Shown here: one piece after another, positions 1 through 64,000 of the stretch
How the letters are laid out: every line of letters starts with the position of its first letter
Position numbering within the stretch: position 1 is the stretch's first letter
Assembly: GCF_001311845.1 (NCBI RefSeq)
Contig: NZ_BBCC01000004.1
Coordinates: 1-64,000, forward strand
DNA from: Desulfosarcina cetonica JCM 12296
Lineage (GTDB): Bacteria > Desulfobacterota > Desulfobacteria > Desulfobacterales > Desulfosarcinaceae
DNA length: 64,000 bases
Direction: 5' to 3'
Program-made: the position numbers and the translations under genes
Notes under the pieces: model-generated
Told to the model about the DNA's origin: nothing
Databases searched by the model: none
Seen by the model: the letters and a program-made list of their open reading frames with translations, nothing else

Positions 1-234
1 CTTGGAGGTGCGGGCGAACAGCACCACCCCCGGCCACCGGTCGATCCAGGCGGTGCACCATGCCAGAAACACCTGGCCCGGCTTGGCGTAGCGCACTTTG
101 AGCCATTGTTTGCCGAGTTCCAAAAGGCTGACGTCGCCGGTCCGGTCGCCTTGCACCAAAAGGCCCGCCGGCTTGTACAGGGCCAGCAGATGGTTGTCGG
201 TGTATAGGACCGGCCAGCGATCGTCGAAGAACAA
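1..234 (-). CDS. RluA-family pseudouridine synthase, N-terminal part (runs off the window edge)
   Basis: The minus strand from a TTG at 234 reads FFDDRWPVLYTDN, then LLALYKPAGLLVQGD and GKQWLKVRYAKPGQVFLA. This is the start of the catalytic domain of RluA-type 23S rRNA/tRNA pseudouridine synthases. The catalytic motif HRLD is present but in a shifted frame (VHRLDRPVAG), between about positions 58 and 27. A compensating shift restores the frame to VVLFARTSK at the edge. These two shifts look like sequence errors. The gene follows the dehydratase gene by 3 nt, with AAGGATAAGG just upstream as a possible ribosome site, so it may be translated with the operon although its function is unrelated. 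The start codon is uncertain and the C-terminal part is outside the window. Confidence 0.7.
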   Translation of the reverse strand, partial: MFFDDRWPVLYTDNHLLALYKPAGLLVQGDRTGDVSLLELGKQWLKVRYAKPGQVFLAWCTAWIDRWPGVVLFARTSK

Positions 235-237
235 GCC

Positions 238-1488
238 TTATCCTTTCAACTCGTCCAATTGTTCGATGAAGGCTTCCACCTTGGTCTTGGTCTGCTCGTC
301 GGAGACGCAGCGCATGTCGCACAAATCACCGTCGATGGTCAGGCTGGGAATGCCGCTGAGCTTCTCCACACGCTTGACCATGCCGTAACGGCAGTTGGAG
401 TTGTTCGGACAGGTGCGCGCGTCGTGGTAGATGATGCCGTCGATGTCGAAGAAGTCAAGCTTGTCCTTGATGTACGTCTCCTTGTAGTCATCGGAGCGCA
501 CGATGAACAGCTCGGTGTAGGCCCGGGCCATGCTGCGGAAGGGGTCGTCGGCATCCAGGGCGGTGAAAATCCAGCTGCTGCAGTAGGTCGACGACAGGAC
601 GTTGGCCTTCAGGCCGGCGAACAGCTTGGAATGGGCCGACAACCGGCCCCACACGGGCATGCCGTCCCAATAGATGCGGAATTTTTCATCCTCGACGGCG
701 GCTTCCCTTTTGGCGGCCTTGTCCTTCAACTCGGCCAAAAGCTGGTCGTAGAGATCCACGGCCACCTGGGTGCCCCGACCCACCACGGCTGGCCCCATCA
801 GCGTGGAGGAGTCGAAAAAGGTCATGGGCGCCGGCTTGGCGGCATTGGTCTCCAGGACCTCTTTCCAGCGGTCCGAGCATCGCCGCGAGAGGCCGACCAC
901 TTCCTTGAACTTGTCCATGTCGAAACGGTTGCCGGAAATCTCCTCCAGCGGCTTGACCAGGCCTTCGATCTGCTTGGCCACATCGTCCACGATGGTCTCG
1001 GTCACATCACCCACGGAACGATTGGTGTAGACCCCGATCACGGGCACGTTGTACTCCCGGGCGTAATAGGCGAACCAGTCCTGGACGTCCCGGCACTGAT
1101 TGGTGTTGAAGACCAGCACATCCGGCTTGGGAACGGTCTCGATGCCCGGGTAGGCCTTGGACAAGGGGGTGAACTTGTTCAGGTAGGCACCCACATCGGC
1201 CGTCAGGTAGGAGCAAATCTCCGGTGAATAACCCAGGGCATTGGCCGCCGGGATCATGTCCGTTGCCGTGCGCGTGCTGCCCAGCATGGCCCCGTGGGTC
1301 TCGGGAAAATAGACCAGAAAGCCCATGGCACGCAACAGTTCGGTGGGACCGACGCTGGTACACCAGGCGATCTTGCGGTTTCCGGTGGTGGCGGCCTCGT
1401 TCAGCTCGTAGTAGTAATCCTTCATGAACCGGCCCATGTCCTTGGAGGTCTGAATCACCTTGCGGACCACTTTTTTCTCTTCTGCCAT
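238..1488 (-). CDS. 2-hydroxyacyl-CoA dehydratase / benzoyl-CoA reductase family subunit (HgdB/BcrC-like)
   Basis: This 416-residue protein belongs to the family of oxygen-sensitive Fe-S enzymes that dehydrate 2-hydroxyacyl-CoAs or reduce activated substrates, driven by ATP-dependent single-electron transfer from an HgdC-type activator. Supporting motifs are WCTSVGPTELLRAMGF near residue 42, NTNQCRDVQDWFAYYA near 130, CSSWIFTALDADDP near 305, and a C-terminal block with ARTCPNNSNCRYGM, GIPSLTIDGDLCDMR and EQTKTKVEAF, which is typical of the family. At least seven cysteines are available for cluster binding. The activator gene lies 43 nt upstream, so the two are clearly one unit. No second dehydratase subunit (HgdA/FldC type) is present nearby, whereas classical enzymes are heterodimers. 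I place the start at the second of two adjacent ATGs because GGAGG is better spaced to it. The substrate is unknown. Confidence 0.85.
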   Translation of the reverse strand: MAEEKKVVRKVIQTSKDMGRFMKDYYYELNEAATTGNRKIAWCTSVGPTELLRAMGFLVYFPETHGAMLGSTRTATDMIPAANALGYSPEICSYLTADVGAYLNKFTPLSKAYPGIETVPKPDVLVFNTNQCRDVQDWFAYYAREYNVPVIGVYTNRSVGDVTETIVDDVAKQIEGLVKPLEEISGNRFDMDKFKEVVGLSRRCSDRWKEVLETNAAKPAPMTFFDSSTLMGPAVVGRGTQVAVDLYDQLLAELKDKAAKREAAVEDEKFRIYWDGMPVWGRLSAHSKLFAGLKANVLSSTYCSSWIFTALDADDPFRSMARAYTELFIVRSDDYKETYIKDKLDFFDIDGIIYHDARTCPNNSNCRYGMVKRVEKLSGIPSLTIDGDLCDMRCVSDEQTKTKVEAFIEQLDELKG

Positions 1489-1531
1489 CATCTCCTCCGA
1501 TTATTTAGATATTGGGCGTTTGACGACGCCG

Positions 1532-2305
1532 TCATTGGTTAATCGCAAACAAAGCCGCGCCAATCGCACCGGAAAACTGCGGATACGGCGGCACCTCGAT
1601 CTTTCGGCCGATGATCTCCTCGGCCATGTCGACCAGATAGGGATTGTGGGCCACCACCCCGCCGGTCATGACCACGTTTTCGGTCAGGGAATCCATCTCC
1701 AGCACGCGTTTGATTACCGAGAAGAAGAGGCCCTTGACGATATCCGCGACCTTCTTGCCATGGCGGATGTTCTCCAACACCTCGGTGCCGGAAAAAACCG
1801 TGCAATAACTGCCCAGCTTGACCATGTCGGTAGACTTTTTGGCGTTATCGTTCATCGCCTCCAGCGGAATATTGAGCCGCAGGGACATCTCTTCCAGAAA
1901 GGCGCCCGTGCCGGCGGCGCACTTGCGGTTCATCTTGAATTCCGTGCGCAGGCCGGCATCGCTCAATTTGATGATTTTGTTGTCCTGCCCCCCGATATCG
2001 ATGATCGAAATGGCATGCGGAAAGTAGTGAAAACAGCCCTTGCCATGGCAGGCGATCTCGGTTTTGGTGGCATTGGCAAAGGTGACATTGCTGCGACCGT
2101 AACCGGTGGCGATACCGGCGGCGATCGCGTCCATGCCGACACCGGCCATGCTCAAGGCTTCTTTTAAACAGAGCTCCGCGGTTTGGCCGTAATCCGTGCC
2201 CGAATTGTGCACCGCCCGGCCGATCACGTTCTTGGCGGCATCCAGCACCGCCACCTTGGTCCTGGAGGCCCCCAGGTCAATGCCCACGTAGACAGATTGA
2301 GACAT
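1532..2305 (-). CDS. 2-hydroxyacyl-CoA dehydratase activator, HgdC/BcrA-type ATPase
   Basis: This 257-residue protein is an ASKHA-fold ATPase of the BadF/BadG/BcrA/BcrD/HgdC family. Such homodimers carry one [4Fe-4S] cluster at the subunit interface and fire single electrons into the dehydratase or reductase on ATP hydrolysis ('archerase'). Visible are the first phosphate loop VGIDLGASRTKVAV (residues 7-20), the ATPase motif SIIDIGGQDNKIIKL near 100, the bridging cluster cysteine in NRKCAAGTGAFLEEMS near 128 with the second in LGSYCTVFSGTE near 166, and the C-terminal adenosine motif VMTGGVVAHNP. Length is normal (about 255-265). A GAGGAG site precedes the ATG. It lies between glcF upstream and the dehydratase downstream in the same minus-strand unit. 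Confidence 0.92.
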   Translation of the reverse strand: MSQSVYVGIDLGASRTKVAVLDAAKNVIGRAVHNSGTDYGQTAELCLKEALSMAGVGMDAIAAGIATGYGRSNVTFANATKTEIACHGKGCFHYFPHAISIIDIGGQDNKIIKLSDAGLRTEFKMNRKCAAGTGAFLEEMSLRLNIPLEAMNDNAKKSTDMVKLGSYCTVFSGTEVLENIRHGKKVADIVKGLFFSVIKRVLEMDSLTENVVMTGGVVAHNPYLVDMAEEIIGRKIEVPPYPQFSGAIGAALFAINQ

Positions 2306-2386
2306 ACGACTCCTCGATTATCTCGAATACGAGCGGAAGGTAGACCCACCTCCCGTGCAAGGTGAATTGAGTACTGCCGATGCCTC

Positions 2387-3703
2387 TTATGCCGCCTGGC
2401 GGTGGTTGTGCCCGACCGCGGCCGGGCAATGCCGGTGGGCCGCGCTTTCAGCACCCGCCGTGCCGGCAGCCATGAGTTGGCCCAGATGCACCACTTCCAC
2501 GTCCAATCCGAAGCGACGGGCACCGTCCATGAGTTGAATCATGCAGCCCGGACAGGCGGTGGCCACGATACGGGCACCGCTCTTTTGGATGGCGGCCATT
2601 TTTTGGCCTGGATGGCAAGACTGGTCTCCCGGTGCTTGACACCGAAGGTGCCGCCCAATCCGCAGCAGGCATCGGCACTTTCCATTTCCACGAATTCGAC
2701 GCTGCTGAGTGAATGTAACACTTTTCGCGGGAATTCGCCAATGCCTTGGTGCCATTTGAGGTGGCAAGGGTCATGGTAGGTGACTTTGATGGGAGACGAC
2801 GCATCGTGAGGGGTGGCCGGAAGGCCCTGCTGAACGAGAAACTCCGAGAAATCGACCACCTTGGCCGACACCGCCTGGGCCTTGCGATGCATGAGCGCGT
2901 TATCGGCGAACCACTGGCCATATTGCTTCAGGGTGGAGCCACAGGTGGCGCAGCCGGTAACGACGCAGTCATAGGCGGAAAGGATATCGATATTGCTTCT
3001 GGCCATGGCGCGGGCCGTCTGTCCATCGCCGGCATTGTGCACGGCCATGCCGCAGCAGCCCAGACCGTCGGGGGTGATCACCTCGATTCCGGCCATGGCC
3101 AGCGCGTGGACCATGTCGGCACCGGCCTGGGCGAAGAAGAACTCGAAGCCGCAGCCGGCAAAAAAGCCACCCGGCCTTTTCGCGGCGTACCGCTGGGCGG
3201 CGGGGTAACGGGATCGATGCGCGCCGATAAAAACGGTTTTGACAGCCGGGGAACGCTCATGCCACCGGAAAACAGGCTCAGGGCATCGGCCATATGCCGC
3301 AGGGGCCGGCCGTTGGTATGGCTAACCCCCGGAATCCGGGCGGCCAGGCCCATGAGGTGGGCCATGCGGGAGCGATGCTTGAGGATGCCCCGAAACAGCA
3401 CCTGTTGCCAGAAGGACCGCCCCCGTTCGGCCAGCCGGCGATGACGGGCCTGGACGTTGATCGCCGGCGAGGGCACCTTGGCGGGGCAGACCGCCTGGCA
3501 GCGCCCGCACAAAAGGCAGTTGTCCAGACACTCGCCGTAGGCTCGGCGTCGGGCAGCGTGCCGGCTTCGGCCATGCGAATCAACAGGTTGCGCCCGCGGG
3601 CGACATGGCTCTCCACATGGTCCACCTGGTAGACCGGGCAGGCCGACATGCAGAAACCGCATTTCATGCAACGCGAGGCGTCGATGGTCGGGAAGGTGTT
3701 CAT
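2387..3703 (-). CDS. glcF: GlcF/LldE-type iron-sulfur subunit of 2-hydroxyacid (glycolate/D-lactate) dehydrogenase; three frameshifts
   Basis: The product is an Fe-S protein with two N-terminal 4Fe-4S motifs (CMKCGFCMSACPVYQ, then CLLCGRCQAVCPAKV) followed by two CCG domains (GLGCCGMAVHNAGDG and YHDPCHLKW...DACCGLGGTFG). It passes electrons from the FAD subunit encoded just upstream. The reading frame changes near 3545, 3165 and 2602. The last lies in a run of six A on the coding strand where seven restore the frame, and the end then reads AIQKSGARIVATACPGC. With the breaks repaired the protein is about 439 residues, normal for GlcF. The ATG overlaps the glcD stop (TGATG), showing translational coupling. 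I treat the breaks as sequence errors because all domains are conserved across them. Confidence 0.85.
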
Positions 3704-5090
3704 CACGAAGGCTCCCATATTTTCCCGGGGTTGAGCAGCCCCTTGGGATCGAAGGCGCGCTTGATGCCCTTGAGCAGCGAAATCGCCTCGGGCGACATGG
3801 CCTTTTTGAGAAAACGCTGTTTCTCCAGCCCGATGCCGTGCTCGCCGGAGATGGCCCCGCCAAACCCCAGGGCCGCGTCGAAAATTTCGTCGGCCGCCCG
3901 CTGGGCACGGGCATAGTGCGCGGCGTCCGCCTTGTCGGTCAAAATGCAGGGATGCAGATTGCCGTCGCCGGCATGCCCGATGATGGCGATGGTCAGATCA
4001 AGATCCCGGGCCAGCTTCTGGGTATGGACGATCTGATCGGCGATGCGATGGGTGGGCACGGTCACATCCTCTGCCAGGACCGTTGGGGACGCACTGAAAA
4101 CGGCCGAAAAGCCCATGCGCCGGGCGGTCCAGAAATCAGCGGTTTCGGCGGCATCCCTGGCGGCACGCACCTCCGATGCGCCCGCCGCCTGGCAGAGCCG
4201 GATCACAGCCTCGGTTTCCTGTTGCACGCTCTCCGCATTGCCGTCCAATTCGAAGAGTAAAATGCTTCCGCCGACAGCGGTATTCCCAGGGGCAGGTTCT
4301 CCTCGATGCGGCGCACCACCCAGTTGTCCATCAGCTCGATCTTGGCCGGAATCACCCCGCTGGCACGCACCTGGTGGACCGCTTGACCGGCCGTCACCAC
4401 GCGGTCGAAAATGGCCAGCACCGTGCGGGAGGCCTGGGGTTTGGGCAGAAGGCGCAGGGTGACATCGCTGATCACCGCCAGGGTTCCCTCGGCGCCGCAA
4501 ACGATCTGGGGCAGATCGTAGCCGGTAACGTTCTTCATCGTGTTGCCGCCCAGGGTAACGACGGCGCCGCTGGGCAATACCGCGGTCATGCCCAGCAGGT
4601 AATGCCGGAAAACCCCGTACTTCACCGCATAGGGGCCACCGGCATTCTCGGAGACGCAGCCGCCCAGGGTGGCGGCCAGAAGACTCTGGGGATCCGGCGG
4701 GAAAAAGAGGTTCTGGCGGGCAAGGACCTGGTTGAGATCGTTCAGGACAACCCCGACCTGGGCCTTGACCGTGAAATCCTCCCCATTGATCTCAAGGATC
4801 CGGTTCATGCGCGACGTGCAAAGCACGATCCCGCCGGCCATCGGCACCGGACCGCCACTGAGGCTGGTACCGGCCCCGCGCACGGTCACCGGAATGTCGT
4901 TTTGATCGGACAGCTGCATGACACGGCTGATCTGGTCGACATCGGTGGGAAAGACCACCACCTCCGCGTTCCCCTGGCAATGGGTGGTGCCGTCGACGGA
5001 GTAAACCACCAGGTCGTTGGCGTCGGTCAGCACAGCATCCGCGCCGACGATGGTTTTGAGGGCTTGAAGGGTTTCTCGATTGAGGTGCAT
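3703..5090 (-). CDS. glcD: GlcD/D-lactate dehydrogenase-type FAD-linked oxidase subunit; one frameshift
   Basis: FAD-dependent 2-hydroxyacid dehydrogenase that would oxidise a D-2-hydroxy acid to the 2-oxo acid and hand electrons to the downstream CCG Fe-S protein. The N-terminal half has the PCMH FAD-binding domain (VRGAGTSLSGGPVPM near residue 77, GGCVSENAGGPYAVKYG near 140, LGGNTMKNVTGYDLPQ near 178). The C-terminal half is the FAD-oxidase C domain with IIGHAGDGNLHP and SGEHGIGLEKQRF. A single-base loss near 4265 splits the frame, and restoring it gives 462 residues, normal for GlcD. The ATG at 5090 fits homologues; a GTG at 5099 is possible. The neighbouring dehydratase suggests the substrate is a longer 2-hydroxy acid rather than glycolate, which is inference. 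Confidence 0.87.
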
Positions 5091-5105
5091 GGCGGTCACC
5101 GATGA

Positions 5106-6032
5106 TTACAGGTCGAAACTGGGTGCTCCGTTACCGTTGATTCTCTGGGATTGCTTGATCAGCAATTCACACAAGACCGTCATGATGCTGAAGGGCATGT
5201 GGTCGGCGATACCCTGCACCCATTTGGCTTTCTCCAGGGCAATCGCCTGGGGATCTTCACCGCCGGCGGTGCGCGCCAGCATTTCTTGATGGTAGGCACC
5301 GGTGGCCTTGAGGGCCTTGCCAAAGAACTCACGGGGGTCGGATTCGATCACGCCGTTATGGCTCAGGGCGACCCGGTTGGCCGAGAGGCCGGCCAGCTTC
5401 TTGATGCTCTCCACATATCCGGGTAGCGAGTCGAAGTAGTTGGGCCAGAAGGCCTTCTCCTCGGGGTTGTAGAAACCCGTGGCGTCGCCGATGGTCAGCG
5501 TGCCCTCGCGCTCTTCATGATAGGCGATCTGGCAGGCCGAATGACCGGGAATGGCATGCACACGCCAAACGATGCCGTTTCCCAGATCGAAACAATCCCC
5601 CTCCTGGGCGACGATGTCGACGCTGAAATCGTAGTTTTCCAGCCGGTCGGGCAGGCTCTCGATCTCTTCCTTGGACTGCATGATCTTGCTGATGCTGACG
5701 TCCACCCCGTGAAACTGGTTGAGCAGCTTGCCGTTGCTCAGGATCTTGGCCGCCAACGGGCTGCCGATGGTTTTCAAGTGGGGCCACAAGGCCTTCAGGC
5801 GCGGCAAGGCACCGATGTGATCGGTGTGGGTATGGGTCAGGGCCACATACTTGATGCGCTGGGGATCGATACCGATCATCTGAATCTGCTCGGCCACGAT
5901 GTCGAAGGTAGCGCTGATGCCGCCCTCGATCAGCATGGCATCCTCACCGATCGATAAATACATCGGGAAAAACGGGGTTCCCAGCTGGTAAAAATTGGGT
6001 GTGATCGTCTTGGGGCTGAATCGCATGTGCAT
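5106..6032 (-). CDS. Metallo-beta-lactamase-fold hydrolase
   Basis: A 308-residue MBL-fold protein with the zinc-binding signature THTHTDHIG (residues 66-74), a later metal histidine in IPGHSACQIAYH, the bridging aspartate region TIGDATGFYNP and a C-terminal histidine in ALSHNGVIES. Two metal sites are therefore complete. There is no signal peptide, so it is cytoplasmic. It ends 15 nt before glcD in the same direction and probably shares its transcript. Members of this family near acyl-CoA genes often hydrolyse thioesters or lactones, but nothing in this sequence fixes the substrate. GGGAAGG precedes the ATG. Confidence 0.85.
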   Translation of the reverse strand: MHMRFSPKTITPNFYQLGTPFFPMYLSIGEDAMLIEGGISATFDIVAEQIQMIGIDPQRIKYVALTHTHTDHIGALPRLKALWPHLKTIGSPLAAKILSNGKLLNQFHGVDVSISKIMQSKEEIESLPDRLENYDFSVDIVAQEGDCFDLGNGIVWRVHAIPGHSACQIAYHEEREGTLTIGDATGFYNPEEKAFWPNYFDSLPGYVESIKKLAGLSANRVALSHNGVIESDPREFFGKALKATGAYHQEMLARTAGGEDPQAIALEKAKWVQGIADHMPFSIMTVLCELLIKQSQRINGNGAPSFDL

Positions 6033-6276
6033 GGTACCTTCCCATTCGACTTTTTAGATTAATATCAAAAAGTTGAAACCTAATTATATTCACTGCGCCT
6101 ATTTTGGGGACGACGAATCGGGTGTTGGCGACAGCTTGTATAAAATTCCAAAATGTTGCGCTGGTAGCCTATTTTTTTTGAAAGCGCAAATGATTTTAAA
6201 CCGTTATGCATTGGCCAACACAGGCCCGCACGACAATTATTTTATATATTAAGGATTTACTGGACTAATAAAATTT

Positions 6277-6297
6277 TGTGTAGTGCCTACAGACACC
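6277..6297 (+). repeat. Short repeat, copy 1
   Basis: Contains TGTAGTGCCTACAGACACC. It matches the second copy about 108 nt downstream with one main difference. It lies in AT-rich DNA beyond the 3' end of the IS1634-like transposase remnant, so it may be a leftover IS end; that link is inference. Confidence 0.6.
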
Positions 6298-6384
6298 CAA
6301 AAAATTGTCCATGACGGTCCAATAGATCCGTTAATGTCCCATTTGGCGGGGAAAATCGATCGATGTGCCGTATTAATTAAATTC

Positions 6385-6405
6385 GGTGTAGTGCCTACAG
6401 GCACC
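6385..6405 (+). repeat. Short repeat, copy 2, hairpin-forming
   Basis: Contains TGTAGTGCCTACAGGCACC. GTGCC and GGCAC can pair around TACA, giving a small hairpin. This copy is 60 nt from the transposase stop codon. Confidence 0.6.
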
Positions 6406-6464
6406 AAAAAATGCGTTGATTTTCAGGGGAGATATCCATCTTTGAGGGTGATGAAGGATGGGAG

Positions 6465-7283
6465 TTAGAGATCGATGGGGAAATCCGGTGGGGGCGGATC
6501 CATGGCCAGCGCATCCAGGATCTGGCGCTGCAACGGGCGCAATGGGCTGTAGCGGCGCAGCGATTCACCACCGACGATGAATTCGCCCAACTGCAGCCGT
6601 TGCATTTCATCGCGGATCACCGGCCAGGTCAGGCCGGTGGCAACTTCGGCCGTATGGGTCAGCAACCCGGCCAGGCGCCCGGGAACGTCCGTCCCGGCGG
6701 CCTGCCCATCGGGAAGGGAAACGGCCGCCGCCACTTGACGGACGACGGCTTCATAGGCCGCGGCCTGAAGGGCGTCGGCGTGATCCCGCAGGAGGGTTTC
6801 GGCCTGCACCAGATGACGCTCCGTGAGGTCGGCCCCGTCATCCCAAAAGATATCCTCGGCGAGCCACTGCCGGATCGGCGATTTTGAGGATGGCGCCAGG
6901 GCCTGCTTGGCCACCAAAACGAACACGGTCAGGGCGATTGCCGCGGGAACCGGTGGGGATTCGATCGCCGCATATAGGCAGACGTTCATCCCCAGTCGGT
7001 TCCACAGGTGGCGCAAGAGGTGGATACCGCCGGCGGCGCGGCTGCGCACGAAGCTGACGGCGGCTGCCGGGGATTCGGTTTTCGCTTCGGGCTCGAAAAA
7101 CCGGCTGACACTGACCACCAGGCGCTTCAGGGCGGCGATGTCCAGCTGATCGCGCCGGCCGAAGGAGTGGATGACCTCGGCCTTGGGATAGCCTTTTTGG
7201 GGGTGGCGCACATTGTGGGCCAACTGGACGTACTCGACCACCGAGCCGTCCTTGTTCTTGCGTTTGATGGTTCGAATGTACAT
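6465..7283 (-). mobile_element. IS1634-type (IS4 superfamily) transposase with the catalytic core missing
   Basis: The 272-residue reading frame starts MYIRTIKRKNKDGS then VQLAHNVRHPQKGYPKAEVI and SFGRRDQLDIAALKRLV, the usual N-terminus of IS1634-type transposases. It continues to about residue 185 (ERHLVQAETLLRDHADALQ). It then jumps to what looks like the extreme C-terminus (GLTWPVIRDEMQRLQLGEF and the LRPLQRQILDAL region). Intact family members have about 500-600 residues, so the DDE catalytic core appears deleted while the frame stays open. It cannot transpose on its own. It sits inside the catabolic minus-strand run, between the acyl-CoA ligase and the hydrolase genes, and may separate their transcription. 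Confidence 0.7.
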
Positions 7284-7378
7284 GCCTTCGCAAGTAGCTG
7301 CCGTTGCGCCGGATTGTCAATGTTAAAGATGATGGTAGGGGTACGCGTAACACCGATATCGAGCTTCTTACGATGTTG

Positions 7379-8974
7379 TCAACCGAGAATTCCGGCATGG
7401 CCGGTATACATCCGACGCAACTTGGGTTTTTCAATTTTACCGGTCGGGCTGCGGGGCACATCGGCGAAAATGACCTTGCGCGGACGCGTGTAACGCGGCA
7501 GGCCGTCGCAGAATTGCATCAATTCCGCCTCGGTCATGGTTTGCGCCGGCTTGACCATGACCACGGCCAGGGCAATTTCTCCCAGGCGCGGGTCCGGGTA
7601 GCCGATCACGGCGGCATCCTGCACCTTGGGGTGGCCCATGATAAAGCTTTCGATCTCCACCGGGAAGATATTCTCACCACCGGTGATGATCACATCCTTG
7701 GCACGGTCCACCAACCAGATGAAGCCCTCCGCGTCCTGGCGGGCGATGTCGCCGGTGAGCAGCCAGCCGTCGTGCAGGGTGGCCGCGGTCGCCTCGGGAT
7801 TCTTGTAGTACGCCGTCATGACGCCGTCTCCGCGTACGGCCAGTTCTCCCGCGGTTCCGGTAGCCGCCGGAACGAGTTTGTGCTCGCCGATCCAGGTGTT
7901 GAAATCGACAATCATGCAGCGCCAGCCATGTCCCGGCACACCGATGGCGCCCACCTTATGAATGTTCTCGATCCCCAGGTGAACGCAACCCGGACCGGTG
8001 CATTCGGTCAGGCCGTAATTGGTGTCGTATTCGTGATGGGGGAAAACCGCTTTCCACTTCCGGATCAGGGCCGGCGGCACCGGCTGGGCGCCGATGTGCA
8101 TCAATCGCCAGGTGGAAAGGTCATAGGCCGAAAGATCGATCCGGCCCTCCTCAATGGCAATCAGGATGTCATGGGCCCAGGGAACCAGCAGCCAGACGAT
8201 GGTGGCCTTCTCCTCCGACACGGCCGCCAGAATGTCCGCCGGCTGGATGCTTTTCAGGATGACGGCCCTGGCGCCGACCAGAAAGTTGCCGAACCAGTGC
8301 ATCTTGGCGCCCGTGTGATACAAGGGGGGAATGCAGAGAAAATTATCCGCATGGGTCTGGCGATGGTGCTGGTTTTCCACCTGGCAGGCGAACGCCAGAT
8401 TGCGGTGGGTCAGCTGCACACCCTTGGGACGACCGGTGGTACCGGAAGTAAAGTAGAGCGCGGCGCTGTCCGCCGGGCCAAGGGCCACATCGGGTGAAGG
8501 ACGGGTCGCGGCGTTGTTCAGAAATGCCGCGTAGGCTTCGGCACCATCCGGTCGCTTTTCCGCCGGGCCGACAAAGACGTAGGTGTGAACCGATCCATCG
8601 AGGGCCGGCTTGACACGGGCGATGCGATCGATGAAGGCCTCGCCGAAAAACATCACCCGGGCCTCGGCAAGGGTTGTGCAGTAAAGAATATCCTCCGCGC
8701 CAAAACGGAAGTTCAGGGGCACGACCCAGGCGCCCGTGCGCAGAATACCGAAGTAGATCGGCAGCCACTCGAGGCAGTTCATCAGCAGCAGAACGACCTT
8801 GTCCCCCTTGCCGATACCACACGCCGAAAGGGCCCGGGCCACCTCATGGGCTTGCGCATCGAACTGCGTCCAGGAGATGTCGCGCCGCGTGCCCGGGACC
8901 GGATCCCGTTCGATCAGGGCCACTTCATCACCGTATTGCCGCGCGTTGCGGGAGAGGATTTCGGTGATCAGCAT
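7379..8974 (-). CDS. AMP-dependent acyl-CoA synthetase/ligase (ACS 1)
   Basis: A 531-residue member of the ANL superfamily that would activate a carboxylic acid with ATP and CoA to the acyl-CoA. Core motifs are complete: YFTSGTTGRPKGVQLTHRN (P-loop, near residue 173), NYGLTECTGPG (A5), DGWLLTGDIA (A7), VDRAKDVIITGGENIFPVEIE (A8 hinge region) and the A10 catalytic lysine in PRSPTGKIEKPKLRR. The ATG at 8974 has GGAGA upstream, and longer forms only read through the neighbouring gene. It follows the reductase/thioesterase gene by 26 nt in the same direction. It is one of three ligases in the region; the substrate cannot be read from sequence. Confidence 0.93.
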   Translation of the reverse strand: MLITEILSRNARQYGDEVALIERDPVPGTRRDISWTQFDAQAHEVARALSACGIGKGDKVVLLLMNCLEWLPIYFGILRTGAWVVPLNFRFGAEDILYCTTLAEARVMFFGEAFIDRIARVKPALDGSVHTYVFVGPAEKRPDGAEAYAAFLNNAATRPSPDVALGPADSAALYFTSGTTGRPKGVQLTHRNLAFACQVENQHHRQTHADNFLCIPPLYHTGAKMHWFGNFLVGARAVILKSIQPADILAAVSEEKATIVWLLVPWAHDILIAIEEGRIDLSAYDLSTWRLMHIGAQPVPPALIRKWKAVFPHHEYDTNYGLTECTGPGCVHLGIENIHKVGAIGVPGHGWRCMIVDFNTWIGEHKLVPAATGTAGELAVRGDGVMTAYYKNPEATAATLHDGWLLTGDIARQDAEGFIWLVDRAKDVIITGGENIFPVEIESFIMGHPKVQDAAVIGYPDPRLGEIALAVVMVKPAQTMTEAELMQFCDGLPRYTRPRKVIFADVPRSPTGKIEKPKLRRMYTGHAGILG

Positions 8975-9000
8975 TATCTTCTCCTTATTTAAACGGACTT

Positions 9001-10388
9001 TTAAAACTGCTTTTTGCGCAGAAATACCATCTCCGACACCTTGGCCACCATCGTTTCGCCCTGGACCAACTCGACCTGCACCCGGGCGATCCGGCCCTGG
9101 GTGTCGATCACCCGCGCCGTGGCGATCACGTCTTCGGCCGGCTCGGCGGCGTTCAAGACTTCGATGTCGCAATTGAGCGGCAGGCCCACGTGCCCCAGCG
9201 AGTTGGCCACGGCGGCCATGGTCTGCTCCGCCAGGGTGAACAGCGCCCCCGTGTGGGTGTAGCCGAGAAAATTGGGCAGCTGGGCCGATCCGGGAAGACG
9301 TGCCGTGGCGCGCCCGCTCTCGAACTCGGTGAACTGAATGGAGAGCGCCCGCGCCAGGGGAGACGTCTCCAGGGCGCGACGCAGCGCATCCAGGTCTTCC
9401 GCATGGATGGCGTCACGGACCGCATCGGGCTCGCTGGCCGATTCGACCACGGAGAGTTTCTGCCGGTTGCGCTCCTCGACACCGCGCACCAGCAGTGAAA
9501 CCGCCTCATTAAAAGGGGTCGGGATATTCAAAGATTGCCCTTCGGAAACGATCACCTCGTTCAGATTGCCGATTTCAGTGGGCCGCCCGGCCTCCACATC
9601 CTGCAACATGGAAACCCGGTTGTCCTGGGTGGAGGCAAACGCCTTGAGGGCGAAAGCCGGCGGATCGTCCAACTCGGGGATATGGATGCCCTTGGCCCGG
9701 GCCACCTGGGCCAGCTCCCGGCTGAGGGTCTCGATGACTTTTACCGTCGGCGCATGCTTGACCGCCGTGGCGCCGGTCAGGCCGGTGAGCGCCGCGACGA
9801 CATTGGTGGACACATTGGCGATCAGTTTCTTCCAGATGACGCCGTTGATATCCGCCGTGGTGTACACGTCCAGGCCAACGTCCTGAAATGCGGAGACCAT
9901 CTTCTCAAAGCCGGGCCGCTGACGCCGTCATAGGGGCCGATGACCAGAAGGGGGCCCAAGCCACCCACATACTTCACCTCGTTCATGCTCACCGGCATGC
10001 CGGAGTGAGCCGTGATGCCACCGACGACTCGCTCCGGCCCCACCACGTCGGCAATCGCCTCCAGATTCCCCAGGCCGTTTTGCACCGACAGGACCACGGT
10101 CTTCTCGCCAATCATGGGCCGGGCGCTCTCAATGGCCGAACGCGTGTGGTACCCCTTGACCGCCACCATGACCACATCCTTGACGCCCACCGCGTTCACA
10201 TCGGTGGTGATGTTGACGCGCGCATGGGTCCGTTCCCCATCGGGCCACTGCATCCACAAGCCTTCCTTGTCGATCAGGCGAACCCGCTCGTCGAGCACTT
10301 CGATCAGGGTCACCGGAAACCCTTTTTGAGTAAATAGGCTGCCAAAAATTGACCCCAGTACACCGGCACCCACAATCGCTATTTCCAT
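9001..10388 (-). CDS. Ketopantoate-reductase-family oxidoreductase fused to a hotdog-fold (PaaI-like) thioesterase; one frameshift
   Basis: The N-terminal part (residues 1-165) is a Rossmann NAD(P) domain (MEIAIVGAGVLGSIFGSLF, LSVQNGLGNLEAI). Residues 170-308 are the ApbA/PanE C-terminal helical domain (INGVIWKKLIANV, DVEAGRPTEIGNLNEVI, IPTPFNEAVSLLV). Without a stop, residues 330-462 continue as a hotdog thioesterase (NFLGYTHTGALFTLAEQTM, then VIDTQGRIARVQVEL). One lost G near 9905 breaks the frame inside the reductase part (SGPGFEKMVSAFQ when repaired). The linker between the two domains lies in an undisturbed stretch, so the fusion looks genuine. No panB/panC genes are near, so a role as 2-oxo/2-hydroxyacid reductase seems likelier than pantothenate synthesis; that is inference. 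It is the first gene of the minus-strand run. Confidence 0.8.
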
Positions 10389-10670
10389 GACGCATCCCTC
10401 CTGCCGCGTTACCCAAACATGGTCGCCCCCTGCATCGGACGGAATGCCCACGCTTGGAGATTTACCGACCTTTTTTATTTATTAGACAATTTAAAAAATT
10501 AAGGGCATTTTGTTTTTTTCTTGTCAATCGAGAACTCATTTAATAAGTATAAATCTCTGAATATCGGAATATCCTAAAATTATCGCCCGTGACGGACACC
10601 GCCCGCCAGGAATGCACCCCATTGCCAGCTCCGAACTGTCCACGGCCGAGCAACCCATCGAGCGTCCCCC
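10389..10670. promoter_or_regulatory. Divergent control region between the reductase/thioesterase operon and the Lrp gene
   Basis: This 282-nt interval holds an AT-rich core at about 10470-10590. Reading minus, TTGACA is followed by an A-rich stretch; reading plus, TTGTCA is 17 nt from TAAGTA. Neither is strong enough to name a promoter, but divergent transcription must start here. An Lrp-type regulator next to its target operon makes operator sites likely. Confidence 0.5.
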
Positions 10671-11144
10671 ATGAAAATTGACGAAATCGACAAGAAGATC
10701 CTCGAAATCCTGCAAACCAACGGTCGCATCACCAATGCCAAGCTGGCGTCCATCATCGGTATTTCCCCGCCGGCCATGCTGGAACGTGTGCGCCGTCTGG
10801 AGACCGCCGGGGTGATTTCCCAGTATGCCGCCATTCTGGACCGCGAAAAAATCGGCCTCGAGGTGATGGCCATCGTCTCCATCTCCCTGGTGGCCCATGA
10901 ACTCGAATCCATCGACCGTTTCCGGGAGCGCCTTTTGGCCCTGGATGAAGTCCTGGAGTGCCACCAGGTCACCGGAGAAGATGACTTCATCCTCAAAGTC
11001 GTTCTCGGCAACATCAAAAGCTACTCGGAATTCGCCATGAAGAAGCTGGCCGCCATTCCGGGTATCCAGAACTTCAAATCCTCTTTTGTGCTCTCCACGA
11101 TCAAGGATTCGAGCAGTCTGCCGGTTAAGCTGAACGACGCTTGA
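10671..11144 (+). CDS. Lrp/AsnC-family transcriptional regulator
   Basis: A 157-residue Lrp/AsnC protein. Residues 1-60 form the winged helix-turn-helix (KIDEIDKKILEILQTNGRI, ISPPAMLERVRRLETAGVI). Residues 65-150 form the ligand-binding RAM domain (EVMAIVSISLVAHE, CHQVTGEDDFILKVV). Such regulators respond to amino acids and often control adjacent catabolic or transport genes. It is divergent from the hydroxyacid operon and convergent with iorBA, which fits a sensor for the amino acid or 2-oxo acid handled by these enzymes. The ATG follows CCCC-rich sequence with no strong ribosome site, so the start rests on family alignment. Confidence 0.92.
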   Translation: MKIDEIDKKILEILQTNGRITNAKLASIIGISPPAMLERVRRLETAGVISQYAAILDREKIGLEVMAIVSISLVAHELESIDRFRERLLALDEVLECHQVTGEDDFILKVVLGNIKSYSEFAMKKLAAIPGIQNFKSSFVLSTIKDSSSLPVKLNDA

Positions 11145-11289
11145 AAGTCGGCTCGCAAAGTCCGTCTAAGCCCCGCTACCGGTGTTGGAAAGCGGCCCGA
11201 AATGCTCACATATGCCATATATGCTCCGCTTTCGAGCCGCTTTCGCCTTGGTATCGGACCTGATCCAGACTTTGCAAACCGACTTTGAA
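11141..11289. repeat. Long nested palindromic element between convergent lrp and iorB
   Basis: The outer arms (11141-11164 and 11266-11289) pair over about 20 of 24 positions: GAAAGTCGG..GCAAAGTC faces GACTTTGC..CCGACTTT. The inner arms (about 11179-11202 and 11230-11257) also pair, GAAAGCGGCCCGAAA facing TTTCGAGCCGCTTTC. The centre is CATATGCCATATATG. The whole 149 nt can fold into one long hairpin. It sits exactly between two converging genes and could stop transcription both ways. The form resembles mobile palindromic repeats, but no second copy was found in this window. Confidence 0.75.
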
Positions 11290-11324
11290 AATTCTCGTAC
11301 ATGGAGAAGTAAAACCCCCAATAA

Positions 11325-11915
11325 TTATCCGAGTTCCCGCCCCTTGTCGAAGGCCATCAGATTCAGCGCCATGAACTTGGACGGCACCCGCTCGGCGATG
11401 ACCGCTTTCCAGCCATCCAGGGGGAGCGACAACAGGGTCGAGGCCACGCCGAGCAAGATCGTGTTCACCAGTCGCGGGTTGCCGAATCCTTCCGCCAGGG
11501 GCAGGGCATCCACGAAGATGGCGTTCTCACTACGCTGCCGGATCACCGCCTCGGCATCCTCGGGATAGCTGCCCATGCCGGCATAAATGGCCGGCGGGAT
11601 GATCCGTTGCAGATTACTGATCACCCGCCCGTCGGGCTTGAGAAAATGCAGCCAGCGGACGGTTTCGGCCAGTTCGAAGGAGAGCAGAATGTCCGCCTCG
11701 CCTTCCATGATCATCGGAGAGTAAACCTTCTCGCTGTAGCGCACATGACTGGTCACGACGCCGCCACGCTGGGACATGCCGTGGATCTCACTCTTCTTGG
11801 TGTCGAAACCGCTGGACATGGCCACGTCCGAGAGAATTTCGCTGGCCGTGATCACGCCCTGACCGCCGGTTCCGACCACCAGCACGTTGGTCGTATTGGT
11901 ATTCTCACGTTTCAT
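11325..11915 (-). CDS. iorB: Indolepyruvate:ferredoxin oxidoreductase, beta subunit
   Basis: A 196-residue beta subunit of IOR, matching the gamma domain of 2-oxoacid:ferredoxin oxidoreductases. VVGTGGQGVITASEILSD (residues 13-30) and KKSEIHGMSQRGGVVTSHV (near 41-59) are diagnostic, followed by PMIMEGEADILLSFE and LVNTILLGVASTLL. With IorA it oxidises arylpyruvates (from Phe, Tyr, Trp) to aryl-acetyl-CoA, reducing ferredoxin. It lies 26 nt downstream of iorA in the same direction and ends close to the palindrome shared with lrp. Confidence 0.94.
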   Translation of the reverse strand: MKRENTNTTNVLVVGTGGQGVITASEILSDVAMSSGFDTKKSEIHGMSQRGGVVTSHVRYSEKVYSPMIMEGEADILLSFELAETVRWLHFLKPDGRVISNLQRIIPPAIYAGMGSYPEDAEAVIRQRSENAIFVDALPLAEGFGNPRLVNTILLGVASTLLSLPLDGWKAVIAERVPSKFMALNLMAFDKGRELG

Positions 11916-11941
11916 TGTTCGTCTCCTGTCTCTCTCGGTAA

Positions 11942-13749
11942 TCAGCCGGCCATCACGGAAATGGCGTCTTGTTTGCAGATCTGTTCGCAAAGGGTGCAGC
12001 CGTAACAGGTGGCGGCATCGATGCGCGCATAGCGGCGCTCCTTCTTGCCTTCTTCATCCGGAATGATGCCGCCCTGGGAAATGGACGGGCAGCCCAGCTT
12101 CAGGCACATCTTGCAGCCGATGCAGGCCGCCTCGTCCACGACGCGCACGGCTTGCGGGTCCTGACGGAAGAGCTGGATGCAGGGGCGCCGGGTGACCAAC
12201 ACGCTGGGTCCGTCGTAATCGACTTCTTCCTTGAGCGCCGCCAGGGTACCTTCCAGGTCGAAGGGATCGATCTCCCGGGCACGCTTGACGCCCAGGGCCT
12301 TGACCAGTTCGATGATGTCGACGGCAACGGTCTCCTCCATCTGCAGCGTACGTCCGGTTCCCGGATTCTGCTGGCCACCGGTCATGGCGGTAATGCGGTT
12401 GTCCATGACGATCACATTCACGTTGCCCCGGTTGTAGATCACATCCAGCAGGCTGGTGATCCCCGAGTGAAAGAAGGTCGAATCGCCGATGGCGGCAAAC
12501 ACCGGCCGCTTGTCTTCGATCTTGGCCTGGGCCATGGCCTTGGCCGTGCCGTGGGCCATGCTGATGCTGGCGCCCATGCAGAGCGTGGAGTCGATGCTCT
12601 GCAGTGGCGGGAGCACGCTCAGGGTGTAGCAGCCGATATCGCTGTGGACGATGGCCTTCATCTTGTTAAGGGCAAAGAACAGCCCCCGGTGGGGACAGCC
12701 GGCACACAGCAGCGGCGGCCGCGGCATCTCGCTGCCGGGTGCCTTTTGGGCGGCCGGCGGAAGGTCATAGGGCAGCACGCCGGCCTTGGCGAAGCCGGCG
12801 GCCACCACGTCCGGCGAGAGCTCATCCAGCCTGGGGAAGAACGTCTTGCCCTCGACGGCCAGCCCCATGATGCGGATTTCATCCTCGATGTACGGTTCGA
12901 GTTCTTCCACCACAAAGAGACGGTCCACCTTGGCGGCGAACGCGGCGATCATCTTCCTGGGCAGCGGAAACGTCATGCCAATCTTGAGAACCGATGCATC
13001 CGGCAGAATCTCCTTTACATACTGGTAGGCGATCCCGCTGGTGATCACGCCAACGGCGGTATCCTTCCATTCGATGCGGTTGAAGGCGCTCGCCTCGGTC
13101 ACCTCGGCCAACTTGGCCTCCCTTTCGAGCACCAGGGGATGCCGCAGCTTGGCAAAGGCCGGAATCATGACGAACTTCTTCAGATCCCGCTTAAAACCTT
13201 CGGCCACCGGCACGTCGATCGACGCATCGGCGTCCACGCCGACAATCCCCTTGGAATGACATACCCGCGTGGTCATGCGCAAAAGCGTGGGGGTATCAAA
13301 GGCTTCAGACAGACGCAGCCCTTCGGCCACCATGGCCTTGGCCTCCTGGCTATCGGACGGCTCCAGCATGGGAATCTTGGCGAAACGCGCGTAAAAGCGG
13401 TTGTCCTGCTCGTTTTGGGAGCTGTGCATCCCCGGATCATCGGCGCAAACCATCAACAGACCGCCGGGAATGCCCGTATAGGCCAGCGTCATCAACGGAT
13501 CGGCCGCCACATTGAGCCCCACATGCTTGGCGGTGAAAAGGGTGCGCACGCCGGTCATGGCCGATCCGATGGCCACCTCCAGGGCTACCTTTTCGTTGGG
13601 CGCCCACTCGGCATATACGCGTCGTAGGTGGCAAAGTTCTGTAATATCTCGGTACTCGGCGTGCCCGGATAGGCACTGGCAACCTTCACCCCGGCCTGGT
13701 AGGCCCCCAGGGCCACCGCCTCGTTTCCTGAAAGGATCTGTCTCTTCAT
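11942..13749 (-). CDS. iorA: Indolepyruvate:ferredoxin oxidoreductase, alpha subunit; one frameshift
   Basis: A TPP-dependent, Fe-S containing subunit of about 602 residues. The true start is the ATG at 13749: MKRQILSGNEAVALGAYQAG, then ASAYPGTPSTEILQNF. A one-base loss near 13615 then throws it into the frame that begins YAEWAPNEKVALEVAIG. The TPP domain shows LLCAGCPHRGLFFAL, IGDSTFFHSGITSLLDV and MDNRITAMTGGQQNPGTG. The C-terminus carries two 4Fe-4S motifs, CIGCKMCLKLGCP and CYGCTLCEQICKQ. All match IorA in order and length. It is the first gene of iorAB and has a good sigma-70 promoter upstream (13830-13858). Confidence 0.93.
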
Positions 13750-13829
13750 TGCTGAATTCTCCCGTCGGTTTTGATAAAAATGAATGTAAAAAAATATTGA
13801 CCATTCATTTTATCTTCATTATGCTAATT

Positions 13830-13858
13830 TTTATAAAATCCTTATTAAATTCTGTCAA
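13830..13858 (-). promoter_or_regulatory. Sigma-70 promoter of iorAB
   Basis: On the minus strand TTGACA (13858-13853) is followed by 17 nt and TATAAA (13835-13830), a near-consensus promoter about 80 nt upstream of the iorA ATG, in AT-rich DNA. The tandem-ACT gene is divergent, so this 160-nt interval serves both sides. Confidence 0.7.
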
Positions 13859-13909
13859 ATCTTTTTTTTGTTTAATTTAATTGAAGCTATCTGATCGGGA
13901 GGAGTCTTC

Positions 13910-14344
13910 ATGAAACTAAAACAGATCGTCATTTCCATCGAGAATTCACCCACCCGGCTTTACAACGTCATCAAGGCCATGAGCGATGCCGGGATCAACC
14001 TGCGCGCCCTCAACCTGGTGGACACCGGCGCCTTCGGCCAGCTTCGCCTGCTGCTCTCCGATGTGGCCAAGGCCCGCCAGATCCTGATGGAAATGCGCGT
14101 TCCCGCCTTCGTCAACGAGGTCGTGGCCGCGGAAATCCCCGACCGACCCGGCAGCCTGGCCGAGGTCATGCAGCCTTTGATGCAGGCCGGCATCCGCATC
14201 GAATTCATGTACGCCTACACGGGCACATCGGTGGGCAACGCCGTGATGATCTTTCGCTTCTCCGACAACGACCAGGCCATCACGATCCTTAAAGAAAATG
14301 GTGTCCGCATTTTGGATGCCACGACCTTCGATATCAACGAATAG
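13910..14344 (+). CDS. Tandem ACT-domain protein
   Basis: A 144-residue protein made of two ACT domains and nothing else: residues 1-68 (KQIVISIENSPTRLYNVIKA, GINLRALNL) and 70-140 (VVAAEIPDRPGSLAEVMQPL, IRIEFMYAY). ACT domains bind amino acids allosterically, and stand-alone tandem ACT proteins are common beside indolepyruvate oxidoreductase and phenylacetate-type CoA-ligase genes. It is divergent from iorA and 31 nt upstream of the second reductase gene. A regulatory, amino-acid-sensing role is likely; the ligand is unknown. GGAGGAG precedes the ATG. Confidence 0.88.
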   Translation: MKLKQIVISIENSPTRLYNVIKAMSDAGINLRALNLVDTGAFGQLRLLLSDVAKARQILMEMRVPAFVNEVVAAEIPDRPGSLAEVMQPLMQAGIRIEFMYAYTGTSVGNAVMIFRFSDNDQAITILKENGVRILDATTFDINE

Positions 14345-14374
14345 CATCGACCCGAACAACACGAAGAGGTTCTC

Positions 14375-15333
14375 ATGGGCAAATCCAATTCAAATCAGCG
14401 TTGGCATTACGGCATCATCGGGGCCGGCCCGGTGGGGTGCATCGTCGCCGCTTTCCTGGCTCGCGGCGGGCACCGTGTCACCCTTTGCGACATTGTGCCC
14501 GAACTGGTGGATACGGCCAGGCAGCGGGGCATCATCATCGAGGGGGCGGAAACCATCGAACAAAAGGTCCCCGAAACCTGCAACCAGATCGACGAGCTGA
14601 TCGCCGCCGGACCCGAAGCGATTTTCATCTGTGTCAAGGCCCAGGCGTTGCCGCTGATCTCCTCGGCACTGGGGGATCTGTACCAGGAAGGCATTTACGT
14701 GGTCAGTTGGCAAAACGGGATCGACACGGAATACGAAATCGCCAATGTTTTGGGCAAAACACCGGTGATGCGCGCCGTGGTGAACTGGGGCTGCGGCCTG
14801 TTGGGACCGGCCCACGTCACCATGTCCTTCCACCACCCGCCGCACTACATCCAGGAGCTCGATCCTGCCGCCACGGATGCGGCCCGGCACATTGCCCGGG
14901 ACCTGACGGCCAGTGGCCTGGTCACCGAGCATACCCACCAGATTGTTCCCATGGTCTGGCGCAAGACGGTCATGAACGCTTCCATGAACCCGGTATGCGC
15001 GGCCACCGGGCTGACCATGGCCCAGGCCATGGGTGATCCCATGACCTTCGGCGTCATCGACGCCTGATCAAGGAATGCCTGGCCGTGGCGCGCGCCAACG
15101 AAATTCATTTGGGATGGGATTACTACCAGAATGCCGTGGACTACATGCGCAGCGCGGGCCATCATAAGCCGTCGATGCTGATGGATATCGAAGCCTCCCG
15201 GCGAACGGAGATCAATTACATCAACGGAAAATTCGTCGAATATGGCACCCGGGCCGGCATCCAGACCCCCTACAACACCACCATGCGGTCGTTGATCAAG
15301 GGCATCGAGTTCCGCATGGAAGCTCGCCGGTAG
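14375..15333 (+). CDS. Second ketopantoate-reductase-family oxidoreductase; one frameshift
   Basis: A 319-residue protein of the ApbA/PanE family with an NAD(P)-binding N-terminus (YGIIGAGPVGCIVAAFLARG), the mid motif VVSWQNGIDTE, a catalytic-lysine region MVWRKTVMNASMNP and the C-terminal block SMLMDIEASRRTEINYINGK, then IQTPYNTTMRSLI. A base is lost near 15062, after which the frame reads RLIKECLAVARANEIH. It is a paralogue of the reductase part of the fusion at 9001-10388 but lacks the thioesterase and stops normally. Linked to an ACT protein and an acyl-CoA ligase, it is more plausibly a 2-oxoacid reductase than PanE. Confidence 0.82.
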
Positions 15334-15423
15334 CGATGGTACCGCCACCGTCAGGGATCAGGCGCGGTCGCCCCGCATCCGGAAACGGGTGGGGGCATAA
15401 TCACAGACATGGGGAGGACAAAC

Positions 15424-16991
15424 ATGGCGCACTGGATGAATCTGGGACAGCAATTTAAAATCAACGCGCGGAAGTACCCCGCAAACTCGCACTCACGGAC
15501 CACGAGCGCCGCTTTACCCACGCGCAGACCAACCGGCGGGTCAACCAGTTGGCCCACCGGCTCACGGCGTTGGGTCTGGCCAAGGGCGACAAGGTCGCCG
15601 TGTTCATGGACAATTGCATCGAAATCATCGAACTCTACCTGGCCGTGGCCAAAACCGGCATTCTCATCGTACCGATCAATTTCCGCCTGGTGGGACGCGA
15701 AGTGGCCTATATCGTCAATGACTCCGACGCCAAGGCCATGGTGGTGCAGGCACAGTTCACCACGGTCATCGATCCGGTCAAAAAAGACTTCACCCACATC
15801 GCCGACGAGAACTATGTGGTCGTCGGTGGAAAGGCCGACGGCTACCGTGAATACGAAGGCTTCATTGCCGGCGCGCCGGAAGAAGAGCCCGTGGCGACCG
15901 TCTTGCCGTCCGATCCATGGATCCTGATTTACACCTCCGGCACCACGGGCAAGCCCAAGGGGGTGATCCGCACCCATGAATCGCACATCGCCTTCTATCT
16001 GATCAATGCCTTGGAAATGGAATTCAACGCGAATGACTACTGCTTGAATATCATGCCCCTTTGCCATATCAATTCGACCTTCTACACCTTCATTTTCATC
16101 TATCTGGGCGGCAGCGTGTACCTCCATCCGGCGCTCTCCTTCCAGGCCTCGGATCTGCTCAGAATCGTCGAGCAGGAGCGGATCACCTTCATCTCCCTGA
16201 TCCCGACCCACTACAACCTGATTTTGAATGCCAACGATGCGGATCGCCTGCGGGATGTCAGCTCGATCCGCAAACTGCTCTGCTCATCGGCACCGGTCCG
16301 GCGCAAGATGAAGCGGGAGATCATGGACTTCTTTCCCAACGCCGAGCTCTATGAAGGCTACGGTTCCACCGAAGCCGGTTGCGTCACCGTGCTGAAACCC
16401 GAAGACCAACTGATCAAGACCGGCTCCATCGGCCGCGAGGTATTGGGTACCGAATTCGTCCGTCTTCTGGACCCCGAGGGCAACGAGGTTCCCACCGGTG
16501 AAGTGGGTGAGATTTTCTCGCGCGGCCCCATGCTTTTCGATGAATACTACAAGCTTCCGGAAAAGACCGCCGCCGCCTTCAATGGCGGATGGTTCTCGGC
16601 CGGCGACATGGGCCGCCGGGACGAAGACGGCTACTACTATATCGTTGACCGCAAGGATAACATGATCATCACCGGTGGCGAAAATGTCTATCCCAGCGAG
16701 GTGGAAGAGGTGGTGAGCAGTAACGCGTGCGTGTTCGATTGTGCCTGCATCGGCGTGCCGGATCAAAAATGGGGCGAGAAAATCGTGGCCGTCGTGACCC
16801 TCAAGCAGGGTTTTTCCGAAGAGGACGTCAATGAGAAGGAGATCAGTGATTGCTGCCGGGAAAAACTGGCCGGCTACAAACGGCCCAAACAGATCGTGTT
16901 CATCAAGAGCGACGAGATGCCCCGCACGGCAACGGGCAAGATCCTGCACCGCAAACTAAGGGAAAAGCTGGCCACGCAATCAAGCGGGTAA
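15424..16991 (+). CDS. AMP-dependent acyl-CoA synthetase/ligase (ACS 2); one frameshift
   Basis: About 522 residues. The true start is the ATG at 15424 behind GGGGAGG (MAHWMNLGQQFKINARKYP). One A is missing from an A-run near 15482, and the restored frame reads KLALTDHERRFTHAQTNRRV. The ANL motifs follow: YTSGTTGKPKGVIRTHESH, LYEGYGSTEAG, NGGWFSAGDMGRRDEDG, VDRKDNMIITGGENVYPSE and the lysine motif PRTATGKILHRKL. It is closest in form to long- and medium-chain or aryl-acid ligases of the CaiC/FadD type. It lies about 90 nt after the second reductase and before ACS 3, all on the plus strand. Confidence 0.9.
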
Positions 16992-17085
16992 TACCGCGTG
17001 GTGATCCCGCCGCATCTATAGTAATATTGATGAATGCGTAAAACGCCGATAGTCCAATGACATTTCTTCCAACAGGAGGTTGATC

Positions 17086-18665
17086 GTGAACTACTCTAAA
17101 TACGCCGCCATGCATGCCCGTCACCTTGCCGACAAGGTGTGCTGATCGAACGGACCCCGTCCACCGGAGAGCGCCGGACACTCACCTGGAAAGCGTTCAA
17201 CGATGCCATCAACCGCACGGCCAACTATCTGGCCAAGGCGTGCGGCGTCAAGGACGGCAGCTACGTGATGCATTTGCAGAACAACTCCCTGGAGTGGCTC
17301 ATCACCTACTATGCCATCATCCGTCTGGGCGCCGTGGTCGTGCCCCTCAATTTCCGGTTCGAAAGCAACGATGTACTTTTCGCCGCCGGCGTCGCCAAAC
17401 CCGAGGTCTTTATTCTGGGCAGTGAATTTCTGAACGTCGTGCAGCCGATCCGCGAAAAGCTGGGCACCATCAAGCACTATATCTGCGTCGGCCCGGACGC
17501 GCCGGATGACATGACCGATTACGCCGAGGTCGGCGCCTACCCCGATCTGTCCGACGCCATGGTCGACGTGGATGACCATCACGACCTGGCCATGATGTTC
17601 ACCTCCGGCACCACCGGCACCCCCAAGCCGGTCATGCACACCCACTTCTCACTGAAAAACACCGCCGCCGGCAACGGCATGTCCTACTTTGTTCAAAAAA
17701 ACGACAACTACCTGCTTTTCCTGCCGCTTTTCCATAGCGGCACGCTTTTCTTGTGGGCGCCCTTCTACGCCACCGGCGCCACCGGCACGATCCTGCGCGA
17801 ATTCAACGACGCCCGCTACATCATCGACGCCCTGGCCGAGGAAAAATGCACCGACACCTTGTTCGTGGTACCCATCGCCATCATGGTGCTCAACGCCATC
17901 GAGCACGGCAAGATCAAGCTGGCCGACTATGACCTTTCGGCCTGGCGATACATGGAGATCGGCGCCCAGCCGGTACCCTTCGACATCATGAAAAAGCTGG
18001 TGGAGCTGCTTCCCTGCGGTGTTTCCAACATCTACGGCATCACCGAAGGCGGCGGTGGTGGCCTCTTCAACCTCTATCCGGAAGATGTTCTGCGGAAACC
18101 CGGCTCCATCGGCAAGCCGACCTATGGGGTGGAGGCCAAGATCGTCGATTTCGACGGCAGCGAACTGCCTGGCGGAAAGGTCGGCGAATTGCTGTTTTCC
18201 ACCGACCGCATGATGAAAGGCTATCACGGCAACCCGGAGATGACCGCATCCACGATCAAAAACGGCTGGCTTTGCACGGGCGATCTTTTGCGAACCGACG
18301 CGGAAGGCTATTACTACATCGTCGATCGCATGAAGGACATGATCACCAGCGGCGGAGAAAACATCTATCCGGTGGAGATCGAGGACGCCCTCATGGATCA
18401 TGCCGACATCGAGGATGTGGCCTGTATCGGCTACCCGGATGACCGGCTGGTGGAAATCGTGCTTGCCGTGGTTCAGCTCAAGACCGGCGCATCCATGACC
18501 GAGGAGGAGTTGATCGCCTATGCCAAGACGAAGATGGCCACCTACAAGGTTCCGCGCAAGGTGATCTTCGATCCGATCCCGCGCAGCGCCACCGGCAAGG
18601 TGATGAAACCCCTGATCCGGGAGAAATATACCGGCCGCCGGGAAGCCTTCAAGAAGCTTGATTGA
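17086..18665 (+). CDS. AMP-dependent acyl-CoA synthetase/ligase (ACS 3); one frameshift
   Basis: About 526 residues from a GTG at 17086 preceded by AGGAGG. A base is missing near 17140 (DKVVLIERTPS when restored). Motifs: MFTSGTTGTPKPVMHTHFS, IYGITEGGGGGLF, NGWLCTGDLLRTDAEG, VDRMKDMITSGGENIYPVE and the A10 lysine in PRSATGKVMKPLIREK. PKPV replaces the more usual PKGV in the phosphate loop, but the required Lys is present. Overall similarity is highest to ACS 1 (shared AWRYMEIGAQPVP-type segment), suggesting duplication. Its 3' end overlaps the convergent hydrolase gene by 17 nt. Confidence 0.9.
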
Positions 18666-19577
18666 CGAAATTCGCGACTGCTTCCATCATCTCCGCGAAC
18701 ATCGGGTTGGCGGTTTCCAAAGGCGGATCTCCGGGTTTGGCATGGCTGGCGAAAATCGGTTCGGCCAGCACCAGGCTGGCGTGGGGAACCGCCTTTTTTC
18801 GGGGAATGATAAACGCCTCGAAACGCTGATCCGGGGTTTTCTGCCGGAGGTTGCGAATTCCCTGGATATCGGCGGTGGTATCGCTCTCCGAGTGGGCCGC
18901 GAAAACCGTGTGGGGAACGGATGTGCCGTGTCAAATCCGCTGAGAAGAGCGTCGGTCTCCTTGATCAGGCGCGCCAGCTCCCGGGCGCCATCCATGTCCA
19001 TGCGCGCGTAACGATAGGGGTTCGGGCCGATCAGGGGAGCGTCGCTGTCCAGAAGATCGGCCAGGGGCGTCAGGAGAAGCCGTTCTTTCATTTCGCCAAT
19101 AACGCCGCCGGGGCCGCCGGCCAGGTCCAAAGCGGCGGAGAAAAGAAACAGGTCGCCGGTGATCGTCGGATCGGTGCAGGCCGTGTAGACGCTAAGGGTT
19201 CCGCCGGTGGAAAGCCCCCCGATGGAAACCGACGCCGCCTTGCCGGCAGCGGTGCGCACGGCAAAGTCGACGTTAGCCTTCCAGGCCTCCAGCTGGACGC
19301 CTTCCATGCCTTTTGGCTTTTTGAGACCGTGCCCCTGGAGCAGGGGAAGATAGACGTCATACCCCAGTTGGTGATGGAAGTACCGGCCGATGGCTTTGAG
19401 AAAATAGGGTGAATCGGTCAGGCCGTGGCAGAGCACGACGGCTTTGGCCGCAGGTGTGGCGTGGGTGAACACCCAGGGCTGGCAGCCTGGGCGAACCGTG
19501 GCGTCCGAAAACTCGCTAAACTGCGCATAATAGTCATGCCAAGGTCTGCCGTCCGACAGACATGCCGTATCTCCCAT
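18649..19577 (-). CDS. Alpha/beta-hydrolase (esterase/lipase-like); one frameshift
   Basis: A 309-residue alpha/beta hydrolase. VVLCHGLTDSPYFLKAIG gives the oxyanion region, and GGLSTGGTLSVY holds the nucleophilic serine (near residue 120). After a frameshift near 18930 the correct frame carries VPHTVFAAHSESDTTADIQ with the acidic residue, then VPHASLVLAEPIFASHAKP. That frame ends at 18649 (FVNQAS). The start ATG has GGGGGGAG immediately upstream. There is no clear signal peptide. It is convergent with ACS 3. The substrate is unknown; carboxylester or thioester hydrolysis is the family norm. Confidence 0.82.
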
Positions 19578-19869
19578 ATCTCCCCCCCTTATGCGACCGA
19601 AACACGACAGCGCTGGGGATGCCGCTGAGCGCGCACCCCTTGCACCCTCGGATTCGATGATTTATAAGCCGTGTCAGCATTCTTATATAAAAGACGGGCC
19701 CGCATCGGTCAACCTCTGCGGTTTCAAAGCAATCGGCCGATGAAAGGCGCCATCGCATGGCAGACGAGAATCAACACCCCCGAAAGGCTTCCCGCGTGAA
19801 ATCCAAAGGCCCACAATCAGCCGTAAAGCCAGGTGAACGGCGCTTGCGCCCCCCCCCGCACCCAGCCTG
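19578..19869. other. Intergenic region between the divergent hydrolase and rsmG; possible rsmG N-terminal extension
   Basis: The left part is the hydrolase leader. From ATG 19757 a frame reads MADENQHPRKASRVKSKGPQ and runs to a run of nine C at about 19851-19859. There a one-base change would join it to the annotated rsmG start. No other gene is seen. Confidence 0.45.
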
Positions 19870-20502
19870 ATGGATGCGCTCCTAAAACGCTGCGGAATCC
19901 ATCTTTCCACCCGGCAACTGGACCAGCTATGGGCTTACCATCAGCTTTTGCGGCAGCATGATGCCGAACTGAACCTGACCCGCATCCACAATTTCGAAAA
20001 CATGGTGATCAAACTCTATGCCGATTCGATCCTGCCGGCCCTGCAGACCGCCCTACCCTCGCCGCTCATGGATCTGGGCAGCGGGCCGGGCATGCCGGGC
20101 ATCCCCCTGAAGATCTTTCTGCCCGAGCTTGAACTCCTGTTGGCCGAAAGCCGACGGCCGCGCATCGATTTTCTCAAAATGGCGGTAAAGGAATTGGCCC
20201 TATCCGGCATCGAGGTGATCGAGCGGGGCATCGCCCCTGATTTTGAGCGGCCGGTGGCCGGCGTGATCACCCGGGCGGTGGAGCCGATGGCCGATACCCT
20301 GGCGCGGGTGGCCGGCTGCCTGGAACAACACGGAACGGTGATTTTCATGAAGGGGCCGCACTGTGATGACGAGATCGAGGCCGCCGGCCGCGCCCTTGGC
20401 GATGCCTATGCCCTGCAGGCGGATATTCCCTACCAGATCCCCCAGACCCCGCACCGGCGCCGTTGGTGTGCTACCGTCGGGAGACCCAGCGGATTCCCGT
20501 GA
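19870..20502 (+). CDS. rsmG: 16S rRNA (guanine-N7) methyltransferase RsmG
   Basis: A 210-residue SAM-dependent methyltransferase that modifies G527 of 16S rRNA. Family motifs are NLTRIHNFENMVIKLYADS, then MDLGSGPGMPGIPLKIFLP (SAM-binding loop), LLLAESRRPRIDFLKMAVK and VITRAVEPMADTL. The last 15-20 residues after PQTPHRRR look wrong: a one-base shift near 20460 gives LVCYRRETQRIP, which fits better. That frame runs on into the next gene, so the exact C-terminus is unclear. The stop TGA overlaps the GTG of the next gene (GTGA). A longer start at 19757 is possible if the C-run is misread. Confidence 0.9.
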   Translation: MDALLKRCGIHLSTRQLDQLWAYHQLLRQHDAELNLTRIHNFENMVIKLYADSILPALQTALPSPLMDLGSGPGMPGIPLKIFLPELELLLAESRRPRIDFLKMAVKELALSGIEVIERGIAPDFERPVAGVITRAVEPMADTLARVAGCLEQHGTVIFMKGPHCDDEIEAAGRALGDAYALQADIPYQIPQTPHRRRWCATVGRPSGFP

Positions 20503-21281
20503 CCGCCCCCCAATCCCGGCACCGGATCCACGCCATCGAAAGCGAGGCCAATCCCCTTTTCAAGGACCTGAAAAAACTGCTCGGCGGGCGCGGCATCAAA
20601 AAACAGGGCAAGGCCCTGGTATGCGGCGCGCGTCTGGTGGCCGACGTGATGGATAGGCATCCTGCGCAGTGCCTGGCATGGATCACCAGTGGCGAGCGCC
20701 AGCCACCACCCGAAAACGCACCGGCACAGATGGACTGGCTGCAGTTGGCGCCCCCCCTGTTTCAGGCCCTGGACCCCTTCGGCACCCGCAGCCCGATCCT
20801 GCAATACCAGGTGCCCGACCTGCCGATCTGGGATCCCGCCATGCCCCTGGCGGAGGGCTGCAGCCTGCTGATCCCCTTCCAGGATCCAGAGAACGTCGGC
20901 GCGGTCATCCGCAGCGCTGCCGCCTTCGGCGTCGATCGGATCGTCCTGTTGGCTGAAAGTGCCAACCCTTTTCACCCCAAGGCCATCCGCGCCTCGGCAG
21001 GCACGGTGTTCAGCGTTAATCTGCTGTCCGGCCCGGCCCTGGAGCACCTTCCCGAGGATCTGCCCGTGCTTGCCTTGGCCGCATCGGGAAAACCGCTGGA
21101 AGCGATCGCCTTCCCGGAAACCTTCTGTCTGCTGGCCGGCATGGAGGGTCCGGGTCTGCCGACCCGCTGGCAGGCGCATGCCGTGGCCATCCCCATGGCC
21201 GAAGGCGTGGAGTCGCTCAATGCGGCTGTCGCCACCGCCGTCGCGCTTTACGAATGGCGTCGATCGAAAGGCGCGGATTGA
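20499..21281 (+). CDS. TrmH/SpoU-family RNA 2'-O-methyltransferase
   Basis: A 260-residue protein with an N-terminal substrate-binding part (HAIESEANPLFKDLKKLLGG, KQGKALVCGARLVADVM) and a C-terminal SPOUT knot domain (IPFQDPENVGAVIRSAAAFG near residue 130, HPKAIRASAGTVFSVNL, CLLAGMEGPGLP and GVESLNAAVATAVALYEW). These are motifs 1-3 of SpoU methyltransferases acting on rRNA or tRNA. I choose the GTG that overlaps the rsmG stop. The pair is a small RNA-modification operon; the target nucleotide is not known. Confidence 0.9.
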   Translation: MTAPQSRHRIHAIESEANPLFKDLKKLLGGRGIKKQGKALVCGARLVADVMDRHPAQCLAWITSGERQPPPENAPAQMDWLQLAPPLFQALDPFGTRSPILQYQVPDLPIWDPAMPLAEGCSLLIPFQDPENVGAVIRSAAAFGVDRIVLLAESANPFHPKAIRASAGTVFSVNLLSGPALEHLPEDLPVLALAASGKPLEAIAFPETFCLLAGMEGPGLPTRWQAHAVAIPMAEGVESLNAAVATAVALYEWRRSKGAD

Positions 21282-21647
21282 TGGCTGCGTTTTTTGGGCG
21301 TCGACGAATAATCATACCCTCTGGCTTTGCCCTTGGCCCGCGTATCCAATGGTTGAATGAAAAACGCTTTTTCGAGAATGTAGCGAACATTTATCCGCTT
21401 TGAGAGCCATCACCCGATCAGGATAACCGGGGTTACGGTGACCACTGGCGTTCCCTCCCAGCTATTGTGATCCTCGCAACCCCATATGTTATTATAGCCT
21501 GTTATAAATTCTTGATTTTCATTAAAAATCTTGTTGACATGGGTCGGCCTTAGATATGAGTATATCCTAAAAATAAAAAGTGGAAATTTTTTGAGTTTAT
21601 TTTCCACTTATTGCCACTGTTGTGCATTAAAAACATGGAGGTAGTAA
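21282..21647. other. Non-coding entry into the AT-rich segment
   Basis: After the methyltransferase the composition drops to clearly AT-rich. No gene is supported. A hairpin pairs GTGGAAA (about 21580) with TTTCCAC (about 21601). TTGTTGACA near 21531 may be a -35 element for the next gene, but I see no good -10 at the right spacing. Confidence 0.5.
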
Positions 21648-22475
21648 ATGAAAATAAAAGCTGTTCGTTGTGTATATTTCTCCCCAACCGGAACGACAAA
21701 AACAATTGCAGAAAATATTACTCAGGGCATTAGTCCTGAATCTGTTGAAATGATTGATATAACCAAAAGGCAACAACGCAATAGTCAAATACTATCAGGA
21801 AAAGACGATGTTGTTATTCTCGCAGCTCCGGTATATTACGGTCGCGTGCCGGAGGAAATAATACCATACTTGACCTCATTAAACGCGGAGCGAACTCCTG
21901 TAGTGCTTGTTGCAGTATATGGAAATAGAGCGTTTGAAGATTCCCTCAAAGAATTACATGATATAGCTGTGGATGCTAAAATGATTCCGGTAGCCGGAGG
22001 TGCCTTCGTTGCTGAGCATTCGTATTCATCAAAAACTTGTCCGATTGCACTAAATCGTCCTGATGAAAGTGATATTCGGAAAGCGCAGGAGTTTGGTGTT
22101 GCGATTCGAAAGAAACTGCAAAACGTGAAATCATTGGAAGATTTAACTGCTTTTACCATTCCCGGCCAGTTCCCCTATATCGAACCTGTAAACCTGAATA
22201 TGATAAAAAAAGCCCGATCGGTTGTAGCCCTGACCCCTGAAACAGACATATCAAAATGCACACAATGCGGACAATGTGCCGATGTTTGTCCTACCGGAGC
22301 AATTTCCTCCGATGATGTAACTCAGACCGATAGGTGGCAATGTCTTATATGCTTTGCATGTGTGAAAATTTGTCCGGAAGATGCAAGACAAATGAACGAA
22401 CCAAATTTTCAATCTGCTATTCAGGCATTACAACAAAACTGCCAGGATAGAAAAGAGCCGGAAATATTTTTATAA
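21648..22475 (+). CDS. EFR1-type flavodoxin-ferredoxin protein
   Basis: A 275-residue fusion. Residues 1-165 form a flavodoxin-like FMN domain (VYFSPTGTTKTIAENI phosphate loop, ILAAPVYYGRVPEEI, VLVAVYGNRAFEDSL). Residues 185-275 hold a two-cluster ferredoxin (CTQCGQCADVCPTGAI and CLICFACVKICPEDAR). This architecture is the EFR1 family found in anaerobes; the role is presumably internal electron transfer between FMN and 4Fe-4S centres, with unknown partners. The gene has a strong GGAGG site. Its AT-rich composition differs from all genes outside the 21.3-25.1 kb stretch, suggesting acquisition from elsewhere. Confidence 0.88.
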   Translation: MKIKAVRCVYFSPTGTTKTIAENITQGISPESVEMIDITKRQQRNSQILSGKDDVVILAAPVYYGRVPEEIIPYLTSLNAERTPVVLVAVYGNRAFEDSLKELHDIAVDAKMIPVAGGAFVAEHSYSSKTCPIALNRPDESDIRKAQEFGVAIRKKLQNVKSLEDLTAFTIPGQFPYIEPVNLNMIKKARSVVALTPETDISKCTQCGQCADVCPTGAISSDDVTQTDRWQCLICFACVKICPEDARQMNEPNFQSAIQALQQNCQDRKEPEIFL

Positions 22476-22477
22476 AA

Positions 22478-22505
22478 ATGGACGCGCAAAAAGCCGCGCG
22501 CCCAT
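22478..22505. terminator. Hairpin after the EFR1 gene
   Basis: ATGGACGCGC faces GCGCGCCCAT with one mismatch around AAAAAGCC, directly after the stop codon. There is no T-run behind it on the plus strand, so it may be a rho-independent-like stop or only a structured 3' end. Confidence 0.45.
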
Positions 22506-22657
22506 GAGCAGCCCGTTGGCATACAATAATAAGGAGACCACTATTGCAAAGTGTATTAATAATAATAGATGCAATCAGGCTCCCATCATTCGCCTGTTTT
22601 GGCGCTATTATCTTATACGTGCTCAATAGCATGAATACTACCATGCAGGGGTAATCC

Positions 22658-23563
22658 ATGATTGAGGACTATTTACGAAAAGAAATAGAAAAACACATCT
22701 CCCCCGTACAAAGTCTCACTCCGATTGAAAAGGGTTTCTCTATTGAAAAAAAGTATAAGATAACCACCGATAAAGGAGACTATTTACTGCGTGTGTCTTC
22801 AATGAAAACAATAGACAGCAAGACACAAGAATTTGAACTAATGCGAAAATTGTATAAAATTGGCGTGAGATGCAACAAACCAATAATGATGTTCAGGAAC
22901 GATAGTCGGGAATCTGTATCCGCAGTCTATAGCTTTCTGCCAGGCATTGATGCTGAAGACAACATCGCCAGCATGTCTGAAGAACTCCAATACAAAAGCG
23001 GCATTGAAGCTGGTGCGGATTTAAAGAAAATTAACAGTTTAAGTTGCGAAACGACTGATTGGAAAAACCGAAAATGGAAAAAACATGAATACTATGTGAA
23101 TCGGTATTTCGATCAGGATTATAGATTCGAAAACGATAAGAAAGTCTTAAAGTTCATAGAGATGCATTACGACACATCTGAAGCTGCAAAAGACCAGTTT
23201 CAACATGATGACTTCCATTTGGGAAACATCATTATTAATAATCAAGGATATGCTGGCGTTCTTGATTTTAATAGATATGATTGGGGAGATCCTCTTCATG
23301 AATTTGTTAAGCTGGAATGGTTTACATGGCCTGTGAGCGAGGTGTTTGCACGTGGACAGATTGAGGGCTATTTTGGAAAGAGACGAATTGATGACAAGGA
23401 TTGCCTTCAGATATCCGTTTACATCGCTATGAGCATACTGTCTACAATTGTATGGACTTTGAAATTTCATCCCCATACTTGGATAGAGATTGAAGCTAAA
23501 ATGCGGACGATATTAAATCATTTCGACTATTTTGAGAATGTTCGACCAAAATGGGCGGCATAA
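22658..23563 (+). CDS. APH-family (aminoglycoside phosphotransferase-like) kinase
   Basis: A 301-residue protein with the eukaryote-like kinase fold of APH/choline kinases. Catalytic loop QHDDFHLGNIIINN (Asp, His and Asn present, near residue 185), metal-binding DFNRYDWGDPLHEFVKLE (near 204), and an N-terminal lobe with DKGDYLLRVSSMKT. The family phosphorylates aminoglycosides, macrolides, homoserine, choline or other small molecules, and this member cannot be placed. It is AT-rich. The stop codon lies inside the left end of an attC-like site, a typical layout of an integron cassette gene. Confidence 0.82.
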   Translation: MIEDYLRKEIEKHISPVQSLTPIEKGFSIEKKYKITTDKGDYLLRVSSMKTIDSKTQEFELMRKLYKIGVRCNKPIMMFRNDSRESVSAVYSFLPGIDAEDNIASMSEELQYKSGIEAGADLKKINSLSCETTDWKNRKWKKHEYYVNRYFDQDYRFENDKKVLKFIEMHYDTSEAAKDQFQHDDFHLGNIIINNQGYAGVLDFNRYDWGDPLHEFVKLEWFTWPVSEVFARGQIEGYFGKRRIDDKDCLQISVYIAMSILSTIVWTLKFHPHTWIEIEAKMRTILNHFDYFENVRPKWAA

Positions 23564-23683
23564 CCCTGCCATGCATTTGACCGCCAGGGCCGGTGGGGCT
23601 TGGGAAGTCAGTCCCAGATTGTTCACCATCAAATACTTGGCCACTCAGTTGAAGCCCTGGCGGCAACTGATGGCCACGTTACA
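23558..23683 (+). other. attC-like integron recombination site
   Basis: The left half (TAACCCTGCCATGCATTTGA then CCGCCAGGGC, ending at 23590) pairs with the right half (GCCCTGGCGG from 23654, then CAACTGATGGCCACGTTA). Ten central bases pair perfectly. The outer parts pair with single unpaired bases and end in AAC and GTT boxes, as in attC sites. A 63-nt variable middle separates the halves. The preceding gene ends at the left box and the next starts 8 nt past the right box. No integrase gene is in the window. The call rests on fold and layout only. Confidence 0.5.
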
Positions 23684-23690
23684 TAACTTA

Positions 23691-24080
23691 ATGAACAAAC
23701 TAATCGTACAAGATTTGGCCATTTGCTCTGGTTTGATGCTTTCGAATTGGAAACTTCGTAGAATAGCACGAGATGGCGGAGCATATAAAAATCGGCACTA
23801 TATTTCACTTATCATATTCATAGGCTTCTTGTATGCTTTCTATTTGTTGTTTTATTCAAAAACCAATGAGCTAATCCATTTTAGAGAAGAAATAGCTAAT
23901 GGCTATTTCGGAATTTATGGTGGCTTTTTTATTCTATTTATAATGAATAATATTTTCAGAACTGAGCAGCCAGATTTAAACCAACTGTACCTTAGACTCA
24001 TTGAAAACCAATTTGTGATTTTCGGAATATTGTTCTTGATACTGACAGTTTCGGTCTTGTTGAAGTTTATAGGTACTTAA
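23691..24080 (+). CDS. Small membrane protein of unknown function
   Basis: From the ATG at 23691, just after the attC-like site, the frame encodes 129 residues with three likely transmembrane helices (HYISLIIFIGFLYAFYLLF, NGYFGIYGGFFILFIMNNIF and FVIFGILFLILTVSVLLKFI). The first 35 residues are polar. I do not recognise the family. The frame is open further upstream to 23532, but that part is the attC-like repeat itself (PAMHLTARAGG), a common false extension. AT-rich, like its neighbours. Confidence 0.6.
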   Translation: MNKLIVQDLAICSGLMLSNWKLRRIARDGGAYKNRHYISLIIFIGFLYAFYLLFYSKTNELIHFREEIANGYFGIYGGFFILFIMNNIFRTEQPDLNQLYLRLIENQFVIFGILFLILTVSVLLKFIGT

Positions 24081-24114
24081 ATCATCATGCAACCTGTCAC
24101 TTAAGATGACTAAA

Positions 24115-24352
24115 ATGTCACACAATAGGCAAATAAAAAAAAAGTTTGTTTTTGTCTTTAGCTGTGATTTTTCTGTTTGTTTCAAGTGTAGCAACCGGGA
24201 AAACATTAATCTATCATGGTAATGTCGATAGTCACATATTTCATAAGCCAAGCTGCCGATATTATAATTGCAAAAAATGCACGAAGAAATTCACTTCAAG
24301 AGAAGATGCTATTGAGGCGGGATATAGGCCATGCAAAGTATGCAAACCATAA
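24115..24352 (+). CDS. Small exported protein with Ada-like Cys4 metal-binding motif; frameshift in an A-run
   Basis: The conserved part reads LIYHGNVDSHIFHKPSCRYY, then CKKCTKKFTSREDAIEAGYR and PCKVCKP. These four cysteines form the small zinc-binding module known from the Ada N-terminus and from secreted nuclease-like proteins. It is preceded by a signal-peptide-like stretch (LSLAVIFLFVSSVATG). The best start is ATG 24115 (MSHNRQIKKK), which is one base out of frame with the rest across a run of nine A near 24137-24143. With that repaired the protein is about 78 residues. Function unknown. Confidence 0.6.
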
Positions 24353-24562
24353 AAAGGCATAGAACATAAGCCAATCGCAAAAATTGAATGCAAAGTAATG
24401 CTTGTCGAGCCTGCTGGTACGATTAATACTGGCGATGCTGGGGGTGAAATGACAGCTGGCAATAATGTCTGGATCTAATTTTCAGATAACCAGCGGTTTC
24501 ACAAAGGACCGCTCGTACATCGCTACCTGTTAACCGCGATTATAAATAAAGAAAAAACGACG
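24353..24562. other. Short interval with an ORF remnant and a small inverted repeat
   Basis: An open frame without a start codon (about 24362-24478) reads [18 protein letters not shown] and ends NNVWI; it is probably the tail of a lost gene. At 24490-24515 AGCGGT faces ACCGCT. The interval is bounded by AGATAAC and GTTAACC and faintly resembles a second attC, but the pairing is too short to call. Confidence 0.35.
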
Positions 24563-24904
24563 ATGATACTCGGTCATTTGCCATTAGGATACTTATCAAC
24601 AAAAATAATGGCATCAAGGTATGTGAAGGGCGCAGTAAATATGAAGATCGTCTTTACTGCTGGCCTTTTAGGAAGCGTTGCACCTGACTTAGACATGATC
24701 TATTTTTATATTTTCGATCATCGTCAGCACCACCATCATACCTATTGGACACATATCCCTCTTTATTGGGCCATTGTTTTAGTATTTCCTTTTCTGTTGC
24801 TTCGGGCTGAAATATTGGTTCCATTTTTTATGTTTTATGGTAACTATGAAAAGCCCGTATTGACGTACTGGGAGCGTTACATCATATTATTTTCAGGGGA
24901 TTGA
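24563..24904 (+). pseudogene. Truncated YdjM/DUF457-like membrane protein
   Basis: The N-terminal 90 residues (MILGHLPLGYLSTKIMASR, VFTAGLLGSVAPDLDMIYFY, HHHHTYWTHIPLYWAI) resemble YdjM/DUF457 membrane-bound metal-dependent hydrolases, with their histidines near the start and after the DLD motif. Intact members have about 180-220 residues. After residue 92 the sequence is that of a RAYT transposase fragment read out of frame, so the 3' half is lost. Confidence 0.5.
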
Positions 24905-25136
24905 ACGTCGAAAGATATTTTATGACAATGAAGACCGGGACAATTTTCTGGAACGGTTGGGAACCATCTTAACCGACACCGAAACGCCTTGTTACGCATG
25001 GTCCTTGATTCCAAACCACGTCAACATATTACTGAAAACCGGCGCGACACTGGGGTTAAGCCTCGATGAAAAGTCAGTCAATAAACCAATAGAATGTCCC
25101 CTTGTATTCCCATCGGGACCGCTACCGGTGGTTTAG
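24850..25136 (+). pseudogene. REP-associated tyrosine transposase (RAYT) fragment
   Basis: The translation ARIDVLGALHHIIFRG, then GIERRKIFYDNEDRDNFLER and YAWSLIPNHVNILLKTG, is the N-terminal third of a Y1/RAYT HUH transposase. A base is missing in a G-run near 24896-24899. The HUH motif reads HVN instead of HVH. The match ends after residue 75 or so, and no start codon is in frame. It is a dead remnant that truncates the YdjM-like gene. Confidence 0.65.
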
Positions 25137-25158
25137 GTATCGAGGAAGATGAACATGT

Positions 25159-25830
25159 TTATTTCGCCGGCCGAATATTTTCCGGACCATTGTTTCGAAC
25201 TGAATTGACCCGCATTGACACAGGAACGTTTATGAGTTCTGTATGGATTTGGTTCTTGATGATTTCTTGAAGCCGCTCGACATCCTGATTTTTCGTGTCC
25301 AGCCATGAATCAAACGCCTCCTGTTTGAGAATCACCGGCATGCGGTGGTGGATCTCTTTCATTGATTCACTGGCTTCTCTGGTAATGATCGTGCAGGATC
25401 TGTAGGCCGTTTCATTTTCCTTGGCACGCCAAGTTTCCCAAATGCCGGCAAAGGCAAAAGGTTTCCCATCCGGTAGCGTGACAAAGACCGGCCGTTTTCC
25501 GCTGTTGGTCTTTTTCCACTCATAAAAACCATCCGCAGGAATCAGGCATCGGCGTCTTTTGAAGGCATTGCGGAAACTGGGCTTGGTGGCGATGGTTTCG
25601 GATCGGGCGTTGATGCGTTTGTTGCCAAAGGATACATCCTTGGCCCAGGATGGCACCAGCCCCCAATGAAACCGCACCAAGTGATTTTCTGCCTTGTAGC
25701 GGGCGATGGCAAGGATCTCCTGGATAGGGGCAACATTATAGCTGGCCAACACGTCCACATTTGCAACATCGATGGGAAATTGTTCTCTCAATTCCTTTAT
25801 GGATGTGAATTCGACAAACCGGCCGCACAT
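25159..25830 (-). CDS. SRAP-domain protein (YedK/HMCES-type abasic-site DNA cross-linker)
   Basis: A 223-residue SOS-response-associated peptidase-like protein. Family members use Cys2 to form a covalent thiazolidine link with abasic sites in single-stranded DNA, shielding them. The start MCGRF places the cysteine at position 2. Other catalytic features are NARSETIATKPSFR, PADGFYEWKK (glutamate) and IHHRMPVIL (histidine). An alternative ATG four codons upstream would bury the catalytic Cys, so 25830 is the right start. Composition returns towards the genome average here. Confidence 0.92.
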   Translation of the reverse strand: MCGRFVEFTSIKELREQFPIDVANVDVLASYNVAPIQEILAIARYKAENHLVRFHWGLVPSWAKDVSFGNKRINARSETIATKPSFRNAFKRRRCLIPADGFYEWKKTNSGKRPVFVTLPDGKPFAFAGIWETWRAKENETAYRSCTIITREASESMKEIHHRMPVILKQEAFDSWLDTKNQDVERLQEIIKNQIHTELINVPVSMRVNSVRNNGPENIRPAK

Positions 25831-26235
25831 TTCAAGCTCCATTCATCGTTGTTCGCAAATTCGTTCAACAATATCCAGTTTGGTCAATGCCATGGGGTGG
25901 TGCTCCGTTCGTGGGATGAAAATAACCGGTGGAACCGATCCACGTTTGCAAAAATCTCATTTAGTGTCAAGGGGTTGGTTATAACCAGCATATTCAAAGC
26001 TGGGTGCGACAACCGAGTCAATTCTTATTCATCGCCCCGCGCGTTCGCCGTACCCTGCCCCAGCAAGGCGGCCTCCTTTCCAGGCGCCATCGCCGGATAC
26101 CCTTGCCATACCGCTCCTCCTTCGGGAGGGGTTTGGGACTTGATGCGCTCTAAAACAAAGGGTATTCTTTGTTCATCGCACCCTTACTTATAATATGGGC
26201 CATCCGGTCAACACGTCGAACGAGGAGATTCGATC
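25831..26235. other. Non-coding interval before the DASS transporter operon
   Basis: No gene is supported in about 400 nt. It contains a small hairpin (CCTCCTTCGGGAGG near 26117) and the leader of the transporter gene, whose AGGAG lies near 26222. The promoter is not clear. Confidence 0.5.
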
Positions 26236-27791
26236 ATGGACACCGACCATATTCAGCCAAGCAGAACGATGACCCAAAAAGCAGGCCTTCTCCTTGGGCT
26301 TGCGCTTTTTTTGATCACCCTGCTTTTTGTCGATCTGGATCCGGGAAAGCCGATTGTGACCCGCATGGCCGCGGTTGCGATGCTCATGGCGGTGTGGTGG
26401 ATCACCGACGCCATCCCCCTTTTGCCACCGCCTTATTGCCGATCATTCTTTACCCGCTGCTGGGCATCATGAAAGGCAAGGCCATCGCGCCGATTTACGT
26501 CAACAGCACCATCTTCCTTTTCATCGGGGGGTTCATGATCGCGCTGACCATGGAACAGTGGAACCTCCACAAGCGGATGGCGCTTTTCATTATCCGCCTC
26601 ATCGGCGGGGGCCCGGCGAGAATCATTTTGGGTTTCATGATCGCAGCGGGCTTTTTGTCCATGTGGATATCCAACACCGCCACCGCCATCATGATGGTTC
26701 CCATCGGGTTGGCCATTGTGTCCCAATTGGAGGCCAAGTTCGACATCGAGGAAACCCATAAATTTACCGTGGGGCTGATGCTCGGCATTGCCTATGCCTG
26801 CTCGGTGGGGGGAATGGCCACACTGGTCGGCACCCCGCCCAATCTGTCGTTTTCAAGGATTTTCGAAATCACGTTTCCGACCGCCAAACCCATCGCCTTT
26901 GGCACATGGTTCATCATGGGGCTTCCGCTGAGTGCAATCATGCTCGTCATTATCTGGGTTGTTCTCACGCGGGTGTTTTTCCGGGTTCCCCCCCATGTAA
27001 CGGTGGACAAGTCCATTGTGGGACGCGAATACAAAGAACTCGGCAAAATGAGTTACGAAGAGAGCGTCATACTGATCGTTTTTTCACTGACGGCCATTTT
27101 GTGGATTTTCAGAAAAAAGCTGAACATGGGCATTGTTTCCATTCCAGGCTGGTCTCAGCTGATTCCATATCCCGACATGATCGATGACGGCACCGTGGCA
27201 CTGTTTATGGCCATGCTGATGTTTCTGATTCCGGTTAAAGCCAGGGATGCGTCCTATCCCACCATCATGGGATCCGAAGTGATCAAAAACATCCCTTGGA
27301 ACATCGTCTTGCTGTTCGGTGGTGGATTTGCCATGGCCAAAGGTTTCCAGGTTACCGGGCTTTCCGCGTTGATTGGAGAAAAATTTTCAGGACTTCAGGG
27401 AATGCATCCGATCATCATGATCATGATTATCTGTTTCGGGTTGACCTTTTTGACCGAGGTGACCTCCAATACCGCCACCACCCAGATGATACTGCCCATA
27501 TTGGCCTCCTTGGCGATCGACATGCAGACCAACCCCCTGCTGCTAATGGTTCCGGCGACCCTTTCCGCCTCCTGCGCTTTTATGATGCCGGTGGCAACGC
27601 CGCCCAATGCCATCGTTTTTGGCAGCGGCCGCATCCGCATCGCGGAAATGGCCAAGGTCGGCATCTTTATCAATCTTATCGGTGTGTTGATAATCAGCCT
27701 GTTTTTTTACTTTGTCGGGACCGCTCTGTTCTCAATTGACGCCAACCTTTTTCCGGAATGGGCCCGGATAGCCGGTTCCCTGACCAAATGA
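26236..27791 (+). CDS. DASS/SLC13-family anion:sodium symporter; one frameshift
   Basis: A 518-residue inner-membrane transporter of the divalent anion:Na+ symporter family (dicarboxylates, or sulfate in some clades). Two SNT substrate/Na+ motifs are present, ISNTATAIMMVPIG near residue 150 and TSNTATTQMILPIL near 415, as is GTPPNLSF near 200. About 11-12 hydrophobic segments are visible. The start is the ATG at 26236 after GAGGAG; one base is lost near 26422 within the second hydrophobic segment. It is followed after 13 nt by an ABC-type solute-binding protein gene, an unusual partner for a secondary transporter. The substrate could be C4-dicarboxylate or sulfate. Confidence 0.88.
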
Positions 27792-27804
27792 GGGAGATCG
27801 CGTG

Positions 27805-28998
27805 ATGCGCAAAACCTGCGTTACCTATGTCAGCCTATGTTTTTTGGCGGCTTGCCTCATGGGCTCGGTGGCCTCCATTTGCGCGGCCTCCCAGCCGGTT
27901 GTCATCGGGGTGCCGGTCCCGCTGAGCGGTCAGTTGGAAGCCTTCGGACAGATGATGAAAAACGCCTTTGAGATGGCTGTCGAAGATGTCAATCGTGCCG
28001 GTGACATCCATGGCCGCTCCGTTGAGCTCCGGTTTGCCGATGACCGGGGCGATGCCGCCAGGGTAGACGACGCCTATCGGCGCATGGCATCGGCCGGGGC
28101 CGTTATGCTCGTGGGCGGCTACGCCAGTGACGCCACTTACCGGATGGCCAGAATGGCTGAAAGCGGAGACCTTCCCTTCCTCGTTTGCACGGCATCGGCA
28201 GACAAGATCACCCAACGCGGGTGGACCAACATTTACCGGTTGAATCCACCCATCAGCGAATATACCCAGGGCCTTGAAGATTTCTGGATTAAAAATTTCA
28301 AACCCAAATCCATGGCCATTTTGCATGAAGATAGCATGTTCGGCACAGAAGGCGCCCTGCGGATGATGGAATTTTGTCGCGAGCAGGCCATCGAGATTAT
28401 CACCCATATCGGCTATGACCGAGTGACGCTGACGCCGGCCCGTTTGCGTTCCCGCCTGGCCCCCTTGACCTTCGAGCCACCCGACGTGATTTACATGATT
28501 TCGTATTTTGAAGATGCACTAATGCTGGTAAAAAGCATAAAGGCCTTGGGGATCGATTCCATGCTTTGCGGCGGCGGCGGCGGATTTACACTGGCGGCAT
28601 TTGCCCAAGCAGCTGGTGCAGACGCCGATCTTCTTTTGACTGCCGCGTTATGGTCCGATCAGGTGGATACCCTCGACAACGGTTCCTTTCACAAAAGATA
28701 TGCGCAACGCTTCGGGCACAAGGCGGATTACCATGGTGCAGAGGCATACTCGGCATTGATGGTTGCCGCCGAAGCATTGAGAACGGCGAAGTCATTTGCG
28801 CCGCATGACATTCGCCAGGCACTGAACTGCATTTATATGAAAACCCCGTTTGGTCCGGTTAAATTCTATTCTCACGAGGATTTTGAGCGCCAAAACAATA
28901 TCCATACATTGGTGCTGCAAATCATCAACGGTAGATATGAAACCGTGTGGCCGCCCGATAAGGCATCGGCCGGTTTTATCCTGCCCAAAAGGGATTGA
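27805..28998 (+). CDS. Periplasmic substrate-binding protein, branched-chain amino acid (LivJ/type I) class
   Basis: A 397-residue type I periplasmic binding protein. Residues 1-28 form a signal peptide ending near ASICAA. The mature part begins PVVIGVPVPLSGQLEAFGQM, typical of the LivJ/amide-binding class, followed by VMLVGGYASDATYRMA and YRLNPPISEYTQGLEDFW. No ABC permease or ATPase genes are nearby. It lies between the DASS transporter (13 nt upstream) and the UspA gene (21 nt downstream) in one apparent operon. It may deliver substrate to an ABC system encoded elsewhere, act as a sensor, or assist the DASS transporter. Confidence 0.88.
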   Translation: MRKTCVTYVSLCFLAACLMGSVASICAASQPVVIGVPVPLSGQLEAFGQMMKNAFEMAVEDVNRAGDIHGRSVELRFADDRGDAARVDDAYRRMASAGAVMLVGGYASDATYRMARMAESGDLPFLVCTASADKITQRGWTNIYRLNPPISEYTQGLEDFWIKNFKPKSMAILHEDSMFGTEGALRMMEFCREQAIEIITHIGYDRVTLTPARLRSRLAPLTFEPPDVIYMISYFEDALMLVKSIKALGIDSMLCGGGGGFTLAAFAQAAGADADLLLTAALWSDQVDTLDNGSFHKRYAQRFGHKADYHGAEAYSALMVAAEALRTAKSFAPHDIRQALNCIYMKTPFGPVKFYSHEDFERQNNIHTLVLQIINGRYETVWPPDKASAGFILPKRD

Positions 28999-29019
28999 AC
29001 CCAGGGAGGGAGGGAACCC

Positions 29020-29493
29020 ATGCATGACATCCGAAAAATACTGGTCGGCTGTGACTGTTCCCGCTATGCCAAGGATGTGCTGGCATACGCCGCCCGTTTA
29101 GCCGAAAGTTTCGAAGCAGCGCTTGTGGTTGTCAACGTCATCAACAAGCGGGATATCGATACGATTCTCAAGGTGGCCGAAGGTCAGTTTGACCGCCAAA
29201 TCGAACAATATGTACAAAAAAGCGCGGCGTCTTATGTTGAGCAGGTAAAGAAGGACCGCACGCGTCAGATTGACGAAATGCTGAAGAGCATAAGTCGCGC
29301 CCATCCGTCACCCAAAATTGTATTCCGGTTGGGCGTGCCTTTTCTTGAGCTGATCGAAGCCATCAAAGAGGAAAACGCAGACTTGATGGTCATGGGCAAA
29401 AAGGGCCGCGACGACCTTGCTGGTGTTCTTTTCGGGTCCAATGCCGAAAGGCTCTTCCGCCGCTGCCCCGTGCCATTATTAAGCATCCGGTAA
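29020..29493 (+). CDS. UspA-family universal stress protein
   Basis: A 157-residue single-domain Usp. It starts [18 protein letters not shown]. The ATP-binding signature near the C-terminus is intact ([20 protein letters not shown]-x2-G-x9-G-S), followed by CPVPLLSIR. Usp proteins are often co-transcribed with transporters and may regulate them. It is the last gene of the transporter operon, with GGGAGG upstream. Confidence 0.92.
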
Positions 29494-29780
29494 TCAAGAA
29501 CGTTTCTGAAACTTGACGAATTCGTAGGACGTCGTTTTGTCGTTTTGGGGACTCGTGTCGTTTTGGACGTCGTTTTGGGGACGGGGATGTTTTTATGCGT
29601 TCCACCCCCCCTTAAAGAAAAGACGTCGATAGATCAAAACGCATAAAACATCCCCGTCCCATTTTTCCCGCCCGCCGAAGCCGGGATGATTATTTTGGTC
29701 AAATGACCTTAATTGTCCTTGACAACCGGTATTATAACTTTTATTTTTTAATCAAAAGACCATTACTATGAGGTTGAACC
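29494..29780. other. Intergenic region with tandem motif and long inverted repeat
   Basis: It contains four spaced copies of GTCGTTTTG between 29530 and 29577, then the inverted repeat listed at 29578. The last 60 nt is AT-rich and should hold the promoter of the DUF134 gene. Confidence 0.6.
29578..29660. repeat. Long inverted repeat (REP/terminator-like)
   Basis: GGGACGGGGATGTTTT-TATGCGTT (arm 1, 29578-29601) faces AACGCATAAAACATCCCCGT-CCC (arm 2, 29638-29660). The arms are identical apart from one extra T, and the loop is about 36 nt. It lies behind the Usp gene and could terminate its transcript, but arm length and form fit a REP-like element of the kind RAYT transposases move. Confidence 0.75.
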
Positions 29781-30112
29781 GTGCCCAGACCCAAAAAGCC
29801 CAGGTTTGTTTCCAGTTATCCGACCATCGCCGCCTTTGTCCCCCAGGGGATGCCGATCTCCGGCGAGCTGATGTTGTCCGTTGAAGAACTGGAGGCAATT
29901 CGTTTAAGCGATTTCGAGTGCTTGGATCAGGAATCGGCAGCCAACCTCATGCAGGTGTCCCGGCAGACGTATGGCAGAATTCTGGCCACGGCCCGCCATA
30001 TCGTTGGCGAGGCATTGGTTACCGGCAAAGCCTCAGGGTCAGCGGTGGAAATTATGCCATGCGGGGCGGCGGCAGACGCCACCGCCGACGGCGGGGCAGG
30101 ATGGATGAGTAA
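29781..30112 (+). CDS. DUF134 helix-turn-helix protein; one frameshift
   Basis: A 110-residue DUF134 protein (MPRPKKPRFVSSYPTIAAFV, then SVEELEAIRLSDFECLDQ and AANLMQVSRQTYGRILATA, a sigma-70 region 4-like HTH). A C is missing near 30030; restoring it gives ALRVSGGNYAMRGGGRR and the stop at 30110-30112, matching the normal family end. DUF134 genes often accompany NifX/NafY-type and small glycine-rich genes in anaerobes, as seen next door. Probably a DNA-binding regulator; the signal is unknown. Confidence 0.85.
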
Positions 30113-30150
30113 TCATCCGTGGGAAATGACCCAGAAAGGAGGTGAAAAAC

Positions 30151-30345
30151 ATGCCTCGAAGAGATGGAACCGGCCCGGACGGAAAGGGCCAGCAAGCCGG
30201 ACGTGGACAAGGGCCGTGCGGGCAAAATCGTCCGACGCAAGGACAAGGTGGAAAACGTAGCGGGCGTGGCCAGGGCACAGGCGGCGGCAGGGGTCGCGGA
30301 CAAGGCCAAGGTCGCGGTGGTGGTGGGCGCGGACAAAACCGTTAA
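30151..30345 (+). CDS. Small glycine/arginine-rich protein
   Basis: A 64-residue protein (MPRRDGTGPDGKGQQAGRGQ, then largely G, R and Q). It has an almost perfect ribosome site (AAAGGAGGTG) 6 nt before the ATG, which is the main evidence it is translated. The opening resembles the M-P-x-x-D-x-T-G-P start of DUF5320-type proteins that sit with DUF134. Low-complexity sequence prevents any functional call. Confidence 0.6.
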   Translation: MPRRDGTGPDGKGQQAGRGQGPCGQNRPTQGQGGKRSGRGQGTGGGRGRGQGQGRGGGGRGQNR

Positions 30346-30440
30346 CGCTACCCAGGCTGACGTGATTTTACTCGCCGCCAACTAAAAACAGGATATGGCC
30401 ATGTGTGCCATTACTCAACCCTAAACAAGGAGATACTATC

Positions 30441-30782
30441 ATGCCAGGATTTGACAGAAGTGGCCCCATGGGAGCCGGGCCGATGACCGGTGGCCGCCGA
30501 GGACAGTGCGGTGGCGGCCCATACGGCCGCCCCGTTAATATTGGCTATGGCGGAGGCAGGGGCATGGGATTCAGACACGGGTCTGGCGGCCGGGGACGGG
30601 GGCGCGGTTTCGGATATCGCGGATACGGCGGATATCCGGCACCACCCGCCTTCGGCGCCACCTATCCGGTGAGCAGTGCCGATGAAATGGCGATGCTCCA
30701 GGCCGAGGCCAATGCCATGAAAGCCTCGCTGGAATCCATCCAAAACCGGATCGCGGAGCTTGAAAAGGACGCATCCGAATAG
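30441..30782 (+). CDS. DUF5320-type glycine-rich protein with C-terminal coiled coil
   Basis: A 113-residue protein: MPGFDRSGPMGAGPMTGGRR, a Gly/Arg/Tyr-rich middle (GYGGGRGMGFRHGSGGRGRG) and a C-terminal helix (DEMAMLQAEANAMKASLESI, NRIAELEKDASE) that should form a coiled coil. This is the DUF5320 layout. AAGGAG precedes the ATG at 30441; the upstream in-frame ATG at 30405 lacks a site. These proteins commonly occur with DUF134 and dinitrogenase-cofactor-like genes; their role is unknown. Confidence 0.8.
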   Translation: MPGFDRSGPMGAGPMTGGRRGQCGGGPYGRPVNIGYGGGRGMGFRHGSGGRGRGRGFGYRGYGGYPAPPAFGATYPVSSADEMAMLQAEANAMKASLESIQNRIAELEKDASE

Positions 30783-30864
30783 CAGTTGATAGTGACCCCA
30801 CGATCATGGGGTCTACCCCATCTACCGTGACCGCATTCAATGGGTACAGATCGCCTATAGGCAC

Positions 30865-30896
30865 AAAAAAGGAGGGGCACCCTCATGCCCCTCCTT
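30865..30896 (-). terminator. Intrinsic terminator of qmoC (works in both directions)
   Basis: On the minus strand AAGGAGGGGCA pairs with TGCCCCTCCTT and is followed by TTTT, 25 nt after the qmoC stop. The plus strand gives a weaker tail for the DUF5320 gene. Confidence 0.85.
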
Positions 30897-30920
30897 CTAC
30901 CCCATGTACTACCCCAGTGT

Positions 30921-32069
30921 TTATTTACGGCCGCTGTACTCCTGATAGGTCATGGCCACCGTCCGGTAGACGATGTGGGCCAGCTTGGAGAAGGGCGTGT
31001 AGGCGAAAAGCGTCCAAATCGTGATCAGGTGCAGATAGTAGATGATGGCCGACATCCCGTACATCCCGCCCAGGCGCAACATCTGGGTCAGCATGCCGGT
31101 GATGCCCAGGGCCAACACCAGTCCGACCAAATACCAATCCCAGTAGCTGGACAACTGGTCTTTCTTGCCCAGCCGGTTTTTCAGCAACAGGATACCGCCG
31201 ATAACCAGGGAGATCCCGGCGACGTTGCCCAACCATTTGACCGGGTTGATCTGCTGATAGGGGCCTTCGATGTGGAAAATCCACTCGGCCGCGAAAAAGC
31301 AGTTGGTCACGATAAAAAGGCCGATGAAACCAAAGAGCACCATCATGTGCGCCGTGGAACGATCCTGGTTCTCACCGCACTCGTTGAACCGGTCGTGTCG
31401 CAAAATCGTCGGCACGACCTTGATCAAGGCCTGGATGAAACCGGCCGGATCGATTTTATCTTTGTTGGTCTTGCCCTCTTTCAGGGCATTGGCGTGCATG
31501 TCGGCCAAAAAGCGCTTGAGCCCCAAGGCAAAAACCGCCACCGCACCGAAGAAGGTGGGAATCATGATGATGTCCACCAAGTAGTTGCCGATATAGTCGG
31601 CTTGCCACAGATGATCGCCGCTGGGCGCGAAATTAAGCCAGTCAACGCCGACCATCTTGAGCAACAGGCCCACGACCAGGAAAATGGCCGCCGGAATGGC
31701 CAGCAGGATGGGCAGTTTCTTGGGATCGCTGACCATCTTGGCGATGGCCTTGGGCGTGGCGTACTCAATCACCGTCGCCGCGCGCACGGCGGCCAGAACT
31801 TCGCCGGGGTGGGCGCCGCGGGGACACAGGGTGGAGCAATCACCGCAGTTGTGGCACAGCCAGACGTCGCCGTTGCCGATCAAGCGATCCTTCAAGCCCC
31901 AGGAAGTAGCGATCATCTCCTTGCGGGGAAACGGTTTGGTATCCGGAGAGATCGGACACGCCACCGAGCAGGTGGCGCACTGGAAACATTTTTTGACATC
32001 GGCGCCACCCAGCCGGCTCACTTCTTCAATAAAACTCACATCAGGATTGACCAGATATGAATCCGCCAT
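30921..32069 (-). CDS. qmoC: Quinone-interacting membrane-bound oxidoreductase subunit QmoC
   Basis: A 382-residue protein joining an HdrC-like ferredoxin domain (CFQCATCSVACPIS and CHNCGDCSTLCPRG, residues 28-90) to an HdrE-like membrane part with about six transmembrane helices (from LPILLAIPAAIFLVVGLLL to LHLITIWTLFAY). It should anchor the Qmo complex and take electrons from menaquinol towards APS reductase, AprBA. The start ATG at 32069 has GAGGAGG upstream. It is the last gene of qmoABC and is followed by a strong terminator. Confidence 0.96.
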   Translation of the reverse strand: MADSYLVNPDVSFIEEVSRLGGADVKKCFQCATCSVACPISPDTKPFPRKEMIATSWGLKDRLIGNGDVWLCHNCGDCSTLCPRGAHPGEVLAAVRAATVIEYATPKAIAKMVSDPKKLPILLAIPAAIFLVVGLLLKMVGVDWLNFAPSGDHLWQADYIGNYLVDIIMIPTFFGAVAVFALGLKRFLADMHANALKEGKTNKDKIDPAGFIQALIKVVPTILRHDRFNECGENQDRSTAHMMVLFGFIGLFIVTNCFFAAEWIFHIEGPYQQINPVKWLGNVAGISLVIGGILLLKNRLGKKDQLSSYWDWYLVGLVLALGITGMLTQMLRLGGMYGMSAIIYYLHLITIWTLFAYTPFSKLAHIVYRTVAMTYQEYSGRK

Positions 32070-32134
32070 TGATAACCTCCTCACTTGGACAAAAGGGTAA
32101 GCAGGGCGCCGGACGACACCCTGCCCTCATATCA

Positions 32135-34479
32135 TTAGTTGGCTAGAAACTTAAACGGGTTCGGGCCAAGCGCCTCAATGGATTCCACGAAATCGTTGAT
32201 GATCTTGGGAACCTTGTCGTAGTCGTCAATGGCGACCTCAAACTGGGCCACCCGCTCGTTTTCCAAGGCCAGGCTGGCCAGCGCATCACCGATTTTTTCA
32301 TTCGGATGTCCGCCAGTTCGGAGCCCTTGACGAAGTGACACTGGTAGTCATCGCCATGCTTGCAGCCCAACAGGAAGACACCGTCCATGCCCTGGGACAG
32401 GGCATCCTTGATCCAGATGACGTTCATGGAGCCCAGGCACCGAATCGGAATAATGCGCACATCCGCCGAATACCCCATGCGATTCAAACCGGTCATATCC
32501 AGTGCCGGATAGGCGTCGTTCTCGCAGACCAGGCCCAGGATGCGTAGCGGGGGTTCGGTGTAATCGTCTTCGGAGGGCACCTTGATGGATTTGACCATCG
32601 AACCAATGCTGTCGATGTTGTAGTCGGCAAACCCGATGATACGCTCGGGGCAGGCGCCCATGCAGGTACCGCAGCGGCGGCAGCGCGTGGGATTGGGTTT
32701 CGGGGTCCCCTTTTCGTCATCGTCCAGGGCGCCGAAAGGACACTCTTCCGTGCAGCGCTTGCATTGGGTGCAGCGCTGGAAGAAGAAGTCCGGGAAGGTC
32801 ATGTCACCGGAACGCGGATGGACGCTGACGCCGCGGTTAACCGATTCGAGGCATTGGATCGCCTTGAGAGCGGCGCCGGAGGCGTCTTCCATGGCCTCTT
32901 CCATGGTCATGGAGCGACGGATGGCACCGGCGGCGTATATACCGGTCCGCTGGGTTTCGTAGGGGAAGCAGATGAAGTTGGAGTCCACATAGCTGTTGAA
33001 CAGACCGATATCGCGGAAGCCGGGGCCCTGGCGGTAGGCCAGGTTGACCACCGGATCGTCCTTGGTCACCGGTACCATACCGGCACCGAGGACCACCACA
33101 TCGGCCTTGACCTGCAGCTTTTCGCCCAACAGGGTGTTCTCGGCTTCCACGATCATGCCGTCGCCGTTCTTGGTCACGCTCATCACCGCGCCCTTGGTCA
33201 TGAAAATACCCGGATCCTGCTGAAGCCCTTTGTAGAACAGCTCGGAGAATCCCGGTGTGCGCATGTGCTGATAAAAAATGAAGGCTTTGCCATCCTCCGC
33301 GTAATCCTCACGGACGTACTTGGCCTGTTTCAGCGAAACCATGCTGGTCACGGCACCGGCATAGGCAAAATCGCCGTCCGACTCACCCTTGCCCGGGCTC
33401 TGCACGAAGACGACCGATTTGGCGGGCTGACCGTCGGACGGACGCACGATTTTGCCGGCCTTGGCGATCTCTTCAAACTGGGCGTTGGTGAGAACGTCGG
33501 GGAGCTCGCCATAACCCAGATGGCTGTAATCGCCCTTCTTTAGATCATCCGGACGCCAGCCGGCAGCCAGAATGACGGCACCGAAAAGCTCGCCGTCGGG
33601 ATCGAGTTGCAGGATATCGTTTCTGCCTTCGTTGTAGGCCAAATAGGCTTCGCGCTGTTTCTCGACATCCAACTCCTTGCCGCTCTCATCGACCTTCATT
33701 TCGTCGGGCAGCGGGTAGGGGACGTCAAAGGGAATCTTCTCGCCCGGTTTTTTCAACGTCACCGTGAACTCACCCGGCTGGCCGGCGATACGGGCCACCA
33801 CGGTGCCGGTTTTGACGGTGATGTTGGGCATGGCCTCGACTTCCTTGATCTTGGCGGCCACGATCGGCTCGATCAAGCTGTCGTAGGGCGCCGCCACCGG
33901 CATCTGCTTTCTCACCTTGGCCGCATAGCCGCCCAAGCTGTCCGTCTTTTCAACGATGGTCACATCGTACCCCGTCTTGGCCGCATCGATGGCCGCGCTC
34001 ATACCGGTGATACCACCGCCCAGGACGAGAATTTTCTTGGATATATTTTCCAACAGAAAGGGCTCGGGAAGCTTGATTTTCTCGACCCGGATCATGCCCA
34101 TACGGATGTAGTCCTCAGCCATCATCTGGACGCGATCGAAGTTGTCCTCATCTTCCTTCTCTTCTTCGGTCAGCGCCGGAAACTCACTGCGCGGATGTGA
34201 CCAGACCACCCCCTCGCGGAGGTTGACACGGTCGACGATGCAACCGTCGAAACGGAAGATGTCAAAGTTGACCCGGCGTGAGCAGGCACAGATAACCAAC
34301 GAATTCGTGCCGTCGGCGATGTCTTTTTTAAGCAGTTCCACACCCTCCTGGCCACACAGAAAGGGATGGGTTTTGACAGGCACACCCTCGTCTTCGGGAA
34401 CCCCGCACAGGGCCTTCACATCGAGTGATTCCCCGATGCCACAACCTTCGCAGATATACACACCATACTTTTTGTTCAT
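32135..34479 (-). CDS. qmoB: Quinone-interacting membrane-bound oxidoreductase subunit QmoB; one frameshift
   Basis: About 781 residues. It is HdrA-like with FAD motif LVLGGGITGMSAAIDAAKTG (near residue 150), two 4Fe-4S motifs near residues 565-610 (CTQCKRCTEECPFGAL and CRRCGTCMGACPERI) and a C-terminal MvhD-like domain (LGCKHGDDYQCHFVKGSE). A base is missing in an A-run near 32300; the restored frame ends ASLALENERVAQFEVAIDDY and FKFLAN at 32135. The intact paralogous ends of QmoB confirm this. It is the central electron-transfer subunit between QmoC and AprBA. Confidence 0.95.
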
Positions 34480-34489
34480 GGGTTACCTC

Positions 34490-35767
34490 CTACCTTTTCA
34501 CCAGGGTTTGAATGGCTTTCAGGGCCATGCCGGTCGCATTCTGGTTGGATGAAATCACGTCTGCCGGCTTGTTGGCACAGCCGGCGGCAAACATGCCGCC
34601 CTTGGCGTAGTCGTTGATGATGAAACCGTCATCATTGACATTGAGATCGGCGGGCAGTTTGGTGTTGGCGGCGGTGGGCTGCATGCCCGTGGCCAAAACG
34701 ACCATCTCCACCGTCTGATGGATCTTCTCCCCGGTGACCGCATTTTCGGCAACCACGGTGATGTTCTTGGTATCTGGATCTTCGCTGACTTCGGCGACCT
34801 TGCCCTTGATCAGAATGACGTTTTCGTCTTCCTTGATCTTATTGTAGAATTTCTCGTACCGGTCGCCGGGCGAACGGATATCGATGTAAAAAATGTATAC
34901 CTTGGTATCCGGATACTGCTCACGGATGTAGGTGGCGTGTTTGAGCGAAGCCATACAGCAGATGTAAGAACAGTAGGGCAGGTGATTCTCGTCACGGGAG
35001 CCGGCGCACTGGACGAAGGCCACGCTGGCCGGTGCCTTGTCGTCGGATGGGCGCTGGATCTTTCCCTGGGTGGGGCCGTTGTTGGACGCCAGGCGTTCGA
35101 GCATCATGTTGGTGACGATGTTGTCGTACTGGCCGAAGCCCAGATTGTCGATGCGGTGGGCATCGTAAGGCTCCCAACCGGTGGCCCAGACGATGGCGCC
35201 CACGGGCAAGTCGACGGTCTTGGCCTGCATCTCAAGGTCCACGGCGTCGTATTTGCACGCTTCCTTGATTTTGGTGGCGTCGTCGGTGCCGATCACCTGG
35301 GGCGAAATGACATATTTTGCCGGAAAGGCCATTTGAAAGGGCAGGTAGGCGGCCTTGGTTCTGCACATGCCGAAGTTGTACTCGTCGGAGACTTCGGTCT
35401 CGCAGGCCTCGCCGCAGGCGCCGCAGCAGGTGCAATTCTCATTCACGTAACGGGGATTAAGCTTGACACTGACTTTGTAGTTCCCGGGCCCGCCGTCGAC
35501 GCTTTCCACTTCCGCCAGGGTGAACACTTTGATTCGGGGATTGTCCTTGATCCGCCGAAAGTTGATCTCAAGTCCGCAGGTCGGAGGACATAGCTTGGGA
35601 AAGTATTGATTCAGCTGTGCAACTCTTCCGCCCAGATAAGGATTCTTTTCGACCAGATACACCTCATACCCCACTTCAGCGGCCTCAAGGGCCGTGGTCA
35701 GACCGGCGATGCCGCCACCGACCACCATAATGCTTCCACTCGCAGGGGCTGCTTTGTCGTTTGTCAT
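34490..35767 (-). CDS. qmoA: Quinone-interacting membrane-bound oxidoreductase subunit QmoA
   Basis: A 425-residue HdrA-like flavoprotein. The FAD-binding N-terminus is VVGGGIAGLTTALEAAEVG, followed by LCPPTCGLEINFRRI and an Fe-S segment ENCTCCGACGEACETE. Start ATG 35767 has GGAGGG upstream; upstream frame extension is not supported. It lies 11 nt before qmoB. A terminator at 35996-36033 separates it from aprA, so qmoABC should have its own promoter in the 230 nt between. Confidence 0.96.
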   Translation of the reverse strand: MTNDKAAPASGSIMVVGGGIAGLTTALEAAEVGYEVYLVEKNPYLGGRVAQLNQYFPKLCPPTCGLEINFRRIKDNPRIKVFTLAEVESVDGGPGNYKVSVKLNPRYVNENCTCCGACGEACETEVSDEYNFGMCRTKAAYLPFQMAFPAKYVISPQVIGTDDATKIKEACKYDAVDLEMQAKTVDLPVGAIVWATGWEPYDAHRIDNLGFGQYDNIVTNMMLERLASNNGPTQGKIQRPSDDKAPASVAFVQCAGSRDENHLPYCSYICCMASLKHATYIREQYPDTKVYIFYIDIRSPGDRYEKFYNKIKEDENVILIKGKVAEVSEDPDTKNITVVAENAVTGEKIHQTVEMVVLATGMQPTAANTKLPADLNVNDDGFIINDYAKGGMFAAGCANKPADVISSNQNATGMALKAIQTLVKR

Positions 35768-35995
35768 GCTATCCCTCCGTGCATCAACGTTTCTAAAAGG
35801 TAATGAATAAAATTGAGGATTTAACGGCCTTCGTTTCGGGTAATACCCTTTTATTGAAGCTGGAAACGGGGAACTGGAAACCACATTGCCGGCGGTGGCG
35901 GATCTCCAGGTGCCGGTTTCAGGCTCCAACGGCTATCCATCTGCCCTGCTCCAGATGGGTACTACCCGAGAGAAAATACGCTGCCAATTCGGTAA
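35768..35995. other. Non-coding interval upstream of qmoA
   Basis: It should carry the qmoABC promoter because a terminator lies just upstream. I see no consensus promoter I would name. A GGAAAC..GTTTCC-rich stretch near 35870-35930 can form weak hairpins. Confidence 0.4.
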
Positions 35996-36033
35996 TAAAA
36001 ACCTCCAGGTGTCGTAAAGACACCTGGAGGTGA
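35996..36033 (-). terminator. Intrinsic terminator of aprBA
   Basis: On the minus strand ACCTCCAGGTGTC pairs perfectly with GACACCTGGAGGT around TTTAC and is followed by TTTTTATT, 36 nt after the aprA stop. This is a textbook rho-independent terminator. Confidence 0.93.
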
Positions 36034-36068
36034 GCTGCTATTCGGCTAATTCATCTGCCGACATATCA

Positions 36069-38042
36069 CTACGGAATGATTTTGATGTAGTCTACCTTCT
36101 TGACATCCCATTCCTTCTTTTCCGGATCGAACTTGGAGTTGACGAAGCAGAACCAATTCTCGTCATCCTGGCCCGGATAGTCCGCCTGATAGTAGAAGCC
36201 CGGGTAGCGGGTCTCTTTGCGGTACTGGATGTGACGCAGGTGGGCTTCCACGGTCCAGATACGATGCTCGATTTCCCAGCATCTCATCAGTTCATGCAGG
36301 TCACCGGCAGCCAGCTTCTCGCAGTCTTCACGCATGGTGGCCAGCAGATCCATGACGATTTCCAAAGACTTGCTGCTGGTCATGTAGAAGGTGGCGGTTC
36401 CAGCACCATACTCATGGGTGGCCTTCATCAGGCGATACATCATCATTGGGTTTGATGTAGTTGGGGTTGATGTCGATGGCGGTGGTGTATTCGCAGTTAT
36501 CCAGGAAGGTGCGGACCGGTTTGTAAACCAGGTCGACCAGTTCTTCCTTGGACTGCTTCAGGGTCGGGGTGAAATCGGCAAAGTCCGTTGCGTAGCGGCA
36601 CATCTGCTTGGCAGCGATACGACCCTCGGCATGGGAACCAGAGGAGAACTTGTGACCGGAGCCGCCCACGCCGTCGCCAGCGGTGAACAGACCTTCAACG
36701 GTGGTCATCTGTTTGTAGACCTTGCCGTTGCGGGCTTTGATTTTGTATGCATCCGGGACCCAGTCGTAATCGGGGCCGGAAGCCCACAGACCGCAGCAAC
36801 CGGAGTGAGAACCCAACAGGTAGGGCTCGGTGGGCATAACTTCGGAGTTTTTCTTCTCCGGCTCACAATCCTGAGCACACCACAGGTTAGCCTGACCGCA
36901 GGTCATATCCAGGAAGTCTTCCCAAGCTTCGGACTCGAGGTGCTTGAGTTCTTTCTTGTCCATGGTGGCGCCCAGGGCGGCCAGTGCCGTCACGGTATCC
37001 ATCATGATCGGGCCGCGGCCTTCCTTCATTTCGAACAGCATCAGGTGGTTACGCAGGCAGGTCGGGGTAATGGCGGCGGTTCCGTAAGGAGCGTATTTTT
37101 CCAGCTCTTTCTTGGCGGCGTCGCTACCGGCGAAGGCTTCGCCCAGACCGTTGAGGGTTTTGGCCTTGAACAGCAGGAACCAGGCACCGACCGGGCCGTA
37201 ACCGTCTTTAAAACGGGCCGGGGTGAAACGGTTTTCCATCATGGTCAGTTCGGCGCCGACCTTCATGGCCATGGTGTAGGTGGAACCAGCGTTCCATACC
37301 GGATACCAGGCGCGGCCTTTACCTTCACCGACCGAACGGGGCTGGTAGATGTTCACAGCGCCGCCGCAGGCAATCATCATGGTTTTGCATTTGATGATGT
37401 AGACTTTGTTCTCACGAACGGAGAAACCCACCGCGCCGGCGATCTGATTCGGCACCGTGGCGTCCAGAAGCAGTTCAACGATGAAGCAGCGTTCGATGAT
37501 GTTGTCTTCTCCCAAAGCCAGTTTAGCGGCCTCGGCAACGATACGCTTGTAGGACTCACCGTTGATCATGATCTGCCATTTACCGGTACGGACCGGCTGC
37601 GCACCAGACTTCAAGGTGCCCATTTTCTGGCCTTTTTTACCGTCCATGTTCTTTCCGGCTTCGTCTTTTTTCCAAACGGGGAGTCCCCATTCTTCAAACA
37701 GGTAGACGGAGTCGTCAACATAGCAGCCCAGGTCGAAGATCAGGTCTTCGCGGACCAGACCCATCAGGTCGTTACGGACCATGCGGACGTAATCTTCAAC
37801 CGCATTTTCACCGACGTAGGTGTTGATGGCGGACAGACCCTGGGCAACGGCGCCGGAGCGCTCCATGGCGGCCTTGTCGCACAGCAGAACACTCTGACCG
37901 TCTTTCATCCATTTTTTGACTTCAAACGCGGTACCACAGGCAGCCATACCACCGCCGACGATGAGAATGTCAACTTCTTTCTCAACAACTTCGGGATCCG
38001 GACGGCCTTGAGTTCACCCACAGGTTTATTCGGTAATGCCAT
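36069..38042 (-). CDS. aprA: Adenylylsulfate (APS) reductase alpha subunit; two frameshifts
   Basis: The flavoprotein subunit that reduces APS to sulfite and AMP in dissimilatory sulfate reduction. The start is the ATG at 38042 behind AGGAGGATAA (MALPNKPVGELKAVR). A G appears lost near 38000, after which DILIVGGGMAACGTAFEVKK gives the FAD-binding fold. The long middle part includes YLLGSHSGCCGLWASGPDYD and GSGHKFSSGSHAEGRIAAKQ. A second shift near 36445 leads into YRLMKATHEYGAGTATFYM and YPGFYYQADYPG, the conserved C-terminus. Repaired length is about 657 residues, normal for AprA. An essential gene in this organism would not carry two real frameshifts, so these are sequence errors. Confidence 0.96.
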
Positions 38043-38103
38043 ATCTTATCCTCCTGTAGAAAATTCAGATTCTTAAAGGTTGTCTTCCAGCAATCAACCG
38101 ATC

Positions 38104-38535
38104 TTACATTTTAGGGGTCGGAAGGGTGACGCCGTCAGCTTCCTGGGTGGACAGCAGAGGGCTTTCGAGGTCCTTGCCCTTGAGGTCTGCGTAGGCATTG
38201 GCCTGGCCTTCGGGGGTGGTCCGGATGGGGAACTTGAAGCGTTTGATAAGGCCGTTTCTGAACTTACAGGTCCACATGACATCCTCGGTGCCCATCATGG
38301 GCATGATGGAGCTTCCCAGCGGTACGAAATCGGCGTAGCCGCGAACTTCAATGGCCTGGGTGGGGCAAATTTTTACGCAGGAAAAGCACTCCCAGCACTG
38401 ATCCGGTTCCTGGTTGTAGGCCTTCATGGCGTTGGGATCCAGAACCATCAGATCGTTGGGACAAATGTACATGCAAGCGGTCTTGTCGCCACCCTTGCAG
38501 CCGTCACATTTTTCCTGAATTACAAAACTTGGCAT
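38104..38535 (-). CDS. aprB: Adenylylsulfate (APS) reductase beta subunit
   Basis: A 143-residue ferredoxin-like subunit with two 4Fe-4S clusters (CDGCKGGDKTACMYICP, where the first motif has the AprB insertion, and CWECFSCVKICPTQAI) and the AprB-specific tail that wraps AprA. It transfers electrons from QmoABC to AprA. GTAGGAGG precedes the ATG. It lies 61 nt before aprA, the normal aprB-aprA order. Confidence 0.97.
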   Translation of the reverse strand: MPSFVIQEKCDGCKGGDKTACMYICPNDLMVLDPNAMKAYNQEPDQCWECFSCVKICPTQAIEVRGYADFVPLGSSIMPMMGTEDVMWTCKFRNGLIKRFKFPIRTTPEGQANAYADLKGKDLESPLLSTQEADGVTLPTPKM

Positions 38536-39007
38536 TTAATATACCTCCTACGTTAGTTAAAAGATTTCACTCAACCAACTTCCGAAACTAAAGGTAAGAA
38601 CCTCCTGTTCGTCGCACCTCCCTTCCATAGAATAGCGTCCGAATGGTTTCAATCCGGACAATGACACCGTAACTGATAAGCAAAATCCCCATACTCTGTT
38701 TGATAAAACACGTATTTCGGATTTGATTCAATGCACTGCGGCATTGGTTGTTTCGGTTGATTAATTGTATAATATCGGGAAGATAGTTACAGCGTAATGC
38801 AAGTTAAGATCAATACCATCCGGCATTTTCATTGTCAAGAATTTTCGGCGACACAAAATCCCAAAAGAAGCAATGACTTACATTCATTCGCCGCTTTTCC
38901 TACATATCGGTGGATTCGTGGTTGCCTGCACAACATATGGTAGAAAAAAAAGCTGCAAAATTTCGTCCGATGAAATTATTGATGGTCTCGTAAAAAGTCG
39001 CATTTCC
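38536..39007. promoter_or_regulatory. Upstream region of aprBA
   Basis: About 330 nt before aprB hold no gene and should contain the promoter and a long leader. I could not assign a consensus -35/-10 pair with confidence. The far part, beyond 38870, is degenerate sequence carrying TCTCGTAAAAAGTC, a partial copy of the repeat described at 39008. Confidence 0.5.
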
Positions 39008-39130
39008 GACGGATTCGTAAAAAGCCCGAGATCAAGGCTTGCGAATCCTGAGGAATGAGAAATACTTAGCGTACGCCGCAGTGACGAAGGATACGCGTAA
39101 CGCCGATATCGGGCTTTTTACGAATCCGTC
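39008..39130. repeat. MITE-like element with perfect 22-bp terminal inverted repeats
   Basis: GACGGATTCGTAAAAAGCCC (plus GA) at 39008-39029 is matched exactly in reverse complement at 39109-39130. The 79-nt centre contains TACGCGTAACGCCGATATCG near the right arm. Partial copies of the arms occur at about 7336-7383, 46588-46606, 47287-47306 and 48431-48470, so this is a dispersed repeat family. It has no coding capacity. Confidence 0.85.
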
Positions 39131-39278
39131 AATTATTGACCGGTCCATGGTCCACAACAGGGTCCGGGTGGCGCCGTCCACGTCCAAACAGAGCCGAACT
39201 TTGCGGTTGACTTGATCGGCCAGCATGTTACCTCTTCCGCCAGGATTCATCAACACCCTTTGACTAGGAAAAATCGAT

Positions 39279-40017
39279 ATGCACAATCCGGTCACGCCAC
39301 TCCATCGCGATCAGTCCTTTTGTTTCCGCTGCGCGCCGGAAGTAGCCTGTTTCAATGCCTGTTGCCGGGATTTGCAACAGGTCCTGGCCCCTTATGACAT
39401 CGTTTGTCTGAAGCAGTTTCTCGGGATTTCCTCAACCGAATTTCTCCATCGTTACACCGAGAAAAGCACCGGCCCCGGAACCGGCTGCCGGTGGTCTCGC
39501 TGCGCTTCAGCGACTCCGCCGACAAGGCCTGTCCCTTCGTCGGCGCGGCCGGCTGCCGGGTATATCCGGCCCGTCCCGCCTCATGCCGGACTATCCCCTG
39601 GCCCGCGGTGTTTCGCGCGACCGGCAGACCGGAACGCTGAACGAGCACTGGGCGCTGATCCGCGAATCCCATTGTCTCGGTTTTGAATGCGGCACCGTGC
39701 AAACGGTGGACGAATGGGTGGCCGATCAGGAAATTGCCCTGCACAACCGCATGAACGACCGGCTCCTGGAGTTGATCAGCGACAAGAACCGCCTGCATCC
39801 GGAACCGCTCACCCCGTCCGAAAGCCAGGCGGTCCATACGGCCCTGTACGATCTGGACGCCTTCCGCGAGGCGCTGTTCGCCCAGGCCACCCCCGGAGAT
39901 CTTTTTCCCGACCCGGCGGATGCCGACCGGGCACGCACGGATGATCGGGTACTCCTGGAGGCCGCCCTGGCGTGGGTAAGGATAAACGTTTTTAATCTTT
40001 CACCGAAAGCCCCTTGA
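39279..40017 (+). CDS. YkgJ-family cysteine-cluster protein; two frameshifts
   Basis: About 246 residues after repair. The family signature of spaced cysteines is split over the frames: FCFRCAPEVACFNACCRDLQ, CPFVGAAGCRVYPARPASCR, then YPLARGVSRDRQ and ESHCLGFECGTVQ. Bases appear lost near 39484 and 39590. YkgJ proteins probably bind Zn2+ or an Fe-S cluster, and their function is largely unknown. The gene ends 3 nt before the next ATG, suggesting co-expression with the dehydrogenase-like gene. Confidence 0.82.
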
Positions 40018-40020
40018 CCC

Positions 40021-40834
40021 ATGTCCGATACGAAAAAAGTCGCCCTGGTCCTCGGAGCGGTCAAAGGCATCGGCAAGGCCATTGCCATGGATCTGCTCCA
40101 GCGCGGCATCCGCGTGGCGGCCACCTGGTTCGACTGGCCCGAAAGCCAACCGACCATGCAGGCCGATTTCGAAAGCACGGGTACCGCGCACCTGATCCTG
40201 CACACCAACCTGCTCGACACAGCCGCCATTGCCGATATGATGGCACGGGTGGTCGATCGCTTCGGTCGCCTGGACATCCTCATCAACAACATCGAACGCG
40301 GCGGCTGGCCGGTGGTCCATGGCCGCTACATCCCCGAGCAATGGGACCTGGAGCTGGCCACCACCCTGCGGGCCAAGCGATGGGTTTTTGAAGCCGCCCT
40401 GCCCCATCTGAAAGCCTCGGGCCACGGTGCGGTGGTCAACCTCTCCTCCATCGCCGGCATCGTCGGCCGCAGCGGTCCGGCCAGCTACCTGTTCAACGAG
40501 GGGTATGCCGCCGCCAACCGCGGCATTTCCCTCTTGACGGAGACCTGGGCCCGGCTCGGCGCGCCCCGGGTGCGGGTCAACGAACTGATGCTCGGCGTGA
40601 TCGAGACCCGCCATGGACGATACCCGGGGATGGGGACTGTTGACCGACGGGCAACGCCAGGCCATTTTAGACCACACCTTGTTGGCCAGAATCGGTCGCA
40701 TAGACGATGTTGTCAGGGCCGTGCGCTTCCTGCTGGACGAAGCCCCGTTCATGACCGGCAGCGTACTGCGCATCGACGGCGGCTACCCGCTGGGGGGCGA
40801 GGCAATTGCCCCCATGCCCGAGGGCGTCGTCTAA
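40021..40834 (+). CDS. Short-chain dehydrogenase/reductase-like protein with altered catalytic motif; one frameshift
   Basis: About 270 residues with the SDR Rossmann start VALVLGAVKGIGKAIAMDLL, a modified NNAG motif (ILINNIERGG), catalytic-type serine in VVNLSSIAGI, and a C-terminal FMTGSVLRIDGGYPL. At the Y-x3-K position the sequence is GYAAANRGISLL, so Asn replaces the catalytic Lys. The frame shifts near 40612. Either the protein is a non-catalytic or divergent SDR, or its chemistry differs. It is 3 nt downstream of the YkgJ gene. Confidence 0.82.
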
Positions 40835-40848
40835 GCGTCGGCAGGCAA

Positions 40849-41691
40849 CTAGTTGTAACGGGATCGGATTTTTTGCACAATATTGGCCCGGCGCAGGTAA
40901 TCACGGGGATCCCCGCCTCCCGTCTTGAGGACTTGCCGCAGATAGCGACGCTGATTGTCGATGGCCCGGCGGTAAAGATCTTCATCGATGTCCCAGCGGG
41001 CCTTAAAATGGTGGCGCATGAACCGGTCCGGCGCACCGAGCTGGTTTTTCAGGCGCGCATTGATGCGTTGGTAAAAATGGATGGATTGCTGCAACAAATC
41101 CAGCTCATCCCGATATTCCGGCAGCCGCGCCTCTTCCAGCTCAAAATACAGGAAAAGCAACTTCTCTAGATAGGTACGGTCGGCCAACTGGGCCAAAACA
41201 TCGGCGCCGGCCAGCATCTTGCCCAACCATTTTGTCGCGGAATCCGGGAAAGGAATGCCAGCCAGCGCGCCGTTGAGATCGGTGCTGTGAATCATTGTCA
41301 TGCAGGCATGCACCTCCGACGGCCGAAGATCGAAACGATCATGGTACCGTTCCAAAAAATCCATGCTGCGCCTGACATGGCTGAGGGTGAATTTGGCGCC
41401 GGTTCCCACCGAATCCTCACCGTACTGCAGATATCCGGAATCGTGGAGCAGGGCCGCCACCAGCACCTGATGGACCTGACGAGCGGTAACGGTCACACCG
41501 GTTTCGCAGGCGCCGTGCAGCAGCCGGACCAGCGCCAGGTAGCAATCGGTGACATGCTTCAGGTCGTGGTAATCGGTATTGCAGCCCTTGATGCCAGCCC
41601 ATGCGCCCTGGTAAAGCGCCACCGTGCGCTCAAAGGCACCTCGCATGGCAATCACGTCCACATCCACTGAAAGATGCGGGACAATCACCAA
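40849..41691 (-). CDS. HD-domain phosphohydrolase-like protein
   Basis: A 280-residue protein with HD-type metal ligands: DYHDLKHVTDCYLALVRLLH near residue 41, LVAALLHDSGYLQYGEDS near 80 and an MIHSTDL histidine near 132. This is the layout of the HD/PDEase superfamily. Substrate unknown (a nucleotide or cyclic nucleotide is possible). The start is uncertain: TTG 41691 and GTG 41688 are open, with ATG 41646 as a shorter option. It converges with the SDR gene across 14 nt. Confidence 0.78.
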   Translation of the reverse strand: MVIVPHLSVDVDVIAMRGAFERTVALYQGAWAGIKGCNTDYHDLKHVTDCYLALVRLLHGACETGVTVTARQVHQVLVAALLHDSGYLQYGEDSVGTGAKFTLSHVRRSMDFLERYHDRFDLRPSEVHACMTMIHSTDLNGALAGIPFPDSATKWLGKMLAGADVLAQLADRTYLEKLLFLYFELEEARLPEYRDELDLLQQSIHFYQRINARLKNQLGAPDRFMRHHFKARWDIDEDLYRRAIDNQRRYLRQVLKTGGGDPRDYLRRANIVQKIRSRYN

Positions 41692-41694
41692 GGC

Positions 41695-41844
41695 CTATTC
41701 CAAAACGGCTTGCGGGGATTCCATCCTGACCAGGTTTGCCAGCTGGTTTTCAGTCATCGTCGGAATGCCTCTCCAGATCATGGACGTGAACATCCGTTTC
41801 GCTTTAACGGGCATCGCGCCCTTATGAGCGAATTTGTCTGGCAT
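41695..41844 (-). CDS. Possible small ORF just upstream of, and in frame with, the HD gene
   Basis: MPDKFAHKGAMPVKAKRMFT, then ENQLANLVRMESPQAVLE and a TAG one codon before the HD gene's first start. It could be a leader peptide coupled to the HD gene, or an N-terminal part cut off by a sequencing error. GGTGGA lies 4 nt upstream of the ATG. Weakly supported. Confidence 0.25.
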   Translation of the reverse strand: MPDKFAHKGAMPVKAKRMFTSMIWRGIPTMTENQLANLVRMESPQAVLE

Positions 41845-42079
41845 GGATCCACCCAAACTGCAAGCCCAATTCACCGCCCAACACCACCGGCGCCATCCAT
41901 GGGAACGCGCATGCACTGGCTATTGCGGGAAGCCCCAAATATTGATACATTCTTTTTTATCAATGGTCCCAGAAAGATGCCTGCCCCGGGACGGTTGCCT
42001 CCGCCGCATGAGCGCACGCTGAATGCATCTGGCACCTAATATGGAAAACAAAACGGTAGCCGATAGAGGAACCCATCTG
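41845..42079. other. Divergent intergenic region between the HD and DHH genes
   Basis: About 235 nt without a supported gene. An AT-rich patch near 41935-41965 could hold promoter elements for either side. Confidence 0.4.
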
Positions 42080-42961
42080 ATGAGAGTGGTTACAAGGCCT
42101 GATTTTGACGGTATCGTATGTGCCGTGTTGCTGATGGATGCACTCCATATCGCCCCACCGGTGCACTGGGTGCAACCCAGCGACATGCAACACCGACGGG
42201 TGGATATCCGTGAGGGCGATGTCATCGCCAACCTTCCCTACCATGAACGTTGCAGCCTGTGGTTCGATCACCACGTCTCCAACCAGCCGGACAAGCCGAT
42301 AACGGGCGCCTTTAGGCTTGCGCCCTCGGCCGCCGGTATCATCTATGACACCTATCGTCAGAAGATCACGCGGGATTACCGGGAACTGGTCCGCCAGACC
42401 GACCGCATCGATTCGGCGGATCTGACCCTGGACGAAATTCTCCACCCGGAACACTACCCGTTCGTACTGCTGTCCATGACCATCTCCAACGATATCGAAG
42501 AGAAAAACTACTGGGAGCACCTGATCGGCCTGTTGCGCTCCCGTTCCATGGGAGAGGTGATGATCGACCCATGGGTCCGACAGCGCTGCGAGGCGGTGGT
42601 GGCGGCCAATATCCTCTACGAAGAAGCCCTCAGGACCCACACCCGGCTTGCCGGCCAGGTGTCGATCACCGATTTCCGACTTCTCGATCCGGTGCCCAAC
42701 GGCAACCGCTTCCTGATTTATTCCCTGTTTCCCGAATGCACGGTCAACGTCAAAATCGTTCATGTCGGCGAAGACAACGCCAGCATTAAGGTGGGGCACA
42801 GCATTTTGAATCGCGGATGCCATGTCAATGTGGGCAAAATGCTCGCCGCATTCGAAGGCGGGGGCCATCGCGGCGCCGGTGCCTGCCGCTTCGCCCGGGA
42901 AAAAGCGGACCGCTATCTGGCGCGCATCGTCGCCATTCTGCAGGCAAACGAAGCGTCCTAA
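42080..42961 (+). CDS. DHH/DHHA1-family phosphoesterase
   Basis: A 293-residue protein. MRVVTRPDFDGIVCAVLLMD carries the first metal motif, LWFDHHVSNQ is the DHH motif, and the C-terminal DHHA1 domain has FEGGGHRGAGACRF. Family members include oligoribonucleases (NrnA/Orn-type), cyclic-di-nucleotide phosphodiesterases, RecJ and inorganic pyrophosphatases. Size and motif spacing fit an NrnA-like or exopolyphosphatase-like enzyme. AGAGGA lies 9 nt before ATG 42080; an upstream ATG at 42041 is possible. Its end overlaps the convergent downstream gene by 4 nt. Confidence 0.85.
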   Translation: MRVVTRPDFDGIVCAVLLMDALHIAPPVHWVQPSDMQHRRVDIREGDVIANLPYHERCSLWFDHHVSNQPDKPITGAFRLAPSAAGIIYDTYRQKITRDYRELVRQTDRIDSADLTLDEILHPEHYPFVLLSMTISNDIEEKNYWEHLIGLLRSRSMGEVMIDPWVRQRCEAVVAANILYEEALRTHTRLAGQVSITDFRLLDPVPNGNRFLIYSLFPECTVNVKIVHVGEDNASIKVGHSILNRGCHVNVGKMLAAFEGGGHRGAGACRFAREKADRYLARIVAILQANEAS

Positions 42962-43752
42962 CCGGCAAAAAGGGTTTTAATCCGCTCGCGGCTCTCCACC
43001 AGCATGCGCCGATTCTCGTCAAACACCTCAAAGGTGATCGTCTGGTCGTAACCGACCCGCTTAAGGTGGGTCACCAGCGCATCGAAACGAACCGTTCCCT
43101 GGCCGACGGCCAGATGATCGTCCACCCGGCCGCGATTGTCGCTGACATGCAGATGGTTGATCCTGTGTTCAAACCGCTGCGCCAGCGCTTTCAAACGCCG
43201 TCCCCGCGCATCGTCAATGTTGGCATGCCCGGTATCCAAGGTCATTTTCAAAGCCGGAAAGGCCTCGAAGATCTCCTCGAAGTCCTCCACCGCGACGCCC
43301 ATCCGGTAGCGCGGGAACATGTTTTCCAGGCAGAGGACCATGCCGAGTTGCTCCGCCGCCGTCACCATCTCTCCCAGGAAATCAAAAAGATACCCCTTGA
43401 CCGTCTCCAGGACAAAAATGCCCATGCCACCGGCCATGCTGGGGTGCAGGACCGCCTTGGCCGCGCCGAGGTCGGCGGCCACGCCCAGCGACTGGCGCAT
43501 CTCCGTCACCGAGGCCCGCCGAATGCTCTCGGTGAGATCGGCGGTACTCACGAAGGTCGGCAAATGGCAGACCAATCCCATCTGGTTTGCCTTAAGGGCG
43601 TTGACAATCGCCTTGCGCTCTGCCGCCAGAATGCTGTGATGGGCCATGGGCGGGTCCATGGCCAGTTCCAGATAATCGAACCCCATCCGGGCAAAGGCAT
43701 CGATCTCATCCAGGACGGGTGCCACCGGAAAGTTCATGGCGCCATATTGCAT
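42958..43752 (-). CDS. Sugar phosphate isomerase/epimerase-type TIM-barrel protein
   Basis: A 264-residue protein of the AP-endonuclease-2/xylose-isomerase-like barrel superfamily. MQYGAMNFPVAPVLDEIDAF starts strand 1. The metal-ligand positions are recognisable in LCLENMFP, TLDTGHANI, INHLHVSDNRG (His and Asp) and ITFEVFDENRR. AGGAGGC precedes ATG 43752. It follows the sensor kinase gene, 16 nt apart, in the same direction. The actual substrate is unknown. Confidence 0.83.
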   Translation of the reverse strand: MQYGAMNFPVAPVLDEIDAFARMGFDYLELAMDPPMAHHSILAAERKAIVNALKANQMGLVCHLPTFVSTADLTESIRRASVTEMRQSLGVAADLGAAKAVLHPSMAGGMGIFVLETVKGYLFDFLGEMVTAAEQLGMVLCLENMFPRYRMGVAVEDFEEIFEAFPALKMTLDTGHANIDDARGRRLKALAQRFEHRINHLHVSDNRGRVDDHLAVGQGTVRFDALVTHLKRVGYDQTITFEVFDENRRMLVESRERIKTLFAG

Positions 43753-43768
43753 GCCGGCCTCCTTTTTC

Positions 43769-46575
43769 TCATGTCTTATGGTTTTGCACACGCTTGACCG
43801 GCAGCCGGAGCGTGAATTCCGCTCCCCAGGGACTCAGATTTCTCACCGAAATGCTGCCGTTGTGTTCTTCGATGATCCGATGACAGATGGACAAGCCCAC
43901 GCCCATGCCCATGCGCTTCTTGCGCGTGAAAAACGCGTCGAAGATATGCGGCAAGTCCTCATCGGCAATCCCGCCGCCGTTATCGGCCACGGATATCACG
44001 ATATGGTCACCCTCCAGGCTGGCGACGATGCTGATGAAGCGCTCTAAATTCGCCGGATTGGCGCACATGGCGTCCACGGCGTTGTTGATCAGGTTCATGA
44101 AGACCTGACCCAGTTGTTGCGGTGACCCCATGATGGGGGGAAGGTCAGCAGGAACGGTCAGGTGAAGCTGGACCCTGTTGTCCTTGAGATAACTTTTCAC
44201 CAGCGCCCCGGTCTGGTTCAGGATGTCCGCTAACCGAAGCGGCTGGTTGCGTTCCTTTCCCGGTCGGTTGAGGTCCATGAGGTTCTTCACCGTGTTCCGG
44301 ATGCTGGTGAAGGCCCCTTTGATCAGGGCCAAGTGGGCCATCAGGTTCGCATCCGAAGCGTACTCCCGATGCATCACGTTGAGCAGCGACGTCACCCCCT
44401 GAAGCGGCGAGTTGATTTCGTGGGCCACCGATGCCGCCAACTTCCCGGTGGCGGCCAATCTTTCGGTTCGGATCAAGCGTTCCTGCAGCATCTTGGTCTG
44501 GGTGACGTCCCGCAGCACGCCGTCGGTACGCAGGAAATGGCCACCGGCATCAAACTGGCGGCGCAAATTGGCTTCAATCCAACATATCGCGCCGTCCTTG
44601 GCGATCAAGCGCCCCTGGAACCCCTTGCTGATTTCCGTACGATCGACGATGGCCTGCAAAAAAAGCGCGGCAAACGCCTTGCGATCTTCGGGATGCAGGA
44701 AGAAGGAGAAGTTGCGTCCCATGACCTCCTTCATCGCGTAGCCGAAAAAGGTCTCCGACGGGTTGTTCACCGTGACGATGTCGCCATGATCGTTCGTGGA
44801 GTAGATCACGTCGGGGATGTTCTCCACAAGGGTGCGATATTTCTCCTCGCTTTCCCGCAGGATCGCCTCGGTCCGTTGGTGCTTGCGGATTTCGCTCTCC
44901 AGGCGTTGGTTGGATTTCAAAAGATCCTCGGTTCGCTCGCGAACCCGCATTTCCAAGGCATCGCGGGCCTGCTTCAACTGCAGCTCGGCCGCTTTGCGGT
45001 CGGAAATATCCCGCATGACGCACATCACCGACACCACGGCACCATTATCCAGCACCGGCTTAAGACTGATTTCCACGGGGAAAGGGGCTTTGCGCTTGGC
45101 CTTGAAGCGCATCTCGAAAACTCCCGTCTGACGATTTTTCACCATGCGGGCAAAGCGTCGCACCCCTCTGGCCTTTTCGCGCGCATCGGCAAAATAGGCG
45201 CCAATATGCCGCCCGATCTCCTCGGCGGGTTCATATCCACCGAATTCGCGGATCGCCGGACTGCAATAGGTCAGGCCTCCCGTTGGCGATAGGGCCACGA
45301 CCACATCCCGATGATTTTCCGCCAGCATTTGATACTGCCGGACACTTTGCCGCAGGGCCTGTTCATTGCGCATGCGTTCAATCGCCACCGCCACCTGATC
45401 GGCGACCGAAACAAATACCGCCACATCGTCCTGGTCGTAATGGCTCGCATCCGTATAACTTTGGGTGGCCATCACCCCGATCACCGTGTTGCGGATTTTC
45501 AGCGGAACCCCAAGCCATTGGGCGGCGAGCGTGCCAACCGGGGAAGCCCCCTGGCGAGCGGCCCAGGAAAGGATCTGCCCCCGATTGGCCAATACCGGGT
45601 TGCCGTTCAGAATCACCTTGCGGGTCAGCGCACCCGAGTTTTCGATGCTTTCGATACGCGGTGCTTGGGGATCCACGGTGTCCAGATAGTAGGGAAAAAG
45701 AACCGTTTTCTGCTCGACATCATAAAGGGCGATAAAGAAGTTGGCCACATCGATGACTTCGCCAAGGGTCCGATGCACCGATCGATACAGGCGTCGATGT
45801 CGGCCGTCGTGTTGACCGCATTGGCGATACGGGTCAAGGCCCGGTTGATTTCTTCAACGCGTTGCCGCCCGGACTCAATGGCCAGGGCCTGCCAGTAGAT
45901 ATAGAAGCCGAAAACCAGGGCCACGCCCCCGATGCCAATGAGCAACAGGACCAACTGACGCCGCAAATCGGCAATTTCTCCTTGGATATTTTTTTCGGAA
46001 ACCGACGTCCCGATGATCCAGTCCCAAGGTGCATATCGTTTGACATAGGCTTGGTTACGGGTGGCGTCTGAAAGATCTTCCGCCCGCGGCCATGAGAAAT
46101 CGAAAGTCCCTTCCCCGATCAGCCGGACCTTTTCCAGCAGCCGATAATAGGCCTGATGATCATCGGAGGGGAAAAGGGCCTTGAGGGATCGACTTTCCAG
46201 ATGAAATTGCGTCGCTGAAATGAGCATTTCGCCGGACAAATCACTGATCCATAAAGAGACCTTCTCTACCGGGTCAAAGCTTAGGTGTTGCACCGTCTCC
46301 AGGGCCTGCGATCGGGCCTCGGTGTCGGTGAGCCGTCCGGATCGGGCTTTTTGATGATACCCATCCACCACATGCCACACAACCGTACCCATACTGCGCA
46401 GCATTTGCTGGTACTGATCCGTCAGCTTGTTCTCTACATAAGGAATCACCACCCAAAAAGAGAAGTAAACGAAAAGAAGAAAAATAAACATCGTCGGAAT
46501 GAGGATTTTGAGAGAGAGCGCCAACTCCGACGGTTTGAGAAATAACCGGGAACGTATGGTGGGTTTGGTTGCCAT
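43769..46575 (-). CDS. Large hybrid-input sensor histidine kinase (Cache-GAF-PAS-PAS-HisKA-HATPase); one frameshift
   Basis: About 935 residues. TM1 (SLKILIPTMFIFLLFVYFSF) and TM2 (LVLLLIGIGGVALVFGFYIY) enclose a periplasmic Cache-like sensor. A GAF domain follows at about 265-420 (LGEVIDVANFFIALYDVE, AVFVSVADQVAVAIERM). Two PAS domains with PAC motifs (MCVMRDISDRKAAELQL and LRTDGVLRDVTQTKML) come next. HisKA has the phospho-acceptor in LAASVAHEINSPLQGV, and HATPase has NLINNAVDAM and ISVADNGGGIADEDLPHIFD. One frame break near 45783 lies in the linker before the GAF. There is no response regulator nearby, so it is an orphan kinase. Likely senses a small periplasmic ligand. Confidence 0.92.
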
Positions 46576-46587
46576 TTGGCTCGCGAC

Positions 46588-46606
46588 AGGGGGTGACGGA
46601 TTCGTA
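46588..46606 (+). repeat. Partial copy of the MITE-like arm, left of the B12-like gene
   Basis: GACGGATTCGTAAAAAAACA: the first 16 bases match the arm of the 39008-39130 element. It lies between the B12-like gene and the kinase start. Confidence 0.7.
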
Positions 46607-46620
46607 AAAAAACAGCGCTT

Positions 46621-47163
46621 TCAGGAGGTGGACATTCTGCTGCCGGATCCAGGTGCGGCCGCCAACATAAACCGCAAAAAAGCGGCCACGTTGCGGGCAG
46701 CGTAATGAACGCCGGCGCGCTGTGCGAAATCCGGATCCCCACGGAATACGGGACCACCGGCAATGATTCGGGTATGGTCTGGCAACTCCCGGGCGATGGC
46801 GCACACCGCGTCTTCGGTATCGTACTGGAGAACGGTCAACCCCAGATAATCCGCCTGATGGCGCCGGCAGGCGTCAATGACCGCCTCGGGCGTCTGCATC
46901 AACCCCAAGCGGATCACCCGCATGCCGATAAGGGTTGCATATTTTTCAATCACCGCCAATCCCTGGCCCAATCCATCATCCAGGGTGGCGGTCACCAGGG
47001 TCGGTGGATCCTGCCAGATACCGCCCACGCCGATTTGACGGCGCAAGGCCAAGAGTTCATCCGCGGTCTGATCAAGCACCTGACGCGATGGCAGACCGGA
47101 AGCCAACCATGTATCGGCGACGCGGGCAACCGATTCGCGAAAACGATCCATCTGCTTGTGCAT
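46621..47163 (-). CDS. Cobalamin (B12)-binding-domain-like protein lacking the usual DxHxxG histidine
   Basis: A 180-residue protein. Residues 1-75 are helical (FRESVARVADTWLASGLPSR) and resemble the cap domain of corrinoid proteins. Residues 80-170 have the B12-binding Rossmann fold (RVIRLGLMQTPEAVIDACRR, ADYLGLTVL, RIIAGGPVFRGDPDFA). At the position of DxHxxG the sequence is DDGLGQG, without the lower-ligand His. It may bind cobalamin base-on or act as a cobalamin-independent regulator. Start ATG 47163 lacks a clear ribosome site. Copies of the GACGGATTCGTAAAAA repeat flank the gene on both sides. Confidence 0.65.
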   Translation of the reverse strand: MHKQMDRFRESVARVADTWLASGLPSRQVLDQTADELLALRRQIGVGGIWQDPPTLVTATLDDGLGQGLAVIEKYATLIGMRVIRLGLMQTPEAVIDACRRHQADYLGLTVLQYDTEDAVCAIARELPDHTRIIAGGPVFRGDPDFAQRAGVHYAARNVAAFLRFMLAAAPGSGSRMSTS

Positions 47164-47286
47164 CGTCCCCATCCCTTTCTGGCAGCCCAGGTCAGGATCT
47201 GCCCTGGGGAAACCCCATGGAAAATGAGCTGCCGGTCGTCCGTCTTGATTCGCGATACCACCCGCCGGATACCGAGTCAAACGAAG

Positions 47287-47306
47287 TTTGACGGATTCGT
47301 AAAAAG
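47287..47306 (+). repeat. Partial copy of the MITE-like arm, right of the B12-like gene
   Basis: TGACGGATTCGTAAAAAGCG: 18 bases shared with the 39008 arm, same orientation as the copy at 46588, so the B12-like gene is bracketed by direct copies about 700 nt apart. Confidence 0.7.
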
Positions 47307-47530
47307 CGACGCCACAATTACCTTTTTTTCCCACGGCAGGCACGAAAAGACGGATATTTTCATCCCATGGCGGCATTCGCGTGGACCAGGATGAATAAAT
47401 ATTACATAAATTTCAATATTTTTAAATCAAGCATCAAGTCGGTCACAGTCTTGCAGGAATACCTGACCATCGCTGACATCCGATTCATGGTCCATCCGTC
47501 CGTCTTACCCGGTGAAAAAAGGAGATCCGC
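47307..47530. other. Non-coding interval before the small membrane-protein gene
   Basis: No gene seen. It becomes AT-rich at 47395-47430 and probably contains the promoter of the gene at 47531. Confidence 0.4.
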
Positions 47531-47719
47531 GTGACCGACTTGGTTCTGGTTGCATTGATCGCGTTTTTAATTCTCTTCCTGGCCATCTTCATCGTCCTGG
47601 GAGTGACCATCGGGGTGCTGCGGGGGACAATTTTCATCTGGCGCCGATTCATCTCGATTCCTCCCCCACCGGTCGGTAGCCGGCCATCGGATGCTGATTT
47701 CGGTCCATTCGTCCGATAA
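47531..47719 (+). CDS. Small single-pass membrane protein
   Basis: 62 residues: a long hydrophobic helix (LVLVALIAFLILFLAIFIVL) then a basic and Pro-rich tail (RRFISIPPPPVGSRPSD). The GTG start has AAAAAGGAG at ideal spacing, the main reason to accept it. Not recognised. It lies about 110 nt upstream of the TetR gene. Confidence 0.55.
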   Translation: MTDLVLVALIAFLILFLAIFIVLGVTIGVLRGTIFIWRRFISIPPPPVGSRPSDADFGPFVR

Positions 47720-47794
47720 GCGGCGGCTTGAAAGCTTTGCCTGCCTTCACCGGCGCCCCCACAAAACCATTGACTTTATCCAGGCGCCCAATTA

Positions 47795-47811
47795 AATAAA
47801 GACCGGTTGGT
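47795..47811 (+). promoter_or_regulatory. Putative TetR operator, copy 1
   Basis: AATAAAGACCGGTTGGT, 20 nt upstream of the TetR ATG. The identical 17-mer recurs in reverse orientation before the aminotransferase gene (48487). An exact shared inverted 17-mer before a regulator and its neighbour is strong evidence for an operator. Confidence 0.8.
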
Positions 47812-47830
47812 TTTAAAAAAGGAGCACCAT

Positions 47831-48427
47831 ATGTCCGCCAAAGGGGAGTTGACCCGTCGCAATATCATCGAAAAATCATTGCAGCTCTTCTCCGTAAAGG
47901 GCTACTTCAACACCTCCATCAGCGATATCCTCCAAACCACGGGGCTGACCAAGGGCGGGCTGTACTGCCACTTCAAAAGCAAGGAAGAGGTTTGGTACGC
48001 GGTTTATGAAGATGCCGCCACGGTCTGGCGCACGATGGTTTTCAAGGACGTCCGTTCCATCGGCGATCCACTGAAGCGCATCGAGCGAACCATCGAAAAT
48101 GTACTGCTCGAGTACCTGGGGCGGGAAGTGTTCGACGGCGGTTGCTTTTTCGTCAACATGCTGGTGGAACTCTCCGGTCAGTCCGACACCATGGGGCGCC
48201 ACATCCTGAAAGGGTTCGTGGGCTTTTCGAAGCTGTTCCAAAGCTGGTTGGGCGAGGCCGAACGGGTTGGCCTGCTCAAGCCCGATTTAAACTATCGCGC
48301 CATTTCCGATTTTATCATCATCGCCTTGAATGGCGCCGCAACCTTGTACATGTCGACCCGCGAGGGCAACATTCTGCACCAGGCCAACGACCAATTGCGC
48401 TTTTTTATCGGTCAGCTGCGAGAATAA
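47831..48427 (+). CDS. TetR/AcrR-family transcriptional regulator
   Basis: A 198-residue TetR repressor. The N-terminal HTH reads TRRNIIEKSLQLFSVKGYFN, then SISDILQTTGLTKGGLYCHF. The C-terminal ligand domain starts near residue 60 and includes FVNMLVELSGQSDTMGRH. Start ATG 47831 is preceded by AAAGGAG. A 17-bp operator lies upstream and again 60 nt downstream, before the aminotransferase gene, so it probably represses both itself and that gene. Confidence 0.93.
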   Translation: MSAKGELTRRNIIEKSLQLFSVKGYFNTSISDILQTTGLTKGGLYCHFKSKEEVWYAVYEDAATVWRTMVFKDVRSIGDPLKRIERTIENVLLEYLGREVFDGGCFFVNMLVELSGQSDTMGRHILKGFVGFSKLFQSWLGEAERVGLLKPDLNYRAISDFIIIALNGAATLYMSTREGNILHQANDQLRFFIGQLRE

Positions 48428-48430
48428 ATT

Positions 48431-48470
48431 AGGAGGGCTTCGTAAAAAACCCAATATCGGCGGACGTATA
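48431..48470. repeat. Degenerate copy of the MITE-like repeat
   Basis: GAGGGCTTCGTAAAAAACCC then AATATCGGCG resembles one arm plus inner part of the 39008 element; it lies between the TetR and aminotransferase genes. Confidence 0.5.
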
Positions 48471-48486
48471 GGGTTTAAATAAAAAT

Positions 48487-48503
48487 ACCAACCGGTCTTT
48501 ATT
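48487..48503 (-). promoter_or_regulatory. Putative TetR operator, copy 2
   Basis: ACCAACCGGTCTTTATT, the exact reverse complement of the site at 47795, 16 nt before the aminotransferase ATG. It should lie at or beside that gene's promoter. Confidence 0.8.
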
Positions 48504-48519
48504 AATAAGGAAAATCAAC

Positions 48520-49734
48520 ATGCCCAGTGAAGCGATATTGGCCCGGCGGACAGACCACATGGGCGCCAGTGCCATTCGTGAAATCCTCAAAGTCGTCTCC
48601 CGGCCCGGGATGATCTCCCTGGCCGGCGGGATTCCGGCACCGGAAAGTTTCCCCATGGACATGATACGGGAAATAACCGAATGCACCATCGAAAAATATG
48701 GTTCGAACGCCTTTCAGTATGACCTGACCGAGGGCTTCCCCCCTTTGCGCGAAGCCCTGGCCGATTACCTGACCGGCAAAGGCCTGACGACGACCGCCGG
48801 AGAGGTCCTGGTATCCAGCGGCTCTCAAGGGGTGCTCGACGGAATCGGCAAAATTCTCATCAACCCGGGTGATCAGGTCGCCCTGGAAGCCCCGACGTAT
48901 CTGGGCGCCCTGCAAGCGTTTGCCCCGTATGCTCCCCGCTATCTCGAAATCACCACCGATGATCAGGGATTGCTGCCCGATGCGCTGGATCGGATCCTTT
49001 CCCGCCATGCGGTAAAGTTCATCTATCTGGTTCCCAATTTCCAGAACCCCACCGGCTGCACCCTGCCGGCCGACCGCCGCCAGGCCATCGCCGAGATCAT
49101 CCAGCGACACGATGCGCTTTTGATCGAAGACGATCCATACGGCGATCTGCGCTACCGGGGAACGCCCGTCCGATCCATCAAAGCGCTGGCCCCGAAGCAT
49201 GTGGTCTACATCTCCACGCTCTCCAAGGTCTTTGCTCCGGGTCTGCGCCTGGGGTTCTGCCTGGCCCCGGAACCGGTGCATCACTGGCTGGTGCTTGCCA
49301 AGCAAGGCGTGGATTTGCACACCAGTACATTCAACCAGGCCCTGGCCGCCGAGTACCTGAGCGGCGGTCACCTGAAGCGCCATTTGCCCCGCATCATCAA
49401 CCTCTACGGGCCGCGCCAGAAGGCGCTCCTAGATGCCATGGCAAACTGTTTTCCGGGCGAATTCACCTGGACGAAGCCGGAAGGCGGGATGTTTGTCTGG
49501 GTGCGGGGCCCGCAAGGCATGGATATGGAAAGGGTCAACCAGCAGGCCGTGGCCCGTCATACGGCTTTCGTGCCCGGTACGTTCTTCTACGCCCGGGCCG
49601 GTCGCGGCCGGGAAACCCTACGGCTCAACTACACCATGGCCGATGAGACCTCGCTGGCCCGTGCCGCCGCCATCCTGGGCGATGTTTTGGGCAGCGCCCT
49701 GGCGGCAACCGGCGCCCGGCACTCCGTCGGATGA
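48520..49734 (+). CDS. PLP-dependent class I/II aminotransferase (LysN/2-aminoadipate or aromatic type)
   Basis: A 404-residue fold-type I aminotransferase. MISLAGGIPAPESFP near the N-terminus is characteristic of the LysN/ARO8-like group. VSSGSQGVLDGIGKILI, LVPNFQNPTGCTLP, LIEDDPYGDLRY (the PLP-ring Asp) and the PLP lysine in ISTLSKVFAPGLRLGF follow, then the Arg in GRETLRLNY. Such enzymes transaminate 2-aminoadipate, branched-chain or aromatic amino acids with 2-oxoglutarate. Its product would suit the 2-oxoacid enzymes at 1-18 kb, but the genes are 30 kb apart. Likely repressed by the adjacent TetR protein. Confidence 0.92.
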   Translation: MPSEAILARRTDHMGASAIREILKVVSRPGMISLAGGIPAPESFPMDMIREITECTIEKYGSNAFQYDLTEGFPPLREALADYLTGKGLTTTAGEVLVSSGSQGVLDGIGKILINPGDQVALEAPTYLGALQAFAPYAPRYLEITTDDQGLLPDALDRILSRHAVKFIYLVPNFQNPTGCTLPADRRQAIAEIIQRHDALLIEDDPYGDLRYRGTPVRSIKALAPKHVVYISTLSKVFAPGLRLGFCLAPEPVHHWLVLAKQGVDLHTSTFNQALAAEYLSGGHLKRHLPRIINLYGPRQKALLDAMANCFPGEFTWTKPEGGMFVWVRGPQGMDMERVNQQAVARHTAFVPGTFFYARAGRGRETLRLNYTMADETSLARAAAILGDVLGSALAATGARHSVG

Positions 49735-49746
49735 CCGAAGGCGGCG

Positions 49747-50643
49747 TTAAAAGAGGATATCTTCCGGCCCCGCATATTGATCGACCGTATCGAAAAGCTG
49801 TCTGACGACGGCACCCTTGGTGCCGCTGGGGAAAATGATGGACAGCTCCTGGAGCGCATCGTACCCCTGGTCGTAGGTGTTCATATGGAAATCCTGGGCC
49901 AGGAGCGAGAAGCGCTCCATATCCGTCTCCCGGATGCAGGCGTCGGTATAAAACCCGATCAGTTCGCCCAGCATGCTGTCGAACTCACTGAAATAGGCCA
50001 AGTCGTCCAGTAGGTCCAGGTCCGTGGGATTGAGCGACAGGCCCTTGAGCAGGATCGCCTTGAGCTGGGGGTTGGCCTTTTTGAAGTATCGACGGATCAG
50101 GGGTAGGTTGGGGCTGTCGGTGTAGCGTTCTTCCAGATAGGCATCCAGAATGCGCCGGGTCACACGCCCGCCATTCTCTAGAAAAGAGATCAACCGACGC
50201 TGATTCTCGGTTTCCGGAACAGCGCTGCGTTCCTCGTTGACCTCCTCCTCATATTGCAGGTCGTAGTCGTCATCCTGCCAGTCGAAGCCGATCTCTTCCA
50301 ACCGGTCGCGATAATCCTGGGGATGGTTTCGAATGATCTCACTCACCTGGGCGAAGCGCGCTTCCGGATTTTCAAGTTCGAAAAAGGGATTGCCGCAAAC
50401 CTCCTCGAGCTCCGGATCCCCATCCGGTTCCGCCAACCCCGTGATGCAACGGAAACAACCATATCCCGCCACGGCAGACCCGGCCACCCAAATGGGGTTC
50501 CCGCAGGCACAGCGAACCCCCTGGCGCCAAGCCGCCAGCGCATCCTCGACGCCAGCACGAACGGTTTCAGCATCGGCCCCCTTGTTTTTCTTCAGATATT
50601 GCCTCACAAACTGACTCAATGAAACAGGCACGAAACCGGACAT
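49747..50643 (-). CDS. Uncharacterised protein with a zinc-ribbon-like Cys4 motif
   Basis: A 298-residue acidic protein. Residues 45-70 contain CACGNPIWVAGSAVAGYGCF, with RC following, a likely zinc ribbon (CxC...CxxC). The rest is predicted helical with an acidic stretch (FDWQDDDYDLQYEEEVNEER). GTGGAGAG lies 4 nt before ATG 50643; the ATG at 50664 is too far from its GGAGG. I do not recognise the family. It is convergent with the aminotransferase and divergent from clpB. Confidence 0.6.
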   Translation of the reverse strand: MSGFVPVSLSQFVRQYLKKNKGADAETVRAGVEDALAAWRQGVRCACGNPIWVAGSAVAGYGCFRCITGLAEPDGDPELEEVCGNPFFELENPEARFAQVSEIIRNHPQDYRDRLEEIGFDWQDDDYDLQYEEEVNEERSAVPETENQRRLISFLENGGRVTRRILDAYLEERYTDSPNLPLIRRYFKKANPQLKAILLKGLSLNPTDLDLLDDLAYFSEFDSMLGELIGFYTDACIRETDMERFSLLAQDFHMNTYDQGYDALQELSIIFPSGTKGAVVRQLFDTVDQYAGPEDILF

Positions 50644-50874
50644 GGGCTCTCCACTGGAATTCATATTGGCGATAATTCATCCTCCCTGACGCGATCGTTT
50701 TCCAGGAAGACCGTTTCTTTTGCTTCAAACGGTTGTCTCTCACCGCTTTTGGCACAACCGCTTTTTCGCGTCAAGCCCTTGTGGACCGGATCGCGCCGGG
50801 AAAAACGCTGCCTCGGCATACGCCCGGCCAAATGGCATGCCCAATGATATCATCAATTAATCGCACCCCCGGGT

Positions 50875-50902
50875 TTGACATCATCGGGCATATGTTTATA
50901 TT
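50875..50902 (+). promoter_or_regulatory. Candidate sigma-70 promoter of clpB
   Basis: TTGACA (50875-50880) is followed by 16 nt and TATATT (50897-50902), 63 nt before the clpB ATG. It matches the sigma-70 consensus. I see no CIRCE element (TTAGCACTC) near it. Confidence 0.6.
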
Positions 50903-50965
50903 GCTTTGCAAAATGCAGACCAAAATAAAACTATCACCCGTTTGAAACGCAAAGGAGGAGAAAAT

Positions 50966-53548
50966 ATGCGGTTTGACCGGTTTACCATTAAATCCCAGGA
51001 GCTGATCCAAAGTGCCCAGAGCCTGGCATCCACGCACGGCAACCAGCAGATCGAGCCCGAACATTTCCTGGCCGCCATGCTCGAGGACAAGGAAGGGGTG
51101 GCCCGATCGGTATTTACGAAACTGGGGGCCTCGACGGAACGCATCGCCAGCGACGCCGCCACGGCCATCGACCGCCTGCCCAAGGTCAGTGGCATCGGTG
51201 AGGTCTATCTTTCAGCCACGGCTCGGGCGGTGCTTGAAGCGGCTTTTGGCGAGGCTGGCAAAATGAAGGACGAATACACCAGCGTCGAGCACATTCTGCT
51301 GACCTTGTGCGACAAGAAGGCCGGTGAAGCGGCCCGGATCCTGGCCGGCAATGGCGTTGACCGCGACGCCGTCCTCAAGGTGCTCATGGAGATCCGCGGC
51401 AACCAACGCATCACCGATCCCAATCCCGAGGAGAAATACGAAGCCCTGAAAAAATTCAGCCGCGACCTGACCGATATCGCCCGTAGCGGTAAGCTCGACC
51501 CGGTGATCGGCCGCGACGACGAGATCCGGCGCATCGTTCAGGTGCTTTCGCGACGGACCAAAAACAATCCTGTCCTCATCGGTGAGCCGGGGGTGGGCAA
51601 AACGGCCATTGTCGAGGGGCTGGCCCAGCGCATCGTGGCCGGCGATGTATCCGAAAGCCTGAAAAACAGGCGCCTGGTCGCCTTGGATATGGGCGCGTTG
51701 ATCGCCGGCGCCAAATATCGGGGCGAGTTCGAAGATCGGCTCAAGGCCGTCCTCAAGGAGGTGGAAAAGGCCGAAGGCGAGGTCATTCTATTTATCGACG
51801 AGCTGCACACCCTGGTGGGTGCCGGCGCCAGCGAGGGTGCCATGGACGCCTCCAATATGCTGAAACCGGCCCTGGCACGGGGGACCCTGCGCTGTGTGGG
51901 TGCCACGACCCTGAACGAGTATCGCAAGTACATTGAAAAGGACGCGGCCCTGGAACGGCGTTTCCAGCCGGTGCTGGTACGCGAGCCCACGGTCGAGGAT
52001 ACGATCTCGATCCTGCGCGGTCTGAAGGAGAAGTACGAGGTACACCACGGCGTGCGGATCAAGGATTCGGCCATCGTGGCCGCCGCAACCCTCTCCCACC
52101 GCTACATCGCCGATCGTTTTCTGCCGGACAAGGCCATCGATCTGATCGACGAATGCGCTTCCAAGCTGCGCATCGAGATCGATTCCATGCCGGTGGAGAT
52201 CGACGAGGTCCGGCGCAAGATTCTCCAGGCCGAAATCGAACGCGAAGCCCTGAAAAAGGAGAGCGACCCGGCTTCCCAGGAACGGCTGGCCCGCCTGGAA
52301 GACAGCCTGGAGGCCATGCGCGCCCAGATTGCCGGCATGAAAACCCATTGGGAAGCGGAGAAAACCCTGATCCAGAATATCCGCCGGATCAAGGAAGAAC
52401 AGGAGCAATTGGGCATTGAGGAGCAGCGCGCCGAACGCGAGGGCAATCTGGCCCGCGTGGCCGAACTGCGCTACGGTCGCAGCAGCGAACTCAAGCGCCA
52501 GCTGGAAGCGGCCAAGAAGGACCTGGAAGAACTCCAGGCCGGCCAGAAAATGCTCAAAGAGGAGGTCGACAACGAAGATGTCGCCGAAGTCATCTCCCGC
52601 TGGACCGGCATCCCCGTCAGCCGCATGCTGGAAGGCGAACGCCAGAAGCTGGTGAAAATGGAAGCGCGTCTGGGCCAGCGGGTCATCGGCCAGGAGCAGG
52701 CCATCGCCGCCGTCTCCAATTCCGTGCGCAGGGCCCGCTCGGGCCTGCAGGACCCCAACCGGCCCATCGGCTCATTCATCTTCATGGGGCCCACCGGCGT
52801 GGGTAAGACCGAGCTGGCCAAGGCCCTGGCCGAATTCATCTTCGATTCCGAACAGGCCATGGTGCGCATCGACATGTCCGAATTCATGGAGAAGCACTCG
52901 GTTTCCCGCCTCATCGGTGCCCCTCCGGGATACGTGGGCTACGACGAAGGCGGTTACCTCACCGAAGCGGTGCGGCGGCGGCCCTACTGCGTGGTTCTTT
53001 TCGACGAGATCGAGAAGGCCCACCCCGAGGTCTTCAACGTGCTCCTGCAGATCCTCGATGACGGCCGCATGACCGATGGCCACGGCAAGACGGTGGATTT
53101 CACGAACACCATCATCATCATGACCTCCAACATCGGCAGCCAGTACATTCAGGAGCTGGGCGGGCGTGACCGCGAAGAGATGGAGCGACGGGTCACCGAG
53201 GCCCTGCGCGCCGGGTTCAAACCGGAATTTCTCAACCGTATCGATGAGACCATCATCTTCCTCAACCTGGAACCGGGGCAGATCGGCAAGATTGTCGACA
53301 TCCAGATGCAGCGCCTGGCCAAACGCCTGGCCGAACAGAACATCGAATTGATCCTGTCCGATTCGGCCCGCGATCTCATCGCCCGCCAAGGATATGATCC
53401 CGTTTACGGTGCCCGGCCGCTGAAACGGGTGATCCAGAAACAGATCGAGAACCCCCTGGCCATGGAAATTCTGGACGGACGGATCGGCGAGGGGGCACGC
53501 ATCAACGCCGAAGCCGAAGGCGAACGGATCGTCTTCCGTCAAGCATAG
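50966..53548 (+). CDS. clpB: ATP-dependent disaggregase ClpB
   Basis: An 860-residue Hsp100 chaperone that extracts polypeptides from aggregates with DnaK. N-domain ([20 protein letters not shown] and a second half-repeat), AAA1 with Walker [10 protein letters not shown] and Walker [15 protein letters not shown], the coiled-coil middle domain (about 410-530), and AAA2 with GPTGVGKTE and [14 protein letters not shown]. The presence of the middle domain separates it from ClpA/ClpC. Start ATG 50966 follows AAAGGAGGAG. The frame is intact. It is followed by a terminator. Confidence 0.97.
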
Positions 53549-53566
53549 ATCTCCCGCCCGAACATC

Positions 53567-53592
53567 GGGGGCAACCCTGCGGGGTTGCCCCC
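53567..53592 (+). terminator. Terminator after clpB (shared with convergent asnB)
   Basis: GGGGGCAACCC pairs with GGGTTGCCCCC around TGCG, 18 nt after the clpB stop. Tails are C/T-rich rather than pure T. It can also serve the minus-strand asnB. Confidence 0.75.
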
Positions 53593-53622
53593 CTATTCAC
53601 GCCATCCACATGAATTGCGGCG

Positions 53623-55590
53623 TCACATCACCTCGCGGTGCGCGCGCTTTCGATCCTGGGGAAGATGAAAGTCCTCGATGAACTGATGATGGATCAGCTG
53701 GGTGGAGAGAATGCCGACCACCGCCATGTTTTCCCTTTCACTGAGCAGCGCACCGTTGCCCTGACCGCATTTGGCGACCAAGCGGGCCACTTTCTGCGCG
53801 TCGAAATAGCCGAACCGCTTTAACTTGGGTTCCGAAAGCAAGTCGGCCACGTACGCCGGTGCCGTTTCACCAAAGAAGCAACGACTGATCGGCGCCCGAT
53901 AAGGTTGTTTGGCGCGATCGATCAGTGCATCCGGAATCAATCCGCGGGCCGCTTTTTTCAGGATCGATTTTTCGGTCAGGCCCGGCATGCGCAAGCGTGA
54001 CGGAATCTTGGCGGCCAATTCGACAACCCGGTGGTCCAGGAAGGGGAAACGTCCCTCGATGGAGTTGGCCATGGCCATCCGGTCCCCCTGGGAGGAGAGC
54101 AGATAGTTGGAAAGAAACAGCCGGCTTTCGATGTACTGAGCCCGGGTAAGCATGTCCCAGTGCGTAAAGTCGTCCGGGAGGCGTTGGGTGAATCGGGTGA
54201 TAAACCCGTCCAGCGTATCGGCCTGGGCTTTGAGGTCGGGTGAGAAAAAGCCTTTCAACTGATCGGTATTGTGCCAGCGCAGATAGTGGGAGTAGGCCGG
54301 CGAATCCACATCGGTCAGGTTCCGTTTGAAAAATGATTTGAGAAAGGCACCGGCCTTGGCATCGCTGAAAATGTAGGGGTAGAGACGACCCAGCAGGGCC
54401 GGGCGCAGGCTGGATTCCGGATGCTTCGCCCAAAACCGGCGGATCTTGGCCTCTTTGAAGATGTTGTAGCCGGCAAACACTTCATCGGCGCCCTCACCGG
54501 TGAGGACGACCTTGAAGTCACTCTCCCGAACCAGGCGGGAAAGCAGGAAAAGGGGGGACGGTCCCGTGCGCAGCAGCGGGGTTTCGGCGTGCCAGACCAC
54601 CTGGGGAAAGATGCGGCCGATATCGGCCTCCGAGCACCGCACCGCGCGGTGTTCCGTGCCCAGCGAGGCAACGGCGATCTCCTGAAACGCGGCTTCATCG
54701 AAACGCGGGTCGGTGAACCCCACCGAAAAAGTATGCAGGCGATTGTTGAAATGGCGTTTGACAACCGTGCTGGTGTAGGTGCTGTCGATGCCGCCGCTGA
54801 GATAGGCACCCACGGGGACATCCGCCCGCAGCCGGATCCGGGTGGCATCCAGAAGCACCGCACGCACGTCCTCGACCCACTGCCCAACGGGCTTATCCAC
54901 GTCGACCGGCGTGCCGAAGGGAAGCCGCCAATAGGGGCAAGTGGACAAGCCTTGCGCGTCGAAGCGCGCGTAATGGCCGGGAGGGAGCTGCGCGACCCCG
55001 GAAAATGGCGTGGCACCGTCCATGGTGGTCCAACAGGTAAAAATATCTGAAAGCGTCCCCGGATCGAGCGCCCGGGGGATGGATGGATCGGCAAAAAGGG
55101 CCTTGATCTCGGAAGCGAACACCAGCCGCTGGCCATGCCGATGATAAAAGAAGGGTCGGATGCCGACCCGGTCGCGGGCCATCAAGAGGGACTGCCGGTT
55201 GACATCCCATATGGCAAAGGCGAACTGGCCATTCAGCAGCGCAAACATGTCGGTGCCGTAGGCTTCGTAAAGATGAACAAGCACCTCTGTGTCGGTCTGG
55301 GTGTAGAAGCGGTGGCCCTTCTCAACCAGATCCTCGCGCAATTCAGGATAGTTGAAGATTTCCCCGTTGAAGGTGATCCATACGGTTTTGTCTTCGTTAT
55401 GAATGGGCTGATGACCGCTGTCGGACAAGTCGATGATGCTCAAACGGGCGTGGCCCAGGGCCACGGAATCCCGCTGGTAGATTCCGGTTGCATCGGGTCC
55501 ACGATGGGCCATCAGATCAAGCATATGGCCCACCACCGGAACCATCTCCTCACGCGATCCGAAATTGACGATACCGGCAATGCCGCACAT
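53623..55590 (-). CDS. asnB: Asparagine synthetase (glutamine-hydrolysing)
   Basis: A 655-residue AsnB. The N-terminal class II glutamine amidotransferase starts MCGIAGIVNF with Cys2 as nucleophile, then RLSIIDLSDSGHQP and ITFNGEIFNYPELR. The C-terminal synthetase domain has the ATP PP-loop YLSGGIDSTYTST near residue 263 and VVLTGEGADEVFAGYN. It makes asparagine from aspartate and glutamine. The frame is intact. It lies downstream of glnA (separated by the glnA terminator), linking glutamine production and use. Confidence 0.95.
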   Translation of the reverse strand: MCGIAGIVNFGSREEMVPVVGHMLDLMAHRGPDATGIYQRDSVALGHARLSIIDLSDSGHQPIHNEDKTVWITFNGEIFNYPELREDLVEKGHRFYTQTDTEVLVHLYEAYGTDMFALLNGQFAFAIWDVNRQSLLMARDRVGIRPFFYHRHGQRLVFASEIKALFADPSIPRALDPGTLSDIFTCWTTMDGATPFSGVAQLPPGHYARFDAQGLSTCPYWRLPFGTPVDVDKPVGQWVEDVRAVLLDATRIRLRADVPVGAYLSGGIDSTYTSTVVKRHFNNRLHTFSVGFTDPRFDEAAFQEIAVASLGTEHRAVRCSEADIGRIFPQVVWHAETPLLRTGPSPLFLLSRLVRESDFKVVLTGEGADEVFAGYNIFKEAKIRRFWAKHPESSLRPALLGRLYPYIFSDAKAGAFLKSFFKRNLTDVDSPAYSHYLRWHNTDQLKGFFSPDLKAQADTLDGFITRFTQRLPDDFTHWDMLTRAQYIESRLFLSNYLLSSQGDRMAMANSIEGRFPFLDHRVVELAAKIPSRLRMPGLTEKSILKKAARGLIPDALIDRAKQPYRAPISRCFFGETAPAYVADLLSEPKLKRFGYFDAQKVARLVAKCGQGNGALLSERENMAVVGILSTQLIHHQFIEDFHLPQDRKRAHREVM

Positions 55591-55693
55591 AACCCCTCCC
55601 CATCAGCGCATCAGTGGTTTTGGTTGGGTCGCGCCAAACAACGCGTAACCGCTTTTGCATGAGATGCGTTATAACCGCCCGACGGCAATATTA

Positions 55694-55734
55694 CAATAAA
55701 AACGGCAGCCCACCATCATCTCGGGTGCTGCCGC
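55694..55734 (-). terminator. Intrinsic terminator of glnA
   Basis: On the minus strand CGGCAGC pairs with GCTGCCG around ACCCGAGATGATGGTGG, and the stem is followed by TTTTTATT, 41 nt after the glnA stop. Confidence 0.85.
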
Positions 55735-55774
55735 AGTTAGAAACACCAGCTACAGGCGAGGGAAACCGGTCCTG

Positions 55775-57186
55775 TTAGATGTCGTAGTACAGCTGGAATT
55801 CGTGCGGATGCGGACGCAGGCGCACCGGATTGACTTCGTTTTCGGTTTTGTATTCCAACCACATGTCGATGACGTCTTTGGTAAAGACATCGCCCTTGAG
55901 CAGGAATTCGTTATCCTCGGCCAGGGCGGCCAGGGATTCATCGAGGGCGCCCGGTGCGGACGGAATCTCGGCCAGTTCTTCGGGCGGCAGATCATAGAGA
56001 TTCTTATCCAGCGGGTCACCCGGATCGAGCTTGTTCTGGATGCCGTCGAGAACGGCCATGAGCATGGCCGAGAAAGCCAGGTAACCGTTGCAGGACGGAT
56101 CCGGTGTACGGAACTCGATGCGTTTGGCCTTGGGCGAGGAGGAATACATGGGGATACGGATGGCCGCGGAGCGGTTCCGGCTGGAATAGGCCAGGTTCAC
56201 CGGCGCTTCGAAGCCCGGTACCAGACGTTTGTAGGAGTTGGTGGTCGGGTTGGTGAAGGCGCACAGGGCGCGGCAGTGTTTCAGGATGCCGCCGATGGCC
56301 CACAGGCTTCCTGGGAGACGCCGGCATACTTTTCACCGGCAAACAGGGGTTTGCCCTCTTTCCAAATACTGATGTGGGTGTGCATGCCGGTCCCGTTGTC
56401 CTCGAACAGCGGTTTGGGCATGAAGGTCACCGTGTGACCGGCCTTGTAGGCCACGTTTTTCAGAACGTACTTGAACCACATGAGCTGGTCGGCCATCTGC
56501 AGCAGGGGCTTGAAGCGCATGTCGATCTCGGACTGACCGGAGGTGGCCACTTCGTGGTGCTGACATTCCACGTCGATGCCCAGGGCTTCCAGGGTCAGCA
56601 GCATGTCGGAACGCAGATCCTGGAATTTATCGGTCGGCGGCACGGGAAAGTAGCCTTCCTTGTGACGCGGCTTGTAGCCCAGGTTGGGCTCTTCGCAACG
56701 GCCGGAATTCCAGATGCCCTCGATGGAATCGATGGCATAGAAGGCGCCGTTGCGCTGGCTATCATAGCGGATGTCGTCGAAAATGAAAAATTCGGCTTCC
56801 GGACCGATGAATGCGGTGTCACCGATGCCGGTGCTTTTCAGGTAGGCCTCGGCTTTTTTGGCGATATTGCGCGGGTCACGGCTATAGGCTTCCAGGGTAA
56901 TCGGGTCGACGATGTTGCCGATCAGCACCAGGGTCGGGGCCTTGAAGAAGGGATCAATCTTTGCCGTGGTGGCATCGGGCACCACCAGCATGTCACTGGC
57001 GTTGATCGGCTGCCAACCGCGAATACTGGAACCGTCGAAACCGAAACCTTCCTCAAAGCTGCTTTCACTGAGTTCGCTGATCGGAACACTGAAATGCTGC
57101 CACATCCCCGGAAAGTCCATAAAGCGGATGTCGACGATCTTAGCGCCTTTTTCCTTCGCCATTGCCATTACTTGTGCTGGGGTCAT
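55775..57186 (-). CDS. glnA: Glutamine synthetase, type I; one frameshift
   Basis: About 470 residues after repair. Glutamate + NH3 + ATP to glutamine. [18 protein letters not shown] opens the beta-grasp. [20 protein letters not shown] and [15 protein letters not shown] lie in the N-terminal half, and [14 protein letters not shown] gives the catalytic His. A C is lost near 56312; the repaired frame reads [19 protein letters not shown]. The adenylylation Tyr is in [13 protein letters not shown] near residue 397, as in GSI-beta enzymes, consistent with control by GlnD and PII. It lies last in glnD-amtB-glnB-glnA. Confidence 0.96.
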
Positions 57187-57264
57187 GTTTCCTCCACAAA
57201 GAAGTGTTGAGTAAATTAATTCGTGATTCTTTTTGAAATGAGACGCTTTTTACGCATATGCGGC

Positions 57265-57606
<342 letters not shown>

Positions 57607-57673
57607 TTACCTCCTGTTGTTGATTGCCGAGAGGGCGATGGTCGCCTCCCCAATAAGTTAAACCGTAAACCGC

Positions 57674-58963
57674 CTACGCAATTTCAAACCCGCGTTCACC
57701 ATGCAGTGCATTGTCCAATCCCTGAACCTCCTCATCCCGTTCAACCCGCAGGCCACCGGTCAATATCTTGGTAATGGAAACGAGGATAAACGTCCCCACG
57801 GCCGTGAAAGCCGCCGTCGCCACAATGGAGACCACCTGGGTCCACAGCTGCTCTGGATTGCCGTAGAATAGCCCGGCCTTTCCTTCGGTAATGGCAGGGT
57901 TGGCGAAAAGCCCGGTGGCAAGGGCGCCCCAGATACCGCACATGCCGTGAACCCCAAAGGCATCCAGGGAGTCATCATAACCGATTTTTTGTTTGACCAC
58001 GGCGACACAGAAATACCCCAGCCCCCCGGAAACCAGGCCGATAATGAGGGATGCCGGCAGGTTGACGAATCCGGCCGCCGGCGTGATGGCCACGAGACCG
58101 GCGACCACACCCGAAGCAATCCCCAAAACGGTCGGCTTGCCGGTGACGATCCATTCAACGAACATCCACACCAGGGCCGCCGTGGCGGCGGAGGTGTTGG
58201 TCACCAGAAACGCCGAGGCGGCCACACCGTCGGCGGCCAGCTCGCTACCCGCGTTGAAACCGAACCAGCCAAACCACAGAAGCGCGGCACCCAGGGCGGT
58301 GAGTGCGATACTGGACGGAAACATGGCTTCTTTGCCGTAACCGAGGCGTTTGCCCAACATCAGCGAGAGGACCAGACCGGCGACACCGGCATTGATGTGA
58401 ACCACGTTGCCGCCGGCAAAATCCAGTGCGCCCATATTGCCCATCCAGCCGCCGCCCCAGACCCAATGGGCAATGGGGCAATAGATGAACGTGACCCACA
58501 GGATGGTGAAGACGATCCAGGCGGAAAATTTCATGCGGTCGACGATGGACCCCAGTACCAAGGCCACCGTGATACAGGCAAAGGTCATCTGAAACAAGGC
58601 GAAAACAAGCGTGGGAATCGTTCCCGAGATGCTGTTGACACCGATGCCGGCCATGAAAAAATGATCAAAGCCGCCAATAATGCCACCCTTGCTGCTACCG
58701 AAAGCCAGGGTGTATCCCCACATCATCCAGATGATACTGGCCAGGCAGTAGGAAACAAAGGTCATGGCCAGGGTGTTGAGCAGATTCTTATAGCGGGACA
58801 TGCCGCCATAAAACAGGGCCAGTCCGGCCGGCGTCATCATCATGACCAGCGCGGTGGAAACGATCATCCAGGCCGTGTCACCGGTGTTAAGCGCATCTTC
58901 GGCAAACGCCGGCGTCGCCATCAGTCCAAACGTCAACGTCAGCCCAACAACTCTTAATTTCAT
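57674..58963 (-). CDS. amtB: Ammonium transporter AmtB, copy 1
   Basis: 429 residues with a cleavable signal (LTLTFGLMATPAFA) and 11 helices. Conserved Amt features: TAWMIVSTALVMMMTPAGLA, FYGGMSRYKN, WVWGGGWMGNMGALDFAGG with the first channel His in GNVVHINAGVAGLVLS, and the second His in AFGVHGMCGIWGALA. The C-terminal tail (GLRVERDEEVQGLDNALHGE) is the PII-binding segment. Located after glnD and before glnB, so ammonium uptake and its regulator are co-expressed. Confidence 0.96.
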   Translation of the reverse strand: MKLRVVGLTLTFGLMATPAFAEDALNTGDTAWMIVSTALVMMMTPAGLALFYGGMSRYKNLLNTLAMTFVSYCLASIIWMMWGYTLAFGSSKGGIIGGFDHFFMAGIGVNSISGTIPTLVFALFQMTFACITVALVLGSIVDRMKFSAWIVFTILWVTFIYCPIAHWVWGGGWMGNMGALDFAGGNVVHINAGVAGLVLSLMLGKRLGYGKEAMFPSSIALTALGAALLWFGWFGFNAGSELAADGVAASAFLVTNTSAATAALVWMFVEWIVTGKPTVLGIASGVVAGLVAITPAAGFVNLPASLIIGLVSGGLGYFCVAVVKQKIGYDDSLDAFGVHGMCGIWGALATGLFANPAITEGKAGLFYGNPEQLWTQVVSIVATAAFTAVGTFILVSITKILTGGLRVERDEEVQGLDNALHGERGFEIA

Positions 58964-59028
58964 CTTGTTTTTCCTCTATGTGTCTTGGCGTTGAACATGT
59001 TTACTCCCTTCTACCCAAAATAGCCATT

Positions 59029-61670
59029 TTATCCGTTCGTTGAGCCATCTCCCGGGAGAATTTCCATAATCGCGGATTTGACTGCCTCGACCTGCAAAGG
59101 TGCGTCCACCTTCTGGCCGTCAAAATCCCTTACATAAAAGACATCGACCACCTGATCAACTTTGGTGGCGATTTTGGCCACCCAGATGTCCAGGCCACAC
59201 TTGAAAAGGGCATCGGTGACTCTGAACAGCAATCCGGGGAAATCGAAGGTGACCACTTCGACGATCGTATAAAAACTGGAGGACGTGTTGTCCACGACCA
59301 CTTCCGAGGGTCGTTCGGCCGTATATGGCTGGATCGGTACGGCATCGTCTTTTTTCCGCAAAAGCGCATTGTCCAACTCAAGATTGTCGGCCAAGACCTT
59401 TTCCAAATTGCCGCGCGTTCGTTCCCATCGCTCATTTTCAAAAATCGGATCCGGCGGTGGGGTCACCTCGAAGACGTCCAGGGCGATATTGTTGCGCCAG
59501 GTGAAGACCTGTACGTCGAGGATGTCGATATTGTTCAGCGTAAAGACGCCGGCAATCCTTGAAATGAGGCCCGGGCGGTCCTTGGCGCAAATCGTAACCG
59601 TGCGGGTATCCGATTCGGTCGACTTGTCAATATGCCAGACGAACGGCCGCTCTCCGAGTTCGCTGAATAGCCGCAGATGTCTAGGAATGTCTTCCACCGC
59701 CGTGTAAAGCATGTAACGCGGAGACATGAAATTGAGCAGCCTCTCGAGCCGTTCGGCGGGCATCTCTTCCGCTGCGATTTCCGCGACGGCCTGTCGTTTT
59801 TTATCCACCAGCCGCACCGCCCTGCCGGAGGCCAGTTCGCCGTGCTGGAGAATGTTGAGCACTTTGAGAAAAAGGTTGCGGAGCAGGGAAGAGGTCCAGT
59901 CATTCCAGGCTTTTGGACCGGTTGCCATGGAGTCGGCAACCGTCAGCAAATAGAGCATCTTGAGAATTTCCACGCGCTTGATGATGCGGGCCATGGAAAG
60001 GGCGGTTTCCTCATCATTGATATCCCGTCGAGTGGCGTTCTGGACCAACAGCAGGTGATGCTCGATCAAAAAAGCGACGGTCTTGGCATCGGCCGCACTG
60101 GCGCCTTTCTCCAAAAGAATTTTTTCGGCCATGTGCGCCCCTCGTTCGGAATGGCCTTCGACAGGCTCGCCCTTGCCGATATCGTGCAGCAGCGCCGCCC
60201 AAAGCAACAGCTTTTTCTTTTTCAACTCCTTGTAGAGACTGACCGCCAGGGGATCGCCTGGAGACGGAGCGTCAGTGTCAAAATCCCGCATGATCTTGAC
60301 GGTGTAGAGCAGGTGCCGGGCAACGGGATAAAGATGATACTGGTCAAACTGCATCCGGTTGACCACGGCTTTGAATTCGGGAATGAAGCGCACCAGAAAA
60401 CCGGTATGCAGCATCTGATTGAGCACTTCAAATGTCTGTGAGGAGCGGGTCAGGATGCGTTCGAACTGCCGGACCACCTCGGGATCGGAACGGAAATCGT
60501 TGTCCACCAGATAACCGAAATCAGCGACGAGCCGTTTGGCTTCGCTGTTCAGCGGGGATTTTTGGGCGGCACTTTCGACAAAAATGTCGATCAGCAATCG
60601 CGGGTTGTTGAGGATTTTCTCTGGAGAGGCAAAATTGAGCATTCCCCGGTTGAACTTTAGCCCTTTGACCTCGGTGGTCTTGAGACCTTTGTTTTTCCGT
60701 TGAAGACGCTTTTGCTGCTCCATCTCATAGAGGAACATCTCATGCTGCTGCTTCACATATTCCATGTGCCCGTGAAGCTCACCCATCAAATACTCGACGG
60801 GAAGATTACCATTGACCGCCGGTATGCCCATGGTCTCGGCCAAGCGGCGCTGTTGTTCAAGGTGGATCTGATCCGACTTGCGGTTCATCATGAGGTGAAA
60901 GCGATTTCTTATATTCCAAATAAAATCAAGTGATTCTGAAAGATGGAGATAATCATCATGGGAAAAGTAACCGTAATACTCGAGATCCCTGCGCTGTTTG
61001 ATGCCGGACTTGATTTTGGCGATCCACAGCATGGTGTGATAATCCCGCAACCCCCCCTGTCCCTCCTTGAAATTGGGTTCCAACAGGTAGGAGGAATCGC
61101 CAAAGCGGCGATGGCGCTCACGATTGCTGTCCACCAGCCAGGAAATGATCATGTCGGGTTTGAGATTGATGAACTTGCTGCGGACCTGATCCATCAATTT
61201 CATGAACAGGGGCGACATGCCACAAATAAAACGGGCATCCAAGATGGAGGTAAGGACCTCGAAATCCTTGCGCGCCATGGCCACGCACTCCTTGATGGAA
61301 CGTGTGGCATGGCCAACGTCCAGGCCCATGTCCCAAAGCGGATAGATGATTTCACGAACCAGATCCTCAGCCACGCGGGGTACTCTTTTTTCGAAAAGGA
61401 AAAGCAGGTCGATGTCCGAAAAAACACACTGCTCCCCTCGGCCGTACCCCCCAAGGCAACAACGGCATATGGATTTTTGGCAATATCCATCTTCGGCCCG
61501 ACCACACTCTTTTCATAGCTGTTACGAAAATAATCGTCGACGAGCCGGGCATGATCATCAAGAAAATGCGGTGCCTTTCCGGCCAGCAGATCATCGATGA
61601 GCGTCTCCCGTCCCTGTTTGAGGGCCAGGGAAACGTCTGCGTAGCGGTTTTGGGGTCCGGTGTCTGTCAC
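59029..61670 (-). CDS. glnD: PII uridylyltransferase/uridylyl-removing enzyme GlnD; one frameshift
   Basis: About 880 residues after repair. The nucleotidyltransferase domain has GGYGRGEQCVFSDIDLLFLF once a G lost from a six-G run near 61447 is replaced. GlnD_UR_UTase follows (YLLEPNFKEGQGGLRDYHTM). The HD domain has LLHDIGKGEPVEGHSERGA, and two C-terminal ACT domains have AKDRPGLISRIAGVF and FDFPGLLFRVTDALF. I place the start at GTG 61670 because a sigma-54 promoter lies at 61708-61723, which would put any longer start upstream of the transcription start. It reads glutamine and modifies PII. Confidence 0.94.
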
Positions 61671-61707
61671 ATTATTGTCCTTGTGGGGTATTCGATGGAA
61701 TAAGTTT

Positions 61708-61723
61708 AGCAACACGCATGCCA
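61708..61723 (-). promoter_or_regulatory. Sigma-54 promoter of glnD-amtB-glnB-glnA
   Basis: On the minus strand TGGCATGCGTGTTGCT gives the -24 (TGGCA) and -12 (TTGCT) elements at exact sigma-54 spacing. The expected start point is about 61697, 27 nt before the GTG of glnD. This fits nitrogen-limited expression through NtrC, though I found no clear NtrC site. Confidence 0.85.
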
Positions 61724-61885
61724 CCTGTTAATTGCCGTATAACCAACTATTAAAAATAGAAATTATTTCAATCTAAAGTTTTCCCTAACTCAATCGACGG
61801 CCACAATAACGTAATTAATTTTTGAAAAAAATTACAAAATTGCAATTTGGCTTTTTGATTCGCGATCTGTGATGGGACGATGCTG
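61724..61885. promoter_or_regulatory. Upstream control region of the glnD operon
   Basis: AT-rich, no gene. It is the place where an enhancer-binding protein such as NtrC should bind relative to the sigma-54 site, but I cannot name an operator. Confidence 0.4.
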
Positions 61886-61935
61886 AGAAAAATGCACCCC
61901 GAAGCAGAGGGGCGAGCGCTTCAGGGTGCATTTTG
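61886..61935 (-). terminator. Terminator of the glnK-amtB operon
   Basis: AAAATGCACCC (61889-61899) pairs with GGGTGCATTTT (61924-61934), extended by GAAGC with GCTTC; on the minus strand the stem ends in TTTTTCTC. It lies 55 nt after the amtB stop. Confidence 0.8.
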
Positions 61936-61989
61936 GAGGAAACGAGCACGATTCAATCTCTCAATCAAGCCGTGTCGTCGAGCCAGCCG

Positions 61990-63397
61990 TTATGACTGGG
62001 TGGCCGCACTGGGAGCGGAAGCGTAACTCGGAGACCCGGATGAGGGCGAACCAACGGTGGAGATACCGCTGCGGGTGGCAACGCCGAAGTCGGGGTAGGC
62101 GATGCCGCCGTGTTCGGCGTAGTCGAGGCCTTCCAGCTCTTCTTCCGGTGAAACGCGCAGCCCCATGGTTTTATCGATGATCTTGAACATGATGAAGGTT
62201 ACGGGGAAGGTCCACAAGAAACAGGCGGCGATGCCCAACAGTTGCACCCCGATGATGCTGGCGGAGGTGCCGCCCATGTTGAAGATACCGGCAGCCAGGG
62301 TGCCCCACGCACCGTTGACACCATGCACGGAGACAGCGCCGACCGGATCGTCGATTTTGATTCTATCGAAGAAGATGACCGAGAAAACAACGATAATGCC
62401 GGCAATGGCGCCGATGATGATGGAACTGCCAGGAGACACATTGGCACAGCCGGCGGTAATCGCCACCAGACCGGCCAGGGCACCGTTAAGGCTCATGCCC
62501 ACTTCGGGCTTGCCGAATTTCATCCAGGAAACGATCATGGCCAAACAGGCGCCGGCTGCGGCGGCCAGGTTGGTGTTGACGAAAATCATGGCAATGCTGG
62601 TATCGGCCGTGGTGGTGGAACCCGGGTTGAATCCGAACCATCCCAGCCACAGGATGAAGACGCCCAAGGCCGCCAGGGGAATGTTGTGTCCCATGATCGG
62701 TTTGATTTTTCCATCCTTGGTATATTTACCCAGGCGCGGCCCGAGAACAATGGCGCCGGCCAGTGCCGACCAGCCCCCCACGGAGTGGACCACGGTGGAT
62801 CCGGCAAAGTCGATGAAACCAAATCCTTCCAGCCAGCCGTTGCCATGAAACAGGCTGCCCCAGGCCCAAGAGCCGAAAACCGGATAGACCAGACCGGAAA
62901 CGACGCAACTATAAATGAGGTACCCGGTAAATTTGGTTCTCTCGGCCATGGCCCCGGAAACGATCGTGGCGGCGGTGGCGGCGAAGACCACCTGGAACAT
63001 CCAGAAGGCCAACACCCAAGGGTCGCCATCCGGCGTAAAATCGCTGAGAAAGAAACCGCTGGTGCCGAACCAGCCCGTGGAAGTCGCACCAAACATCAGG
63101 CCGAAACCGATGGCCCAGAAGGCGATGGAACCGATGGAAAAATCCATCAGGTTCTTCATCATGATGTTAATTGAGTTTTTCGCCCGGGTGAAGCCGGCCT
63201 CCACCATGGCAAAACCGGCCTGCATAAAAAACACCAGTGCGGCGGCAATCAGTCCATAGATAATTGGCATGGGTCTGGACCAGATCAATGGCTTCTTTAT
63301 TGCTCAGAATGGTCGGTTCGGGATCAGATGCAAAAGCGACGGGGACGCTTACCAGAGTCACCAGCAGCAGCAGAAGGGTAAAGACTTTGAATTTCAT
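61990..63397 (-). CDS. amtB: Ammonium transporter AmtB, copy 2, with Ser/Ala/Pro-rich C-terminal tail; one frameshift
   Basis: About 469 residues. Signal peptide FTLLLLLVTLVSVPVAFA, then a frame break near 63265; restored, it reads HANYLWTLIAAALVFFMQAG. Channel features: FAMVEAGFTRAKNSINIM, FGSWAWGSLFHGNGWL, GSTVVHSVGGWSALAGA and SVHGVNGAWGTLA (both pore histidines). The PII-contact tail SPEEELEGLDYAEHG is followed by an unusual 35-residue low-complexity end (STVGSPSSGSPSYASAPSAA). It is a different Amt subtype from copy 1 and is paired with its own PII gene. Confidence 0.93.
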
Positions 63398-63448
63398 TTT
63401 TGTCTCCTTGTATTGAATGATGTAGATTAAAAGGATTGATATAAGCGT

Positions 63449-63802
<354 letters not shown>

Positions 63803-63853
63803 TCACACAAAAGTTGAGCACTCCCGGGTTTTGCTTTTTACGATTTCATATTG

Positions 63854-63869
63854 AGCAACCGTTGTGCCA
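63854..63869 (-). promoter_or_regulatory. Sigma-54 promoter of glnK-amtB
   Basis: On the minus strand TGGCACAACGGTTGCT is a perfect match to the sigma-54 consensus (TGGCAC-N5-TTGCT), about 67 nt before the glnK ATG. AT-rich DNA from 63880 to the edge would hold the enhancer sites. Confidence 0.92.
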
Positions 63870-64000
63870 TCCTGCTAAATTTGTATATAACATATAGTTA
63901 TTCAACATAATATTTATCGTTACAGCTTTCTTTGCTTGAAAAATAAAAATACATTACCGTAATTTCTTCCCAAAAAAAATTACTTATTTTGTGTTTTTTA

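Follow-up and report, generated by a model that had tools for sequence, protein, structure and literature searches.

A one-subunit relative of 2-hydroxyacyl-CoA dehydratases with a dedicated activator in Desulfosarcina cetonica, putatively acting on aryllactyl-CoA

To our knowledge, a second subunit is present in every characterised relative of the radical dehydratases described here. In the textbook 2-hydroxyacyl-CoA dehydratases (HADs), the electron from the activator goes to the beta subunit, whose cluster stores it between turnovers (PMC11574389). In the class I benzoyl-CoA reductases (BCRs), BzdO has the cluster ligands Cys95, Cys128, and Cys380, the residues Ser44, Glu65, Tyr97, and Tyr298, and the proton donor His131 (PMC11971306). 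Within the window, the whole 64,000-nucleotide stretch of D. cetonica DNA that was analyzed, we find a gene pair that probably encodes a one-subunit, ATP-activated Fe-S radical dehydratase, likeliest for (R)-phenyllactyl-CoA or another aryllactyl-CoA, and feeding benzoyl-CoA. The reaction type is known but the architecture would be a new variation on it, and no description of a homomeric HAD was found in the open-access literature, which omits most subscription papers.

The gene pair and the class of its subunit

The subunit gene (238 to 1491, minus strand) is intact, codes for 417 amino acids, and matches PF06050 (HGD-D; 1.7e-66). The intact activator gene (1532 to 2305, minus strand) codes for an HgdC-type ATP-dependent protein of 257 amino acids that scores 213 bits against TIGR00241 (acyl-CoA dehydratase activase; cutoff, 125); it has the two cluster cysteines of HAD activators, C129 and C168, which are kept in 79 of 79 family activators. 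The two genes are in operon order, activator then subunit, and the next gene codes for a pseudouridine synthase, so the arrangement proposed in the sequence-only reading is borne out. This last gene (1 to 234, minus strand) marks the end of the module and lies outside it; only its start is present, cut by the contig start, and the 78-amino-acid product has no Pfam match. The same protein is full-length (249 amino acids) in the 92%-identical relative L042, where an HRLDR motif identifies it as RluA-type.

The sequence-only reading labeled the subunit HgdB-type. Among curated models, however, the best score is to HadB (NF052455; 230 bits, cutoff 750), followed by BcrB (132, cutoff 487), BzdO (108, cutoff 449), and DCCP (NF040772; 61, cutoff 350), with HadC giving only 13 bits. 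Foldseek comparisons of the predicted fold (pLDDT 84.7) give TM-scores of 0.90/0.94 with HadB, 0.87 with BzdO, and 0.86 with MbdO, all alpha types, and 0.71 to 0.77 with DCCP and 0.66 to 0.72 with HadC, BzdN, and MbdN. A maximum-likelihood tree of 61 sequences splits a half containing DCCPs and beta subunits from a catalytic alpha half (support 100/99); the single-subunit family forms one clade (100/100) within the alpha half and groups there with HadB, MbdO, and the alpha subunits of paired systems (95/98). Scores, fold, and tree placement therefore show the HgdB-type label to be wrong, and the subunit, with its PF06050 fold of the kind found in HAD catalytic subunits, is of the alpha type (HadB/BzdO/MbdO).

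These data also dispose of the proposed kinship with the double-cubane proteins DCCP and YjiM, given the NF040772 score, the presence of only four of the six ligand columns, and the position in the other half of the tree. What survives of the suggested homodimeric double-cubane-type enzyme is its gene content, as a lone subunit gene is paired with a lone activator gene as in DCCP systems, with no partner. Phylogeny had been put forward as a means of deciding between a DCCP-type homodimer and a heterodimer subunit. The subunit falls in the heterodimer clade, yet its partner is absent, and the truth thus lies between the two alternatives first offered.

Residue conservation was counted over 115 family members. 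The BzdO ligands Cys95, Cys128, and Cys380 correspond to C93, C133, and C361, and Ser44, Glu65, Tyr97, and Tyr298 correspond to S46, E64, Y95, and Y303; all seven are invariant, so the residue mapping gives the three [4Fe-4S] cysteine ligands and the Ser/Glu/Tyr site of HADs. Where BCRs have the proton donor His131, all members have Val, as does the aligned HadB chain. The extra cysteines to which attention had been drawn, in the motifs TCPNNSNC and DLCDMRC, are mostly not the conserved ones: C361 is one of the canonical cluster ligands, C367 occurs in 88 of the 115 members, and the DLCDMRC cysteines are rejected as a family feature (C391 in 4 of 115 and C395 in 44). Conserved extra cysteines nonetheless exist at C44 (114 of 115), C205, and C304 (115 each). 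These are family hallmarks, one in each of the three domains, and they are absent from HadB and from the closest alpha subunits of paired systems, which have I/V/S, G/A/N, and T/A/P at positions 44, 205, and 304, respectively.

Of the six DCCP ligand columns, four are matched by C93, C133, C304, and C361; the columns equivalent to DCCP C25 and C288 hold T45 and a non-Cys residue, and C44 and C205 are at other positions. The six invariant or nearly invariant cysteines therefore differ from the DCCP six. Without beta, an enzyme has to take up the electron and retain it in another way: within its own cluster, within that of the other protomer, or within a second cluster built from the extra cysteines. 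We suggest tentatively, as a possibility that we rate well below even, that C44, C205, and C304, in a new ligand arrangement, give each protomer either a second Fe-S cluster or a larger cluster of double-cubane-like form, replacing the electron store of beta. If so, a two-cluster heterodimeric radical enzyme would have been collapsed into a single chain.

Searches for a second subunit

No second HGD-D gene is present within ~8 kb in ~100 related loci, apart from one fragment, in agreement with the earlier observation that no second subunit sits beside the gene. The fragment, next to the gene in an Ignavibacterium locus (L128), borders a 100-N scaffold gap and was rejected as a partner. We note that the region directly upstream of the single-subunit pair in this metagenome-assembled genome (MAG) (L128:4357-7037) contains this HGD-D C terminus and two activator-type ATPase genes, and is possibly a class I BCR-like operon.

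A PF06050 survey of 39 genomes of the order, all carrying the family and several of them MAGs, shows that the window-type gene is the sole HGD-D gene in 12, of which 11 are 93 to 99% complete. In some other carriers, DCCPs are the only further HGD-D genes. The carriers that decide the matter are complete isolate genomes: Desulfococcus multivorans has the focal gene and two DCCPs, Desulfonema magnum (NZ_CP061800) has the focal gene and one DCCP, and whole-genome PF06050 searches found no alpha or beta partner gene in either. A Sterolibacterium MAG contains a single gene of each kind, HGD-D and activator, and the two are adjacent. The same search recovers heterodimer pairs in other genomes, and a partner would therefore have been detected.

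The genome of the window itself (86.8% complete) has seven PF06050 genes: three DCCPs, an alpha and beta pair with two activators, the window gene, and a paralogue. A genome-wide search for a partner, as the sequence-only reading had advised, finds none in the 12 genomes or the complete isolates and an alpha-beta pair in the genome of origin. This pair (contig C115; L040:4433-8787), with its activators in tandem, scores below all curated BCR and HAD cutoffs, has an alpha motif W-S-[TN]-W and Arg at the His131 position, and has close relatives in several other Desulfobacterales; it is an uncharacterised heterodimer type. The three DCCP genes (L038 and L039), one on contig C165 and two close together on C51, score above the curated cutoff. 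The paralogue (contig C38; L041:5554-6804) is 65% identical to the subunit and has no adjacent activator of its own; it may share the activator in the window.

The absence of a beta-type gene from many carriers departs from the HAD pattern of an alpha-beta heterodimer with an electron-storing beta, and judged from gene content the enzyme appears truly to be single-subunit. With no second subunit genome-wide, a homo-oligomer is the natural reading, presumably a homodimer. Carriers with only DCCPs besides the focal gene argue that the family arose from the alpha subunit of a heterodimer, which would have lost beta, the electron-storage subunit. It is unlikely that an unrecognised partner encoded elsewhere serves as beta, be it a DCCP, a fused activase protein of 1,400 to 1,500 amino acids, or a nonhomologous Fe-S protein. 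Many carriers do have DCCPs, and the large fused activase proteins are present in most genomes surveyed for activators. However, D. multivorans has no fused proteins and only two activator genes, one next to its DCCPs and one next to the focal gene; the 12 genomes have no other HGD-D gene, and the Sterolibacterium MAG has neither a DCCP nor a fused protein. Moreover, no conserved non-family Fe-S subunit of such a role recurs beside the gene, and a search with a family-wide HMM around orphan activator genes of two genomes (G203 contig C115 and G139 contig C3) gave no HGD-D match at E<1. At the G203 locus, tandem activator-type ATPase genes (L172:6884-7774) lie by genes for a ferredoxin and an 853-amino-acid NuoG-like protein, with no HGD-D nearby.

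The single-subunit family is large, with at least 571 confirmed relatives in a scan of genome contigs, and occurs in organisms as different as sulfate reducers, Geobacter, Anaerolineae, and Thermoplasmatota. Eighty of these share 63 to 75% identity and are from Desulfobacterota, Geobacter/Citrifermentans, Anaerolineae, Ignavibacteria, Spirochaetes, Thermoplasmatota, Fischerbacteria, and Sterolibacterium MAGs. Two divergent members (L047 in G066 and L060 in G151) have 53 to 54% identity, lie in a different neighborhood, and lack an activator gene next to them in the flanking sequence examined; in the tree, L047 branches deepest within the family. A family this large and widespread without beta indicates that the electron-storing subunit is not essential, and the purpose of the second subunit becomes directly testable.

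Neighboring genes and the proposed reaction

Neighborhoods were counted in 80 named loci. Near the subunit gene, 72 of them encode an acyl-CoA-activating enzyme, 68 a same-strand activator, 50 an ApbA/PanE-like dehydrogenase, 37 one or more beta-oxidation enzymes, and 25 IorA; PaaK is likewise encoded in 25. In the window, upstream of the activator on the minus strand are genes for a GlcF/LdhH-type Fe-S oxidoreductase (2468 to 3688), a GlcD-type FAD-linked 2-hydroxyacid dehydrogenase (3712 to 5159), and a metallo-beta-lactamase-fold hydrolase (5106 to 6032) that heads the putative operon and also adjoins the activator or subunit in a few relatives. Further along are IorB and IorA (11325 to 13804, minus strand), an arylpyruvate (indolepyruvate):ferredoxin oxidoreductase that is part of the conserved neighborhood of the family. 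On the plus strand are a truncated ketopantoate-reductase-like (ApbA/PanE) dehydrogenase gene (14375 to 15067), whose orthologue is the one adjoining the subunit in the 50 loci, and a gene for an AMP-forming acyl-CoA ligase (15549 to 16991) of a type found after the subunit in many relatives.

Relative to L042, where they are intact (415 amino acids at 10096 to 11343 and a 504-amino-acid open reading frame, respectively), GlcF has approximately three frameshifts and GlcD has one (2468 to 5159, minus strand), with the adjoining subunit and activator genes intact. Similar breaks are present in the ApbA-like genes at 9001 to 10451 and 14375 to 15067 and in IorA of contig C38, which suggests assembly errors or decay. 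The paralogue on C38 is in a single same-strand run with genes for HADH, thiolase, ECH, an ApbA-like dehydrogenase, a CoA ligase, and IorAB.

In D. multivorans, the focal gene is at 2.79 Mbp (2791060 to 2792307) with genes for a TRAP transporter, two CoA ligases, the activator, a dehydrogenase, an ACT protein, and IorAB; just upstream on the opposite strand are genes for HADH, an HADH-ECH fusion, and a thiolase. Proteogenomics of this strain in 2016 described two adjacent clusters at 2.77 Mbp, coding for a TRAP system, CoA ligase, dehydrogenase, hydratase, and thiolase, that are formed specifically on phenylacetate and phenylpyruvate (PMC5109826). The strain grows on phenyllactate and is without PadB and PadEFGHI, its route to benzoyl-CoA was called unclear, and the products of three genes (C24850-70) were interpreted as enzymes for phenyllactate/phenylpyruvate (PMC5109826). 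By its position, the focal gene appears to sit in these substrate-specific clusters, and we infer from gene order that C24850-70 are the focal gene, its activator, and the dehydrogenase. In the benzene degrader BzS1, a 2026 study reported a lone gene, 30% identical to FldB, whose product was undetected in proteomes (PMC13416013).

The conserved neighbors, namely 2-hydroxyacid dehydrogenase-like proteins, CoA ligases, IorAB, PaaK, and beta-oxidation enzymes, point to an (R)-aryllactyl-CoA dehydratase. The neighboring 2-hydroxyacid dehydrogenase, either ApbA/PanE-like or the GlcD/GlcF of the window, together with the acyl-CoA ligase would convert an arylpyruvate to (R)-phenyllactyl-CoA or another aryllactyl-CoA. 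The dedicated activator would then push one electron, driven by ATP, onto the [4Fe-4S] cluster of C93, C133, and C361. The 2-hydroxyacyl-CoA would bind the open iron, with the thioester near Y95 and Y303 and with E64 and S46 beside the open site; its reduction would give a ketyl radical, followed by loss of hydroxide, formation of the (E)-enoyl-CoA, and return of the electron. Enoyl-CoA hydratase, 3-hydroxyacyl-CoA dehydrogenase, and thiolase could then convert the cinnamoyl-CoA into benzoyl-CoA and acetyl-CoA. The simplest joint reading of locus and proteogenomics in D. multivorans would be that phenylpyruvate is converted to (R)-phenyllactate, phenyllactyl-CoA, and, by the candidate enzyme, cinnamoyl-CoA, with beta-oxidation then yielding benzoyl-CoA and acetyl-CoA.

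The enzyme is thus a candidate for the gap between phenylpyruvate and benzoyl-CoA in sulfate reducers without Pad enzymes, such as D. multivorans, and perhaps for phenylacetate too, through IorAB run in reverse. The conserved neighbors suggest that the family supplies a missing step from phenylalanine-type compounds to benzoyl-CoA in many anaerobes. IorAB and PaaK are near only about one-third of the loci, however, and the aromatic assignment may therefore not fit all members. An aliphatic substrate (lactyl-, 2-hydroxyglutaryl-, or 2-hydroxyisocaproyl-CoA) for the same single-subunit dehydratase would agree with HadB as the closest characterised relative and with the many loci that have the activator and ligases alone. 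We regard it as improbable, as the recurring neighbors of the gene include IorAB, PaaK, Had/Oah, and a TRAP system described as phenylalanine/phenylacetate-type, and the D. multivorans cluster is induced by aromatics (PMC5109826).

The sequence-only reading left the choice between reductase and dehydratase open, and dehydratase is favored. The alternative is a class I-like aryl-CoA reductase, in which subunit and activator would reduce an aromatic or enoyl CoA ester without 2-hydroxyacyl-CoA dehydration. In its favor, the subunit shares the BzdO/MbdO fold and Glu/Ser site, and two benzoyl-CoA pathway genes, for Had (TIGR03201) and Oah (TIGR03200), adjoin the subunit gene in Anaerolineae and in some sulfate reducers. 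It is nevertheless unlikely, because the BcrB and BzdO scores are far below their cutoffs, Val replaces the proton donor, there is one activator gene and not two, and 2-hydroxyacid dehydrogenase genes flank the gene. In addition, D. multivorans has the class II BamB for benzoyl-CoA and no bcrABCD (PMC5109826); together with the lack of a partner, these data disfavor identity as a class I BCR.

Comparison with known systems

FldBC with FldA/FldI of Clostridium sporogenes is a phenyllactyl-CoA dehydratase whose reaction and place in the pathway (phenyllactyl-CoA to cinnamoyl-CoA) are those proposed for the window enzyme; unlike the latter, FldBC is heterodimeric and uses a CoA-transferase. DCCP/YjiM with YjiL/DCCP-R resemble the window system in having one subunit and one activator and share four of six ligand columns, but the window subunit is in the other half of the tree, has no C25/C288 ligands, and has CoA-ester active-site residues. 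BzdNO, MbdNO, and BcrBC share the BzdO/MbdO-type catalytic fold, the [4Fe-4S]-OH2 ligand set, and the Glu65/Ser44/Tyr97/Tyr298 equivalents; class I BCRs, however, have two catalytic and two activator subunits and His131, whereas the window system lacks both a BzdN/MbdN partner and His131, has a single activator gene, and scores far below the equivalog cutoffs. HadBC (alpha subunit HadB, PDB 3o3m) is alike in fold (TM 0.90), the three cluster cysteines, the Ser, Glu, and Tyr residues of the active site, the Val in place of His131, and an HgdC-type activator. HadB nevertheless needs HadC and has no Cys at positions 44, 205, and 304, whereas the window subunit, only ~28% identical to HadB and at 230 against the NF052455 cutoff of 750, has all three.
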